Assembly (NCBI GenBank): GCA_025056745.1
Contig: JANWVQ010000082.1
Location: 1-56,695, forward strand
DNA from: Ignavibacterium sp.
GTDB taxonomy: Bacteria > Bacteroidota > Ignavibacteria > Ignavibacteriales > Ignavibacteriaceae
Length of the DNA stretch: 56,695 nt
Direction: 5' to 3'
Shown: piece by piece, positions 1 through 56,695 of the stretch
Position numbering within the stretch: position 1 is the stretch's first letter
How the letters are laid out: each line of letters opens with the position of its first letter
The notes under the pieces: generated by a model
The model's database searches: none
The model's input: only the letters and a program-made list of their open reading frames with translations
What the model was told of the DNA's origin: nothing
Program-made: the position numbers and the translations under genes

Positions 1-450
1 AAGGATAAATTTGGATTTAACAATGTTGAATTTAAACTGGGTGAAATAGAAAATCTTCCTATCGAAGACAATCTTGCTGATGTTGTAATTAGCAACTGCG
101 TTTTGAACCTCGTCCCTGACAAAAACAAAGCTCTTGGTGAAATATACAGAGTGCTAAAATCTAAAGCGCATTTTTGTGTCTCTGATATAGTCTTAAAAGG
201 AGAACTCCTCCCCGAATTAAAAAAATCCGCAGAATTGTATGCAGGATGTATCTCTGGAGCTATTCAAATCGATGAATATATAGATATAATTAATAAAGTT
301 GGTTTTATTAATGTTGAAGTAAAAAGAATAAAAACGGTTGAACTTCCGGACAACTTACTGAAAAAATATCTTAACAATAATCAAATCACCGAATTCAAAA
401 AAAATAATATTGGTATTTTCAGTATAACTGTTGTAGGTTACAAGCAATGA
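1..450 (+). CDS. arsM: Arsenite S-adenosylmethionine methyltransferase, 3' part (5' end outside window)
   Basis: The reading frame is open from base 1, so the gene starts upstream of the window; about 149 C-terminal residues remain. The visible part has the class I SAM-methyltransferase motif region (GEIENLPIEDNLADVVISNC), followed by LNLVPDK. Two Cys sit where ArsM enzymes carry As(III)-binding cysteines (in SNCVLN and AGCISG). ArsM methylates arsenite in the cytoplasm to methylated arsenicals. The stop codon overlaps the start of arsC by ATGA, so the genes are translationally coupled. The N-terminal SAM-binding glycine loop is outside the window. The family call rests on the motifs plus the arsenic neighbours. 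Confidence 0.85.
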   Translation, partial: KDKFGFNNVEFKLGEIENLPIEDNLADVVISNCVLNLVPDKNKALGEIYRVLKSKAHFCVSDIVLKGELLPELKKSAELYAGCISGAIQIDEYIDIINKVGFINVEVKRIKTVELPDNLLKKYLNNNQITEFKKNNIGIFSITVVGYKQ

Positions 451-875
451 AAAAACGGATTTTAATTTTATGCACAGGTAACTCTTGCAGAAGTCAAATG
501 GCAGAAGGATTCTTAAAGTCATTTGATCCAAAACTTGAAGTTTATTCTGCTGGAACTAAACCAGCTGAAAAAGTCAATCCCAGAGCAATTCAAGTGATGA
601 AAGAAATTGGTATCGATATAAGTAATGGAGTTCCAGAGGATGTTAACATTTATATCAACCAATCTTTCGATTATATTATTACAGTTTGTGATAATGCAAA
701 AGAAACTTGTCCAATTTTCTCTGGCTCAGTTGGCAAAAAATTACACATTGGATTTGAAGACCCTGCAGATGCATCAGGCTCAGAGGAAGAAATTTTATCT
801 GTTTTCAGAAAAGTTAGAGATCAAATTAAAAGAGATTTTTATCAGTTTTATTTAACAGAATTAAAATCAAAATGA
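447..875 (+). CDS. arsC: Arsenate reductase, low-molecular-weight phosphatase (thioredoxin) type
   Basis: The 142-residue protein reduces arsenate to arsenite in the cytoplasm. It has the N-terminal CX5R phosphatase loop (CTGNSCRS, first Cys at about residue 10). A second redox pair ([10 protein letters not shown], about residues 82 and 89) is the Cys arrangement of thioredoxin-coupled ArsC, so the three catalytic Cys of that class are present. Length is normal. The ATG overlaps the arsM stop, and the TGA overlaps the acr3 ATG, so arsM-arsC-acr3 look like one operon. No ArsR operator can be seen because the promoter lies outside the window. Confidence 0.93.
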
Positions 876-1954
876 ATTCTATAAGTAAAAAGCTTTCCTT
901 CCTTGATAGGTATTTGACTTTATGGATTTTTTCTACGATGCTAATTGGAGTAACTTCAGGTTACATATTTCCTCAAGTTGTTAATTTTTGGAATAGGTTT
1001 CAAATTGGCACTACAAATATCCCAATTGCAATTGGTTTAATTCTAATGATGTACCCTCCTCTTGCAAAAGTCAAATACGAAGAGCTACCAGATGTTTTCA
1101 AAAATGTAAAAGTGCTTAGCATTTCATTGATCCAAAATTGGTTAGTTGGTCCGACATTAATGTTTTTACTTGCCATAACATTTTTATATAATTATCCCGA
1201 GTATATGGCAGGATTAATTTTAATTGGTTTAGCTCGTTGCATAGCTATGGTTATTGTATGGAATGAGCTTGCTAAAGGTGATACAGAATATGCCGCTGGA
1301 CTGGTAGCTTTTAATTCTATTTTTCAGGTTTTATTCTTTTCACTTTACGCTTACATTTTTCTTACTGTTCTTCCCTCTTTGTTTGGATTAAAAACTTTTG
1401 TAGTAAATGTAACAATTGGGCAGATTGCAGAGAGTGTTTTCATCTATCTTGGTATTCCATTTATCGCAGGCATTACTACTCGTTTCATTTTATTGAAAAT
1501 CAAAAATAAAAATTGGTATGAAAAGAAATTTATACCAAGAATAAGTCCTTTAACATTAGTCTCCCTGCTTTTTACCATTTTTGTTATGTTTTCCCTAAAA
1601 GGAGAGTTCATAGTTCAACTTCCTTTAGATGTTATTAGAATTGCTATACCTTTACTTTTATACTTTGTTATTATGTTCTTGATATCATTTTATTTTGGGA
1701 AAAAAGTTGGAGCAGATTATAGTAAAACTGCTACAATATCTTTTACAGCAGCAAGTAACAATTTTGAATTAGCCATAGCAGTTGCAATCGCAGTATTTGG
1801 TATAAATAGCGGTGAGGCATTTGCAACTGTAATAGGGCCTTTAGTTGAAGTCCCCGTTTTAATAACTCTCGTAAATGTTGCTCTGTTCTTTCAAAAAAAG
1901 TATTTCGGAGAGACTGACAAAGGAGAAGTGCAAACTCCCAATCTTTGTAAATAA
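872..1954 (+). CDS. acr3: Arsenite efflux transporter, ACR3 family
   Basis: The 360-residue, strongly hydrophobic protein has about ten predicted membrane helices and the ACR3-type segment [16 protein letters not shown], which contains the Cys conserved in arsenite permeases of this family. It exports arsenite across the inner membrane, completing reduction by ArsC and removal. Length is typical for ACR3 (350-400). It overlaps arsC by 4 bases. A short AT-rich hairpin follows the stop. The downstream cytochrome gene is 304 bases away and is probably a separate unit. Confidence 0.93.
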
Positions 1955-2258
1955 TAAGTTGAGTTTGAATCAACCTTTTTATCAATCTTTTGATAAAAAT
2001 TATTCAATTTCACTAAAAGCGACTAAAGAATTGATTCAAAAATTTGATTTTTAATTCAGAGAAAATGAAGGTAAACTATTTCTTAATTCTTAGAAAAGAA
2101 CAAATAAATAATATTGCTTATTGTGAAATTTTATTTTTTTTCTTTAATAATCTAAAATTTTAATTTAATTTCACTGTGGAAGGTTTGGCAATTAAATTGA
2201 AATAAAATTTAATTGATATATGATGTTTTTATCACTAAAAAAATAAAAGTGAGGTCGT
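1955..2258 (+). other. Intergenic region between acr3 and the 8-haem cytochrome gene
   Basis: These 304 bases are very AT-rich. They contain the hairpin at 1976-1999 near the start and must hold the promoter of the gene at 2259. I found no convincing -35/-10 or Bacteroidota -33/-7 pair. A purine-rich AGTGAGG sits about 6 bases before the ATG and can serve as ribosome binding site. No open reading frame of interest was seen. Confidence 0.5.
1976..1999 (+). terminator. AT-only inverted repeat, possible weak terminator of the ars operon
   Basis: A perfect 10-base stem (TTTTTATCAA / TTGATAAAAA) with the 4-base loop TCTT lies 22 bases after the acr3 stop. The stem has only two G-C pairs and there is no separate U tract, so termination strength is doubtful. 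The symmetry could also work in either direction. Confidence 0.4.
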
Positions 2259-3638
2259 ATGAAAAACTTAATTACATTTATCGTTTTGCTTTCCACAATT
2301 TCCATTTTCTCTCAGCAAAACTTTACAACAAGCCTTCATTATACTCGCGAAGGTAAAAACACAGCTTACAAAGCTGAGAATGGAGGGATGCAATTAATCA
2401 CCAACATCCCAATGTCCCAATTAGCTTGTAAAAAATGTCATTCATCAACAGGATTATATCCAAATGGACAGCCAATAAATCCTGCTACTTATCAACCGAG
2501 CTGTAATGATTGCCATAATTTTGCTGCTGGAACATCAGTACAAGAGCAAACTTGTCTTAATTGTCATAAAAGACAATTGGATGAGAGAACAGCATATCCA
2601 AATCAGGATGTTCATTCAACTACTGCAAATTTGAAGTGTTACAACTGCCACTCTAAACAGGAGTTGCACGGTGATGACGGAGTTGCTTACATTTCTGCAA
2701 AACAACCTGGAGCAGTTAAAGTTAAATGTGTTAACTGCCATCCAAATCCGTCTCCAAATACATCACACTCAATTCATAATGCAAAAGTTGAATGTTCCGT
2801 TTGCCACGCAGTTTCTATGCTCACTTGTGCTGGATGCCATTTTGAAACCGCAGTAGCCACTGGAAAAAACAGAGCTATTAATCAAGTTAAAGATTATAGA
2901 TTACTCGTAAAGAAAGATGGAAAGGTTCATCTTGGCGGATTTGTAACTCATAGCTACAATAACAAAACTAATTATATTATCTCAAGCTATACTTCTCATA
3001 TAATTAAGAAAAATGCAACAACTTGCGGCGATTGTCATAATAATATGGGAGCAGGCGTTCCCGCTATAAATGAATATAATAACACAGGCTCAATAACATT
3101 AGCTAAGTGGAATGCAACCACAAAGAAAATTGATGGTCCAACTGGAGTGGTTCCATTAGTAAGAGATTGGAAGACAGCATTTAAAGTCGATCACGTTACC
3201 TATACTGGTGATCCTACCGTCTTCCCAGGAGATCCTAATCTTTGGGTTTTCTTAAAATCAACAACTGATAATTCTCATTTATACTTCTGCGAACCATTAG
3301 ATTCATCTACATTGGCTAAGATGGGAGTAACCCGTTTCCCAAGTTCTGTTGAATTTGCAAATGATAATATTCCAACTCAATTCACTTTGAAACAAAATTA
3401 CCCAAATCCATTCAATCCAGAAACGATTATCGAATTTTCAATACCACAAAGTGCTTATGTAACACTCAAAGTTTATGATTCAGTTGGTAATGAAGTTGCT
3501 GAGTTATTTAATGGTGAGAGAGGAGCTGGAAATTATAAAGTCAATTTTGATGGTAAAAATCTTTCAAGCGGTGTTTATTATGTTAAAATGACTGCAGGTA
3601 ATTATTCAAAAACTATTAAAATGGTTTTAATGAGATAG
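2259..3638 (+). CDS. T9SS-sorted multihaem c-type cytochrome (8 CxxCH)
   Basis: The 459-residue protein has a signal peptide (about residues 1-19, ending FSQQ) and eight CxxCH haem sites between about residues 57 and 260 (CKKCH, CNDCH, CLNCH, CYNCH, CVNCH, CSVCH, CAGCH, CGDCH). A haem-free stretch follows. The C-terminal type A sorting domain spans about residues 375-459 (NYPNPFNP start, SSGVYYVKM, KTIKMVLMR end). The protein should be exported by Sec, loaded with haem in the periplasm, then passed through the type IX system to the cell surface or medium. The electron partner is unknown. The gene stands alone, ends at a strong terminator, and is a plausible surface partner of the electron-transfer operon at 45505-52032 (inference). 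Confidence 0.85.
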   Translation: MKNLITFIVLLSTISIFSQQNFTTSLHYTREGKNTAYKAENGGMQLITNIPMSQLACKKCHSSTGLYPNGQPINPATYQPSCNDCHNFAAGTSVQEQTCLNCHKRQLDERTAYPNQDVHSTTANLKCYNCHSKQELHGDDGVAYISAKQPGAVKVKCVNCHPNPSPNTSHSIHNAKVECSVCHAVSMLTCAGCHFETAVATGKNRAINQVKDYRLLVKKDGKVHLGGFVTHSYNNKTNYIISSYTSHIIKKNATTCGDCHNNMGAGVPAINEYNNTGSITLAKWNATTKKIDGPTGVVPLVRDWKTAFKVDHVTYTGDPTVFPGDPNLWVFLKSTTDNSHLYFCEPLDSSTLAKMGVTRFPSSVEFANDNIPTQFTLKQNYPNPFNPETIIEFSIPQSAYVTLKVYDSVGNEVAELFNGERGAGNYKVNFDGKNLSSGVYYVKMTAGNYSKTIKMVLMR

Positions 3639-3716
3639 AAAATTGATTTGTTGATCGAACGATTGATTGATTAAAGGAAGTAATTAAAACTAAGTTTTTC
3701 AATCAATTTTCATAGG

Positions 3717-3748
3717 ATAGAGACTTGCTACGGCAAGTCTCTATTTTT
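3717..3748 (+). terminator. Rho-independent terminator of the 8-haem cytochrome gene
   Basis: A 12-base stem (3717-3728 with 3733-3744, core AGAGACTTGC / GCAAGTCTCT) has the tight loop TACG and is followed by a T-rich tail (TATTTTTAT). It lies about 80 bases after the cytochrome stop. Confidence 0.88.
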
Positions 3749-3786
3749 ATAAAGTCTTAAGCTAACAATCAATGAATTTATACGAA

Positions 3787-4077
3787 TTAAGAATAATAAT
3801 CTACTTTACAACCGCAACCATCCCACTTTCTATCATAAAATTCCAATCTTGCCTGAACAAATTTCTCTGCACTTTCAAGTGAATTCATTTTTCTGATGAG
3901 AATTTCATTTTTATCACTTGTCTCTTGAATAAATAAATTTCCATTATATTCTAATATTCTAATAAAATCACACAAATAAGTGTTTTCTTCTCTTAAGATT
4001 TTTGAGTTTTCCAATAAATACTTAAGTTCCTCAGGGTTAAGTTTTTTAACAGAAATTTCTGATAATTCTTGAAACAT
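3787..4077 (-). CDS. Small hypothetical protein with C-terminal WDGCGCKVDYY
   Basis: I do not recognise this 96-residue protein. It is acidic and mostly helical in appearance, with no signal peptide or membrane segment. The N-terminal half (about residues 10-50) looks like a helical protein-interaction region. The C-terminus carries an unusual CGC motif inside WDGCGCKVDYY, which could bind metal or form a disulfide. It lies 70 bases downstream of the antiporter gene on the same strand and may be co-transcribed with it. The start is ATG. Coding status is supported by a stop-free frame of ordinary composition, not by homology. Confidence 0.55.
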   Translation of the reverse strand: MFQELSEISVKKLNPEELKYLLENSKILREENTYLCDFIRILEYNGNLFIQETSDKNEILIRKMNSLESAEKFVQARLEFYDRKWDGCGCKVDYYS

Positions 4078-4146
4078 AATTAAAATATCTTAAATTGAAT
4101 TGTTTATATGATGAGAAAATGGAAGGAAGGTTTCGTTAAATAACTC

Positions 4147-6195
4147 TTATTCAATTTCATCTCCAACCGAGACAGAGTCAAAAACGACTTTCCCTTTTTG
4201 ATTTTGAATCCAAGTCTCCTCAGGATAAATAACTATAAAAGACTTTTTATTCATTTTATCAGCTAAAAATTCAGGTATCTGCTCGAATGATTTATTATAT
4301 GAAACATCATCTTTTCTTACACTTAAAATTATCAGTAAAGAATAATCAGTTAGATAATTTATAATTGAATCGATGTAATCAAATCCATCAAAAGTATCAA
4401 AATCAATTTTTAGGTTTTTATCTTTTCCTTTAGTTATATCTTTAATCACTTGATTAACATTTTGTGTTGATAAGAACAACAAATTACCACCAGACTTTTT
4501 AGATAAATTCATTATTGTATACAACGCTCTTCTAAAGCCAGTAGAAATAGAAACTTCTTCAGGTATTAAGACTACAATTTTAGAAACAACGTTAAGTGGA
4601 TATTCAAGTTTACTTACCAAAATCATCTGATTACAATTTTTTGTTAAAGAATCTAATATACTCCCAAAGAAAAAGTTCTTACCTGTTCTTTTAGCATTCC
4701 ATCCGATTACAATATCAGTAATTAACAATTCTTTTGCTGCTCTAATAATTCCGTGAGCAACATTTGTATCTATTCTCGTAATTATTTGAATAGAATGTTC
4801 GGTCGTAGAAATATATTTAATTGCATTTTCTAACATTCTATAACTTTCCAAAACACGCACTTTATATTCAGAATCATCTTTAACTACAGTTAAAGGATAA
4901 ATTTGCCCTTTTGTATTTTCATCTTTAATAAACATTGCCAATGAGATTAAAGACTCAACTGTATTTGGATGTGAAATAGGAACTAAGATTCTTTGATTTA
5001 TTGCAATGTTCTCTTGTCTTATAACAGCTTTTTTGAGTATAAGATGTTTCAATGCCTGATTAGTAACGAATGAGCTTATAAAACACGTTACCAAAATCAT
5101 CACAATTGTTCCATTCAATACTTCGATGTTGAAAATGCCTAACCTATAGCCAACCGTGACAGCAGCTAAAGTAGCAGCTGCTTGAGAGTTGCTTAATCCA
5201 AAAATGATATTTCTTTCATCTGCTGAATAATTATAAATTTTTTGAGTGAAATAGGCAGCAAGCCACTTTGATAAAGTCGCAACTATAACCATAAATGCAG
5301 AAACAATTAAAGAACTTTTTCCACTAAAAATTACTTTATAATCCAGTATCATCCCAACACCAAGCAAGAAAAATGGGATAAACAGAGCATTTCCAACGAA
5401 CTCAATTCTATTCATAAGAGGTGAATTATGAGGAATAAGTCTATTTAAAGCCAAACCAGCGAAAAATGCTCCAATAATAGGTTCTAAACCGGCAAGTAGG
5501 GACAATAAAGCTGCAAAAAATATTGTTGCAATAACTAATAAGAATTGGGCTATTTGATCTTCAATGTTCTTAAAAAACCATCTTATTACTTTAGGAACTA
5601 ATAAGTTTACTATTATTAAAAAAACTATAGATGAAACGATAAATTTTAACCAGAAAATTGCGTCCAAATTTCCAGTTTTAGAACTTGCAATTACAGCCAA
5701 AATCAAAAGTGCAAGTGTGTCAGTTATTATGGTTCCTCCTACAGTTAAGTTCACAACAGAAATTTTAGTCAATCCAACTTTACTAACTAATGGATAAGTT
5801 AATAAAGTATGTGAAGCAAACATACTTGCAAGCAAAATTGAGGTTGTAATATTATAATTTAGTATATAGATTGAACCAAAAGTCCCGATTAGCATTGGAA
5901 TTGAAAATGTAAGAAGTCCAAAAACGATACTTTTTTGTTTATTCTCTTTAAATTCTTGAAGTTCTATCTCCAATCCAGCCAAAAACATTATATACAATAA
6001 ACCAACTGTTCCGAACAAAATAACACTGTTATCCCTTAAAATTAAATTCATTCCATTCGGACCCACTATCATTCCAGTGAGAATTAATCCGACTATGCTT
6101 GGTATCTTCAAGCGATTAGAAATATAGGGGACAAAAAGAATTATGGTAATGATTATCGTAAAAACAATGACCGGATCTGTAAAAGGTAATTTCAT
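4147..6195 (-). CDS. Cation:proton antiporter (CPA2/KefB type) with C-terminal universal-stress-like domain
   Basis: The 682-residue protein has about 12 membrane helices in residues 1-385, with features of the Na+/H+ exchanger fold such as SIVGLILTGMIVGPNG and the LAGLEIELQEF segment. The C-terminal 270 residues are soluble. They contain RILVPISHPNTVESL and IVIGWNAKRTG-FFFGSILDSL, which resemble a universal stress protein fold, probably as a USP tandem. It should exchange Na+ or K+ for protons at the inner membrane, with the soluble part sensing a nucleotide or another ligand. The C-terminal domain is not the Rossmann-type RCK domain usual in KefB/KefC. Ion specificity cannot be read from sequence. 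Confidence 0.85.
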   Translation of the reverse strand: MKLPFTDPVIVFTIIITIILFVPYISNRLKIPSIVGLILTGMIVGPNGMNLILRDNSVILFGTVGLLYIMFLAGLEIELQEFKENKQKSIVFGLLTFSIPMLIGTFGSIYILNYNITTSILLASMFASHTLLTYPLVSKVGLTKISVVNLTVGGTIITDTLALLILAVIASSKTGNLDAIFWLKFIVSSIVFLIIVNLLVPKVIRWFFKNIEDQIAQFLLVIATIFFAALLSLLAGLEPIIGAFFAGLALNRLIPHNSPLMNRIEFVGNALFIPFFLLGVGMILDYKVIFSGKSSLIVSAFMVIVATLSKWLAAYFTQKIYNYSADERNIIFGLSNSQAAATLAAVTVGYRLGIFNIEVLNGTIVMILVTCFISSFVTNQALKHLILKKAVIRQENIAINQRILVPISHPNTVESLISLAMFIKDENTKGQIYPLTVVKDDSEYKVRVLESYRMLENAIKYISTTEHSIQIITRIDTNVAHGIIRAAKELLITDIVIGWNAKRTGKNFFFGSILDSLTKNCNQMILVSKLEYPLNVVSKIVVLIPEEVSISTGFRRALYTIMNLSKKSGGNLLFLSTQNVNQVIKDITKGKDKNLKIDFDTFDGFDYIDSIINYLTDYSLLIILSVRKDDVSYNKSFEQIPEFLADKMNKKSFIVIYPEETWIQNQKGKVVFDSVSVGDEIE

Positions 6196-6575
6196 CTTAT
6201 TAGCTTTTCAATCAATAAATAATTTTTTAATCAATCAAATAAAAACTTTACTGAAATTATCCATTTAGTTTATTAAAGATATTATTAAAATCTTAATGAA
6301 CCAACAATTATTATTGGATTACACTCAACTCAAAAATTAATTTGACTTTCAGACCACTTTTATAAAGAAGGAATTTATTTCGTAATTAGCAAAAAATTTA
6401 TCTTAATGTTGAAAAAATCCATTATAGAATTTTCATAACTGAGAAATAATAAAAGTAGAGTTTAAAGAAATTTATTTTTTTCATCGAAAACCTATCATTT
6501 TTTGATAGTGAATAAATATTTATTGGAATCAATTTTGATACTTAGATATCGTATTAAACAATTAAAGGGGTTATT
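6196..6575. other. Divergent intergenic region, antiporter (-) / 9-haem cytochrome (+)
   Basis: These 380 AT-rich bases should hold the promoters of both divergent genes. The visible features are a small inverted repeat at 6492-6508 (CTATCA / TGATAG, 5-T loop) about 68 bases before the cytochrome start, and a ribosome binding site AAAGGGG about 7 bases before the ATG at 6576. I could not assign promoter boxes with confidence and saw no further gene. Confidence 0.5.
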
Positions 6576-8963
6576 ATGAGAAAATATTTATTTACCTTAA
6601 TTACCATTCTCCTTTTATCTTCACTTAGCCTGGCACAGGTTCGTGCAAAGATTGTTACCGAACCAATTTCTCCCAAAAGGCTAACGAACTTAGGATTGAC
6701 GGGGGTAACAAATTCAGTTTCAAATGGACTCAATGTAGTTGCAAAAGAGACATTTGTTTACCTTTCAGCAAGAAATATTGGAAGTACTGCTCCAATAACT
6801 TCAGCAACATTCACACTTCAGTCAAAACCTACTGGCTCAACTGCTGTTTTACAAGCTGTCCCAGGACAATCATTCTGGACGATGCTAAAACCAGATGTTA
6901 ATGGTCAGTATGTCGTAGCTCTAAATATAGTAACATCCTCCGGAAGCCACGATACAACTCTCACAATATATTCTTCAAATTATATGGGAGTTGGAAATTT
7001 TGATGGAGTTTCAGGATTTGGATGTACTAGTTGTCATAGTTCCCATACTTGGTTTACAAACATTTATGACAGATGGAAAAACACAGCTCACGCAAATATG
7101 TTCAAAACAAGAATTACTACTGGTCCTTCTGTTTACAACACTAGCTGCTTTAAGTGTCACACTACTGGATACAACTTTAACAATGCTGCCAATAACAACG
7201 GTTTTGATGATGTTGCTGCTTCATTAGGTTGGGTTTGGTACGGTCCACCTCATATCAGTAAATGGGATTCCCTAAAAACAAATTATCCTGGATTAGTAAA
7301 ATTTGCTACCATTGGATGTGAAAGTTGTCACGGTGCGAGCGGATCCCACCCAGGGACATTACCTGGCTCTGCATTGAAAGCTAAGAATTTAATTGAAACC
7401 TCGGGTAATTGTGCACAATGTCACGATGAACCTTGGAGATACAATAAATATGCTCAATGGGAAAACTCTCTTCACGACCAAGCTCTCTGGTCAAATTCCT
7501 TTGCTCAAGGCTCTGCATCACAAAATAATAATCTTCAAAACTGTATTAGATGTCACGACGGACAAGGTTATATTAACTTCACAAAAGGCTTAACTACAAA
7601 TACAACAGGATGGACTTCAGCAAATCACGTTGGCATTGGATGCGCAACTTGTCACGATCCTCACGGAAACAGCAATCCAGCATCTTTGAGAAGCTCTCCA
7701 ACAAGTGCTGATACATTAGGAAATGGATATAGTCACGTTGGATTGGGTGGTAAAGGTGCAATTTGTATGGATTGTCATAAAGGAAGAAGAGATAATGTAA
7801 GCTATACTCAAACAAGTGTAACATCATCCACTTGGGGTCCACACTATTCAGTTCAAACAGACGTTTTCTTAGGACAAAATGCAGCTCAATTTCAAACTCC
7901 ATATATTAGTGGTGGACATAGATATGCACTTGCTGATGGATGTGTAACTTGCCACGCTGTTGCTACTGTTGATACTGGTAATGTTAATAGAGATTTAGTC
8001 GGTGGTCACTCATTTAGACTACGTAATCCAGCTACAAACTATTATCACACTACTTCTTGTACTCCTTGCCACGGAAACGTTACAAGCTGGCATTCATTTA
8101 TGGCTCTAATGGATTATGATCAGGATGGAACTGTTGAAAGCATTCCTAATGAATTAGATGGTTTGTTACAGCAAATCAGAATCTTATTACCTCCAACCGG
8201 CTTGGATTCTATTTCTTGGCAACAGATTGGAGCATTAAACGACCTTACTATAAAGAAAGCATATTATAACTATCAGATGATTAAAAACGATGGTAGCTAT
8301 GGAATGCATAATACCAAATTCACCTTTGATGTTCTATTAAAGACCAGAGCTGCTTTAGGTGCAGTCATACCTGTTGAATTACTATCATTCAATTCAGAGC
8401 TTAAAGGCAATAAGGTCGTTTTAAATTGGGAGACCGCTACAGAGACAAATAACTCAGGTTTCGAAATCGAGCGAAAGGCTGGTTCAACCTGGACAAAGAT
8501 TGGTTTTGTTAAGGGCAATGGAACAACATCAGAAATATCTAAGTATTCATTCACTGATAATCCAAAAGCTGCTGGATTAAATGGTAAAGTTTATTATCGT
8601 CTCAAACAAATTGATTATAATGGTCAATTTGTTTATACAAGAGAAGTTGAAGTTGATCTAAGTTCAATTGTAGATAATTATTCTTTATCACAAAATTATC
8701 CAAATCCATTTAATCCATCTACAAAGATTAGATTCACTATACCATTTGATAGTAATGTTAAATTGACAATTTATAACATTGCTGGCGAAATGATTAAAGA
8801 AATCGTCAATGGTAATTTCAGAGCTGGTGAGCACGAGGTTACAGTTAGCCTTAATGACATTAAGGGTGCTGCATCTGGAATTTATATCTATTCAATTAAT
8901 GCAGTATCCAACGATGGGCAGAGAACGTTTAATCAAACTAAGAAAATGGTATTATTGAAGTAA
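6576..8963 (+). CDS. T9SS-sorted multihaem c-type cytochrome (9 CxxCH), large
   Basis: The 795-residue protein has a signal peptide (about 1-20, ending LAQ), then a beta-rich Ig-like region to about 140. Nine CxxCH sites lie between about residues 150 and 499 (CTSCH, CFKCH, CESCH, CAQCH, CIRCH, CATCH, CMDCH, CVTCH, CTPCH). A fibronectin-like segment follows (VELLSFNSELKGNKVVLNWE, about 605-700), then a type A sorting domain (NYPNPFNPSTKI, ending KKMVLLK). Multihaem proteins of this layout are exported electron carriers or haem oxidoreductases. The tag predicts a cell-surface location. The order adhesive domain, haem region, Ig-like domain, sorting signal suggests anchoring to the outer surface. 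The gene is monocistronic and ends at a strong terminator. Confidence 0.85.
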   Translation: MRKYLFTLITILLLSSLSLAQVRAKIVTEPISPKRLTNLGLTGVTNSVSNGLNVVAKETFVYLSARNIGSTAPITSATFTLQSKPTGSTAVLQAVPGQSFWTMLKPDVNGQYVVALNIVTSSGSHDTTLTIYSSNYMGVGNFDGVSGFGCTSCHSSHTWFTNIYDRWKNTAHANMFKTRITTGPSVYNTSCFKCHTTGYNFNNAANNNGFDDVAASLGWVWYGPPHISKWDSLKTNYPGLVKFATIGCESCHGASGSHPGTLPGSALKAKNLIETSGNCAQCHDEPWRYNKYAQWENSLHDQALWSNSFAQGSASQNNNLQNCIRCHDGQGYINFTKGLTTNTTGWTSANHVGIGCATCHDPHGNSNPASLRSSPTSADTLGNGYSHVGLGGKGAICMDCHKGRRDNVSYTQTSVTSSTWGPHYSVQTDVFLGQNAAQFQTPYISGGHRYALADGCVTCHAVATVDTGNVNRDLVGGHSFRLRNPATNYYHTTSCTPCHGNVTSWHSFMALMDYDQDGTVESIPNELDGLLQQIRILLPPTGLDSISWQQIGALNDLTIKKAYYNYQMIKNDGSYGMHNTKFTFDVLLKTRAALGAVIPVELLSFNSELKGNKVVLNWETATETNNSGFEIERKAGSTWTKIGFVKGNGTTSEISKYSFTDNPKAAGLNGKVYYRLKQIDYNGQFVYTREVEVDLSSIVDNYSLSQNYPNPFNPSTKIRFTIPFDSNVKLTIYNIAGEMIKEIVNGNFRAGEHEVTVSLNDIKGAASGIYIYSINAVSNDGQRTFNQTKKMVLLK

Positions 8964-8984
8964 TCTTTGATAAGAAGATGTTTA

Positions 8985-9013
8985 AAAGAAGCGGGCTTCG
9001 TGCCCGCTTTTTT
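8985..9013 (+). terminator. Strong rho-independent terminator after the 9-haem cytochrome gene
   Basis: A GC-rich stem AGCGGGC (8990-8996) / GCCCGCT (9002-9008) with loop TTCGT is flanked by extra A-T pairs and ends in a run of six T. The T run overlaps the last codons of the convergent gene that ends at 9012, so the two transcription units abut here. Confidence 0.93.
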
Positions 9014-10331
9014 ATTTGATATATAACATTTTTTTTGTCTCGATATAGGTTTGAGAAGATTGAGATAAATTTGGTATATATTGTATTTGATAGAAGTATA
9101 CTCCAGACGTTAAATTTTCACCACCGAAACTTTCTTTTGGAAATTCTTCAGAATATTCTCCAGCCTCCTTGAAATCATCTATAAGGGTTGCTATCTCAAC
9201 TCCTAATATGTCAAATATTTTAAGTTTGACCCAACCATTTGTCGGAACTTTCAAATTAATTGTTGTAGATGAATTAAATGGATTTGGATAATTCTGAGAA
9301 AGTTTAAATTCTCCTAAAAAATTATCTTCTTTTAATGAATGGCTAACATTTTCTGTGTATTTCAACAGAACTCCATTTTCTCCACAAGCAAAACCGAGTT
9401 TATTATTAACAAAAACTAAGTCATATACAGAAACCGAATCGGGTGTTTGGACAAAATTCCAGTTATTTCCTCCATCAGTAGTAAATATAAATTTGTAACC
9501 ACAAGCAGACCATATCGTATTAGCATTCTTTGCATCGATACCAAAGCTAACTGCATACAAAGGTAATTCATTATAGCTCCAAGTTTGTCCACCGTCAGTT
9601 GATCTTACAAATGCCAAATTATAAATGAATTCTGGATCTCCAGATAAAGCAAGAATATTTAATGAATCTAAAACCACGAAATCAAAAATTTCATCTGGAC
9701 TGATGCCGTTAGTTTTCCAGCTCAATCCACCATTTGTTGTTTTCCAGATAACCCCAGCAACGTCTATAAATCCTCCGCAAGCAAAACCATAATTATCATT
9801 TAGCATTTTTATATTTAGAAAAGGTAGATTTGCTACTAAATCTGAATCTCTTAAAGTTTGACTCCAAGCAATTCCTCCATTTGTAGTAATATATGTTTTA
9901 CTCCCTGCGACTAAGCCAACATTTTCATTAAAGAAATAAATTGATTGTAAAAATTCAAATTCTATTGGGAAAAAACTTTTCTGCCAGGATGAACCGCCAT
10001 TTGTTGTTTTTAAGATGTAAGTACCATAAGGTGGATTTTGAAATTCCCAGGTAATTGCATAAGCAAGATTGTTATTAACTACTGAATGATTCATTATTAC
10101 ATTGTCAGTATTTGTTGGTAAAACTGTCCAACTAATACCTTGATTTGTGCTTTTAATAATCGTTCCATTATGACCAGATGCCCATATTGTGTTAGTATCT
10201 GAGATTGATATTTTTCTCAAAAAACTGTTGGTTGGACTTGGTATTCTTTCCCACTGCCATTGGGAGAAAATTTGAAATGAAGAAAAAGTTACTAGCAAAA
10301 AAATAAGTTTTATGAATAAATATTGATTCAA
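9012..10331 (-). CDS. YCF48-like/BNR-repeat secreted protein with T9SS sorting domain
   Basis: The 439-residue protein has a signal peptide (about 1-23), then repeated beta-propeller blades of the YCF48/sialidase type. Recurrent NTIWASGHNGTIIKST, TTNGGSSW, TTNGGLSW and STDGGQTW motifs occur to about residue 330. A type A sorting domain ends it (NYPNPFNSSTTI to TKKMLYIK). It is probably a surface or secreted propeller protein; the ligand is unknown. The start is TTG, because no in-frame ATG precedes the signal peptide. It is separated from moxR by 75 bases and may be the last gene of that unit. The stop lies inside the convergent terminator. Confidence 0.8.
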   Translation of the reverse strand: MNQYLFIKLIFLLVTFSSFQIFSQWQWERIPSPTNSFLRKISISDTNTIWASGHNGTIIKSTNQGISWTVLPTNTDNVIMNHSVVNNNLAYAITWEFQNPPYGTYILKTTNGGSSWQKSFFPIEFEFLQSIYFFNENVGLVAGSKTYITTNGGIAWSQTLRDSDLVANLPFLNIKMLNDNYGFACGGFIDVAGVIWKTTNGGLSWKTNGISPDEIFDFVVLDSLNILALSGDPEFIYNLAFVRSTDGGQTWSYNELPLYAVSFGIDAKNANTIWSACGYKFIFTTDGGNNWNFVQTPDSVSVYDLVFVNNKLGFACGENGVLLKYTENVSHSLKEDNFLGEFKLSQNYPNPFNSSTTINLKVPTNGWVKLKIFDILGVEIATLIDDFKEAGEYSEEFPKESFGGENLTSGVYFYQIQYIPNLSQSSQTYIETKKMLYIK

Positions 10332-10406
10332 CTTTTCATTAAACTTAAATTGTAAAAAAATTTTTATAGATATTAAAAATTAGAGAGTAATTATTAAAAA
10401 ATTATT

Positions 10407-11402
10407 TTAATTAAGATTTTCAAGAAGTTTCTTAATTATATCAATAGATGTTATACCCTCTGCTTCTGCTGCAAAATTGGTAATAATTCTATGTCGCAAA
10501 ATTGGAATCAATGCAAACTTAATATCATCAATATTTGGAGAAACCCTGCCATCTATAATTGCTTTACTTTTAGCTGCGAGGATTAGAAATTGCGAAGCCC
10601 GAGGGCCAGCACCCCAGGTGACCCAATTTTTAATAAATGGTAATGAGTTATTATGATTGGGTCTTGTAAGGTTTGAGATTTTAACTGCGAATTCAACAAC
10701 GTTATCAGCAACAGGCACTTTTCTTACCAAATTTTGAAATAATATCAATTCATCAGCATTCAAAACTTTTTGCAAAGAAGCAGTATAGCTACTTGTTGTA
10801 TTATGAACTATTTTAATTTCATCATCAAAACTGGGGTAATCTAACCAAAGATTAAACATAAACCTGTCGAGTTGTGCTTCAGGTAGAGGATATGTTCCTT
10901 CTTGTTCGATTGGGTTTTGAGTTGCTAATACGAAGAACGGCTCCGGGAGTTTATATGAAACACCTGCAGCAGTAACTTTATGTTCTTGCATTGCTTCTAA
11001 TAAAGCAGACTGCGTTTTAGGAGGAGTACGATTAATTTCGTCTGCAAGAATTATGTTTGCGAAAATAGGACCCTGAATAAATTTGAAAATTCTTTTATTA
11101 GTTGATTTATCTTCTTCTAAAACTTCTGTCCCAGTAATATCCGAAGGCATTAAATCAGGAGTAAATTGAATTCTACTAAACTTTAAATCTAAAACTTCGG
11201 CAAGAGTTTTAACTAAAAGCGTCTTCGCAAGTCCTGGAACTCCGACCAGCAAGCAATGACCATTTGAAATTAAAGCGATAAGAATTTGATCAATAATTTC
11301 TTTCTGACCTACTATTACTTTTGCAAGCTCGCTTTTGACTAAATTAATTTTCTCTGATAATTTTTCAACGAGCTCTACATCATTTTTGACTTGTTCTAGC
11401 AA
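10407..11402 (-). CDS. MoxR-family AAA+ ATPase
   Basis: The 331-residue cytoplasmic chaperone-like ATPase has Walker A GVPGLAKT (about residues 58-65), Walker B ILADEINR with PPKTQSALLEAM, and sensor ATQNPIEQEGTYPLPEAQLDRF, all characteristic of MoxR. A C-terminal lid domain follows. MoxR proteins usually pair with a DUF58/VWA partner; none is next to it here. It follows the surA-like gene by 26 bases in the same direction and is probably co-transcribed with the parvulin cluster, hinting at an envelope-protein maturation role. The start is TTG, with no usable ATG. Confidence 0.92.
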   Translation of the reverse strand: MLEQVKNDVELVEKLSEKINLVKSELAKVIVGQKEIIDQILIALISNGHCLLVGVPGLAKTLLVKTLAEVLDLKFSRIQFTPDLMPSDITGTEVLEEDKSTNKRIFKFIQGPIFANIILADEINRTPPKTQSALLEAMQEHKVTAAGVSYKLPEPFFVLATQNPIEQEGTYPLPEAQLDRFMFNLWLDYPSFDDEIKIVHNTTSSYTASLQKVLNADELILFQNLVRKVPVADNVVEFAVKISNLTRPNHNNSLPFIKNWVTWGAGPRASQFLILAAKSKAIIDGRVSPNIDDIKFALIPILRHRIITNFAAEAEGITSIDIIKKLLENLN

Positions 11403-11428
11403 TTTTTATCCGAATTAGTTATTCGATT

Positions 11429-12712
11429 TTATAATCTTTTTTCCCAAAATATTTTTTCTTTTAGCTCATTAATCCAGCGTTGATACTCTTTTTGTCTTTT
11501 ATATTCTGTAGCCAATTTCTTTAATTCATCGTAATCTTTTTCTAAATCTGGTTGATGTTGTGGCACTCTTGATTTCAAAAAAACAATATGATAACCATAA
11601 ACACCTTGGGAATATTCAAGTCTTCTTGGAAAACCAATATCCCCTTCCTTAAGTTTCCCAATAGCATCTAACAATGGTTTATCGAGTTGATTTATATAAA
11701 ATGTTCCAAGTTCTCCACCAAATGGTGCTGTTTCTTTATCCTCACTATATTTCTTAGCGTAATCCTGAAAGGTGCCAAAACCTTTAACAATGCTATCTCG
11801 AACAGCAGTCAAAAAATCAATTGTATTTAGATCAGCACTATCATCTGTTTTAATTTTTATAAGAATATGTCTTGTATGAATTGATTCGCCTCTTTTTTCA
11901 ATCAATTGAATAATATGATATCCTGCAGGTGATTCGATAACATCAGAAATTTCCCCTTGTTTGAGTTTAAATGCTGCTGCTTCAAATTCAGGGTAGAAAA
12001 CTCCTTTTTTTACAAATCCAAGATCACCTCCAACTTTCGAACTACCAGGATCATCAGAATATTTCTTAGCCATTTCAGCAAAATCAGCTCCTGCTTTAAT
12101 TGAATCTAAAATAGCCTGAGCCTTTTCTTTAAATTTTATTTTATTTCTTTCTGTTGATTTTGGGTTTTGAAATATATGATAAATTGTAACTTTCTCTGGA
12201 ATTGTGCCTAAACTGTCTTTATAAATTTCAAAAAACTCTTTTACTTCTGGAAATGTAACCCGAATGTTTCCGAAATTTTTTTCTTGTAATCTTTGAATCA
12301 TTACATTTTTTTTAACATCATCTCTAAGTTCTCTTTTAATTCTTTCAATACTCATTCCATATTGCTTTTCAACATTAGCCAAAGAGCCAAGCTGTTGAGA
12401 GAGAATATTTATTTGATAATTAATTCGTTGTTCAATTTCATCATCGCTGACAATAATCGAATCTAACTCTGCTTGGGCATAAATTAGCTTTTCTTCAATC
12501 AATGAATTAAGTATTTGTTCTCTTAATGCTCTCGAATTGGGATCTAAATTTCTTTGAGCTGCAAACAGATTTACTTGAAAATCCAATTCACTTTGTAAAA
12601 TTATTTCATTGTCGACAACAGCTACAATTTTATCCAAAGCTTGTTGAGAATAACCAATAGCAGTCAAAAAGAAAAATAAGGTTATAATAAATAAATTCAT
12701 TTTCTTGTCCAT
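11429..12712 (-). CDS. surA: SurA-like periplasmic chaperone/peptidylprolyl isomerase
   Basis: The 427-residue protein has a signal peptide (about 1-22, ending GYSQ) and a SurA N-domain (KIVAVVDNEIILQSELDFQ, the classic first strand and helix). Two parvulin (PpiC) domains follow at about residues 170-275 (ILDSIKAGADFAEMAKKYSDDPGS, GYHIIQL) and 278-385 (RHILIKIKT, AKKYSEDKETAPFGGELG). SurA escorts unfolded outer-membrane proteins across the periplasm. It overlaps the upstream gene by 16 bases and is the second parvulin gene of a three-gene run. Confidence 0.92.
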   Translation of the reverse strand: MDKKMNLFIITLFFFLTAIGYSQQALDKIVAVVDNEIILQSELDFQVNLFAAQRNLDPNSRALREQILNSLIEEKLIYAQAELDSIIVSDDEIEQRINYQINILSQQLGSLANVEKQYGMSIERIKRELRDDVKKNVMIQRLQEKNFGNIRVTFPEVKEFFEIYKDSLGTIPEKVTIYHIFQNPKSTERNKIKFKEKAQAILDSIKAGADFAEMAKKYSDDPGSSKVGGDLGFVKKGVFYPEFEAAAFKLKQGEISDVIESPAGYHIIQLIEKRGESIHTRHILIKIKTDDSADLNTIDFLTAVRDSIVKGFGTFQDYAKKYSEDKETAPFGGELGTFYINQLDKPLLDAIGKLKEGDIGFPRRLEYSQGVYGYHIVFLKSRVPQHQPDLEKDYDELKKLATEYKRQKEYQRWINELKEKIFWEKRL

Positions 12713-13539
12713 TCCTTTACTTCAATTTTATTATTAGAATAAAGTTCTGATAAAAAGCTCTCAAATAACTCCAATTTCTTCGAGGCAATATAATTTTCTT
12801 TAACCAAATCCTTTACTAATTCAAAAGGATATATTTCAAAAGGTTTAAATACTTTAACAAGTTGAAATACATAAAAATTATTTTTCAAATCCTTAATCAA
12901 AATACTAATTTCATTCTCGTGCATTCCGTTTGCTAATCTAGCTATTTCATTTGGGTAAATGTCCTTTTCTTCTGCGATGAAATTGGTTTGAACGCTTTTC
13001 AATTCTTTTTTACCTGAGGTGAACTGAACTGCTTTTTGCCAATTACTTTCGATCGCCAAGTCGCGAAACTTTATTGCCAAATCTTCATCTGAAAAAGTTG
13101 CAATATTAAGTTGATATGTTTGGTTACTATTTTGATAAAGAGATTTATTGTCGTTGTAAAAATTTATTAAATCTTGGTCGTTAAAATCTATTTCAAAATT
13201 TTCAAACTTTTTTTTAATCAACAATGCAATAGCCAATTCACGAGATGATTTAAGTAAAATATCCTCGTAAGTTTTTTCATCAGTTAAGCCTTCTTCAATT
13301 GCTTTTTGAAAAAGCAATTCTTTTTTTACCCAATCTTTAATTAAAAAATTTATCTCTGAAACTTCAGTATTAGAAGTATCAATCAGGGAGGCTATATCCT
13401 CCCTGGTCAAATATGAATCGTTAACCCTTGCTAGAAATTCCTGATCAATCTTTTCTTCTGAACAGTTTTGAAAAAAGATGAAAATAATAATTAATAAATA
13501 ATCAGCTTTCAGGCCTGAAAGCTTTCTTGAGATTGTCAT
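12697..13539 (-). CDS. Degenerate SurA/PpiC-family envelope protein
   Basis: The 280-residue protein has an N-terminal hydrophobic stretch with a Cys (FFQNC), so it may be a lipoprotein, although Asn before Cys is not ideal. The fold pattern is SurA-N-like (ARVNDSYLTREDIASLI, KELLFQKAIEEGL). The middle part keeps the length of a parvulin domain but lacks the usual GGDLG and GYHIIK motifs, so isomerase activity is doubtful. It lies between two bona fide parvulins: it overlaps the upstream gene by 38 bases and surA by 16. It may be a chaperone subunit or a diverged duplicate. The start is ATG inside the preceding gene; no later ATG exists before the hydrophobic segment. Confidence 0.65.
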   Translation of the reverse strand: MTISRKLSGLKADYLLIIIFIFFQNCSEEKIDQEFLARVNDSYLTREDIASLIDTSNTEVSEINFLIKDWVKKELLFQKAIEEGLTDEKTYEDILLKSSRELAIALLIKKKFENFEIDFNDQDLINFYNDNKSLYQNSNQTYQLNIATFSDEDLAIKFRDLAIESNWQKAVQFTSGKKELKSVQTNFIAEEKDIYPNEIARLANGMHENEISILIKDLKNNFYVFQLVKVFKPFEIYPFELVKDLVKENYIASKKLELFESFLSELYSNNKIEVKEWTRK

Positions 13540-15484
13540 AATAAATCTTTGGTTTATATTTTTTCTTCAAAGATTCGATGTATTCATTTTCTAATCGTTT
13601 ACTTTCTATTTCTTGATAAGCACCGGTTACTTCTGGTTTTGCTTCTTCAAAAGTCTTCAATCTTGCTGGATCTTTTTTGTCAAGCCTGATAATTGAATAG
13701 CCTCCTGAGTTTGGATGAATATCTGAAATGTCTCCTTCTTTTTCTAAATCAAAAGCAACTCGAGCTAAATCTGAACTGGATGTTGCTGTTAATTCATATT
13801 TTCCTTGCTTATTTATCATTCCTGCCCGTTCTGTTTTCTTTGCTAAAGAATCAAAGTCAATTTCACCATTTCTAAGCTGACTCAAATATAGTTTTGCCAA
13901 GGAGTCATTTAAAGTCCAATATTCAGTAAACGCAGCTCGATCTGTCCAACGATATTTATCTTTATTTTGATTATAATACTGTTCCAATTTTACAGTATCG
14001 ATTGTAATCTTATTCCAAACTTCATCTTCTTGTAGTTTAAAGATGTAGATTCCATTTTTATAATCTTTCATCAACTCAGCAAAATTTTGATCTATGGTGT
14101 CTAATCCAAGAGCTTTATATTCCAAAAGTTCTTCTGCACTATATTTTTTAATTGCATTGTTTAAGTTCTCAACTTCGAATCTCCTACCAGTAAATTCAGT
14201 GTCTTTTCTTAGTCGATTGTAAAAGTTATCAAATGTCTTATTTACATTGGCATAGGAGTAAACTACAAGATCTTTAACTTCATCTATTTTTGGATAATCT
14301 GCCCCAACGAGAGTGGAGTCGGATTTTTCAACTATTGTTTGAAGATTATTTTGATTAATAGTAAAGGAGAATTCCTGTCGTAATTTATCAACGTATTCAT
14401 TGTAAATGTCTTGATATCTAAGTCTTTTAATAATTGTTTTTAGATTTTCTTTTTCTTGCTCGAGAGGAAGGATTTCACCCTTACCTAATAATTTTATAAT
14501 ATGATAACCGAATTGAGTTTCAACGATATCTGAAACTTCTCCAACTTCAAGTTTAAATGCAACCTCATCAAAAGGTTGAACCATCATCCTTCTTTCGAAA
14601 AATCCTAAATCACCACCTCTATCTTTAGTTCCTGTATCATCAGAATATTCTTTTGCTAATTCTGCAAAATCTTCTCCATTTTTTAATCTTGTGGCAACTT
14701 CTTCAATTTTAGCTTTTGCTGCTGCAGAGTCAACTACGCCGTCTTTATTCATAAAGCTGACTAAGATATGAGCAGCCTGAATTTTTGGAATTCTTGGCTT
14801 TCTCTCTGTTACTTTTATTATGTGATATCCAAATTTTGTTTTGACTACTTCTGGATATACTTTTCCGACAGGGGCTTTATAGCAAGCATCTTCAAACTCG
14901 TATGGAAGTTGACCTGCAGTAAAATAAAAAATATCTCCTCCCTTGTCCTTTGAAAAGTAATCTTGTGAATGAACTTTAGTTAATTCTTCGAATGATTTTC
15001 CGTGATTTAAAATACTATCTAAAAGAGTTTGTGCAAGTTTTAATGCTTCTTCATCACTTCCTACTTGCTCTGGTCTTATCATTAAATGACTTGCTCTGAT
15101 TTCTTCTTTTCGTCTTTCATAAAGTTCTTTTACGTTTGGCTCAACTAAATACTTTTCTTGAATATATGATGAACCAACTTTCTTTTTATAATCCATTAAC
15201 TCATTGATTAAGTTTGTATCTTTGTCATAACCTCTTTCTTTAGCATCCAACAGCTTCATCTTGAAATTAACATACAAGTCAGCAAAATTTTTATAGTTTT
15301 CAAAATTATCAGATTTAGCTCGGTCATAACCTCCAACATTTTTAGCATAAGCTTTTTCAAACTCTGCCATAGTTAATTTTTCATCATCATATTTAGCAAT
15401 AACTATTTCTGAATGTTGAGTAGAGCAAGAAATAAATAAAATCGAAGGTATAATGATTGACAAGAGCTTAAAAATTTTTAGCAT
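13502..15484 (-). CDS. Peptidylprolyl isomerase lipoprotein with two parvulin domains
   Basis: The protein has about 660 residues and a lipoprotein signal (ILFISC, Cys at about residue 20). Two PpiC domains follow: ASHLMIRPEQV-GGDIFYFTAGQLPYEFE-GYHIIKV, then AAHILVSF-YSDDTGTKDRGGDLGFF-GYHIIKL. A long C-terminal region contains a degenerate third copy (ELTATSSSDLARVAFDLEKE-GGYSIIRL). It should fold exported proteins at the periplasmic face of a membrane. I prefer the ATG at 15484 over one two codons earlier, because the GAGGAG ribosome binding site sits 6 bases from it but directly abuts the earlier ATG. It is the first gene of the surA/moxR cluster. Confidence 0.9.
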   Translation of the reverse strand: MLKIFKLLSIIIPSILFISCSTQHSEIVIAKYDDEKLTMAEFEKAYAKNVGGYDRAKSDNFENYKNFADLYVNFKMKLLDAKERGYDKDTNLINELMDYKKKVGSSYIQEKYLVEPNVKELYERRKEEIRASHLMIRPEQVGSDEEALKLAQTLLDSILNHGKSFEELTKVHSQDYFSKDKGGDIFYFTAGQLPYEFEDACYKAPVGKVYPEVVKTKFGYHIIKVTERKPRIPKIQAAHILVSFMNKDGVVDSAAAKAKIEEVATRLKNGEDFAELAKEYSDDTGTKDRGGDLGFFERRMMVQPFDEVAFKLEVGEVSDIVETQFGYHIIKLLGKGEILPLEQEKENLKTIIKRLRYQDIYNEYVDKLRQEFSFTINQNNLQTIVEKSDSTLVGADYPKIDEVKDLVVYSYANVNKTFDNFYNRLRKDTEFTGRRFEVENLNNAIKKYSAEELLEYKALGLDTIDQNFAELMKDYKNGIYIFKLQEDEVWNKITIDTVKLEQYYNQNKDKYRWTDRAAFTEYWTLNDSLAKLYLSQLRNGEIDFDSLAKKTERAGMINKQGKYELTATSSSDLARVAFDLEKEGDISDIHPNSGGYSIIRLDKKDPARLKTFEEAKPEVTGAYQEIESKRLENEYIESLKKKYKPKIYYDNLKKAFRPES

Positions 15485-15683
15485 ACACATCTCCTCAAAA
15501 TTTTTACTAAAATTTTATTCTTGATAAAATTTACTTAATTGAATTTCAAATTTAATTGTTTTTTACGGTTCCATAAAATAAATGCGAGTTCCAAATTTTC
15601 TACTTTTATTTTCAATAGATGAGACTTTATATAAAAGGAAATTTACTATTTATGAAATTTTTTACTTATCAATTAAAGAAATC

Positions 15684-15713
15684 TGGGAAAGAACAAATTA
15701 TTATTCTTTCCCA
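15684..15713 (-). terminator. Hairpin after the cyclophilin gene, probable terminator
   Basis: A perfect 10-base stem (TGGGAAAGAA / TTCTTTCCCA) with a 10-base loop lies about 28 bases past the cyclophilin stop on the minus strand. The tail (GATTTCTTTAATTG) is only moderately T-rich. It marks the end of the minus-strand gene run that finishes with the cyclophilin gene. Confidence 0.6.
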
Positions 15714-15740
15714 TCCTTCAAATTGATTTTAACAGATTAA

Positions 15741-16337
15741 TTATTTTTTATCTCTGTATTCAATTGTAACTTTCTCCATTACCACATCTTTCAAAGGGCG
15801 ATCCATTTGATTTGTTTGGACTTTTCCTATTGCTCTTACCACATCCATTCCTTTAATTACTTTTCCAAAGACTGTATGTTTACCATCTAACCAAGGAGTT
15901 GGAACTAATGTAATAAAGAATTGACTTCCATTGGTGTTAGGACCTGCGTTAGCCATCGAAAGAATTCCTTCACTATCGTGTTTTAACTCTGGGACAATTT
16001 CATCTTCAAATTTTCCACCCCATAAACTTTCTCCGCCTCTTCCAGTTCCTGTTGGGTCTCCACCTTGAATCATAAACTTATCAATTACTCTATGAAAAAT
16101 TACGCCGTTGTAGTAACCTTTTTTAGCTAATCCAACGAAATTTTCAACAGTTTTAGGAGTTTTGTCAGCAAAAAGCTCCAATTCAATTGTTCCCATATTG
16201 GTTTGAATTATTGCGACAGTTTGTTTTTCATTCATTTTCTTTTTGTCCTTCTTTTTCTGTGAATAGATGGTTTGGTTTGTAAATAATAAAAATGTTAAAA
16301 CGAATGTTAGAAATAAAATGACTTTTCCTTTAATCAT
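15741..16337 (-). CDS. Cyclophilin-type peptidylprolyl isomerase, exported
   Basis: The 198-residue protein has an N-terminal signal peptide (about 1-26) followed by a Lys-rich linker ([11 protein letters not shown]) and a complete cyclophilin domain. Active-site motifs are [28 protein letters not shown] and [10 protein letters not shown]. It catalyses prolyl cis-trans isomerisation, here in the periplasm. A very good ribosome binding site (AAGGAGGAG) precedes the ATG. It follows uppP by 13 bases in the same direction, and a hairpin follows the gene. Confidence 0.92.
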
Positions 16338-16350
16338 TTTTCTCCTCCTT

Positions 16351-17199
16351 TTATGGTTTAATTGTATTAGTTAATAATAAAACTATAATTAATAATCCAA
16401 GTGCTATTCTGTAAACAATAAAAAGTTTTGTTGAATTTGTCTTTAAGAATTTTATAAGGAAATCAATTGCCCAATATCCACTTATAGCACTTACAATAGT
16501 AGCAATTATGACATTGATAAACATATCAGGGCTTATTGTTTTTAATCCCTCATATAGCTGAAGCAAGCCACTCGCAAATATTGCTGGGACACTAAGCAAG
16601 AAAGAGAATCTCGCAGCAACATCTCTTTTCATTCCTAAAAATAATGATGCAGTAATTGTAGTCCCTGATCTTGAAGAACCGGGAATCAAAGCAAGTGCTT
16701 GTGCTAATCCCACTACGATAGAATCAATAATGGTAACGTTATCAATATCTTTTCTAAATGATGCGACTTTCTCAGCAATGAATAAAATTATCGCCAAGAC
16801 TATCAAACTTGATGAAATTACATAAAGATTTTTTGTTAGATTTCCTTCTATTACATCTTTAAATCCAATTCCAATAATTACAATCGGAATGGTTCCAATA
16901 ATGATCAACCAACCCAATCTTGAATTCAAGGATTGGTGAGTGAAGGTTTTTCGCTCAATCAAATTTTCTTTAATGAAACCAGAGAGAATATTATATAGAT
17001 CTCTCCAAAAGTATAATAAAACAGATATCAAAGTGCCCAATTGAATAATAGCGATGAATGATGTCCAACTTTGTGGATTATCCTCAGAGATCAAGTTCAG
17101 GAATTTTCCGGCTAAAGTAAGATGACCAGTAGAACTAATTGGAATAAATTCCGTTAAACCTTGAATTATACCTAAAACAATTGCTTCAATTATTGTCAA
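16351..17199 (-). CDS. uppP: Undecaprenyl-diphosphatase
   Basis: The 282-residue integral membrane protein has the BacA/UppP signatures [18 protein letters not shown] (about residues 11-28) and PGSSRSGTT (about 173-181), with about eight membrane helices. It dephosphorylates undecaprenyl diphosphate so the carrier lipid can be reused for peptidoglycan and surface polysaccharides. The start is TTG, preceded by GGAGAAATC. It lies 18 bases after the outer-membrane protein gene. Confidence 0.95.
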
Positions 17200-17217
17200 G
17201 ATTTCTCCAATATTTAA

Positions 17218-17865
17218 TTAAAATTTGTAATAAAGACCAAGCTTAATACCAAAAATCAATTGATTAAAATTCACATCCTCTTTCAGAACATTATTATAAA
17301 GTTTTCTATTATCATTTTTGGGGACACCATTAAAATCGTAACATATATCTAATGAAATGTTTGCAAAAAGATTTTCACTTAACATTGTATTTCCTTGAGA
17401 ACGAAGAAGAAATCCATAGCCCAAATTCGAAAACTTCTCAGCGCTTACAAATGCTGGAAGCTTTTGTTGAACATTTACAAATCTAACTCCTGCTCCAGCG
17501 CCCAATTTAAGATTATAACCTTTACCCTCAAACACATAATAAGTTATTAAAGAAGGAGAAATATTATTAAACTCTAAATCATATTTGCCCAAAGCAATAT
17601 TGGAATTATAAGAATAAATTTTGTAAGCCAACTCTAATGCAAGTTGAATATCATCTGCAACATTGAGACCAATCTCACCTGAGAAATTAATTGCCGTTGA
17701 GAAGCTTGATAAGTCACTTCCTTCAGTAAAATTACTTTGATTTATGTAATCGATCATTGAAGGTGAGCTAAAAAAATCTAAGCCCATTCCTGCCCGAAAA
17801 TTCACTTGCGCTATTAAAGATGAAGTTAAAAAAAGAGCAATTAAAAAGATCTCTTTAATTCTCAC
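17218..17865 (-). CDS. Putative outer-membrane beta-barrel protein
   Basis: The 215-residue protein has a signal peptide (about 1-19, ending LIAQ). Alternating strands end in aromatic residues (FRAGMGLDFF, LALELAYKIY, LKLGAGAGVRF), and the last residues are GIKLGLYYKF, a typical barrel C-terminus with terminal Phe. It resembles small OmpW/OprF-like barrels of about eight strands. Function is unknown. GTG start with an AAGGAG site; the GTGA overlap with the upstream stop suggests coupling to the membrane-protein gene. Confidence 0.7.
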   Translation of the reverse strand: MRIKEIFLIALFLTSSLIAQVNFRAGMGLDFFSSPSMIDYINQSNFTEGSDLSSFSTAINFSGEIGLNVADDIQLALELAYKIYSYNSNIALGKYDLEFNNISPSLITYYVFEGKGYNLKLGAGAGVRFVNVQQKLPAFVSAEKFSNLGYGFLLRSQGNTMLSENLFANISLDICYDFNGVPKNDNRKLYNNVLKEDVNFNQLIFGIKLGLYYKF

Positions 17866-18920
17866 AATTTCTCCTTAGTTTGAATATTAACATCATTTCT
17901 AACTTTATTAATATTTCGACCGAAAAGAAGATATATTATGACAGCTGATGCTATCATAAAAAAGTAAGAAATAATATGAGTTAAAAAAGCATAAGCAGCA
18001 CTTATTGTTTCATCAAAACCATAAATAAAGACTAACGATGATTTAGCTAATGTATGATATGAACCTGTGCTACCAGGAGTGGGAATAATTACACCTAATG
18101 CACTGATACTCATCACAACCCATCCCATTAAAAAGTTAATATTTTGTATTTTATTCATACCTAACATAAACATACCTACATAAGAGGTTATTGCATAAAT
18201 AACTATTATAAATGATGACAAAACAAAAGTAATTAATTGATTTTTCCAACCTTTAAGACTTAAAAGTCCCTCAATAAGCATTTTGAAAATATAAATCAAG
18301 TTGTTTGATAATGTGGCAGAAAACTTACCCAGTGTTTTTTCTATAATAGTTAAAAAAGCATTTTTGAAATATAAAGCTAAAGCCACAAGAAGAATCATAA
18401 GAATTATAGCAAGACCCGAAAAGTAAACTGCGTTCATCAACCAAGGAAATTCTTTTTGAATATTCTCCGTTGACAAATAAATTCCAATAAGAACAGAGAT
18501 GATCAGAAAGAAAACGTCAATTACTCTTTCAAGAATAACAGTGCCAAACATTGAAGAACGAGACAGTCCCTCCCAACGTGCTAAGAATATAGCTCTTGCA
18601 ACTTCACCAAGCTTAGGAGTTACACAATTTACACCATATCCAATCAAAAGAGAATTAAGAAGATTCTTGTATTTTGTGTTTGGCTTAACTGAAGATAAGA
18701 TAAATTTCCATCGATAAGCTCTTACTGCGTGACCTAAAAAGTTTAATAGAATAAAAACTATTACCCAAAAAAGATTTGCTTGTGATGATATTTCAAGAAC
18801 TTTTAAGAAATCCACATCATAAAAAGCTATATATAGAAATACAGCCATCAAGATAATCGAGAAAGAAAAATTTAATATCGATCTTGTGTTGAAACGATAT
18901 GTGCTTTTATCTAAGATCAA
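17862..18920 (-). CDS. LPG-synthase transmembrane/UPF0104-like membrane protein
   Basis: This polytopic inner-membrane protein has about 350 residues and about eight helices. It resembles the flippase-like membrane domain of lysylphosphatidylglycerol synthases (NFLGHAVRAYRW, SLLIGYGVNCVTPKLGEVARA, IIPTPGSTGSYHTLAK). It lacks a catalytic synthetase domain, and its substrate is unknown. The frame is open to a TTG at 18953, but I prefer the TTG at 18920: GGAAGGA lies about 10 bases before it and the overlap with lolA falls to 14 bases. No ATG is available near the N-terminus. Confidence 0.85.
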   Translation of the reverse strand: MILDKSTYRFNTRSILNFSFSIILMAVFLYIAFYDVDFLKVLEISSQANLFWVIVFILLNFLGHAVRAYRWKFILSSVKPNTKYKNLLNSLLIGYGVNCVTPKLGEVARAIFLARWEGLSRSSMFGTVILERVIDVFFLIISVLIGIYLSTENIQKEFPWLMNAVYFSGLAIILMILLVALALYFKNAFLTIIEKTLGKFSATLSNNLIYIFKMLIEGLLSLKGWKNQLITFVLSSFIIVIYAITSYVGMFMLGMNKIQNINFLMGWVVMSISALGVIIPTPGSTGSYHTLAKSSLVFIYGFDETISAAYAFLTHIISYFFMIASAVIIYLLFGRNINKVRNDVNIQTKEKL

Positions 18921-19500
18921 TAACTTTAGTTCCTTCCGCGGGGTTAAATACAAAAAGTTCAGACTTTAGGTTTTGATTAAAGCGATAGTTATCAAAATTT
19001 ATCTCAAAAGAGACGCCACTGTTATCAACCGCATTAACTCTTTTTACCAAGAAATTGTCGTTAATCAAAATCTCTATTTTACGAAACGGAAATGAAACAT
19101 CTTTCGGATTCAAAATTAATTTCTTTAAGCCATTTTGAGAACTTAAAGAGATGTTTGAGTTATAAGGGACTTCGAATAATAAATAATTGAATGAAAAAAT
19201 GTTATCATTAGATTTTTGAAAATTATCTACAATCACTTTATTCTGTTTTTTGTTATAATTCCAAAAAGTTTTTCCGTCACTGATTATAATTTGATTCGGT
19301 AATTCTATTCGATAAAAATCTTTTTGTTTGATAAATAACTTACCTTTTATTGGATTAGATGAATTCACAAATTGAGTAAGTTCAACACTAAAGTCAGTTG
19401 CATCAACATATTTGCTTTGAACTTTCTTTAGTATATCTACTGGATTCTCTTGTGCAAGAAATAATTTCGATAATAATATTATTACAACTAAATATCTCAT
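18907..19500 (-). CDS. lolA: Outer-membrane lipoprotein carrier LolA-like protein
   Basis: The 197-residue protein has a signal peptide (about 1-16, ending LAQ). The LolA pattern follows: VDILKKVQSKYVDATDFSVELTQ, KGKLFIKQKDFYRIE, DGKTFWNYNKKQNKVIV. LolA shuttles lipoproteins through the periplasm to the outer membrane. Length is normal. It lies 21 bases downstream of ftsK and overlaps the next gene slightly, so it belongs to the same minus-strand run. Confidence 0.85.
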   Translation of the reverse strand: MRYLVVIILLSKLFLAQENPVDILKKVQSKYVDATDFSVELTQFVNSSNPIKGKLFIKQKDFYRIELPNQIIISDGKTFWNYNKKQNKVIVDNFQKSNDNIFSFNYLLFEVPYNSNISLSSQNGLKKLILNPKDVSFPFRKIEILINDNFLVKRVNAVDNSGVSFEINFDNYRFNQNLKSELFVFNPAEGTKVIDLR

Positions 19501-19521
19501 TTTATTTTTTTTGAATTTAGA

Positions 19522-21993
19522 CTACAAATTTTTCAATATTGTTTCTAAGGTTTCCTCATTATCTACTAAAACAATTCTAGCTTTACTTCCATCATTAGGT
19601 CCGACAATTCCCGCTTCTTCCAATTGATCCATAATGCGCGCTGCTCTTGAATATCCAAGTTTTAATTTTCTTTGTAACAATGAGACAGAACCCTGTTGAA
19701 ATCTAACTACAATTTTAGCAGCATCTTCAAGCATAGGATCAATATCGTCCATTAAACGACCACTTGATGTTTGTTTTACCTCTTGGAGTGAAGGTAGGTA
19801 ATATGGTTTTGAAAATGCTGGTTGTGAATAGATATAATTTGTGATTTTTTCTACTTCATCTGTTGAAATAAAAGCATTTTGGATTCTGATAGGTTTCGGC
19901 GAACCAGTTGGTAAGAATAACATATCGCCACTTCCTAACAATTGCTCAGCACCATTCATATCCAGTATTGTCCTTGAATCAATCTTGGTTGCAACTTGAT
20001 ATGCCATTCTAGCTGAGAAATTGGCTTTAATAACACCTGTTATTACATTGACAGATGGTCTTTGCGTTGCAAGTATAAGGTGAATTCCAACTGCGCGTGC
20101 CATCTGAGCTAATCTAGTAATTGGCTCTTCAACTTCCCTTCCAGAGGTAAGCATCAAATCAGCTAATTCATCAACTATCACGATAATATATGGTAATGGA
20201 TGATGTTTGATCGTTTCTGTATCTGAAGGTTTTGTTTTTGAATTGCTTACTTTTTTATTATAATCAACTATGTTTCTTACACCAGCATTAGATAGTCTAT
20301 CATATCTTTTATTCATTTCGAATTCAACAGCTTTTAGTAAAACAACTGCATTTTGTGGAGTAGTAATAATTGATTCATCAAGGTCGGGAGAGATAGCAAG
20401 AAAATGTTTTTTAAGTTTCTGATAAAAAGATAATTCAATTTTTTTAGGATCAACTAAACAAAATTTGATTTCTGATGGATGCTTTGTAAAAAGCAAACTT
20501 GAAATGATCATATTAATACCAACGCTTTTACCTGAACCTGTTGAACCAGCAATTAGTAAATGAGGCATCTTAGCTAAATCAGCGACGTAAACATCTCCAC
20601 TTATTGTTTTTCCTAAAGCTAAAGGTAATTCAAAATTTGTATTATTAATTTGAGAAAGCACAGACCTCGCAGTTACAAGCGATGCTTTCATATTTGGAAT
20701 CTCTACTCCAATCGCACTCTTACCAGGGATTGGAGCTATTATACGAATTCCTTTTGCAGCTAACGCTAAGGCAATATCGTTCTCTAATGCAACTATTTTG
20801 CTAATCTTAACTCCAGGAGCAGGAACAATTTCATATAGCGTAACAACTGGTCCTGGAGTAACTGAAATATCTTTTATATCAATATCAAAAAGTTTTAGTT
20901 TGTCTTTAAGTAGCTGTGCATTTCTTTTAAGTTCATCTTCTGCAACTTCATATTCTTCTTCTGAAGTTTTATCAAGTAAATCAACTGTGGGGAATTTATA
21001 TTCTATTTTCTCTTCCCACTGATTTGGCAAAGATTTTTCATCTACATTTTGATCATCAGAAGAAATTTTAATTGTAGTTTCTTTTTTCTTAGATTTTTCC
21101 TGCGATGGAATTCTTAGTTCTGATTCCGGTTCCTCACCTTTTTTAATTATTCTAATTCTGGTTTCTTCTTGTGTTTCGTTTATTTGACTTTCTGAAACAT
21201 TTTTTTCAACTGCTGATTTTTCATTTAATTCTTCTGGAACAGGACTTTTAGTTTTAATATTAATTTTAGTATTATCTGCTATCTCTTTTTTACCAAAGAT
21301 TTTTTTATAAGATGTCTCAATAAAGTTTGCTAAATATCCAAATAACTTTTTAAGATATAATTCAAATTTGAAATCGAAGAATATTACTAAAAATGAAATC
21401 ATAAGAAAGAACATTAACAATAAAGAACCAATCGTACCTAAAGTTTTTCCTAAAAACTCACCAAAGAAGTTTCCAATTTCACCAGAGAATAGAAAAGTAT
21501 ATTCTCCAAGTCCAAATTGTGTATTTAGTATTCCAAATAAAGCTGAAAAGAATATTGAAATCAGCAAAAGTAAATTTGAGTATGATAGTATTTTTTTCAA
21601 ATTAGATTTTCTGAATAATAATGAAGACAATAACAATAAAATAATCGGTATCGATAAAGAGAAATATCCTATTGAATATTTGACAAACAATCTTGATATA
21701 TGAGCTCCAGCAGAACCCATCCAGTTATTAATCTCATTTCGTGCCTGCAAATAAATATATTCCTGATTCTTTTTTGCTAAAGATATTTGAATATCTCTTT
21801 TAATGTCAGAAAAAAAATTTGTTAAGTTATCTTCATCTTGAGGACTATAAGATATTATTGAGATACTGATGAAAAGAGAAAAAACGATCAAAAATAATCC
21901 CCAAATTTTCTTATGCTTTCCTAAAGAAAATTGATTTGTATCTTTTTCCTTATTTGTATCTGAATTTGATTTTGTAATTTTTTTCCTTCTCAT
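19522..21993 (-). CDS. ftsK: DNA translocase FtsK/SpoIIIE
   Basis: The protein has about 823 residues. Four membrane helices occupy roughly 30-210. A charged linker with KE/E repeats runs to about 330. The RecA-like motor follows, with Walker A AGSTGSGKS (about residue 478) and Walker B IIVIVDELADLM. A C-terminal gamma winged-helix domain (LLQRKLKLGYSRAARIMDQLEEAGIVG, split over several motifs) ends the protein. It pumps chromosomal DNA through the septum and coordinates dimer resolution. Length is typical. I chose the ATG at 21993 over a TTG directly before it. Confidence 0.96.
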   Translation of the reverse strand: MRRKKITKSNSDTNKEKDTNQFSLGKHKKIWGLFLIVFSLFISISIISYSPQDEDNLTNFFSDIKRDIQISLAKKNQEYIYLQARNEINNWMGSAGAHISRLFVKYSIGYFSLSIPIILLLLSSLLFRKSNLKKILSYSNLLLLISIFFSALFGILNTQFGLGEYTFLFSGEIGNFFGEFLGKTLGTIGSLLLMFFLMISFLVIFFDFKFELYLKKLFGYLANFIETSYKKIFGKKEIADNTKINIKTKSPVPEELNEKSAVEKNVSESQINETQEETRIRIIKKGEEPESELRIPSQEKSKKKETTIKISSDDQNVDEKSLPNQWEEKIEYKFPTVDLLDKTSEEEYEVAEDELKRNAQLLKDKLKLFDIDIKDISVTPGPVVTLYEIVPAPGVKISKIVALENDIALALAAKGIRIIAPIPGKSAIGVEIPNMKASLVTARSVLSQINNTNFELPLALGKTISGDVYVADLAKMPHLLIAGSTGSGKSVGINMIISSLLFTKHPSEIKFCLVDPKKIELSFYQKLKKHFLAISPDLDESIITTPQNAVVLLKAVEFEMNKRYDRLSNAGVRNIVDYNKKVSNSKTKPSDTETIKHHPLPYIIVIVDELADLMLTSGREVEEPITRLAQMARAVGIHLILATQRPSVNVITGVIKANFSARMAYQVATKIDSRTILDMNGAEQLLGSGDMLFLPTGSPKPIRIQNAFISTDEVEKITNYIYSQPAFSKPYYLPSLQEVKQTSSGRLMDDIDPMLEDAAKIVVRFQQGSVSLLQRKLKLGYSRAARIMDQLEEAGIVGPNDGSKARIVLVDNEETLETILKNL

Positions 21994-21997
21994 CAAA

Positions 21998-22726
21998 CTA
22001 TATGGTATTTAATTTTTTTATTGAACCATTGTTATAATGAGGAATTATATCAATAACAGAAATTTGCGAACAGTATTCAATATCTTTTTCAAAACCATTT
22101 TCAATTAAAATTTTTCCGTGATCGGAATCTTTAAGAGCTTCAATAATATTTGAACCATATTTTTTCTTTATTGCAATTGAAGCTTTAGCAGAATCACTTA
22201 AAACTACATTGTCAACTTTTTGCATTATTTTTTCACAGATTAATCCTGCGCATAAAGCATCCTCTAAAGAAAATAAATTATTTCTTCCTGAGCATAGAAT
22301 TTCAACATCGACATTAAGATTAATTAAGTGATTTGTTAAATAATTTAAATTTAAAAAAGATCCAATAAAAAGATTCTCTGAAAATTTAGCTTTAACAATG
22401 GCCTTAGTTCCATTTGTTGTGTAAAGAACGATCGTTTTATTTTCTACAATTTCTTTTGCAAACTCAAATGGTGAATTTCCCAAAGCAAAACCATCAATTT
22501 TTTTAGTGTTTCGCTCACCACAAAGTAAAGTATATCCGCCAAACATTCCACCTGATAACTTAATTGCAGATTCAATACCTGAGACAGGGACAACTTCTTT
22601 TGCGCCATTGTTTACAGCTGTTATGATTGTTGAGGATGCTCTTAATACATCAATCACTACAGTAGTTTTGTCTTTGAAATAAAGTTCATCAACACCTAAC
22701 GGGGAGAAAAATACATTTATTTTCAT
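21998..22726 (-). CDS. comB: 2-phosphosulfolactate phosphatase family protein
   Basis: The 242-residue cytoplasmic enzyme has the ComB pattern VVIDVLRASSTIITAVNNGA (about residues 24-43), CGERNTKKIDGFALGNSP and TTNGTKAI. In methanogens ComB releases phosphate from 2-phosphosulfolactate on the way to coenzyme M. In bacteria the family is common without the rest of that pathway, and its substrate is often unclear. It lies 5 bases before gcvT and 4 bases after ftsK, in a close minus-strand run. No other coenzyme M gene is in the window. Confidence 0.9.
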   Translation of the reverse strand: MKINVFFSPLGVDELYFKDKTTVVIDVLRASSTIITAVNNGAKEVVPVSGIESAIKLSGGMFGGYTLLCGERNTKKIDGFALGNSPFEFAKEIVENKTIVLYTTNGTKAIVKAKFSENLFIGSFLNLNYLTNHLINLNVDVEILCSGRNNLFSLEDALCAGLICEKIMQKVDNVVLSDSAKASIAIKKKYGSNIIEALKDSDHGKILIENGFEKDIEYCSQISVIDIIPHYNNGSIKKLNTI

Positions 22727-22731
22727 AGCTT

Positions 22732-23811
22732 TTATTTTTTAATAAATGGTAATCTTACAACTTTAGCTGGATAATCTTTTCCTCTAATTGATATATTCAA
22801 AGATGTATCAATATCAGAATATTCCTTTTTAACATAACCAAGAGCAATTGCTTTTTCCAATGTCGGACTAACTGTTCCACTTGTTACATTTCCAATGGAA
22901 TTACCCTCTGCTGAAATTTGATAGCCTTTACGAGGGAAAATTTTTTCTTCAGAGACGAGAGCTACTAATTTTCTTGAAAGATTTTCTCTTGCGGAAATCA
23001 ATGCAGACTTACCAACAAAATCTGGTTTATTAAGTTTTGTTATCCAACCTAATCCAGCCTCAATTGGATTCGTGGTGTTATCGATGTCATTTCCATACAA
23101 ACAATATCCCATTTCTAATCTTAAAGTATCTCTCGCACCTAATCCAACAGGTTGAATGTTATATTCTCTACCAGCATCAAATACAGCATTCCAAATTTTT
23201 TCAGCTAGCTCTTTATCTCCTTGAAAGTATAGTTCAAATCCAATCTCTCCAGTGTAACCAGTTCTTGATAAGATTACATTGCTATCAAACAAAATTTTAA
23301 AGGTGAAATAATAGTAATCAATTTCTATTCTTTCATTGAAAAGTTTTTGAACAACGTTGATTGAATTTGGGCCTTGAATTGCTAAGAGTGAATAATCATC
23401 GCTGAGATTTTCAATTTCAACATCAAATTTATTATTCTGAATCATCCACTGATAGTCTTTTTCTATATTCGAAGCGTTCACAACAAACATAAATTCATAT
23501 TCAGAAATTTTATAAATCAAAAGGTCATCAACAATACCACCATCTTCATAACACATCGCAGAATATTGAACTCTGCCGGGGAACAATTTAGAAGCATCGT
23601 TTATGGTTATGTATTGAACAAAATCTAAAGCTTTTTGACCTTTGATTAAAATTTCTCCCATATGTGATACATCAAATACTCCGACAGATGTTCTAACTGC
23701 CTTGTGTTCTTGTATTATAGAAGAATATTGTATTGGCATTTCAAAGCCAGCAAATTCTACAATTTTTGCATTCAGATTTTTATGAATGTCATATAACTTT
23801 GTTTTTTTCAT
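22732..23811 (-). CDS. gcvT: Aminomethyltransferase (glycine cleavage T protein)
   Basis: The 359-residue enzyme uses tetrahydrofolate to take the methylene group from the aminomethyl-lipoyl H protein and release ammonia. Visible motifs are HKNLNAKIVEFAGFEMP, VGVFDVSHMGEI, the catalytic region SAMCYEDGGIVDDLLIY and GLGARDTLRLEMGYCLYG. The C-terminal GcvT_C barrel runs from about residue 275. Length is normal. The partners gcvH and gcvP are not in this window. ATG start; it follows the transaldolase gene by 11 bases. Confidence 0.95.
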   Translation of the reverse strand: MKKTKLYDIHKNLNAKIVEFAGFEMPIQYSSIIQEHKAVRTSVGVFDVSHMGEILIKGQKALDFVQYITINDASKLFPGRVQYSAMCYEDGGIVDDLLIYKISEYEFMFVVNASNIEKDYQWMIQNNKFDVEIENLSDDYSLLAIQGPNSINVVQKLFNERIEIDYYYFTFKILFDSNVILSRTGYTGEIGFELYFQGDKELAEKIWNAVFDAGREYNIQPVGLGARDTLRLEMGYCLYGNDIDNTTNPIEAGLGWITKLNKPDFVGKSALISARENLSRKLVALVSEEKIFPRKGYQISAEGNSIGNVTSGTVSPTLEKAIALGYVKKEYSDIDTSLNISIRGKDYPAKVVRLPFIKK

Positions 23812-23822
23812 TGTAAGCCTAA

Positions 23823-24470
23823 TTACTTATTTTGAGATTTTTTCCAATCAGATAAAAATTTATCTAAACCAATATCTGTTAAAGGATGATTAAATAATTT
23901 ATCGATTACACTGAAAGGTATCGTACATACATCAGCGCCAATTAAAGCTGCTTCAACTACGTGAAGTGGATGTCTTACACTTGCAACTAAAACCTGAGTA
24001 TCAAAATTGTAATTTCTAAATATTTGAACTATTTGTGATATTAATTCCATACCATTTGTGCTAATATCATCTAATCTACCAACAAACGGACTTACATAAG
24101 TAGCACCGGCCTTGGCTGCGAGAATAGCTTGTGTTGGAGAAAAGCAAAGTGTTACATTTGTTTTAATTCCTTCACTTGATAAAAGTTTTACTGCTTTTAA
24201 TCCTTCTTTAATCAATGGAACTTTTACAACAATATTTTTATGAATTGATGAAAGTTCGCGCGCTTCTTTAATAATTCCATCGAAATCTGTTGAAATAACT
24301 TCAGCACTAACAGGACCATCAACAATGTTTAATATCTCATCAAGTAATTTTCTAAAGTCTTTTCCCTCTTTTGCAACTAATGAAGGATTGGTAGTAACAC
24401 CATCAAGAATTCCAAAAGACTGAGCTTCTTTAATTTCGTTTATGTTCGCAGTGTCAATAAAAAATTTCAT
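23823..24470 (-). CDS. Small transaldolase / fructose-6-phosphate aldolase family
   Basis: The 215-residue TIM-barrel enzyme has [21 protein letters not shown] split around TTNPSLV, the Schiff-base Lys in VVKVPLI (about residue 85), and [14 protein letters not shown]. The family (MipB/TalC) includes transaldolases and fructose-6-phosphate aldolases. The active-site Phe/Tyr at the discriminating position lies within the barrel, but I cannot decide between the two activities with confidence. It belongs to the non-oxidative pentose phosphate or sugar-aldol metabolism. A strong AAGGAG site lies 8 bases before the ATG. Confidence 0.9.
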
Positions 24471-24489
24471 ATCAGTACTCCTTTTTAAT

Positions 24490-26052
24490 CTAAAAATTAG
24501 TTATATCTTCTTTTGTTTTCCTTGAGAAAAATTTTACTTGTCCTGCTGGAATTGATTCATCTGTCTCAACTTTAATTCTCATCAAATATTTCAATTGAAG
24601 TTTTGTTAGGTATCCAAATTTACTAAACTTTAATCTTTGAAAATCAGATGGGTGACACTTTATTAAAATTGAACGTTCATTTGAATTTTGTCTAAATCTT
24701 TTTAACCATTCTTCTATGTCATATTTAAGATGCGTTTCTTTTGTTACATAGCCAGAGCCACCACAAACAGGGCAAAGATCTTTCATAGCTTGCATAATAT
24801 TATGTCCAATTCTTTGTCTGGTAATTTCAACCAATCCGAAATCCGACATTGGCAAAAAGGAAACTTTAGCACGATCTTTTTTGAATTCTTTTTTTAGTTC
24901 ATCATAAACTTTCTTTTTATTTTTTTCATCTTCAAGGTCGATAAAATCAACGACTATGATTCCACCAATATCTCTCAATCTTAATTGCCGAGCTATTTCT
25001 CTTGCAGCTTCTAAATCTGTTTTTAATGAATTAAGTTCTTGTTCTGTGTTTTTTGCATATCTGCCGGTATTAACATCTATAACAACCATTGTTTCTGTAT
25101 GATCAATTATTAAGTAACCACCACTGGGCAAAGGAACTTTCCGATCAAATAAAATTTTTGCTTGTTGATCAATGTTAAAAGTTTCGAATATAGGTTTTGA
25201 AGATTTATATAATTCAATTTTATCAAGAAGTTCAGGTTGAAAATCTTGGACGAGTTGTTTTATCTGTTTATATGCTTTCTTTGAATCAATAAAAACTTTT
25301 GAAACATCAGGAGTTAGAAGATCACGAATAACACTCTCCGTTACCGATAAGTCTTGATGAAGCAGTGCTGGTGGTTCTTCTGTCTTGGCGGCTGACTGAA
25401 TTCTGTTCCAAACTTTTAACAATTGATTTAAATCTTCTTTAAGTAAATCTTCAGGTTGATCTTTTGCTACTGTTCGAATAATAAGTCCATATTTGGGAGG
25501 GATTATACTTCTTGCAATAAGTTTAAGTCTTTTTCTTTCTTTAAAGTCTACAATTTTTCTTGAGATACCTATTTTATTATCATAAGGTAATAAGACACAG
25601 AATCGTCCGGCTAATGATATCGAAGTTGTAACACGAACACCTTTATTTGCAACAGGTTCTTTTGTGATTTGAACTAAAATATTTTGACCTTTTTTTAGAT
25701 TTTTATATGCGGGCTGTGTGAATATTTCTTCGTGATTATTATCATTACTCAATGAATGATGATTTTCGTCTTGTTCTTCATCATCGAAATCATCTTCTTC
25801 CAACATTTCCTGAAGTTGTTTAGTTCTCTCACCAATATCAGAAAAATGCAAGAAAGCATCGTGTTTCATTCCTATATCAACGAATGCTGCTCTGATTCCT
25901 GGTAATACTCTGGCGATTTTACCGAGATAAATATCGCCAACCATCCTTCTATTTCCAGGATTATCAACAAAGAAATCTACAAGTTTCCCATCCTCTGTGA
26001 TAGCTACACGTGTTTGGTCTGAGGTAGAGTTTATAATTATTTCTTTTACCAT
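24490..26052 (-). CDS. rng: Ribonuclease E/G family protein
   Basis: The 520-residue endoribonuclease has an S1 RNA-binding domain (about 35-130) interrupted by an acidic and His/Asn-rich insertion ([16 protein letters not shown]). The RNase E/G catalytic core follows with [14 protein letters not shown] (metal-binding Asp) and [14 protein letters not shown]. The zinc-link CPVCGGSG (about 435-442) is present. The long C-terminal scaffold of RNase E is absent, so it is RNase G-like. It acts in rRNA and mRNA processing. It lies 200 bases after pnp on the same strand. Confidence 0.93.
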
Positions 26053-26218
26053 AAAAAAACTTTTTGTTTACAGGATAAGTGATTTGTAAAAATCGTGGAG
26101 AGAAGAATTGTTTATGAAATATAACTCTTCTTGTTCCAGTTTGAATTGCAAGTAACAAAATTAAAAATAATAGTTCTTCAATACTCGAGATCGTCATTTA
26201 AAGACCTTTAAATATTTT

Positions 26219-26247
26219 GCAGGTTAGAAATAAGAATTCTAACCTGC
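26219..26247 (-). terminator. Hairpin directly after pnp
   Basis: A perfect 11-base stem (GCAGGTTAGAA / TTCTAACCTGC) with a 7-base loop begins 6 bases after the pnp stop. On the minus strand the tail is A-rich, not U-rich (AAAATATTTAAAGG), so it fits an RNA 3'-end stabiliser or a non-canonical terminator better than a standard one. Confidence 0.55.
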
Positions 26248-26252
26248 AGTAA

Positions 26253-28370
26253 TTATTTGTTAACTTTTTTATTATTCGATTGCTCTGAATTATTTTCTAT
26301 TAATTCTTTTCGACTTAGAGAAAATTTTCCATCCTCAACTTTAACCAGCTTAACTGTTACCTTATCACCAACTTTGAAGTAGTCAGAAACTTTTTGAACT
26401 CTTTTATTGTCAATTTGTGAAATATGTAAAAGTCCTTCTTTACCTGGAAGTATTTCTACAAAAGCACCAAAATCCATAATCTTAGTTACGACACCATCAT
26501 AGACTTCACCTACTTCAGGAGTTGCTGTTAGTTTTTTTATATAATCTTTACATTTTTGTGCGTTTTCTTTATTTGGTGCTGCAATATTGACTGTGCCATC
26601 TTCATCAATGTAAATTTCAACATCAAAAAGTCGTTGCATTCCTTGAACGGTTTTACCACCGGGTCCAATTATTTGTCCCACTTGTTCTTTGTCAACTTTA
26701 AATTTTATCAATCTTGGTGCATAAGGTGAAATATTAGGTCGAGGAGAAGAGATGGCTTGATTCATTATATCTAAGATATATAGTCTACCTTCTTTAGCCT
26801 GATTTAAGGCTTTTTCCATTATTTCAAAAGAAATACCTTTTATCTTAATATCCATTTGGAAGCCGGTAATTCCATTAGCTGTGCCAGCAACTTTGAAATC
26901 CATATCACCGAGATGGTCTTCATTCCCAAGTATATCTGAAAGAATAGAGTATTCATCCCCTTCTTTTACTAAACCCATTGCAATACCAGAAACAGCTGTT
27001 TTAATTGGAATTCCTGCATCCATCATTGCTAATGAACCGGCACAAACTGTAGCCATTGAAGATGAACCATTTGATTCCAAAATATCGGATATCACCCTAA
27101 CAGTGTAAGGGAAAACATCTTCACTTGGGAAAACTTGCTTTAAGGATCTTTCTGCAAGATTTCCGTGGCCTATTTCTCTTCGACCGACTCCGGATAATTT
27201 CCCAATTTCTCCAACAGAGAATGGAGGGAAATTGTAATGAAGCATAAATTTTTTTGTGTATTCAGGATGTAAACCATCAATTAGCTGTTCATCGTTTTTT
27301 GTACCTAAAGTTACAGTTGTAAGACTTTGAGTTTCTCCTCTTGTAAATAGAACTGAACCGTGTGTTCTTGGAAGAATCGATAAATCAATTGATATTGGTC
27401 TTATTTCGTTTGTTTTTCTTCCATCTAAACGAATACCTTCTTTCAGTATTCTTTTTCTCATCAAATCTTTTTCGATATCGTGCAATAAATCAGAAATTAC
27501 TTTCTCTTGCTCGGGATATTTTTCAGCAAGATTTGAAACAACATATTCTTTCAACTCTTTATTTTTTGCTGATCTTTCTTCTTTAGAAAGTATTGAATAA
27601 ACAATTTCTTTTGATTTCTCATAAGCCAAATCAAAAACATCTTTTTTGAGATTTTCATCTATTATTGGTTGTTGAACAATCCATTTTTCTTTTCCAGCTA
27701 CTTCTCTGAGTTGAATTTGAATATCAACTATTTTTTTAATTTCATTATGAGCGAACTTTAAAGCCTCTAAAATTACTTGTTCGCTTAATTCTTTTGCTTC
27801 ACCTTCAACCATAATAATTGAATCTGAGGTACCAGCAACAACAAGTTCCAGATCACTGATTTTTATCTGTTCGTGAGTTGGATTAATAATAAAATTACCA
27901 TCTATTCTACCAACTCTAACTTCACCAATAGGGCCATCAAAAGGTATATCAGAAATAGTCAATGCGGCAGAAGCACCACAAGCAGCGAGAATATCTGCAT
28001 CATTTTCACCATCGTATGAAAAAACCGTAGCAATAACTTGAGTTTCATTCATATAGTGTTCGGGGAACAATGGTCTGATTGGTCTATCACAAAGGCGTGC
28101 GCTCAATATTTCTTTTTCGCTTGGTTTTCCTTCTCTTTTTATAAATCCACCAGGAATTTTACCAGCGGCTGATGTTTTTTCTCTGTATTCTACTTGAAGT
28201 GGTAGAAAATCCTGATCAGCTTTTACTTCTTGAGAAGCTACAGCAGTGACTAAGACCATTGTATCACCGTAGCGCACCATTACAGCGCCGTTTGCTTGCT
28301 TTGCATATCTACCTGTTTCGAAAGATAAAATTCTTCCGCCTATTTCAACTTCTTTTTTTACTATTTTCAT
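26253..28370 (-). CDS. pnp: Polyribonucleotide nucleotidyltransferase (PNPase)
   Basis: The 705-residue phosphorolytic 3'-5' exonuclease has two RNase PH domains (about 10-215 and 300-540; GGFIKREGKPSEKEIL, LYFARGETQ-like LFTRGETQSL, HGNLAERSLKQ, SDILESNGSSSMA). A KH domain (VGQIIGPGGKTVQGM) and an S1 domain (GEVYDGVVTKIMDFGAFVEI) follow. Length and order are canonical. It follows rpsO by 3 bases, the classic rpsO-pnp pair, and is the last gene of the rimP-nusA-infB run. Confidence 0.97.
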   Translation of the reverse strand: MKIVKKEVEIGGRILSFETGRYAKQANGAVMVRYGDTMVLVTAVASQEVKADQDFLPLQVEYREKTSAAGKIPGGFIKREGKPSEKEILSARLCDRPIRPLFPEHYMNETQVIATVFSYDGENDADILAACGASAALTISDIPFDGPIGEVRVGRIDGNFIINPTHEQIKISDLELVVAGTSDSIIMVEGEAKELSEQVILEALKFAHNEIKKIVDIQIQLREVAGKEKWIVQQPIIDENLKKDVFDLAYEKSKEIVYSILSKEERSAKNKELKEYVVSNLAEKYPEQEKVISDLLHDIEKDLMRKRILKEGIRLDGRKTNEIRPISIDLSILPRTHGSVLFTRGETQSLTTVTLGTKNDEQLIDGLHPEYTKKFMLHYNFPPFSVGEIGKLSGVGRREIGHGNLAERSLKQVFPSEDVFPYTVRVISDILESNGSSSMATVCAGSLAMMDAGIPIKTAVSGIAMGLVKEGDEYSILSDILGNEDHLGDMDFKVAGTANGITGFQMDIKIKGISFEIMEKALNQAKEGRLYILDIMNQAISSPRPNISPYAPRLIKFKVDKEQVGQIIGPGGKTVQGMQRLFDVEIYIDEDGTVNIAAPNKENAQKCKDYIKKLTATPEVGEVYDGVVTKIMDFGAFVEILPGKEGLLHISQIDNKRVQKVSDYFKVGDKVTVKLVKVEDGKFSLSRKELIENNSEQSNNKKVNK

Positions 28371-28373
28371 TTT

Positions 28374-28640
28374 TTACTTTCTGATATTTAATTCTTTTAT
28401 AATTGCTCTATATCTTTCTATATCTTTTTTCATAAGATAATCAAGCAATCTTCTTCTTTTACCAACCATCATCATCAAACCGCGTCTCGAATGATGATCT
28501 TTCTTATGTTTTTCGAAATGATTTGTTAAATCATTAATTCTCTCGGTAAGTAAGGCTATTTGCACCTCTGCTCTGCCAGAGTCTTTTTCATTCTTACCAA
28601 ATTTTTTGATTATTTCAAGTTTTCTTTCTTTTGTAATCAT
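28374..28640 (-). CDS. rpsO: Ribosomal protein S15
   Basis: The 88-residue protein is the standard length. Signatures are [21 protein letters not shown] (two parts) and [18 protein letters not shown]. It binds the central domain of 16S rRNA early in 30S assembly. ATG start with AGAGAGG about 8 bases before. A hairpin with two wobble pairs lies in the 50-base leader (28671-28692) and could be an autoregulatory site. Confidence 0.97.
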
Positions 28641-28670
28641 TTTTTACCTCTCTTTTTGTTTATAAAATGT

Positions 28671-28692
28671 AATTCCAGTTTTTACCAGAATT
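28671..28692 (-). promoter_or_regulatory. Candidate S15 autoregulatory hairpin in the rpsO leader
   Basis: On the minus strand AATTCTGG pairs with CTGGAATT around the loop TAAAAA. The stem contains adjacent U-G and G-U wobbles next to G-C. On the plus strand these wobbles would be mismatches, so the structure is specific to the rpsO mRNA. S15 recognises G-U/G-C motifs in rRNA and in some leaders (known for the family). Use as an S15 site here is inference. It lies about 30 bases before the ATG and overlaps the ribF stop. Confidence 0.35.
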
Positions 28693-29635
28693 AATTATTT
28701 ATTTTTTCCAAGCTATTAAAAATTTTTATTCCATTCTCTTTATCTAAATTCATTTGGTTAATTAACTCTTCAACTGAGTTAAATTTTTCTTCTTCTCTGA
28801 TTTTTTCAATTAATTCAACTTTAACAAATTTGCCATAAATATCAGCATCAAAATTATATATATAAACTTCAGAGACAATCTTTCCATTGTTATAAAAAGT
28901 TGGTCTTTTACCAATGCTCAAAAGTCCATTGTATCTGACTTCGTCTATAAATACAAAAACTGCGTAGATCCCCAATTTAGGTAAAGCTTTATCCTCATCA
29001 ATTTTAATATTTGCTGTTGGATATCCTAATTTCCTACCGCGCCCATCTCCAGAGATTATCTCTCCACATAACGAATAATTTCTACCTAACATTTTATTTA
29101 CAACTTTAATATTACCATTTTGAAGTTCATTTCTAATAAGAGAACTACTGACAACCATTGAATCAATTTCGAAAGGTGGTATTTCAATTACTTCGAAAGA
29201 AAATTCATTTGAAATTGATTTTAAGAACTCAACATTTCCTTGACGTGATTTTCCGAAATGATGATCATAACCAATTACGATTTTCTTTACACCAATCTTT
29301 TCTACTATATAATCTTTTATAAACTGATAAGATGTTGTTTCAGAGAAGCTCTTGGTGAAATTTATTATTAAATGATTTTCAACTCCCAAACTTTCAAGTA
29401 TTTTAGATTGCTCCTCAGGAATTGTTAATAATTTAATAGAGGATTCAGGATTAATTACTTTTCTAGGATGAGGATGAAAAGTAATAATCAAATTTCTCAA
29501 AGATTCTTTATGAGAGATATCAACTACTTTTTTTATTATCTCTTGATGTCCCAGATGAATACCATCAAAAGTACCAATTGTTAAAACTGTATTTACTTCG
29601 TGCTTAAGCTCTGATATATCTTTATATAAAATCAT
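28691..29635 (-). CDS. ribF: Bifunctional riboflavin kinase / FAD synthetase
   Basis: The 314-residue enzyme makes FMN and then FAD from riboflavin. The N-terminal nucleotidyltransferase domain has TIGTFDGIHLGHQEII and TFHPHPRKV. The C-terminal kinase domain has GRGRKLGYPTANI and GLLSIGKRPTF. Length is normal. It follows truB by 13 bases and precedes rpsO by 50 bases, in the usual truB-ribF-rpsO order. Confidence 0.96.
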   Translation of the reverse strand: MILYKDISELKHEVNTVLTIGTFDGIHLGHQEIIKKVVDISHKESLRNLIITFHPHPRKVINPESSIKLLTIPEEQSKILESLGVENHLIINFTKSFSETTSYQFIKDYIVEKIGVKKIVIGYDHHFGKSRQGNVEFLKSISNEFSFEVIEIPPFEIDSMVVSSSLIRNELQNGNIKVVNKMLGRNYSLCGEIISGDGRGRKLGYPTANIKIDEDKALPKLGIYAVFVFIDEVRYNGLLSIGKRPTFYNNGKIVSEVYIYNFDADIYGKFVKVELIEKIREEEKFNSVEELINQMNLDKENGIKIFNSLEKINN

Positions 29636-29648
29636 ATTCTCTTATTTG

Positions 29649-30359
29649 TTACTGCACTGTAATTTTTTGGGAAAACAATTTTGAGAACTCTTCTAATTCC
29701 AAAGCATCTTCAACATCAAAATCGCCTATTTTAGTTCTTCTTAATGAACTAAGAATTGCTCTTGTACCAAGTTCTTTTCCAAAGTCATCAGCTAAAGCTC
29801 GTATATAAGTTCCTTTAGAACATTCAACTGTAAAATGAATATCTGGTAAATCTATTTTATCAATAAAAAAGTTATAGATAGTAACAACTCTGCTATTTCT
29901 CTGAACTTCTAAACCTTTTCTTGCTGATTGATACAGTCTTTTACCATTTACTTTTATTGCTGAATACATTGGAGGAAGTTGTTTTATTTCCCCGATGAAT
30001 TTTTGAGCTGTTGTTAAAATTTTTTCTTCAGTTATATCATTAGGTATTGGAAAAATTTTTAATTCAGTTTCTTTATCGTAAGATTCAGAATAATATCCTA
30101 AAGTAAAAATCCCAATATATCTTTTTATTGATTGTTGATATTTAGTGATCTCTTTTGTTTTTTTCCCTGTGCAAAGAATTAATAAACCAGTAGCAAGAGG
30201 GTCAAGAGTACCTGCGTGACCTATTTTTCTGAAGTTAATTAACTTTCTAACTTTTTCGATTACTCTAAAAGAAGAAAGATTAAAAGGTTTATCAATCAAA
30301 ATCACTTCACCAGCTTCAAAATTAGGTTGATAATCAGGATTCATTTTTCTGCTTATCAT
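29649..30359 (-). CDS. truB: tRNA pseudouridine(55) synthase
   Basis: The 236-residue enzyme isomerises U55 in the T loop. Signatures are ILIDKPFNLSSF, GHAGTLDPLATGLL with the catalytic Asp (about residue 48), and CSKGTYIRALADDFG. A C-terminal PUA domain is lacking or very short, as in the compact forms. The frame starts at 30359 and overlaps rbfA by 26 bases. A second ATG five codons later (30344) would reduce the overlap to 11 and is equally possible. Confidence 0.95.
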   Translation of the reverse strand: MISRKMNPDYQPNFEAGEVILIDKPFNLSSFRVIEKVRKLINFRKIGHAGTLDPLATGLLILCTGKKTKEITKYQQSIKRYIGIFTLGYYSESYDKETELKIFPIPNDITEEKILTTAQKFIGEIKQLPPMYSAIKVNGKRLYQSARKGLEVQRNSRVVTIYNFFIDKIDLPDIHFTVECSKGTYIRALADDFGKELGTRAILSSLRRTKIGDFDVEDALELEEFSKLFSQKITVQ

Positions 30360-30696
30360 CTTCGTGAATTTTTTTTATGAGACCTTCTATTTTCTCAACA
30401 TAATCTAAAGTATCATCGATGAAGAATCTAAGTTCAGGGACAAAACGCAGATTTATTCTTTGTGCAAGTTCGGTTCGAATAAATCCAGCTTTTTGTTTAA
30501 TTCTTTCTAAGACAATTTCTCTTTTCTCTTTTTCAAAAACTGAAAAATAGACTGAGGCTATCCTCAGGTCAGGACTTACACGAACGTTTGTTAAAGTGAG
30601 AAATCCCAAATCAACATCTTTGACTTTATGCAACAAAATCAAACTAAGTTCGTGCTTAATTAAGTTTTCAACCTTATCTATTCTATGAGAACCCAT
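30334..30696 (-). CDS. rbfA: 30S ribosome-binding factor A
   Basis: This 120-residue KH-fold cold-shock assembly factor has DLGFLTLTNVRVSPDLRIASVYFS and the C-terminal strand FRPELRFFIDDT-like VPELRFFIDDTLDY. It binds 16S rRNA during 30S maturation. ATG start directly after infB (1-base gap). It overlaps truB. Length matches the family. Confidence 0.95.
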   Translation of the reverse strand: MGSHRIDKVENLIKHELSLILLHKVKDVDLGFLTLTNVRVSPDLRIASVYFSVFEKEKREIVLERIKQKAGFIRTELAQRINLRFVPELRFFIDDTLDYVEKIEGLIKKIHEDDKQKNES

Positions 30697-30697
30697 T

Positions 30698-33505
30698 TTA
30701 ATTCAATGATTTTTTTGTTTCGATTAATTTATAAGCTTCAATAATGTCACCGACTTTGATATCATTATAATTTACTATGCTGATACCACATTCATAACCT
30801 TTTTCAACCTCTCTGACATCATCTTTGAATCTCTTCAAGCTAAGAATTTCACCTTGATGAATAACAACACCATCTCTAATTAATCTGATTTTATTACTTC
30901 TTGCAATTTTGCCATCTAGGACGTAACAGCCAGCAACAGTTCCAACTTTAGGGACTTTGAATACTTCTCTAACTTCTACAGTCGCAGTAATTTCTTCAGA
31001 AACAATTGGAGAAAGCATTCCTTCAAGAGCTGATTTTAGTTCGTTGATTGCATCGTAAATAATGCTATAAAGTCTAATATCAACATTTTGAGTTTCAGCT
31101 AATTTTCGAGCGTTAACGTGAGGTCTGACATTAAATCCAATAATAATAGCTTTTGATGCCGCAGCTAAAGATACGTCGCTTTCAGATATTCCACCAACTC
31201 CTTTGTGAATTACTTTAACAACCACCTCCTGATTGGATAGTTTCATAAAAGCATCAGCTAAAGCCTCAACAGAGCCATCAACATCACCTTTGACGATCAA
31301 CGGCAATTCTTTAACTCCACCAATGGCGATTTGTTTTGCGATTTCATCAAGAGTTATGTGATGAACTTGTTTTTGATCTTGTTCTCTTTTGAGTTGTTGT
31401 CTCTTAAGGCTTATTTCTCTTGCCAATCTTTCTGATTCAACAACTATAAAAGTATCACCTGCTTGAGGAGCACCTTCAAATCCAATAACTTGAACTGGAG
31501 TGGATGGCAGAGCCTCTTTAACTTTATTTCCACGTTCATCGAACATAGCTCTCACACGTCCGTGATAAACTCCAGAAATAAAAGGATCACCAATTCTCAA
31601 AGTTCCTTTTTGAACTAAAACTGTAGCTACAACACCACGACCTTTATCAAGTTCAGACTCAACAATAGCACCTCTCGCGGGTCTGTTAGGATTTGCCTTT
31701 AATTCAAGTAACTCAGCTTCAAGTAGAATTTTTTCAAGCAGCAAATCGACATTCTTTCCTGTTTTTGCAGAGAGTTCTACACATTGATATTTTCCACCCC
31801 AATCTTCAACGAGTATATTTTTATCAGCAAGTTGTTGTTTAATTCTATCAATATTAACTCCAGGTTTATCAATTTTATTTATTGCTACAATTATTGGGAC
31901 ATTAGCAGCTTGTGCGTGATTAATGGCTTCAACTGTTTGAGGCATCACAGCATCATCAGCAGCGACAACAAGAACGACTATATCAGTAAGTTGAGCTCCT
32001 CGAGCTCTCATAGCTGTGAATGCTTCGTGACCTGGTGTATCAAGAAAAGTTATTAGTTTTCCTTCGCCCAAATCAACCTGATAAGCACCAATATGTTGAG
32101 TAATACCTCCTGCTTCGCCTGCTACAACGTTTGTGTTTCTTATATAGTCAAGAAGAGATGTTTTACCGTGATCAACGTGTCCCATAATAGTAACAACAGG
32201 AGGCCTTGGGACTAATGATTCTTCAGGATCTGGTTTATCTTCTAAAACATCAGCAGTATATTCCTTTTGAAATTCAACTTCGAATCCAAATTCATCTGCT
32301 ACAAGTGTTATTGTCTCAACATCAAGTCTTTGATTAATTGATACCATCAATCCAAGCGAAATGCACTTGGATATAACATCACCAACAGGAACTCTCATCA
32401 AGTTTGCTAATTCACTCACGGCGATATATTCATTTACTTTAATTTTTCTTTGCTCAAGTAGTTTTTGCTCCTGTAACTTTTCTTGTTCAGCTTCTCTTTC
32501 TTTTTTCTTTTTCTTTTTAAATAAGCTTCTGGTAGAGACTATATTATCATCCATCGAAAGTAATGTCTGCTTAATCGCAGCTCTAACGTCTCTTTCATCT
32601 ATTTCAAATTTTTTACCCTTCTTTTTCTTTTTTGAAACTTCTAATTCATCTGTTTGAATATCTTCTTTTGATTTCTTCTTTTTAAGTTTAATCTTTTTCT
32701 TCTTTTCTTTCTTCTCTAAACTTATATCTTCTTCGATTTTTATAGTTGGTTCTTCAGGAATAACAACAGGTTTTGGTTCTTCTTTTGGCTGTTCTTTTTT
32801 AATTTCTTTTTTCGTTTCGACAATTTTAGAAGCTTTTTCCTTGTTCTTTTCTTTTTCTTTATCTTTCTTTTTCTTCTTCTTTTTACCCTCATCTAAGTCA
32901 ATTTTGCCTAAAATTTTCAAACCTACTGGTTTTGTTTTCTCAGATTCTTTTGATTGCAAGTCATCCTGTTTTGCCGTCTCAGTAGTTGGTAATTCTTCAG
33001 TTTCTGTAATTTCAGTAGTTTGAACTTTTTCATCTTGGATTTCAATCGTTGAAATTTTTTCTTCAGTTATTGTGGCTTCCTGAGCTTCTTCTTCAACTAA
33101 AGTAACTGTTTGCGAATCTTCTATTTCTTGAACTGTATCTTGCAGAGTTTCTGTTTTAGTTTCAACTTTAATTTCTTCTGCTGTAGAAACATCTGTTATA
33201 ACAACTTCAGGTAGAACATCAACATCAACGCTCGATTCAATTTTTTCAACTATTTCTTTTTTATCGGGTTTGGAGAAATACATCTTTTTCATTTCATCCC
33301 ATTTTTTCTGATGCTGGAAAGATTTTTCAATCTCCTTCTTAAAATGGGTATGAATTTCCTGAAGCATTTCCTCTGTAACAATTGAGTTTACAGTTTTAAC
33401 AGGATAATTTTTTCCTTTAAGAAATTCGAGAATTTGTTCAGCAGATAGATTAATATCTCCCGCAAGATTTGCAATACGTAATTTTTTTACTTTTTCTTCA
33501 GCCAT
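30698..33505 (-). CDS. infB: Translation initiation factor IF-2
   Basis: The 935-residue protein has an IF2 N-domain at the start (RIANLAGDINLSAEQILEFL). A 310-residue linker of alternating acidic and Lys-rich runs follows. The second IF2_N-like motif is VNEYIAVSELANLMRVPVGD. The GTPase has GHVDHGKTSLLD, DTPGHEAFTAMRARG and NKIDKPG. Domains II-IV end with SLKRFKDDVREVEKGYECGI. It places fMet-tRNA on the 30S subunit. The long low-complexity linker explains the length; it is common in this group. Part of the nusA-infB operon. Confidence 0.97.
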   Translation of the reverse strand: MAEEKVKKLRIANLAGDINLSAEQILEFLKGKNYPVKTVNSIVTEEMLQEIHTHFKKEIEKSFQHQKKWDEMKKMYFSKPDKKEIVEKIESSVDVDVLPEVVITDVSTAEEIKVETKTETLQDTVQEIEDSQTVTLVEEEAQEATITEEKISTIEIQDEKVQTTEITETEELPTTETAKQDDLQSKESEKTKPVGLKILGKIDLDEGKKKKKKKDKEKEKNKEKASKIVETKKEIKKEQPKEEPKPVVIPEEPTIKIEEDISLEKKEKKKKIKLKKKKSKEDIQTDELEVSKKKKKGKKFEIDERDVRAAIKQTLLSMDDNIVSTRSLFKKKKKKEREAEQEKLQEQKLLEQRKIKVNEYIAVSELANLMRVPVGDVISKCISLGLMVSINQRLDVETITLVADEFGFEVEFQKEYTADVLEDKPDPEESLVPRPPVVTIMGHVDHGKTSLLDYIRNTNVVAGEAGGITQHIGAYQVDLGEGKLITFLDTPGHEAFTAMRARGAQLTDIVVLVVAADDAVMPQTVEAINHAQAANVPIIVAINKIDKPGVNIDRIKQQLADKNILVEDWGGKYQCVELSAKTGKNVDLLLEKILLEAELLELKANPNRPARGAIVESELDKGRGVVATVLVQKGTLRIGDPFISGVYHGRVRAMFDERGNKVKEALPSTPVQVIGFEGAPQAGDTFIVVESERLAREISLKRQQLKREQDQKQVHHITLDEIAKQIAIGGVKELPLIVKGDVDGSVEALADAFMKLSNQEVVVKVIHKGVGGISESDVSLAAASKAIIIGFNVRPHVNARKLAETQNVDIRLYSIIYDAINELKSALEGMLSPIVSEEITATVEVREVFKVPKVGTVAGCYVLDGKIARSNKIRLIRDGVVIHQGEILSLKRFKDDVREVEKGYECGISIVNYNDIKVGDIIEAYKLIETKKSLN

Positions 33506-33524
33506 AAAATTTCCTTAAGATTTA

Positions 33525-34772
33525 CTACTCCTCTTCTTCTATCTGTGATTTAATAATCTCCAAGATTCTATCAACATCTTCTTCATCTAACTCTTCGATT
33601 TCCATTAGTTTTTCTTTTCCAGCGGCTAAAACTTCTAATGCCGTATCGTATCGATTATTAATTAAAATATCATAGATATCTTCTCCAAGTTCTTCTTTAA
33701 GATCAATGAGTTCGATATCATCTTCGTATTCATCGATTGATTTTTCTTCTCTGATTATTTCAATATCATATCCTGTTAATTTCATAGCTAGTTTAATATT
33801 TACACCACCTCTACCAACCATCATAGAGACTTGATCACTATCAGCGTGAACAATAGCTTTTTTCTCATCTTCAAAGATCTCAATTTTTTTGATCTTCGCT
33901 GGGGCTAAAGCTCTTTGAATGAAAATTTCCGGATCATCAGAATAATGAATTACATCTATGTTTTCATTATTTAACTCACGCACAATTGCGTGGATTCTAA
34001 CTCCTTTCATTCCTACGCAAGCACCCACTGCATCAATTCTATTGTCTTGAGATTCAACAGCAACTTTAGCTCTTTCTCCAGGCACTCTTGCTATTGCTTT
34101 AATTTCAACTATTCCATCATAAATTTCAGGGACTTCAATTTCAAATAGTCTTTTAAGAAATAGATTGTCTGCTCGTGATATAGTAATTATAGGACGCTTG
34201 GATGTTTTTTTAACTTCTTTGACAATTGCTCTTATAGTCTGACCTTTTTTATATTTCTCAAAAGGTATTTGTTCCTCTCTCGGCAGTACTAATTCATTTT
34301 TGTTATGATTAACGAGAATATCATCTTTTCTGATTTGATAAATTTCGCCAACAACAATTTCACCAAGCATCTCTTTATATTCTTTATATACAATTTCTTT
34401 TTCAACTTCTCTTAATTTTTGATTTAAATTTTGTTTGAAAAGATTAATAAGTCTTCTACCAAGAGAAGAAAGTTCAACTTTTTGGATATAGAAATCTCCA
34501 ACTTCCAGTTCATCTTCATTACCTAAACGATTTACTTCATCAATACTAATTTGAGTTGAAGGGTCTTCTACTTTTTCAACAATTTCTTTTTCAAGATAGA
34601 TTTCAATATCACCTCTGTCCATATTCACAATTAATTCATATCGTGCATTTTCTCCAAACTTTTTCTTGACCAATAAACCCAAAACATCTTCAAGGATACC
34701 GCCTAATACGTCTTTATCAATTCCTTTGATTTTTACCATCTGTGAAAAAGATTCAACTATCTCAGGATTCAT
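33525..34772 (-). CDS. nusA: Transcription elongation/termination factor NusA
   Basis: The 415-residue protein has the N-terminal RNA-polymerase-binding domain, an S1 domain (GEIVVGEIYQIRKDDILVN) and two KH domains (GACVGMKGVRIHAIVREL; MVGRGGVNIKLAMKLTGYDI). A short acidic C-terminal helix-hairpin unit follows (YDTALEVLAAGKEKLMEIEELDEEDVDRI, in parts). It modulates pausing, termination and antitermination. It lies 15 bases after rimP. Because NusA can act on the hairpin before rimP, feedback on its own operon is plausible. Confidence 0.96.
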   Translation of the reverse strand: MNPEIVESFSQMVKIKGIDKDVLGGILEDVLGLLVKKKFGENARYELIVNMDRGDIEIYLEKEIVEKVEDPSTQISIDEVNRLGNEDELEVGDFYIQKVELSSLGRRLINLFKQNLNQKLREVEKEIVYKEYKEMLGEIVVGEIYQIRKDDILVNHNKNELVLPREEQIPFEKYKKGQTIRAIVKEVKKTSKRPIITISRADNLFLKRLFEIEVPEIYDGIVEIKAIARVPGERAKVAVESQDNRIDAVGACVGMKGVRIHAIVRELNNENIDVIHYSDDPEIFIQRALAPAKIKKIEIFEDEKKAIVHADSDQVSMMVGRGGVNIKLAMKLTGYDIEIIREEKSIDEYEDDIELIDLKEELGEDIYDILINNRYDTALEVLAAGKEKLMEIEELDEEDVDRILEIIKSQIEEEE

Positions 34773-34787
34773 ATTTTTATCTCCTCC

Positions 34788-35240
34788 CTATGAAAAACTT
34801 ATTAATACTTTTGCTTTTACTATTTGATTAAAATTAATTAATATTTCGTTTTTTCCATCATTAAATAAGAGCTCTTCTCCGTTTACTGATATCAATTTAG
34901 CTTTGATCTTTCTTGTTTCTTTATCATCCTGATAACTTACTTCAAAAAGTCTATTAATATTTTTTGGATATTGAGCTAAAAATTTTAATGGTCTATCAAC
35001 TCCTGGTGATGAAACATCTAATCTATAGTTACCCAATAAATTTTCTTCAATTCCTAAGCGATTGTTAATGTGACGACTTAATTCAACTAAAGTATCCGCA
35101 GACATTATCTCGGGGGAATCAACAAATATTTCGATTATTCTTTTCCTCTCATCACCCCGAACTACAAGATCAATCAACAAGAAATTTCTTGATTCAATTA
35201 TAGGAGTTACTATTTCTAATATTTTATTCTTTATATCCAT
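34788..35240 (-). CDS. rimP: Ribosome maturation factor RimP
   Basis: The 150-residue 30S assembly factor has the pattern FLLIDLVVRGDERKRIIEIFVDS and NYRLDVSSPGVDRPL, which is characteristic of RimP. The frame is open to a TTG at 35273, but that stretch encodes the terminator-like hairpin at 35246-35266. The ATG at 35240 gives the family's usual N-terminus (MDIKNKILEIV), so I start there. First gene of the rimP-nusA-infB run. Confidence 0.93.
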   Translation of the reverse strand: MDIKNKILEIVTPIIESRNFLLIDLVVRGDERKRIIEIFVDSPEIMSADTLVELSRHINNRLGIEENLLGNYRLDVSSPGVDRPLKFLAQYPKNINRLFEVSYQDDKETRKIKAKLISVNGEELLFNDGKNEILINFNQIVKAKVLISFS

Positions 35241-35245
35241 ATAAT

Positions 35246-35266
35246 AAAAAACGCCCACTCGGGGCG
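35246..35266 (-). promoter_or_regulatory. Terminator-like hairpin in the rimP leader (candidate attenuator)
   Basis: On the minus strand CGCCC (35266-35262) pairs with GGGCG (35256-35252) around CGAGT, followed at once by six T (35251-35246). The rimP ATG follows 5 bases later. All genes immediately to the right are on the plus strand, so only rimP-operon transcripts starting within 35281-35392 can cross it. It therefore looks like an attenuator for the operon, not the end of an upstream gene. Confidence 0.65.
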
Positions 35267-35392
35267 AAAACAACTATTCAAAAATATAATTATTTCTATT
35301 GATAAGCAAGGAATATTATTTGATTCGATTTAATTTATTTTTTAACTCTATGATGAAATTCATAATTAGTTTTTAATAAGTTATTTTAGAAT

Positions 35393-36223
35393 ATGGTCAG
35401 ACAAATTTTAAAGCTTATAAGAATTTTCAATTGTTTAATAACCTTTTTAACCGTTTTTGTTGGTTGCTATATTATTTCAAAGAGTGAAATTAATTTAATT
35501 CTTGTTTTATCATCATCTTTAGCTGCATTTTTTATCGCTGCTGGAGGAAATGTTATAAACGATGTATTTGATATTGAAAATGATAAGATTGCCCATCCTG
35601 AAAGACCTCTTGCTTCAAATAAAATATCTAAAAATAAAGCTATAATTATTTACTCTTTATTAAACCTACTTTCTATAGGTATTTTATCAACTACAAATTT
35701 TTATATCCTATTATTAGGTGTGACGACTATTTTTGTTTTATTTCTCTACTCTTGTTGTCTAAAGAAAATATTTCTTTTGAGCAATATTATTATAGCTTCT
35801 TTAACTGGACTAACTTTTATCTATTCTGGAGTTATAGTGAACAATATTAAAGATTCATTAATTCCTACGCTATTTGCATTTTTAATAAATTTAATTCGTG
35901 AGATCGTCAAGGATATACAGGATATTTCCGGAGATAAAAATTTTAATGTTAATTCATTACCTATTATTCTTGGAGTAGATAAAACAAGAAAAATTATATT
36001 AGTTCTATTGATTATACTTGTGGTTTCTACAATTATACCTTTTATGCTAGAGATTTATAACATTTATTATTTAGCTGTTATTATGACCTTTGTAAATCCA
36101 ATATTATTTCTTTGTTTACTTATAATTATAAAGGAGATAAAATCAGATAACTTGAGAAAGGTCAGCAATCTGTTAAAGATAAATATGTTGTTTGGTTTAT
36201 TAGCTATCTATCTTGGAAAATGA
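35393..36223 (+). CDS. UbiA-family prenyltransferase
   Basis: The 276-residue inner-membrane protein has about eight helices and the first Asp-rich motif NDVFDIENDKIAHPERPL (about residues 56-73). The second motif is DIQDISGDK (about 176-184, following NLIREIVK). These are the Mg-diphosphate-binding motifs of the family. Overall it is closest in style to geranylgeranylglycerol-phosphate geranylgeranyltransferase-like members, which make archaeal-type ether lipids, rather than to UbiA or MenA. The substrate is inference. It is coupled to rnhB by an ATGA overlap. Confidence 0.85.
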   Translation: MVRQILKLIRIFNCLITFLTVFVGCYIISKSEINLILVLSSSLAAFFIAAGGNVINDVFDIENDKIAHPERPLASNKISKNKAIIIYSLLNLLSIGILSTTNFYILLLGVTTIFVLFLYSCCLKKIFLLSNIIIASLTGLTFIYSGVIVNNIKDSLIPTLFAFLINLIREIVKDIQDISGDKNFNVNSLPIILGVDKTRKIILVLLIILVVSTIIPFMLEIYNIYYLAVIMTFVNPILFLCLLIIIKEIKSDNLRKVSNLLKINMLFGLLAIYLGK

Positions 36224-36831
36224 GAAACTTTGATCACAAATTCTATAACAAAGGTTATAATTTAATTGCAGGAATCGATGAAGCAGGAAGAGGTCCATTA
36301 GCAGGTCCTGTTGTGGCAGCTGCGGTAATATTTGAGAAATATTATGAAAATCCTTTGATTAACGATTCAAAAAAACTTAATCAAAAACAAAGAGAAAAAG
36401 TTTTCGAAATAATTAAAAAAGAATCTTTATGTTGGACGTTTTCTGTAGTCTCTCAAAATACTATTGATAAGATAAATATCTTAAACGCTACTTTATTAGC
36501 AATGAAAAATTCTGTTCAAAAATTAAATCCACAACCAGAATTGATTTTGATTGATGGGGATAAAAATTTTCAATACAAAGTTGAAACTATTCCAATTATC
36601 AAAGGAGATAGTTTATCACTCTCAATTGCAGCTGCCTCAATTGTTGCAAAAGTGATAAGAGACAAAATTATGGAGAGATTAGATTTACTTTATCCAAATT
36701 ATAAATGGAGGCAAAATAAAGGTTATCCAACCAAATCTCACTATCTCGCAATTAAAGAGTTTGGAGTATCTCCAATTCATAGAAAGAGTTTTTTAAAGAA
36801 ATATTTTAACGATGAGTCAGCAAAAATCTAA
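36220..36831 (+). CDS. rnhB: Ribonuclease HII
   Basis: The 203-residue enzyme removes RNA from RNA-DNA hybrids. The signature AGIDEAGRGPLAGPVVAAAV carries the first acidic active-site residues (about 18-19). LILIDGD and SIAAASIVAKVIRD supply the others. Length is normal. It overlaps the prenyltransferase gene by 4 bases and yraN by 20 bases, as in many genomes where rnhB precedes yraN. Confidence 0.96.
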   Translation: MRNFDHKFYNKGYNLIAGIDEAGRGPLAGPVVAAAVIFEKYYENPLINDSKKLNQKQREKVFEIIKKESLCWTFSVVSQNTIDKINILNATLLAMKNSVQKLNPQPELILIDGDKNFQYKVETIPIIKGDSLSLSIAAASIVAKVIRDKIMERLDLLYPNYKWRQNKGYPTKSHYLAIKEFGVSPIHRKSFLKKYFNDESAKI

Positions 36832-37180
36832 ACTGGGCAAAAAAGGCGAAGAAGTAGCAAAGGATTATCTTATCTCTAAAGGATACGAAATTATTAAACA
36901 AAATTATAGATATGGCCACGGCGAAATCGATTTGATTGCAAAAATTCCAGAGAGAGAACTCTTAGTTTTCGTTGAAGTGAAGACGAGAAAAAATTTGGAA
37001 TTAGGTGACCCTATTTTGGCTTTAAATCCAAAAAAAATATCGCAATTAAAAAAAATTGCAGAGCTTTATTTGTATGAGAATCAAATTAAAGAGATCGAAT
37101 GTAGATTTGATGTTATAACTGTTCTATTAGAAGATTCAGAAAATCCAATCGTTGAACATTACGAAAAGGCTTTTATTTAA
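36812..37180 (+). CDS. yraN: UPF0102 family protein (YraN-like nuclease fold)
   Basis: The 122-residue protein has the PD-(D/E)XK-like motif set of the family: KKGEEVAKDYLISKGYEII, GHGEIDLIAK and LVFVEVKTRKN. The biochemical role is not settled; a nuclease role is inferred from the fold. It starts inside the rnhB coding region (20-base overlap). It is the last gene of the plus-strand unit. Confidence 0.92.
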   Translation: MSQQKSKLGKKGEEVAKDYLISKGYEIIKQNYRYGHGEIDLIAKIPERELLVFVEVKTRKNLELGDPILALNPKKISQLKKIAELYLYENQIKEIECRFDVITVLLEDSENPIVEHYEKAFI

Positions 37181-37184
37181 AGTA

Positions 37185-37248
37185 AGATTGCCTCGAAAAC
37201 GCTCTCTCCTTCGACAAAAGAGATTAAAATCTGTTAACGAGGCAATCT
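37185..37248. repeat. Long-stem inverted repeat between convergent genes
   Basis: AGATTGCCTCG (37185-37195) pairs perfectly with CGAGGCAATCT (37238-37248), enclosing 42 bases that can form a smaller CTCT/AGAG stem. It fills the gap between yraN and the S46 peptidase gene. No U tract follows on either strand, so it is not a standard terminator, although it may still end both transcripts. Confidence 0.6.
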
Positions 37249-37256
37249 ATTAAAAA

Positions 37257-39419
37257 TTATTTGGAGATTTTACCGTTTCTTAATTCTTCGCTTAATCTTT
37301 TTAACTTATAAACTTTATCAATTGCTTGAATCATTCCTTCAGAATGAACTGAAACAGTTCTATTCTCTTCAGTTCTGAATATGAAATTACCAGGCAAACT
37401 CTGAATGTTTCCATCAAAAGCTAATCCAACTATTTCAGCATTCTTGTTGATAACTGGACTTCCAGAATTTCCACCAATTATATCATTAGTTGAGACAAAA
37501 TTAAAAGGTGTTGATAAATCAAAATCAGAAGGTGGATTTTTCCATCTATCTGGCAAGCTCCAAGGATATTCTTTATTAAATGAGTAATATCTATCATACA
37601 TTCCATAAAAAGTTGTGAAAGGTGGTGCAACTGTTCCATTATATGGAAATCCATCAACTATTCCATCTGAAATTCTTAAAGTGAATGTTGCATCTGGTGG
37701 AATTGAAGTTCCATAAACTTCGAATAATGCTAATCCTAATTGTTGGTTATAGCTTTCTTCTTTATCCAATAATTCTCTTACTTGCTTTTGATAATTCTTT
37801 GCTAAATCAGCAGTTTCTAATTCAAACTTTATGAAAGGATCATCTGAATTAAGAATTGCATCTCCACCTTGCTCAACTAATTTTTTAATTTTATCAAGGT
37901 CTAATAGAAAACTCTTACTCAAAACATATTTCACTGCGGCGTCACCTACTCTTCCTCCGGTGAAATTTTTTACTATAGGATCATCTTTACCTAAGTATTT
38001 AATAAATATTTCAATTCTTTTTTCAAGTAATTTGTTTTGGAAATTTTCATCAAAATTCTCTGGAATCAAGGCTTTTAGAGAATTCTCTAATTCTTCGCCT
38101 TTGTATAATTCATCTCTTTCATCTTCTGGTTTCTTGAGCTCATTTGCTATTTTAATCAATTCAGATGCTATGTTGAAATATTGAGGAGTTAACAATCTGT
38201 TTTTTGAAAGGGCAAAATTTCTATTAGCAATTTTTTTCAATTCGGCTCTGATTTCAGCAATCTTATCCCAAAGCTCACCATACTTTTGATTCAATTTTGG
38301 ATTGTTCTTAACGGATGCTTTAAAAGTATTTTCAAAGTCTATTTTTCTTTGCATTAAAATTGGATCCCTAAGACCTTTGAGAATTCCGGCATTAGCTTTT
38401 TGAGAATTTTCTAAACTGAAAAGCATATCCTGCATTTGGAGTTTTTTCTCAGGATTTTCTTTTATTGTTTGCTTATAAATTTCAATCAATCCACTTAGGA
38501 ATTCTAATGTTCTTGGATATTGAACATCTCTCATAAATTCAAGCTGAGCAACTGTATTCAATCTATCAGTGTTTCCGGGATTACCAACAACAAAAACTGG
38601 CTCACCAACACTCGGACCACTTTTACTCCATTTGAAATAATGATTTGTTTTTAATGGTTTTCCATTTTCATCATAAACTCTGAAGAATGCACAATCAAGA
38701 TTATACCTTGGGTAAGTAAAATTATCTGGATCTCCTCCAAAAAATCCTAATTGTTCTTCAGGAGCAAAAACTAATCTAACATCGTTGTATCTTTTATATC
38801 CGTAGAGTGAATATTTTCCACCATTATAAAGTGCGGTTACTTGACAACGAAGTCCAGTTGCTTCACTTTCTCTTTTTTCAATTTTACTGATAATATCTTT
38901 TTCGAATTTGACTCTTTCAGATTCATTAGTTCCTTTTTCAATTTCACTAACCACTTCTGCAGTTACATCTTTAATTAAAACTAATTGTTCAACATAAAGT
39001 CCAGGGACTGGTCTTTCATCTTCAAGCTTCTCAGCAATAAAACCATTTGCGTGAAGGTCTTCACCTTCATCTTCTTTGGTTACTTGAGTTATGCTTTGTC
39101 TTGCACAGTGATGATTTGTCATAACTAAACCATCTTCAGAGACAAAAGAAGCTGAGCAGTAATTTGCAAATCTTAAAGCAGCCATCCTAACATCATCAAA
39201 CCATTTTTGAGAAGGTTGAAAACCATATTCAGATTTAAAGTAATCTATGGGTGGAAATTCGAAAGTCCACATTTTTCCGTTATCGAACTTTCCAGCTTTA
39301 ATAGTATCAAGCCCAAGCCAGTCATAACTCTGTGAGAAGGTTTGAGATTGAAAAATTAAAGTAAATAGAAATAGATAGACGAAAAGTTTGTTAAGATTAA
39401 ACAATAATTTTGAAGTCAT
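37257..39419 (-). CDS. S46-family dipeptidyl peptidase (DPP7/DPP11-like)
   Basis: The 720-residue exported serine peptidase has a signal peptide (about 1-30, ending TFSQ). The catalytic His is in TNHHCARQSI (about residue 97) and the catalytic Ser in GGNSGSPV (about residue 655). It removes dipeptides from peptide N-termini in the periplasm. Eighteen residues after the active Ser is a Gly (AFDGN). In DPP7 this position is Gly and in DPP11 it is Arg, so a hydrophobic-preferring DPP7-like specificity is likely. Length matches the family. Confidence 0.92.
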   Translation of the reverse strand: MTSKLLFNLNKLFVYLFLFTLIFQSQTFSQSYDWLGLDTIKAGKFDNGKMWTFEFPPIDYFKSEYGFQPSQKWFDDVRMAALRFANYCSASFVSEDGLVMTNHHCARQSITQVTKEDEGEDLHANGFIAEKLEDERPVPGLYVEQLVLIKDVTAEVVSEIEKGTNESERVKFEKDIISKIEKRESEATGLRCQVTALYNGGKYSLYGYKRYNDVRLVFAPEEQLGFFGGDPDNFTYPRYNLDCAFFRVYDENGKPLKTNHYFKWSKSGPSVGEPVFVVGNPGNTDRLNTVAQLEFMRDVQYPRTLEFLSGLIEIYKQTIKENPEKKLQMQDMLFSLENSQKANAGILKGLRDPILMQRKIDFENTFKASVKNNPKLNQKYGELWDKIAEIRAELKKIANRNFALSKNRLLTPQYFNIASELIKIANELKKPEDERDELYKGEELENSLKALIPENFDENFQNKLLEKRIEIFIKYLGKDDPIVKNFTGGRVGDAAVKYVLSKSFLLDLDKIKKLVEQGGDAILNSDDPFIKFELETADLAKNYQKQVRELLDKEESYNQQLGLALFEVYGTSIPPDATFTLRISDGIVDGFPYNGTVAPPFTTFYGMYDRYYSFNKEYPWSLPDRWKNPPSDFDLSTPFNFVSTNDIIGGNSGSPVINKNAEIVGLAFDGNIQSLPGNFIFRTEENRTVSVHSEGMIQAIDKVYKLKRLSEELRNGKISK

Positions 39420-39546
39420 AGTTTGTTCCTCAATTTTTATTGATAAAATTCTTTGTTAAAATACAAATTTTTTTGGAAGGAATATCTACTTTTTGGATAG
39501 GCGGTTGATTAAAAAAAAGGAATTAATTTAAAATCAATTCTTAACT

Positions 39547-41184
39547 TCATCTACAAACCTGCTGAAAGACTCTTCTGAAATTTTTGTATAAAATCTTTTC
39601 AACATCTTCTCTTGAATAACCTCTATTAAATAAAGCTTCTGTTAATGCCGGAAATTTTGAAACATCTTCCAATCCTAAAGGTGTTACCCCTATTCCATCA
39701 AAATCAGAACCTATTGCGACGTGGTCAATTCCAACAAGATTTTTTATGTAATCAATATGATTAACTACATCTTGTATTGTTGCGTTATTAGTTCCATTCA
39801 AAAATGGAGGGTAGAAAACAACTCCGATTACTCCACCGGTATTTGCAATATCCTGAATTTGCCAATCGTATAGATTGCGCGTGTTATTTCTTAAAGCTCT
39901 AGCTCCTGAATGAGATGCAATAATTGGTTTCGTTGTAACCTGAAGTATATCCTGAATAGTTTTTATCCCGGTATGTGAAACATCAATAATTACTCCGAGC
40001 GAATCTAATTTTCGTATAACTTGCCTTCCAAAATCAGAAAGTCCAACAGTTGTTGAACGACTGTCAGCAGCTGATACTGCCCAGCTTGTGCTGTTATTCC
40101 ACGTAATTGTTAAATATCTCATCCCAGCATTATAAAGATTAACTAATTTTTCAATACTATCTTCAATATGATGTCCACCTTCAACTCCGATTACTGCTGC
40201 AATTTTATTTTGTTTAATAATTGAATCTGCCTGATTCCAATTTCTCGCTTGAGCAATTGAATTTTGATTATCATTCATCTCTCGCTGAAAGATATTTAAC
40301 ATATTTAATGCTTGCTGATAAAAGTTTGTGTATTGTGTCGGAGAGACCCATACTGCAAAAAATTGTAAATCTACTCCACCTTCTTTAAGTCTTGGTATAT
40401 CAGTATGGTTGTAAGAATTTCTGTTCCTTAAGCGATATGAAGTATCAGCAACCATTCTTTCCAAAACGTCATTGTGCAAATCAAGCATAATTGTATGATG
40501 ATGAAATGATTTAAGTAATTTCATCAAGCTTTCACCACCAGACAATTCAACTTGAACAGTGTCTTCAATGTGTGTAATCTTTGAATAAATTATTCTGTAT
40601 AATGAAGTAACATTTGATTTTGAAAGTTTATCATAATCACCTATTCTGTAAATTCTTTGAATTCCGCCGTCAGATTTTGAACCATCGAGTTGAATCATTT
40701 TCTTTGTTTCAGAGTAATTAGAAGTTTTAATCGTATAGAAATAAATTCCCGGTGAACCTTTCCCTTGATATAAAATTGAATAAATTCCAGAAGTTAAAAA
40801 CTCATTTTTGAAATCAACTAACTCTCCCAGAACGTTATGAATATATATTTCAACATTATCATCTTGTGAAATTGAGAAATTAATTTTTGTTTGAGGATTT
40901 TCTGAATTTACTGTTTTACCAAAAGGATTCGGATAATTTTGAAACACGTGGAATTGATCAGCGATTAAATCATCTTCACCAACTGAAGTTGCAAGATTAA
41001 AAATCCATTGACCGTTTGAATTTGTATAAACGGAATCTTCAATTCCAGTTGCGAGGTTTTTGATTTTAACCTTAACGTTAGATATTGGAGTGTTTTTTAT
41101 TAAATCTCTTACAAATCCAGTAACATTTTGAGCAAAAGTAAATTGAATATAAAAAGCTAAAAGCGCAATTAAAAATTTTTTCAT
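39547..41184 (-). CDS. M19 membrane-dipeptidase-family protein with N-terminal sorting-like domain
   Basis: The 545-residue protein has a signal peptide (1-18), then a carboxypeptidase-regulatory-like segment (VTGFVRDLIKNTPISNVKV). A T9SS type A-like domain lies at about residues 78-168 (NYPNPFGKT, GIYFYTIKTSNYSETKKM). The full M19 peptidase follows from about 230. All metal ligands are visible: LDLHND, VEGGHH, DVSHTG, ASHSGAR and GSDFDG. It should hydrolyse dipeptides outside the cytoplasm. The sorting-like domain is internal rather than C-terminal, so it may be structural. It is 5 bases after the thioesterase gene. Confidence 0.88.
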   Translation of the reverse strand: MKKFLIALLAFYIQFTFAQNVTGFVRDLIKNTPISNVKVKIKNLATGIEDSVYTNSNGQWIFNLATSVGEDDLIADQFHVFQNYPNPFGKTVNSENPQTKINFSISQDDNVEIYIHNVLGELVDFKNEFLTSGIYSILYQGKGSPGIYFYTIKTSNYSETKKMIQLDGSKSDGGIQRIYRIGDYDKLSKSNVTSLYRIIYSKITHIEDTVQVELSGGESLMKLLKSFHHHTIMLDLHNDVLERMVADTSYRLRNRNSYNHTDIPRLKEGGVDLQFFAVWVSPTQYTNFYQQALNMLNIFQREMNDNQNSIAQARNWNQADSIIKQNKIAAVIGVEGGHHIEDSIEKLVNLYNAGMRYLTITWNNSTSWAVSAADSRSTTVGLSDFGRQVIRKLDSLGVIIDVSHTGIKTIQDILQVTTKPIIASHSGARALRNNTRNLYDWQIQDIANTGGVIGVVFYPPFLNGTNNATIQDVVNHIDYIKNLVGIDHVAIGSDFDGIGVTPLGLEDVSKFPALTEALFNRGYSREDVEKILYKNFRRVFQQVCR

Positions 41185-41189
41185 ATTAC

Positions 41190-41660
41190 TTACTTTTGAA
41201 TAAGATGTTCAGGTACTTGAACTGCAATAACTTTACCTTTTACAGTTTCAATTCCATTTGCAAAAAGACTGATTTCGGTAACAACTTTTCTCCCTTTCAG
41301 TTCAACAATTCTTCCTCGAATTTCGAGTTCAACACCGATGGGAGTTGGTTTTAGGTAATCAACCTGAAGAGATGCAGTAACAAATCTGAATGGCGGCAGA
41401 GTATCAACATCGCGGTTTTCATTTTTGAATGCTGCTAAAGCTGCGGAGCCGGTTCCGTGACAGTCAATTAATGATGCAAGCAAACCACCGTAAACATAGC
41501 CAGGCAAAGCTGTGTGATAAGGTTTGGGAGTAAATTTAGTAACAGTTTCATCGCCGTCCCAGTATGTTTTTATCTGATGACCGAATTCATTCAATCTGCC
41601 ACAGCCATAACATTGTGCAAAATCTTCGGGATAGAAATCCTGAACAGCTTTTTGATTCAT
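41190..41660 (-). CDS. PaaI-like hotdog thioesterase
   Basis: The 156-residue cytoplasmic hotdog-fold protein has ALPGYVYGGLLASLIDCHGTGSAA (helix with catalytic-region Asp/His) and VTASLQVDYLKPTPIGVELEIRGRI, typical of acyl-CoA thioesterases of the PaaI group. A CYGCG pair near the N-terminus (about residues 17-20) might bind metal. The substrate is unknown. It is transcribed just upstream of the dipeptidase. ATG start. Confidence 0.85.
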   Translation of the reverse strand: MNQKAVQDFYPEDFAQCYGCGRLNEFGHQIKTYWDGDETVTKFTPKPYHTALPGYVYGGLLASLIDCHGTGSAALAAFKNENRDVDTLPPFRFVTASLQVDYLKPTPIGVELEIRGRIVELKGRKVVTEISLFANGIETVKGKVIAVQVPEHLIQK

Positions 41661-42247
41661 TTTTTACCTTTTGAAATTCTTTTGGTAAAAATAAAAGAAT
41701 TATCGGCTAAAAATCAATTATTATTAATCCTTCAAAATCAGAACTGCTCTGATTAGAAAAAATTACTGAAATTATTTACCTAAGTAAGTTTCAGCCAAGG
41801 GTTATAAAGTTATTAAAACCTTTAATTGAAAAATTATCATTAGATCAATCTACCAATCAAACAATCATCCAATCTATCCCAATTCTTAGTGCCTTTGTGT
41901 CTTAGTGGCAAGTAATATTTTTTCAGCGATAATCAGATTATTTGAGCCACTAATTTCACTAATTAGACTAAGTTAAATTCTAATAAACCCTTTTTTGTAC
42001 GTGGCATTTGTATAGACATTAAGCTGTGTGTTTTAATATTTTCGTTCAATCATATAATCAACCAATCGTCCTTTAGCAAGGATTATTATATTTTAATTAG
42101 CACAAGTTGTATCAATTTTTACATCTAATATGATTAAGGATTGGAACAAGAAATTTAAAGGGGATTAATTAAAAAGTGGAAGTAATTTCAAAATAATTCT
42201 ATTTAATACTTTTAATTTTATAAGTCAGTATTTAACAGCTTTATATA
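41661..42247. other. Long AT-rich intergenic region without a recognisable gene
   Basis: These 587 bases separate two minus-strand genes. I found no open reading frame with coding character, tRNA or terminator. They hold a tandem 8-mer run at 41885-41908 and an inverted partner of it at 41946-41972, so at least part of the region may be a small repeat element or relic. The promoter of the thioesterase/dipeptidase pair should lie near 41661-41760. Confidence 0.5.
41885..41972. repeat. Tandem 8-mer run and its inverted, diverged copy
   Basis: CTTAGTGC, CTTTGTGT and CTTAGTGG follow each other without gaps (41885-41908). Downstream, the reverse complement of 41946-41972 reads CTTAGTCTAATTAGTG then AAATTAGTGGC, a diverged copy in inverted order. 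TTAGTGGC (41902-41909) and GCCACTAA (41946-41953) form a perfect 8-base stem. The arrangement looks like an intergenic repeat element. Confidence 0.5.
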
Positions 42248-43663
42248 TTATTTCCCTAATTGAACAATCAGAAGTAAAATTGTTGCAATACTTCCAAGGA
42301 TACTGAAATAACCTGACAGCTCCATTGCAAAAGTTCTGAATGATTTAAGTCTTTCTTTAGGTACAAAGATGAAATCACCTTCTTCTAATATTATGTTATC
42401 CTCTGCTGTAATCCAATTTCTTGAACTTCCTTTAATAATCATAATATCATCTTCAGCGTATTCGCCAACTCCACCTGCTTGTTCTATATAATATTTATAA
42501 TTTTTTCCTTCAACAAACTTAACGTGTCCCGGATTCGATACCTGACCGAACACATAAACTGTATTGGTTTTAGGAGGTATTATGATGACATCACCGGGAT
42601 TAACAATAAAATTATAAATTTCAGAACCTTCCTCTAAAGCTTGGGTAAAATCAACTGCACTACCTTCATTTAGGACACGATACTGATTCTCTGCAGCAAA
42701 GTAGCCTATGTCTTCTTCAACTAAATTTGACATTCTAAACATCATCTGCTGTTCATAATTAATAATTCTATCAACCAACTCTGGATTATTATTAATTATG
42801 TTCTGCTCGATTTTTATTCCATACTGTTTTTCTAATAATGTAGTAATACTATTTCCTCTGAAAATTCTTGCTCTTTTAAGAGAAGCATTTGGAGTAAAAC
42901 CATTAACTTTTTTAATAACTTGTCCTAAGGTTGTAGTACTTTTTGTAATTGGGACGTAACCAGGTTGATTTACTTCTCCAAGCACGAGAGCATAAAGTTG
43001 CTTTCTTTGAGTTTCATCTGCCAAAACAACTACTTGATCTCCTCTTTGTAGATTAATATCATTCTTTATATCAACTTCGATTATATTTTGTTTTTCTCCA
43101 TCATAGGAAAGGCGACTTATTTTAACTTTACCAGTTAACTCATAAGCAGGATTTAATCCGTAAGCAAGTTCAATTAAATCAGATAATTTGTCACCTTCAA
43201 CATATAAAAAAGTACCTGGGACATTGACCGCACCTGAGATTGATATAAAGTTTCTTTCAATATCATTCGGAGGAAAGATTAATACATCATCATTCTTTAA
43301 ATAAGGATTATATCTAAAATCACCATTGATTCTAAATTTTTGTAAGTCCAGTTTAAGAGTTGTTCCATCGGCTCTTTTCAAAGTAATTCCTCTTAAAGAG
43401 AAATTAGAGTATTCCTTTTTAATTTTTTCTAATAATCTCTCATCAGTAATTGATCCAATTGCTCTTTCTAATGATTGATTATAAATTCTTGTTACAAATT
43501 GATCGACTCTTTCTGTAAGTGAAGCTGGAAAACTTCCTGTAACCGGAAATTGTCCTGCAATACTAACAGAAATAGTTGAAGGCAAAACATTCTGGTTCAT
43601 TCTTTCGTTGGTTTGGGCAGAAATAATATTAACCAAAAAGATAAATAAAAATAGTCTTTTCAT
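42248..43663 (-). CDS. Polysaccharide export protein with SLBB domains
   Basis: The 471-residue exported protein has a signal peptide (about 1-16). SLBB-type segments repeat: ISISGAVNVPGTFLYVEGDKLSDLIELA, VLGEVNQPGYVPITKSTTTLGQVI, and VYVFGQVSNPGHVKFVEGKNYKYYIEQAGG (seen in parts). A C-terminal hydrophobic helix (about 450-468) ends it. Proteins of this kind form the Wza-like outer channel for capsule or exopolysaccharide. It overlaps the rmlB-like gene by 4 bases, which supports a surface-sugar role. Confidence 0.88.
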   Translation of the reverse strand: MKRLFLFIFLVNIISAQTNERMNQNVLPSTISVSIAGQFPVTGSFPASLTERVDQFVTRIYNQSLERAIGSITDERLLEKIKKEYSNFSLRGITLKRADGTTLKLDLQKFRINGDFRYNPYLKNDDVLIFPPNDIERNFISISGAVNVPGTFLYVEGDKLSDLIELAYGLNPAYELTGKVKISRLSYDGEKQNIIEVDIKNDINLQRGDQVVVLADETQRKQLYALVLGEVNQPGYVPITKSTTTLGQVIKKVNGFTPNASLKRARIFRGNSITTLLEKQYGIKIEQNIINNNPELVDRIINYEQQMMFRMSNLVEEDIGYFAAENQYRVLNEGSAVDFTQALEEGSEIYNFIVNPGDVIIIPPKTNTVYVFGQVSNPGHVKFVEGKNYKYYIEQAGGVGEYAEDDIMIIKGSSRNWITAEDNIILEEGDFIFVPKERLKSFRTFAMELSGYFSILGSIATILLLIVQLGK

Positions 43664-44676
43664 TTTCGATTTAAGTATTGTTCGTTGTAATATTTAATAT
43701 AGTCACCTGAGATTATTCTTTCCCACCACTGACGATTATTTAGATACCAATCAATGGTATATTGAATTGCTGATTCAAATGAAAATTGTGGTTTCCAACC
43801 AAGTTCGTTTTGAATTTTAGATGAATCAATTGCATATCGTCTGTCGTGGCCTGGTCTGTCCTTAACATATTCAATTAAGTCTTCACTTTTATTTAAGTGT
43901 TTAAGAATCAATTTAACAATTTCAATGTTTTTCATCTCGTTGCTTGCACCGATGTTATATACTTCACCAATTTTTCCTTTTTCCAAAACTAATTCAACAG
44001 CTCGATTATGGTCAATAACATAAATCCAATCTCTAACATTTAATCCATCGCCATAAACAGGTAATTTTTTATTATTAATAGAATTTATAATCATCAGAGG
44101 AATAAGTTTTTCGGGGAATTGATAAGGTCCATAATTATTAGAGCATCTTGTAATCAAAGTTGGCATTCCGTACGTATGATGATAAGCTTGAACCATTAAA
44201 TCTGCAGCCGCTTTACTCGATGAATAAGGACTATTAGGAGAAATTGGAGTAGATTCTGTAAAAAGTCCTGTCGGTCCTAAACTACCATAGACTTCATCAG
44301 TTGAAATCTGAAGAAATCTTTCAACTTCAAATCTTTTTGCTGCTTCTAATAATACATTTGTTCCAATAACATTTGTTCTATAAAAAACTTCAGCGCCGAG
44401 TATGCTTCTATCAACGTGAGATTCTGCTGCAAAGTTAATTACATATTTTATTTGATATTTTTCAAATATGTAATTGACTAATTCGTTGTTCTGAATATCA
44501 CCTTTGACAAAAACATAATTGGGATTGTTTTCAGATTCTTTAAGATTTTCAAGATTACCTGCGTATGTGAGTTTATCTAAATTTACAATAAAGTAATCAT
44601 CTCGATTTTTCAGAATGTGATTGATAAAATTACTTCCAATAAATCCAGCGCCGCCGGTTACTAAAATTTTCTTCAT
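43660..44676 (-). CDS. rfbB: dTDP-glucose 4,6-dehydratase
   Basis: The 338-residue short-chain dehydrogenase/reductase has NAD-binding GGAGFIGSNF near the N-terminus. The catalytic triad region is STDEVYG and YSSSKAAADL. The C-terminal DRPGHDRRYAIDSSKI is typical of RmlB. It converts dTDP-glucose to the 4-keto-6-deoxy sugar in dTDP-rhamnose synthesis. I use the ATG at 44676, because the frame otherwise starts at a TTG two codons before. The 4-base overlap with the SLBB gene and the tight gap to the Gly-rich gene indicate one operon. Confidence 0.94.
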   Translation of the reverse strand: MKKILVTGGAGFIGSNFINHILKNRDDYFIVNLDKLTYAGNLENLKESENNPNYVFVKGDIQNNELVNYIFEKYQIKYVINFAAESHVDRSILGAEVFYRTNVIGTNVLLEAAKRFEVERFLQISTDEVYGSLGPTGLFTESTPISPNSPYSSSKAAADLMVQAYHHTYGMPTLITRCSNNYGPYQFPEKLIPLMIINSINNKKLPVYGDGLNVRDWIYVIDHNRAVELVLEKGKIGEVYNIGASNEMKNIEIVKLILKHLNKSEDLIEYVKDRPGHDRRYAIDSSKIQNELGWKPQFSFESAIQYTIDWYLNNRQWWERIISGDYIKYYNEQYLNRK

Positions 44677-44678
44677 AA

Positions 44679-45386
44679 TCAAAATGCAAAAAACCCGAAA
44701 TAAATTCCTGAATTAATAAAAAATGAATTTCCATTAAAATTTTTTGGTACATTAAATAATGTTTGATTGTTATTTGCTTTCCACTCTCCTCCTAAAGCTA
44801 TTTGATAACCAAGTCCAATTCTAAAAGCAAAAAACCTATAGATCGGAATATCAAAATTCAAGGTTGGAGAGATCAAGAAAAATTCGTTGGATATTTTTGT
44901 GTAATTATTTCTTTGAAATGAAGTAAAAATATTTTGCCAGTTATAATTCTGACTGTTTTCAAAATATTCTACTGAAATTTCCCCGCCTCCTAAAATTGCT
45001 CCTAAAGAGATTGCAAAATCTTTAACAAAAGGTAAAGTGTATTCAATTGTAAATCCACCAACACCTAAATTATAATCTACTTGATAATTTACATTGTTCA
45101 AAGAATGATTTATGCTTTTAGAACCTCCGTAACCAATTCCACCAACTCTCAGTTGAGGAATAAAACCAATGTAAATAAAACCACCGCCACCAGTTACAAA
45201 CACATTTCCATCTTCAAATTCAGGTAATGAAACTGATTTTAGTTTTTTATTTAATTCATTTAACTGAACAAATTGAATCCCAGGAATAAAGCCACCTCCA
45301 CCTCCGAAAGGAGCATCGAAATATGTTTGCGATTGAGGTAAAATAACCCCATAAAATGAAATTAAAATCAATATAAATTTTATCAT
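44679..45386 (-). CDS. Glycine-rich putative outer-membrane protein
   Basis: The 235-residue protein is of unknown function. It has a signal peptide (about 1-18), two Gly runs (FGGGGGFIPG, VTGGGGFIYIGF) and a regular pattern of amphipathic strands (VGGFTIEYTLPF, FAFRIGLGYQIALGG) ending in Phe (YFGFFAF). This fits a small beta-barrel of the outer membrane. It is the first gene of the unit with rfbB and the SLBB protein, and is divergent from the electron-transfer operon. Confidence 0.6.
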   Translation of the reverse strand: MIKFILILISFYGVILPQSQTYFDAPFGGGGGFIPGIQFVQLNELNKKLKSVSLPEFEDGNVFVTGGGGFIYIGFIPQLRVGGIGYGGSKSINHSLNNVNYQVDYNLGVGGFTIEYTLPFVKDFAISLGAILGGGEISVEYFENSQNYNWQNIFTSFQRNNYTKISNEFFLISPTLNFDIPIYRFFAFRIGLGYQIALGGEWKANNNQTLFNVPKNFNGNSFFINSGIYFGFFAF

Positions 45387-45504
45387 AATAAATCAATTAT
45401 TATTCATAAATTTAGTGAATAGTTGATTAAGTAAAAAACCTTCTGTCTTTGCAAATATTTTGTAACTTTATTGGAGAGTTTAGTTTTCTTTTTATAAATA
45501 CTAT

Positions 45505-46359
45505 ATGAAATTTACAAAAAGACCTTTAATACTATTTTATTTTCTTGTAGCCATATCTTTTACAATAACCATCACCTATTATGGATTTGATTACTACACA
45601 TTACCGCTAAAAGAAAGATTTTATAGTTCAAAACATCAATTACTGAATCCAAGTGGAGAATTCGGACATTTGTTTGGAATAGTGGGAAGTGTTTTAATTA
45701 CTTTTGGAGTTCTATCGTATGTTATCAGAAAAAGATGGAGAAAATTAATAAGATTTAGTTATTTAAAGTATTGGTTGGAGTTTCATATTTTCTTGTGTTC
45801 TTTGGGTTCATTATTAATTTTATTTCATACAGCTTTTAAATTTGGTGGCATCATTTCGATTGGATTTTGGTCTTTGGTAGTTGTTGTTACAAGTGGAATT
45901 ATTGGAAGAATGATTTATATTCAAATACCACGAACTTTACAAGGAGATAAATTAGCAAAGTCAGAAATCGAAAAAGAACTTATTCAAAATCTTAGCAAAA
46001 TAAATAATAAAATTCTTGATGATATTAAAATCTATCTTACTTATGACTCACAATCCCAAATCATTAAGTCAAGCTTTATTGCAAATCTGAAATCAATAAT
46101 CTATCAACATAAAATCCAAAGAGAAAAAATAAAGTCAATAAAAAAGACAGTTGAAAAGATTAATATTGATTCAAATCAGAAATCTGTACTGATGAATGAT
46201 ATAAAAAAAATACTTTCTCTTCAATCCAAAATAGTTTTATACAATTCTTTTGAAATTCTCTTTAAGCAATGGCATATTTTTCATCTACCCTTTGCAATAA
46301 CAATGTTTTTTTTGATGATATTGCACATTATAATTGTAATGATTTTTAGGGCAAATTAA
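45505..46359 (+). CDS. Membrane dihaem cytochrome b-like protein
   Basis: I do not recognise a named family. The 284-residue protein has about five membrane helices: roughly 8-28, 52-74, 89-110, 115-138 and 257-281. His94 and His108 in helix 3, and His260 and His274 in helix 5, form two pairs 14 residues apart. That is the geometry by which two helices hold two haem b groups in cytochrome b-type proteins. His55 and His257 are extra candidates. A charged helical region (about 145-250) faces the cytoplasm or periplasm. First gene of the five-gene electron-transfer operon. Haem binding is inference from His spacing. Confidence 0.7.
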   Translation: MKFTKRPLILFYFLVAISFTITITYYGFDYYTLPLKERFYSSKHQLLNPSGEFGHLFGIVGSVLITFGVLSYVIRKRWRKLIRFSYLKYWLEFHIFLCSLGSLLILFHTAFKFGGIISIGFWSLVVVVTSGIIGRMIYIQIPRTLQGDKLAKSEIEKELIQNLSKINNKILDDIKIYLTYDSQSQIIKSSFIANLKSIIYQHKIQREKIKSIKKTVEKINIDSNQKSVLMNDIKKILSLQSKIVLYNSFEILFKQWHIFHLPFAITMFFLMILHIIIVMIFRAN

Positions 46360-46368
46360 AATAAAACC

Positions 46369-47682
46369 TTGGAATCTTTTTTAATTTATTTAGCAATTGT
46401 AATTATCCTACTTCTAATTGTTAAAATTTATCTCTTAACCCAAAATAAAAAGAGTAAAAAAACTATTATTAAAATCAATAAAGCAAAACAAGAGGGTCTT
46501 TTTGAACCTGTTTCCTTGCATCCAGTTATTGATCCAAATAGATGTATTGGAACTGCTGCTTGTATCAGTGCTTGTCCTGAAAAAGATATTTTAGGTTTAC
46601 TTAATAACAAAGCAGTAACTATAAATGCCGCAAGATGTGTAGGACACGGAGCTTGTTCTTTAGCTTGCCCTATGGATGCAATTTCATTAGTTATTGGGAC
46701 AGAAAAAAGAGGAGTGGAAATTCCATTTATCTCTCCAGAATTTGAAACCAATATACCAATGCTTTTTATCGCAGGTGAACTTGGAGGTATGGGTTTAATA
46801 AAAAATGCTGTCGAACAAGGTAAGCAAGCAATAGATAATATTTACAAAAAATTAAATAAAAATCATTCAGCTGAATTTGATGTTGGAATTGTTGGAAGTG
46901 GCCCTGCGGGAATATCTGCTTCCTTAAACTCTAAAAAATTAGGACTAAGATTTATCACTTTTGAACAATATAGTATTGGAGGAACAGTTTATAATTTCCC
47001 AAGGAATAAAATTGTTATGACATCACCAATGACTTTACCATTATATGGAAAAGTAAACGCAACTGAAATTTCAAAAGATAAATTAATCTCGCTCTGGCTT
47101 GAAATATTAAAAAAGTATGATATCAAAATCCTTGAAAACACAAAAGTTTCAGATATAATAAGAGAAAATGATATTTTCATTATCAAAACAGACTCAAAAA
47201 TTTATTCAGCTGCTGCAGTTTTGCTTGCAATTGGCAGAAGAGGGACTCCAAGGAAACTTGGTGTGCCAGGGGAAGAAAAATCCAAAGTTTACTATAGATT
47301 ATTAGACCCTAATGCTATTTCAAATAAAAATATTTTAATTGTTGGAGGAGGAGATTCTGCCATAGAAGCAGCCATTTCCCTTTTCAACTCTGAAAACAAA
47401 ATAACTCTCTCTTATCGAGGTAAGGAATTTTCAAGAGTCAAAGAAAAAAATTTTAATACAATCAATGAATTAATAAGAAATAATAAAATAGTATTTTTAG
47501 CTGAAACTAATGTTAAAGCAATTCACGATGACTATGTCGAATTAATAAACAAAAATTCGGAGATTATTGAAATAAAAAATGATTTTGTCTATATTTTCAT
47601 TGGTGGTGAGTTGCCGAATGATTTTTTGAAAAAAATTGGAATTAGTATTACTAAAAAGTTTGGTGAAAAAGTTGTGAGTTAA
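46369..47682 (+). CDS. Membrane-anchored Fe-S / FAD / NAD(P) oxidoreductase
   Basis: The 437-residue protein starts with TTG and has one N-terminal helix (about 3-24), then KKSKK, which places the rest in the cytoplasm. Two ferredoxin-type motifs follow: CIGTAACISACP (Cys59, 65, 69) and CVGHGACSLACP (Cys90, 96, 100). Both lack the usual second Cys (Thr62, His93). An FAD/NAD(P) domain of thioredoxin-reductase/YpdA-like type follows, with GIVGSGPAG (about 173-181), NFPRNKIVMTSPMTLPLYG and IVGGGDSAIEAA (about 324-335). No redox CxxC is present, so it is not a disulfide reductase. It probably oxidises NAD(P)H and passes electrons through Fe-S clusters to the cytochrome b. Confidence 0.85.
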   Translation: MESFLIYLAIVIILLLIVKIYLLTQNKKSKKTIIKINKAKQEGLFEPVSLHPVIDPNRCIGTAACISACPEKDILGLLNNKAVTINAARCVGHGACSLACPMDAISLVIGTEKRGVEIPFISPEFETNIPMLFIAGELGGMGLIKNAVEQGKQAIDNIYKKLNKNHSAEFDVGIVGSGPAGISASLNSKKLGLRFITFEQYSIGGTVYNFPRNKIVMTSPMTLPLYGKVNATEISKDKLISLWLEILKKYDIKILENTKVSDIIRENDIFIIKTDSKIYSAAAVLLAIGRRGTPRKLGVPGEEKSKVYYRLLDPNAISNKNILIVGGGDSAIEAAISLFNSENKITLSYRGKEFSRVKEKNFNTINELIRNNKIVFLAETNVKAIHDDYVELINKNSEIIEIKNDFVYIFIGGELPNDFLKKIGISITKKFGEKVVS

Positions 47683-47684
47683 AC

Positions 47685-49226
47685 TTGAAAAAAATTTATT
47701 TTCTTTTATTTGCTTTTTATCTTCATTTATATCCTCAAATATCTCCTGGAGATCTAAGCAATGCTCATAGTAAATTGGAAGGACTTAAAAATTGTATTAA
47801 ATGTCATAATCCCGGGAAGGGATTATCAAATCAAAAGTGTTTGGATTGTCATCAATCAATAAAAGAAAAGATAAAACTAAATAAAGGTTATCACTCGTCC
47901 TCAGAAGTCAAAAATAAAAACTGTTGGCAGTGTCATTCAGAGCATCACGGAAGAGATTTTAGGTTAATTAATTTCAACGAAAAAGAATTCAAACACGAAA
48001 AAGCAGGCTTTCCTCTTGAAGGGAAACACAATAAACTATTGTGTAAAGATTGTCATAATACAAGATTCATTATTGATAAAAATATTAAGAAAGAAAAAAC
48101 ATTTCTAGGATTAAGTCAAGATTGTAAAAATTGTCACAAAGATGTTCATCTTGGTTCAGCAAAAGAAAATTGTTCAATTTGCCACAACTCAGAAAATTTT
48201 ACAAACATAAAACAATTTGATCACAATAAAACGGGATTTGACTTAATCGGATCTCATAAAAATATCAAGTGTGTTAAGTGCCATTTAAAGGAACAACTTA
48301 ACAATGAAACAATAATCATTTTCTCAAAGATCAAATCTGGAAATTGTACTAATTGTCATAGGGATATTCATAATGGTAAATTTGGTAATAACTGTCTTAA
48401 ATGTCATAATCAAGAGTCATTTTTAAGCATTAATAAAGTCAATTTTGATCACTCGAAAACAAGGTTTGAACTTTTAGGAAAACACAAGAATGTAAATTGT
48501 AATCAATGTCATAAACAAAAATTATCAGATAAACCAAAATTTGAAAAATGTAACTTTTGCCATAGTGATTACCATAATGGTCAATTAAATAAATATGGCG
48601 ATTGTAAAGAATGCCACAATGAATATGGGTTCAGTCCATCTCTTTTTAGTTTAGAGAAACACAATAAAACAAAGTTTCCTTTATTAGGCTCTCATATAAA
48701 TGTTGAATGCAATAAATGTCATTATGTAAATCAATCTTGGAATTTTGTTTTCAATAATCTTAGTTGTGAAAGTTGTCATCGTAATATTCACGGTGATGAA
48801 ATAAAAAGTATAGATTCAAAAGATGATTTGTGCATAAATTGTCATAATTCTTATTCTTGGGATTTAATTGGCTTTGATCATAATTCGACAAAGTTCAAAT
48901 TATCAGGTAAGCACCTTGAAACAAACTGCAAGAATTGCCACTTCAAAAATCAAACTTGGAATTTCAAATCAATTACACAGGATTGCTTGTCCTGTCATAG
49001 TGACAATCATAATAAACAGTTTTCGAGTAATGATTGCAACAATTGTCATTCATTCGACGATTGGACTGCAATTTATTTTGACCACAATAGAACCAGATTT
49101 AAATTAGAGGGGGCACACAAAAAAATTAAATGTGAAAAATGCCACGAAAGATTAATTGATAAAGATGGCAGAAGTTATTTTCTATACAAAACAGGGAAAA
49201 TAAAATGCTCCGACTGTCATTCTTAA
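47685..49226 (+). CDS. 20-haem c-type cytochrome
   Basis: The 513-residue protein has a signal peptide (about 1-18) and 20 CxxCH sites from about residue 37 to 512. Most lie in repeats of the form FDHNxTxFxLxGxHxxxxCxxCH, with a second CxxCH after a short linker. Each module also supplies His residues (FDH, GKH) as likely distal haem ligands. Such proteins are nanowire-like periplasmic electron carriers. No sorting domain is present, so it should stay in the periplasm or pass to the barrel protein. TTG start 2 bases after the previous stop. It is Asn/Lys-rich. Confidence 0.88.
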   Translation: MKKIYFLLFAFYLHLYPQISPGDLSNAHSKLEGLKNCIKCHNPGKGLSNQKCLDCHQSIKEKIKLNKGYHSSSEVKNKNCWQCHSEHHGRDFRLINFNEKEFKHEKAGFPLEGKHNKLLCKDCHNTRFIIDKNIKKEKTFLGLSQDCKNCHKDVHLGSAKENCSICHNSENFTNIKQFDHNKTGFDLIGSHKNIKCVKCHLKEQLNNETIIIFSKIKSGNCTNCHRDIHNGKFGNNCLKCHNQESFLSINKVNFDHSKTRFELLGKHKNVNCNQCHKQKLSDKPKFEKCNFCHSDYHNGQLNKYGDCKECHNEYGFSPSLFSLEKHNKTKFPLLGSHINVECNKCHYVNQSWNFVFNNLSCESCHRNIHGDEIKSIDSKDDLCINCHNSYSWDLIGFDHNSTKFKLSGKHLETNCKNCHFKNQTWNFKSITQDCLSCHSDNHNKQFSSNDCNNCHSFDDWTAIYFDHNRTRFKLEGAHKKIKCEKCHERLIDKDGRSYFLYKTGKIKCSDCHS

Positions 49227-50476
49227 TTATACTAATAATATGCAAAGTCATCTTAGCACAAAAATCTCCTCACGGCAAAAACTTTAAAGTCGAATGTGAA
49301 GATTGTCATACTCAATTTTCTTGGAAAGTGAATCTCGAAGAAATAAAGTTTGACCACAATAAAACAAAATTTGAATTATTAGGTCAACATAAAAATATTG
49401 ATTGTAAATCCTGCCATATAGATCTGAAATTTGAACAGACAAAAATTAATTGCTCTGAATGCCACATTGATGTTCATAAAAACACTTTGGGTCAAGATTG
49501 TAAAAGATGTCATACAAGTTTTTCGTGGGTAATTGAAGATATTAATAGAATTCATACAAATAGCAGATTTCCATTAGTTGGAAAACATAAAACAATTAAT
49601 TGTCAGCAATGTCATAAATTTTATTCAACTTTAAAGTTTGATATTCTCGATATTGAATGTTATAGCTGTCATAGGAAAGACTATGAATCAGCTTCTAACC
49701 CAAATCATTTATTATCAGATTTTCCAAAGAATTGCACAGATTGCCACAATATAAATAACCAAAGTTGGTCAGGATATTTTGATCATAATTTTTTCCCATT
49801 ATTAGGTGGACACTCACAAAGAAAATGCTCGAGTTGTCACTTAAACAACAATTTCACAAAGATAGATAGCAAATGTCAGAGCTGCCATTTGAATGATTTT
49901 AACAGATCTCAAAATCCAAATCATATACGATTAAATATTTCATACGAATGTAATATTTGTCATTCATTAAATCCTCGATGGAAACCAGCTTTGTTTCCAT
50001 TACATAATAATTTTTATCCCTTAACTGGCAGACACAACTTAATTAAAGATAAATGTTTTGATTGTCACAAGGGAAATTATTCAAGCACACCAAGAGAATG
50101 TGTTGGATGTCATCTTACAAATTTTAATCAAACAACTAGTCCAAATCATTCATTACTAAATTTTCCTCAGCAGTGCGAAACTTGTCATACTACTAATTCT
50201 TGGATTCCTTCAAACTTTAATCACGATCAAATGTATTTTCCGATTTTTTCTGGAAAACATAGAAATACTTGGAATGATTGTAGAATATGCCATATTAATA
50301 CTGCAAACTATGGCATATTTTCTTGTCTTAATTGTCACGAACATCGAAAATCAAGAATGGACGACAAACACAGAGATGTCCCGGGATATGTTTACGAAAG
50401 TAATGCTTGTTTGAGTTGTCATCCAACTGGGACAAAACCTAATTTGAACATAAAATTTAATAGTACCGAACAATAA
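49205..50476 (+). CDS. 16-haem c-type cytochrome
   Basis: The 423-residue protein has a signal peptide (about 1-18, ending LAQ) and 16 CxxCH sites from about residue 31 to 409. The first half uses the same FDHNKTKFELLGQH module as its 20-haem neighbour. The second half has a variant, with SNPNHLLSDFP / SPNHSLLNFP repeats before CxxCH. A KHRDVPGY motif near the end recalls other large cytochromes. Its first 22 bases overlap the end of the previous gene in another frame. It is a probable second periplasmic or outer-membrane-associated electron carrier. Confidence 0.87.
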   Translation: MLRLSFLIILIICKVILAQKSPHGKNFKVECEDCHTQFSWKVNLEEIKFDHNKTKFELLGQHKNIDCKSCHIDLKFEQTKINCSECHIDVHKNTLGQDCKRCHTSFSWVIEDINRIHTNSRFPLVGKHKTINCQQCHKFYSTLKFDILDIECYSCHRKDYESASNPNHLLSDFPKNCTDCHNINNQSWSGYFDHNFFPLLGGHSQRKCSSCHLNNNFTKIDSKCQSCHLNDFNRSQNPNHIRLNISYECNICHSLNPRWKPALFPLHNNFYPLTGRHNLIKDKCFDCHKGNYSSTPRECVGCHLTNFNQTTSPNHSLLNFPQQCETCHTTNSWIPSNFNHDQMYFPIFSGKHRNTWNDCRICHINTANYGIFSCLNCHEHRKSRMDDKHRDVPGYVYESNACLSCHPTGTKPNLNIKFNSTEQ

Positions 50477-52032
50477 TGTTGGCCTTACTTTTATTTTTAA
50501 TTTTTTCAACTTTAACTTTTTCTCAGAATTTAAGAAAAGAGATTGGAATTATTTCTTTTCGTTCAAGTCAAAATTTGTATGCTAAATTCAACTCAACTGA
50601 AAAAATAAATATCAATGACACGATTTATCTATCATCAAATAATACAGCTGTTGGTATAGTAAAATTCAAATCATTAAACTCAATTTCCGCAAGTATTATA
50701 AACAGTATCGAAGTTGATGATTCTGTCTTTGTTATACTGAATGAACCTATAAATATGATCCCAGATATAAAAGATGATTTAATTAAAAAAGATTCTGTTG
50801 AAAAATCTTTTACAACTTTATTTGATAGTAATATATCATCTAAAGAAAATACTAAATTAAGATTTTCATTTCAATCTTATGGTTATGTTAATAATTATAA
50901 AGAACAATCCAGGCAAAAAATTAAAACAAGTTTTTTAGATAAAAATTTTTTCGATGAAAATTTATCGTTTGAATTAAATTTTAACTATTACATTAACAAT
51001 TACTCCTCCAGTAATAAAGACAGATTAAAAGACAATTTAAGGATTTTTCAAATTCAACTAGATTATCAATTAGATGATGGAATAAATTTATTATTTGGAA
51101 GATCATTTAATCCTGTTATAAAAAGTTTAGATGTTATTGATGGTTTTCAAATTATTAGAACTACAAATAATCAAAGCTTTGGTTTGATATTTGGAAGTAG
51201 ACCTAATTTAAGAGATTATTGGTTCAATGTCCACTTGATACAAATTGGATTATTTTACAACCGCATTGATTCCATTAATTCAAATTCAATTCAGAACTCC
51301 ATTGGATTTGTTGAGCAGACTAATAATTTCAAGAGCGATCGAAGATTTGTTTTCATAGAACATTCAAATAATTTAATACCATCTACAACAGCGTTTTTTA
51401 TGTCTGAAATAGATTTTTTCAATTTAACAAATCTTGGAATAAAAGAACAATTAAATATTACTTCTTTATATACTGGCTTTAACATAAGAGTTATAAAACA
51501 TTTAAATTTTAATTTAAGCTTTGACTCCAGAAAAAATTTTTTCTATTTGAATGAATATCGTAATCAGATTGATTCATTAATAAATTATAATTTTAGGAAT
51601 GGAATAAAAATTTTCTCATCTTATTCACCTATAAATGGATTGAGGTTATCAGCCTTTTATTATCAGTCTAAGATTAAGAATGAAAGAAAAAGCTCAAGCA
51701 ATATTGGCGCATCAATTTTTTATTATTCGGATTTTTTGTTTAATTCAAGTTTTAGTGTATCATTAAATAATTACAAAACAAATTTTATTAATGGGAACAA
51801 TTTTTCTTTTACAATCTCGCGGGAGTTCTCTGAAATTGGTAACCTAAGCCTTACTTATAAAAACTATGAATTCAATTCATCAACTAACAGATTTTTATCA
51901 TCATATCAATCTTTAGAATTAGGTTGCTCATTGAATTTATCTAGGTCATACAATTTGTATTCGACATTCGAAAAAAACTTCATTAACAAAATTTATAATT
52001 ATTTTTCTTTTGACATTTCTTACAGATTATAG
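50476..52032 (+). CDS. Outer-membrane beta-barrel protein of the cytochrome operon
   Basis: The 518-residue protein has a signal peptide (about 1-16, ending FSQ). A small N-terminal beta domain follows (about 20-95; IGIISFRSSQNLYAKF, NINDTIYLSS), resembling an SH3-like fold. Then comes a long region of alternating amphipathic strands (for example LRFSFQSYGYV, FSFTISREF, LSLTYKNYEFN) ending in FSFDISYRL, a typical barrel terminus. It has no CxxCH. By position it could be the porin sheath for the neighbouring cytochromes. TAATG overlap with the previous gene. Family unknown to me. Confidence 0.72.
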   Translation: MLALLLFLIFSTLTFSQNLRKEIGIISFRSSQNLYAKFNSTEKININDTIYLSSNNTAVGIVKFKSLNSISASIINSIEVDDSVFVILNEPINMIPDIKDDLIKKDSVEKSFTTLFDSNISSKENTKLRFSFQSYGYVNNYKEQSRQKIKTSFLDKNFFDENLSFELNFNYYINNYSSSNKDRLKDNLRIFQIQLDYQLDDGINLLFGRSFNPVIKSLDVIDGFQIIRTTNNQSFGLIFGSRPNLRDYWFNVHLIQIGLFYNRIDSINSNSIQNSIGFVEQTNNFKSDRRFVFIEHSNNLIPSTTAFFMSEIDFFNLTNLGIKEQLNITSLYTGFNIRVIKHLNFNLSFDSRKNFFYLNEYRNQIDSLINYNFRNGIKIFSSYSPINGLRLSAFYYQSKIKNERKSSSNIGASIFYYSDFLFNSSFSVSLNNYKTNFINGNNFSFTISREFSEIGNLSLTYKNYEFNSSTNRFLSSYQSLELGCSLNLSRSYNLYSTFEKNFINKIYNYFSFDISYRL

Positions 52033-52047
52033 TAAAAAGAGGTGTAA

Positions 52048-52926
52048 ATGAAAATCCTAATTACAGGTGGCAGTGGTTTATTAGGACAATATTTGAATAT
52101 TACACTGTCATCAAAATATGAGATATTAACTTTATACAATTCTAATGAAGGTAATTGCAAAAATTTCAATTCATTGAAAATTGATCTTAGAAATGAGGAA
52201 ATAGTAAATGATATATTTCATAAATATAAACCTAATATAGTTGTTCATTCAGCAGCATTAACATTGACATTGTTAAATAATAAATTTTCTTTGAGAGATT
52301 ATTATGAAGTAAATGTTAAAGTGACAGAAAATATTGCTAAAACTTCATCCAAATTGAGGTCTAGACTAATCTATATCTCAACAGATTTGGTTTATGATGG
52401 AAACAGAGGTTCATATTTAACAGAAACTTCTAAATTGAATCCCATTTCACCTTACGCTGAATCAAAATTAATTGGAGAAAATAAAGTAACAACGAATTGT
52501 GATGATTATATAATTCTAAGAATTGCATTACTTATTGGCTTTGGATTAAATCATTCATTTTGTCATTTTCAATCAATGTATAAAAATTTAACTGAGAATA
52601 AGCCCGTAAAACTTTTTACCGATCAATTTAGGACACCTATATCATTAATTGAAGCGTCAAGAATTATTGCCGAAATAATTGATTTAAACATTCCTAGAGG
52701 AATTTATAATTTAGGAGGAAATGAACGATTATCAAGATATGATCTCGGACTGATTTTAGCTGAAAAAATAAATGCTGATAAAAATCTATTAATTAAAACG
52801 AAGTTAGAAGATAATTCTGAAGTGCCAAACGTAAAAGATGTATCTATGAATAACAGCAAGATTAAAGATTATGGTATTAAGATAAAATCAATTGATGAAA
52901 TGATTGATGATATATTAAAAAAATAA
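52048..52926 (+). CDS. dTDP-4-dehydrorhamnose reductase-like SDR protein
   Basis: The 292-residue protein has an N-terminal Rossmann motif ITGGSGLLGQYL, STDLVYDG, YAESKLIGE with Tyr/Lys of the catalytic pair (about residues 135-139), and an RmlD-like C-terminus. RmlD makes dTDP-rhamnose in the step after the dehydratase. Other SDRs of this shape act as sugar epimerase/reductases, so the exact substrate is unsure. AGAGGTG lies 5 bases before the ATG. It follows the barrel gene by 15 bases and may be co-transcribed with the electron-transfer operon. Confidence 0.82.
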   Translation: MKILITGGSGLLGQYLNITLSSKYEILTLYNSNEGNCKNFNSLKIDLRNEEIVNDIFHKYKPNIVVHSAALTLTLLNNKFSLRDYYEVNVKVTENIAKTSSKLRSRLIYISTDLVYDGNRGSYLTETSKLNPISPYAESKLIGENKVTTNCDDYIILRIALLIGFGLNHSFCHFQSMYKNLTENKPVKLFTDQFRTPISLIEASRIIAEIIDLNIPRGIYNLGGNERLSRYDLGLILAEKINADKNLLIKTKLEDNSEVPNVKDVSMNNSKIKDYGIKIKSIDEMIDDILKK

Positions 52927-53182
52927 AAATCTAATAAAACTTGATTTTAATTAAATATTAGTTCATATTCGCAATAAGAATTAAAAACAAAATTTTTGTA
53001 TAGTTTGTCACTTTTTTTGAAATATTGCGTCTAATAACTTGAGTAAAAACAATTTCTGGCAAACGATTTTGGAATTTTTGAAACAAGATTTTTGTTCTAG
53101 TAGAAAATAGGAGGATCATAAAAAGATAAATTGTTACGAAGGATTAGTATTTGCCATCAAAACAAAAAAGGAGAAAAGAACG
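52927..53182 (+). other. Intergenic region before the 82-residue gene
   Basis: These 256 AT-rich bases hold CGCAATA (about 52970) and TATTGCG (about 53025), which could pair over a large loop. There is an orphan AGGAGG at about 53110 with no start codon nearby, and the ribosome binding site AAAGGAGAA (about 53167-53175) of the gene at 53183. I could not place a promoter with confidence. Confidence 0.4.
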
Positions 53183-53431
53183 ATGAAAGAAATCAAAGCA
53201 AAATTAGAAAATCCTTTATCAGAGCTCATTAGTGATGATATTTACGAGCTCTTGCAATCTCACGGATTGATTGATGAGAAGGCAGTTAGAGACTATCAGA
53301 TTAGGAAAAAATTTAAACAATTGCGGGCAAGCAAAGTTAGTGCTGGTGATGCTATTGATGCTATCAGGGCAGAATATCCATATTTACAGTTCGATACGAT
53401 AAGAAAAATTGTTTATCAAATTAGTAAATAA
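53183..53431 (+). CDS. Small hypothetical protein, helical
   Basis: This 82-residue protein is not recognised. It is charged and helical, without signal or membrane segment: LISDDIYELLQSHGLIDEKAVRDY, IRKKFKQLRASKVSAGDAIDAI (seen in parts). The length, the charge pattern and the repeated helical turns suggest a small DNA- or RNA-binding or regulatory protein. Strong AAAGGAG site 8 bases before the ATG. It is followed by a candidate small RNA (53475-53558). Confidence 0.6.
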   Translation: MKEIKAKLENPLSELISDDIYELLQSHGLIDEKAVRDYQIRKKFKQLRASKVSAGDAIDAIRAEYPYLQFDTIRKIVYQISK

Positions 53432-53441
53432 AAGTTAGTTA

Positions 53442-53470
53442 TTGACAAGAATTAATTTATTTAATATTTT
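53442..53470 (+). promoter_or_regulatory. Candidate promoter of the small RNA/leader
   Basis: TTGACA (53442-53447) matches the -35 consensus exactly. TATTTT (53465-53470) follows after 17 bases, and the run TATTTTTC also fits the Bacteroidota -7 pattern TAnnTTT. Transcription would start at about 53475-53478, exactly at the first stem of the predicted RNA. Confidence 0.6.
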
Positions 53471-53474
53471 TCAA

Positions 53475-53558
53475 CTGACTTTTTCAGAGGGTTCTCCCCT
53501 GCCCTTTGAAAGCATATAAGTCAGGCCCGGTGTCTCCCCGTCACCGGGTTTTATTTTT
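53475..53558 (+). ncRNA. Candidate structured small RNA or 5' leader with C-rich loops
   Basis: Three stems are visible. The outer stem is CTGACTT (53475-53481) with AAGTCAG (53518-53524). It encloses a 10-base hairpin TTTCAGAGGG (53482-53491) with CCCTTTGAAA (53502-53511), one G-U pair, loop TTCTCCCCTG. Then comes a terminator stem CCCGGTG (53526-53532) with CACCGGG (53542-53548), loop TCTCCCCGT, followed by TTTTATTTTT. Both loops carry TCTCCCC, which is complementary to ribosome-binding-site-like GGGGAGA. A promoter-like sequence sits directly upstream. It could be a free-standing RNA of about 80 bases or the attenuated leader of the gene at 53573. I recognise no known RNA family. Confidence 0.6.
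53526..53558 (+). terminator. Rho-independent terminator of the candidate small RNA
   Basis: A 7-base GC-rich stem (CCCGGTG / CACCGGG), 9-base loop, then TTTTATTTTT. The tail ends 14 bases before the next ATG (53573), with the ribosome binding site AGAGGTAAT between, so readthrough transcripts could still translate the next gene. Confidence 0.88.
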
Positions 53559-53572
53559 AATTAGAGGTAATT

Positions 53573-53851
53573 ATGGCAAAAGTTGTAAAGAAATCAACAG
53601 TGAAATCTTCAAAAAAACTTCCTTCTCCCTTCTTTATTTATTGGGATAGAGAAAATTATATTCTTTTAATCATTGGATTAGCCTTACTTATTATCGGATA
53701 TTTTGTTATGAGCATTGGAAATTGGAATAGCACCGCTTCATTGGTTTATTCTCCAATTATACTTTTTATAGCATATATCATAGTTTTTCCAATTGCCATT
53801 CTCTACCGTAAAAAAAGAAAAGTCGAGGAAGAAAATAAAGAATTACAATAA
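53573..53851 (+). CDS. DUF3098-like small membrane protein
   Basis: The 92-residue protein has a basic N-terminus, then two hydrophobic helices: NYILLIIGLALLIIGYFVMS (about 26-45) and SPIILFIAYIIVFPIAIL (about 60-77). The tail is charged. The order F/Y-N-Y-x-hydrophobic-GxxLIxxGYxxM with a later SP-hydrophobic helix matches DUF3098, a family of small inner-membrane proteins common in Bacteroidota-like genomes. Function is unknown. It follows the small-RNA terminator and precedes dprA by 5 bases. Confidence 0.75.
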   Translation: MAKVVKKSTVKSSKKLPSPFFIYWDRENYILLIIGLALLIIGYFVMSIGNWNSTASLVYSPIILFIAYIIVFPIAILYRKKRKVEEENKELQ

Positions 53852-53856
53852 TCGCT

Positions 53857-54981
53857 TTGAGTAAACTAACTTTTGATCAACTCAAAGATATTTTCTTTCT
53901 CCTTTCAATTGATAAAATTGGACCAACCCGAATTCGAGCATTATTATCAAAATTTGATAATTTAGAAAATCTACTCAACTCCTCTATTTCTGAAATCGGA
54001 GAAGTCGATGGTATTGGAATAGAACTAGCAAAAAGGATAAAAAATCAAAATCGTGATATTGATAAAATAAAATCAAAGCTCGAAACTCAACTAAAAGAAT
54101 TGGAGAAAATCAATGCACATCTAATTTCATTATGGGATGATGAATATCCGAATCTTTTAAAGAAAATTTATGATCCTCCACTAATTCTCTATATAAGAGG
54201 GAATTTCACTGAAAGTGATAACTATTCTATAGCGGCAGTAGGGACTCGAACTCCCACAAATTATGGAAAAATACAAACTGAGCGAATAATATCAGAATTA
54301 GCATCTCAAGGTATAACGATTGTTAGTGGATTGGCAAGGGGAATTGACTCAATCGCTCATCAATCAGCTCTGAAAAATAAAGGCAGAACAATTGCTGTCA
54401 TTGGCTCCGGATTAGATGTTATTTATCCACCAGAGAATAAAAATCTTTTTGAAAAAATTTGTGAGAATGGTGTCATAATCTCTGAATATCCTTTAGGCAC
54501 AAAACCAGATGCACAAAATTTCCCTCGCAGGAATAGAATAATTTCAGGACTTTCGCTTGGAGTAATAGTTTTTGAAACAGCTATTAATGGTGGAGCAATG
54601 CAAACTGCTCATTTTGCTTTAGATCAAGATAGAGAGGTTTTTGCAATTCCAGGAAATCTTGGTGTGAGACAATCAGAAGGGACTAATCTTTTAATACAAC
54701 GCGGTGAAGCAAAACTAATAACTAATGCAGATGATGTTCTAATAGAGCTTCAGCTAAAATTAAAACCTCTATTAAATAAAAATATCCCTAAACCAAAATT
54801 AGAATTAAGTCTATTTGAGGAAAAAATAATTAATGTACTTACTGAAAATGGTGAATTACACATCGATAAAATTTCAGAACTAACTAACCTATCCATTTCT
54901 GATTGTCTTGTAAGTTTACTCACGCTTGAATTTAGAGGACTTGTTAAGCAATTACCAGGTAAAGTTTTCTCTGTTATTTAG
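53857..54981 (+). CDS. dprA: DNA-processing protein DprA
   Basis: The 374-residue protein protects incoming single-stranded DNA and loads RecA during natural transformation. An N-terminal HhH-like region is followed by the Rossmann-like core (GLARGIDSIAHQSAL, GSGLDVIYPPEN, FPRRNRIISGLS, GALQTA-like GGAMQTAHFALDQ). A C-terminal winged helix (about 310-374) ends it. Length is normal. TTG start at 53857, 5 bases after the previous gene. No other competence gene is in the window. Confidence 0.95.
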   Translation: MSKLTFDQLKDIFFLLSIDKIGPTRIRALLSKFDNLENLLNSSISEIGEVDGIGIELAKRIKNQNRDIDKIKSKLETQLKELEKINAHLISLWDDEYPNLLKKIYDPPLILYIRGNFTESDNYSIAAVGTRTPTNYGKIQTERIISELASQGITIVSGLARGIDSIAHQSALKNKGRTIAVIGSGLDVIYPPENKNLFEKICENGVIISEYPLGTKPDAQNFPRRNRIISGLSLGVIVFETAINGGAMQTAHFALDQDREVFAIPGNLGVRQSEGTNLLIQRGEAKLITNADDVLIELQLKLKPLLNKNIPKPKLELSLFEEKIINVLTENGELHIDKISELTNLSISDCLVSLLTLEFRGLVKQLPGKVFSVI

Positions 54982-54995
54982 AATTTAAGATTGAT

Positions 54996-56288
54996 TTAGT
55001 ATTTCTTTTTAATTTTCCAAATTGATTTGAGATAATCCTTCAACTTTTTTTCTTGACCTTGTTCCGTTGGAAAATAAAATTGTTTGTCTTTTAGTTCTTT
55101 TGGCAAATAATCTTGTTCAACAAAATGATTCTGATAATCGTGAGCATATTTATAATCTCTTCCATAACCGAGTTTTTTCATCAACTCTGTTGGTGCATTA
55201 CGTAAATGAATGGGCACAGGATGTTGTGGATTGTTTCTAACCTCCTCGATTGCTTTTTCAATTGCGAGATAGGAAGAATTACTTTTAGGAGATGCTGCTA
55301 AATAAGTCACACATTGAGCGAGAATAATTCTTGCCTCTGGCATTCCAATTTTTTCAACTGCATTGAATGTCGCTTCTGCTAAAACTAATGCATTTGGAGA
55401 AGCATTTCCAATATCCTCTGAAGCAAGTATAATCATTCTTCTGGCAATAAAAAGAGGATCTTCACCACCTTCGAGCATTCTTGCAAGCCAGTAAATTGCC
55501 GCATCGGGATCACTACCACGAATACTTTTTATGAATGCTGAAATTAAATTATAATGTTCTTCACCATCTTTATCATAAATCAGATTTTTCTTTTGAATAA
55601 CGTTTTCAAATACTTCTTTAGTAAGATTTATTTCTTCGCTTTTTAATTCTTGAATTAGAGCAGCTTCAAGAATATTCAACATTATCCTTGCATCGCCAGA
55701 GGATAAGTAAATTAAAAAATCTTCATCAATGTATTTTATTTTTAATGCTGACAAGAACTCATCATTCTTCAAAGCAAGTGAGAGAATTTTCTTTAATTCA
55801 TCATAGCTTAGCTGGTTCAAAACAAATATTCTCGTTCTTGAACGTAGTGCCGGAATAACTTCAAAGGATGGATTTTCTGTTGTTGCTCCGATCAGAATTA
55901 TTAAACCAGATTCAATTGAACTTAATAATGCATCTTGCTGAGCTTTGTTAAAACGATGAATTTCATCAATAAAAAGAATAGTTTTTTTACCAAGACTTTT
56001 ATTTTGTTTTGCAAGTTCAATTACTTGTCTTACTTCTTTCACACCACTTGATACAGCATTCAAACTAAAAAAATCTGAATTAGTTTGATTTGCAATTATT
56101 CTTGCAATAGTTGTTTTCCCGCTTCCGGGAGGTCCCCATAAAATGAATGACGAAAGAGTATCATTATTAATCATAGTTCTCAATGGTTTTCCTTCGCCTA
56201 ACAAATGTTCCTGCCCAACGAACTGTTCAAGACTTTTGGGACGCACTCTTTCAGCAAGTGGGACATCAGGAATATTCTCTTTACTCAT
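54996..56288 (-). CDS. rarA: Replication-associated recombination protein A (RarA/MgsA)
   Basis: The 430-residue AAA+ ATPase is of the clamp-loader type. It has [20 protein letters not shown], Walker [12 protein letters not shown] (about 51-61), Walker [10 protein letters not shown] (about 105-113), [10 protein letters not shown] and the C-terminal MgsA domain ([21 protein letters not shown]). It acts at stalled replication forks. It converges on dprA with 14 bases between the stops, and its start overlaps the ftsB-like stop by 4 bases. Confidence 0.96.
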
Positions 56289-56581
56289 TCGACTATTACA
56301 TCAATTTTTTTCTCATTACTCTTAATCATATTATGTTTTTCTCGAGCAACTTGTTCAATTTTTGAAGGTTCATAATTTCTAAGGGAGTCTATCTCTGATT
56401 CAAGTCTTTTATTTTCGGATTTAATTTCTTCAATCTGACGATTTAATGAATTAACTTCTTTTTTCAGTCTCATATATTTTATCAGCCCGAAGTTATTGAA
56501 TAAAAGATATAATGAACCTAACAAAAAGATTATCAGAAATAGAAATAGTCGAAACTTACTGTTGTAAATAAATTTTTTCAT
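56285..56581 (-). CDS. FtsB/DivIC-like cell-division protein
   Basis: The 98-residue protein has one membrane helix (about residues 10-32, LFLFLIIFLLGSLYLLF) followed by a coiled coil (KKEVNSLNRQIEEIKSENKRLESEIDSL). A short C-terminal motif VAREKHNMIK is characteristic of the septum-formation initiator family. It is a small linker in the divisome. It overlaps ddl at its start and rarA at its end (4 bases each), so ddl-ftsB-rarA is one minus-strand unit. Confidence 0.88.
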   Translation of the reverse strand: MKKFIYNSKFRLFLFLIIFLLGSLYLLFNNFGLIKYMRLKKEVNSLNRQIEEIKSENKRLESEIDSLRNYEPSKIEQVAREKHNMIKSNEKKIDVIVE

Positions 56582-56695
56582 AAGCTCAATCTGACAATTT
56601 GATTTATAAGTTCTTCAAATGAAATGTTTACTGATTTTGCCATCTTTGGAAGCAAACTCAAAGACGTCATCCCTGGCAAAGTATTAATTTCAAGT
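56578..56695 (-). CDS. ddl: D-alanine--D-alanine ligase, C-terminal end only
   Basis: The minus strand is open from the window edge for 38 codons and reads LEINTLPGMTSLSLLPKMAK, then a closing helix ending in VRLSL. LEINTLPGMT is the signature of Ddl, containing the Mg-binding Glu/Asn. The stop overlaps the ftsB-like ATG by ATGA. The rest of the gene lies outside the window. Ddl makes the D-Ala-D-Ala dipeptide for peptidoglycan. Confidence 0.92.
   Translation of the reverse strand, partial: LEINTLPGMTSLSLLPKMAKSVNISFEELINQIVRLSL

Follow-up and report, generated by a model that had tools for sequence, protein, structure and literature searches.

A PCC3-like gene cluster in Ignavibacterium and other Bacteroidota predicts an NAD(P)H-linked outer-membrane electron conduit

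Porin-cytochrome clusters of the PCC3 class have been described in Alpha-, Beta- and Gammaproteobacteria as sets of four genes (He et al. 2017, PMC5566968; PMC12442390; Gallionellaceae survey, PMC10734462). They encode an inner-membrane protein (IMP) of about 300 aa with five TM helices, an SGXXG motif on TM4 and WX3HX13H motifs on TM3 and TM5, a periplasmic cytochrome of about 21-27 haems, a second, extracellular cytochrome with a large and variable number of haems, and a porin with up to 42 reported strands; the cytochromes have about 26 aa per haem. PCC3 was found in Fe(II) oxidisers, and the published model draws the IMP to quinone and electron flow inward (PMC5566968). However, the function of PCC3 is stated to be untested (PMC12442390). 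In Sideroxydans CL21, one PCC3 inner-membrane gene rises as cells become able to oxidise iron (PMC12442390), whereas both PCC3 clusters of S. lithotrophicus ES-1 are down-regulated on Fe(II) (PMC8788666).

We analysed a 56,695-nucleotide stretch of DNA from Ignavibacterium sp. (GenBank assembly GCA_025056745.1, contig JANWVQ010000082.1, positions 1 to 56,695; hereafter the window), in which an initial annotation, made from sequence alone, had proposed a five-gene trans-envelope electron-transfer conduit. The gene set that it described is real. Five intact, tightly packed ORFs lie on the + strand at 45505-46359, 46369-47682, 47685-49226, 49205-50476 and 50476-52032, and are separated in turn by a 9-base gap, a 2-base gap, a 22-base overlap and a 1-base overlap. 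They encode an IMP, a membrane-anchored Fe-S/FAD/NAD(P) protein, two multihaem cytochromes c and a predicted outer-membrane β-barrel.

The IMP (45505-46359) has 284 aa and, by hydropathy and a structural model (pLDDT 83), five helices (2-32, 52-77, 87-113, 115-139 and 223-281), with a loop of about 110 residues between helices 4 and 5 that is probably cytoplasmic. It matches no Pfam family above its cut-off, but has pairs of histidines 14 residues apart on two helices (H94/H108 and H260/H274), which are invariant in 69 aligned rows. These histidines could ligate two b haems, H94/H260 on the cytoplasmic side and H108/H274 on the periplasmic side, although haem b ligation is judged from His spacing only, and topology and haem pairing are inferences. 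The PCC3 motifs are present at W90/H94/H108, S130-G134 and W256/H260/H274. The full signature (two WX3HX13H plus SGxxG) occurs in 25 of 25 rows of one alignment (A2), in 67 of 69 rows of a second IMP alignment (A5) and in 18 of 25 loci collected later (see below), and at least two HX13H motifs are found in all of these. The protein was not compared by sequence with the S. lithotrophicus ES-1 PCC3 proteins (Slit_0867-0870), nor were the other members of the cluster. A Foldseek search with the IMP model gave no match under E 0.001. VIA-align listed cytochrome b561 (4o6y, Z 6.8, rmsd 4.1, 139 aligned) and Dcytb (5zle, Z 6.1, rmsd 4.3, 138 aligned) below unrelated helical rows of up to Z 10.4, so we did not use these matches. 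The His pairing also recalls the NADPH oxidase/ferric reductase proteins (NOX/FRE), but the ferric reductase transmembrane domain (PF01794) is not among the Pfam matches of the IMP at E values up to 1, the flavoprotein is a separate TrxR-like fold with Fe-S centres, and electrons would continue into cytochromes c.

The second protein (46369-47682; 437 aa) has one N-terminal membrane segment, matches Pyr_redox_3 (1e-41) and Fer4_10 (7e-10), and carries two ferredoxin-like motifs (C59xxT..C65..C69 and C90xxH93..C96..C100). One correction is needed here: both motifs of the window protein lack the usual second cysteine, so they are not two ordinary four-Cys [4Fe-4S] sites. The second cysteine of the first cluster is T in 41, S in 37, V in 1 and C in 1 of 80 flavoproteins, and C in 14, S in 9 and A in 1 of the 24 from the loci collected later; in two of those 24 (loci L185 and L189), the called ORF shows no N-terminal membrane segment. 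The closest family models of the flavin domain are YpdA and thioredoxin reductase, which could suggest that the protein feeds a trans-envelope thiol/disulfide relay. However, the score against YpdA is 159 bits against a cut-off of 339.9, the six cysteines of the window protein all lie in the Fe-S motifs, no CxxC follows the Fe-S motifs in 24 of 24 flavoproteins, and the partners are haem proteins. We therefore rejected the thiol-reductase reading, which is very improbable and already disfavoured by sequence.

The two cytochromes are c7-type proteins with apparent signal peptides and contain exactly 20 CXXCH motifs in 513 aa (cytA, 47685-49226; 25.7 aa per haem) and 16 in 423 aa (cytB, 49205-50476), a wire-like spacing of about 26 residues per haem. 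CytA is probably a periplasmic wire, though this location is inferred, and corresponds to the PCC3 periplasmic cytochrome in haem number and spacing. Among 88 complete distinct cytA sequences, 84 have 20 or 23 haems, three have 19 and one has 17. CytB, with five tri-haem units plus one, is the variable-length member: the second cytochrome ranges from about 10 to 70 haems across loci. Of 83 such sequences, 73 have 3n+1 haems when counted by CX2-4CH, and 61 by CXXCH, so it grows by tri-haem modules. This count leaves out the two other window cytochromes (8 and 9 haems) but still includes some fragments of split cytA genes (for example in loci L054, L066 and L137), and, as the sequences are related, we give no p-value. 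Extra cytochromes with 9 haems, which is not 3n+1, occur in L185, L186 and L189, and one with 15 haems in L171. The variability of cytB is as in the second PCC3 cytochrome, but its cellular location was not assayed here, which leaves the correspondence to an extracellular cytochrome undecided. A crude lipobox pattern hit 51 of 88 cytA and 3 of 85 other cytochromes, but was discarded as evidence of lipoprotein anchors, since it can be satisfied by the first haem cysteine.

The last protein (50476-52032; 518 aa) is modelled (mean pLDDT 82) with a small N-terminal β-domain (about 20-88) and a 22-strand barrel (about 126-518), and has broad structural matches to barrels, with Z up to 17.8. A barrel with a multihaem cytochrome crossing the outer membrane is also found in MtrCAB, PioAB and MtoAB. 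However, those systems have a decahaem MtrA and a quinol dehydrogenase, whereas cytA has 20 haems and scores 41.7 bits against a cut-off of 192.2 for the DmsE family (TIGR03508), so the Mtr/Dms reading was rejected. Porin-cytochrome logic is present in the same class of bacteria as well, in the Omb-Oma-Omc type exemplified by Ignavibacterium album IALB_1837-1840 (PMC4245776), which is described with a 14-haem periplasmic cytochrome and without mention of an IMP or flavoprotein; no direct sequence comparison was made with it.

A lack of synteny among relatives had been named in advance as an outcome that would overturn the conduit proposal, and we found the opposite: synteny holds in most intact loci, beyond what chance would produce. 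Of 24 relatives with an intact IMP, 23 keep the flavoprotein and 21 the cytochromes. The exceptions are locus L033 (genome G006), which has neither flavoprotein nor cytochromes downstream of its IMP, and L042 and L050, which keep IMP and flavoprotein without cytochromes, so that pair may have another use. Among 80 loci picked by the flavoprotein, the IMP lies upstream in 75 of 75 with room, the first cytochrome is present in 73 of 75, the second in 67 of 70 and the barrel in 49 of 52. (An automated count gave 70 of 75 for the IMP next to the flavoprotein, but the other five loci, L094, L114, L123, L129 and L140, show it where the called flavoprotein ORF is longer; likewise, it gave 72 of 75 and 66 of 70 for the cytochromes, but L088 shows both.) To sample the phylum from the IMP instead, we took 40 near-full-length hits in 395 sampled genomes and examined the 25 not retrieved before, although at least three of these (L167, L168 and L171) are on contigs equal in size to those of loci from the earlier scan (L085, L063 and L119), so the sets overlap. 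All 25 have a 19-, 20- or 23-haem cytochrome and a second multihaem one, and 24 have the flavoprotein (the contig of the 25th ends first), although in 16 of those 24, in deep lineages, it lies at the far end of the cluster. The set recurs in Ignavibacteria and Bacteroidota, including the cultured Emticicia oligotrophica DSM 17448, Mangrovibacterium lignilyticum and Hanstruepera marina. In E. oligotrophica DSM 17448, the cluster is EMTOL_RS21090-RS21110 on plasmid pEMTOL02, with EMTOL_RS21095 as the flavoprotein. Genes beside the cluster in relatives resemble dapF, ABM-like, PHP and TPR genes, of which only the TPR name comes from a family search. We also considered relocation or horizontal transfer of the window copy, but did not retain this reading, as the flavoprotein tree gives the window a long branch (0.70) and no firm neighbour.

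The initial annotation's interpretation, a five-part conduit with an NAD(P)H-type flavoprotein, is supported as the best reading, with two qualifications. It had not recognised the combination, but the conduit class is not unknown, since the IMP, the cytochrome sizes and the barrel fit PCC3. It had also read the gene order as tracing a path from cytoplasmic NAD(P)H to the outer membrane, but order does not by itself trace the path, given that the flavoprotein gene comes last in deep lineages. What differs from PCC3 as published is that a membrane-anchored Fe-S/FAD/NAD(P) protein is a regular fifth member, that the hosts are Bacteroidota/Ignavibacteria, and that the barrel has 22 predicted strands. 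We did not find the dedicated NAD(P)H flavoprotein described: no paper was found that mentions both Ignavibacteria and PCC3, and none describing this cluster was recognised in literature searches that did not extend to subscription journals or preprints, so that we do not claim its absence from print. Two further papers examined (PMC5539420 and PMC12503164) gave nothing on this subject.

We consider it more likely than not that the cluster is a PCC3-like conduit with its own NAD(P)H dehydrogenase. In this view, NAD(P)H in the cytoplasm would reduce the FAD of the anchored flavoprotein, whose two Fe-S centres would pass electrons to the inner b haem of the IMP (H94/H260) and then to the outer one (H108/H274); the 20-haem cytochrome would carry them across the periplasm, and the modular second cytochrome, with the barrel, through and beyond the outer membrane to an extracellular acceptor. 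Our analysis establishes the gene content, conserved synteny, motifs, tri-haem modularity and predicted folds, whereas we infer haem b binding, NAD(P)H as donor (which rests on fold homology), which cytochrome sits in the barrel, the outward direction, and a role in disposing of excess reductant when preferred acceptors are short; direction, acceptor and activity are not shown, and there are no expression, biochemical or electrochemical data. Outward flow is energetically easier from about -320 mV and is helped by an inside-negative potential.

Support for an NAD(P)H-to-haem-b role comes from three plasmids of Sphingobium, Methylophaga and Salinimonas (Proteobacteria), in which a homologous IMP (hhalign probability 99.1) stands next to an unrelated, FNR-type flavoprotein (FAD_binding_6, NAD_binding_1, Fer2) and a c7-type cytochrome with 7 haems, beside metal-handling genes and without a barrel. 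He et al. (2017) also describe PCC4 and IMP-multihaem clusters without porin, and the plasmid operons may be of the latter kind. An alternative, which we regard as unlikely, is that the IMP exchanges electrons with the quinone pool, as proposed for PCC3, and that the flavoprotein is a side input or regulator. The four-gene PCC3 and locus L033, with an IMP but no flavoprotein, are consistent with this, but the retention of the flavoprotein despite changed gene order, and the different NAD-type flavoprotein beside homologous IMPs elsewhere, argue against it; no quinone site was tested. Still less likely is an inward conduit delivering electrons from an extracellular donor to NAD(P)+ for biosynthesis. 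Multihaem wires can run both ways, and the inward PCC3 model and the Sideroxydans CL21 observation favour this reading, but for ordinary Fe(II) donors the transfer would be uphill to NAD(P)+ and against the membrane potential, and the ES-1 clusters are down-regulated on Fe(II). Finally, the very large haem numbers could suggest a periplasmic or surface electron store (capacitor roles are suggested in PMC11495043 and PMC10734462) or a haem-iron store. We think this very unlikely, because storage would not need the wide barrel that accompanies the cytochromes in 19 of 21 loci with cytochromes (the other two are cut by contig ends) and in 49 of 52 among the loci picked by the flavoprotein.

With near-full-length IMP genes in 40 of 395 sampled genomes of the phylum, this may be a common electron exit in Bacteroidota. 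Cytochromes of this phylum with more than 100 haem motifs were flagged as undescribed (PMC11495043), and the cluster offers a plausible genetic context for such proteins. It also bears on the open question of what PCC3 does, and a dedicated NAD(P)H arm makes a direct test possible in the cultured bacteria named above. A further possibility, which the evidence permits but which we put forward only tentatively, is that this is a widespread Bacteroidota/Ignavibacteria conduit class that wires NAD(P)H directly, without quinone, to the cell exterior: a split NADPH-oxidase-like electron exporter (a flavoprotein with a conserved CxxH Fe-S motif plus a di-haem b protein) joined to a c-haem wire whose length evolves in steps of three haems. 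By extension, PCC3 conduits elsewhere would be reductant exporters with a different or detached dehydrogenase, not Fe(II) oxidases.

The five tightly packed ORFs that the initial annotation had reported are present as it described them, and the two cytochromes hold exactly 20 and 16 CXXCH motifs in 513 and 423 residues. Searches against Pfam gave c7/c3-type cytochrome domains for both cytochromes, and a pyridine-nucleotide flavin domain plus ferredoxin domains for the second protein. For the first protein, a predicted inner-membrane protein (IMP), no family matched above its cut-off, and the last gave a sub-threshold porin match. Flanking genes with Pfam matches are of sugar-nucleotide and polysaccharide type and look unrelated. 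The window lies in a 2.7-Mb assembly, which also has two haem-copper oxidase genes and cytochrome c assembly genes. Flavoproteins from genomes of the same family agree in sequence with those of three MAGs, two called Ignavibacteria (MNYQ01000038 and JAUXVN010000013) and one called only Bacteroidetes (JAKBMG010000117). The host is therefore probably an Ignavibacteria relative, although this is an inference. The window additionally contains two further multihaem cytochromes, at 2259-3638 (+) and 6576-8963 (+), with 8 and 9 CXXCH motifs, respectively. Both have c7-like domains and a C-terminal type IX secretion sorting domain (Por_Secre_tail; the second is just under that family's cut-off), and are thus candidate surface cytochromes that could take electrons from the conduit.

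Since an absence of synteny in relatives had been put forward in advance as evidence that would overturn the conduit reading, we examined the gene neighbourhood in three samples. Among the nearest relatives, 24 loci have an intact IMP. Of these, 23 keep the flavoprotein (the exception being locus L033), 21 keep the multihaem cytochromes (the exceptions being L033, L042 and L050; in L054 the first cytochrome gene is split into two ORFs), and 19 keep the barrel, with two more cut by contig ends. In L042 and L050, the IMP and flavoprotein are kept although both cytochromes and the barrel are gone, so this pair may serve another acceptor. We next scanned named genomes with the flavoprotein and analysed the 80 best of at least 560 matches. 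The listed organisms are Bacteroidota or Ignavibacteria, except for one labelled only ‘uncultured bacterium’, and the set is kept in most: after a recount, the IMP is found in 75 of 75 loci with room upstream, the first cytochrome in 73 of 75, the second in 67 of 70 and the barrel in 49 of 52.

To avoid selecting loci by the flavoprotein, we also sampled 395 genomes of the phylum with the IMP profile. A match with an E-value of 0.001 or better was found in 46, of which 40 were near full length (one of these with stops), and we analysed the 25 of those 40 that had not been retrieved previously. All 25 have a 19-, 20- or 23-haem cytochrome and a second multihaem cytochrome, while 22 show a barrel and three end before it. 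The flavoprotein lies between the IMP and the cytochromes in 8 loci, and follows the barrel at the far end of the cluster in 16; the 25th contig (L190) ends inside the barrel. The retention of a gene through such a reshuffle argues for a shared function.

The IMP is predicted to have five long helices. H94 and H108 on the third helix, and H260 and H274 on the fifth, are invariant in 69 aligned rows. It was previously reported that all IMPs of the PCC3 and PCC4 porin-cytochrome clusters have five helices, SGXXG on the fourth and WX3HX13H on the third and fifth, and this arrangement was compared with ferric reductase/NADPH oxidase and cytochrome b (PMC5566968). The window protein fits each of these points. 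The basic stretch preceding helix 3 suggests that H94/H260 lie near the cytoplasm and H108/H274 near the periplasm, although this topology is an inference.

The flavoprotein is closest to YpdA-type bacillithiol reductases and thioredoxin reductases, but has no CxxC in its flavin part, so a thiol reductase of that kind is unlikely. Its second ferredoxin motif is CxxHxxCxxxC in all sequences of three overlapping sets, which comprise 24, 80 and 24 sequences. The first motif has Ser or Thr in place of the second cysteine in the window's group, and Cys in most deep lineages. A [3Fe-4S] or a His-ligated [4Fe-4S] cluster is possible, but the cluster type was not examined.

Independent support for a link to NAD(P)H comes from plasmids of the Proteobacteria Sphingobium, Methylophaga and Salinimonas (loci L144 3246-7033, L142 10073-13850 and L145 4204-7690). 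In these plasmids, a homologous IMP (profile comparison probability 99.1, E 5e-19; hmmsearch E-values 1e-15 to 1e-25) is located directly after a protein with FAD, NAD and 2Fe-2S domains of the ferredoxin-reductase type, and directly before a 7-haem cytochrome, without a barrel. (Pfam was searched with the Methylophaga protein; the other two are about 40% identical to it.) A membrane segment is predicted in two of the three. The function of this operon, which lies near heavy-metal genes and in two of the three cases includes DUF1622, is unknown. Its flavoprotein shows no significant similarity to the Emticicia representative of the flavoprotein studied here. Two unrelated flavoprotein families beside the same kind of IMP would be expected if the IMP takes electrons from NAD(P)H-fed flavoproteins.

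Of 88 complete, distinct first cytochromes, 75 have 20 haems and 9 have 23. The second cytochrome ranges up to 70 haems in 1738 residues, with a repeating spacing near 33-15-25 residues; the 70-haem example is encoded between the first cytochrome and the barrel in a Bacteroidales MAG (locus L075, 12923-18139). When CX2-4CH motifs are counted, 73 of 83 have a haem number that is 1 mod 3, so length changes by whole tri-haem c7 modules, and the window copy, at 5x3+1, is among the short ones. The periplasmic PCC3 cytochromes of Gallionellaceae are reported to have 21, 24 and 27 haems (PMC10734462), which are also steps of three. The two cytochrome genes overlap by 19-34 bases in 63 of 64 adjacent pairs (mode 22; one pair by 82), which suggests conserved coupled translation. 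Solved relatives of the first cytochrome include 3ov0 (E 2e-9), the c7-repeat protein GSU1996, and chain A of 6r2q (E 7e-5), from the MtrCAB complex, although this chain is labelled otherwise in the search listing.

The predicted structure of the barrel protein has a small N-terminal beta domain and 22 strands between residues 126 and 518. It aligns along its length with porins, ushers and TonB receptors, as any wide barrel would. The barrel sequence diverges fastest, with a mean column identity of 41% against 54-69%.

In many relatives, the set lies behind dapF and a small ABM-like gene, with a TPR gene inside, and in some a PHP-type gene follows the barrel. Two same-genus genomes keep only a 32-34-residue IMP remnant beside the TPR gene, and two same-family genomes have a broken IMP (together, loci L057, L058, L059 and L060), indicating recurrent loss. 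In the window's own genome, the corresponding site is empty: dapF, the small ABM-like gene, the TPR gene and the PHP-type gene occur in a row with nothing between (contig C41, locus L160, 3758-6657). Thus, the window copy sits at another site, without the TPR gene, and the conduit is readily lost. A cultured Emticicia carries the full set on a plasmid, with cytochromes of 23 and 40 haems and all five proteins matching the family profiles, beside a ResB/CcsA fusion for cytochrome assembly.

The interpretation offered in the initial annotation, of a trans-envelope electron conduit that includes an NAD(P)H-type flavoprotein, is supported by these results. The gene content, conserved synteny, motifs, tri-haem steps and predicted folds come directly from the sequence analysis, whereas the direction of electron flow, the donor, the acceptor and the activity itself are inferred. 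The porin-cytochrome class is already known, but PCC3 as published has no flavoprotein, and we therefore regard the present set as a new variant; sequences of PCC3 proteins were not compared directly with those studied here. In our judgement, it works like a porin-cytochrome conduit of the PCC3 kind with an NAD(P)H dehydrogenase attached.
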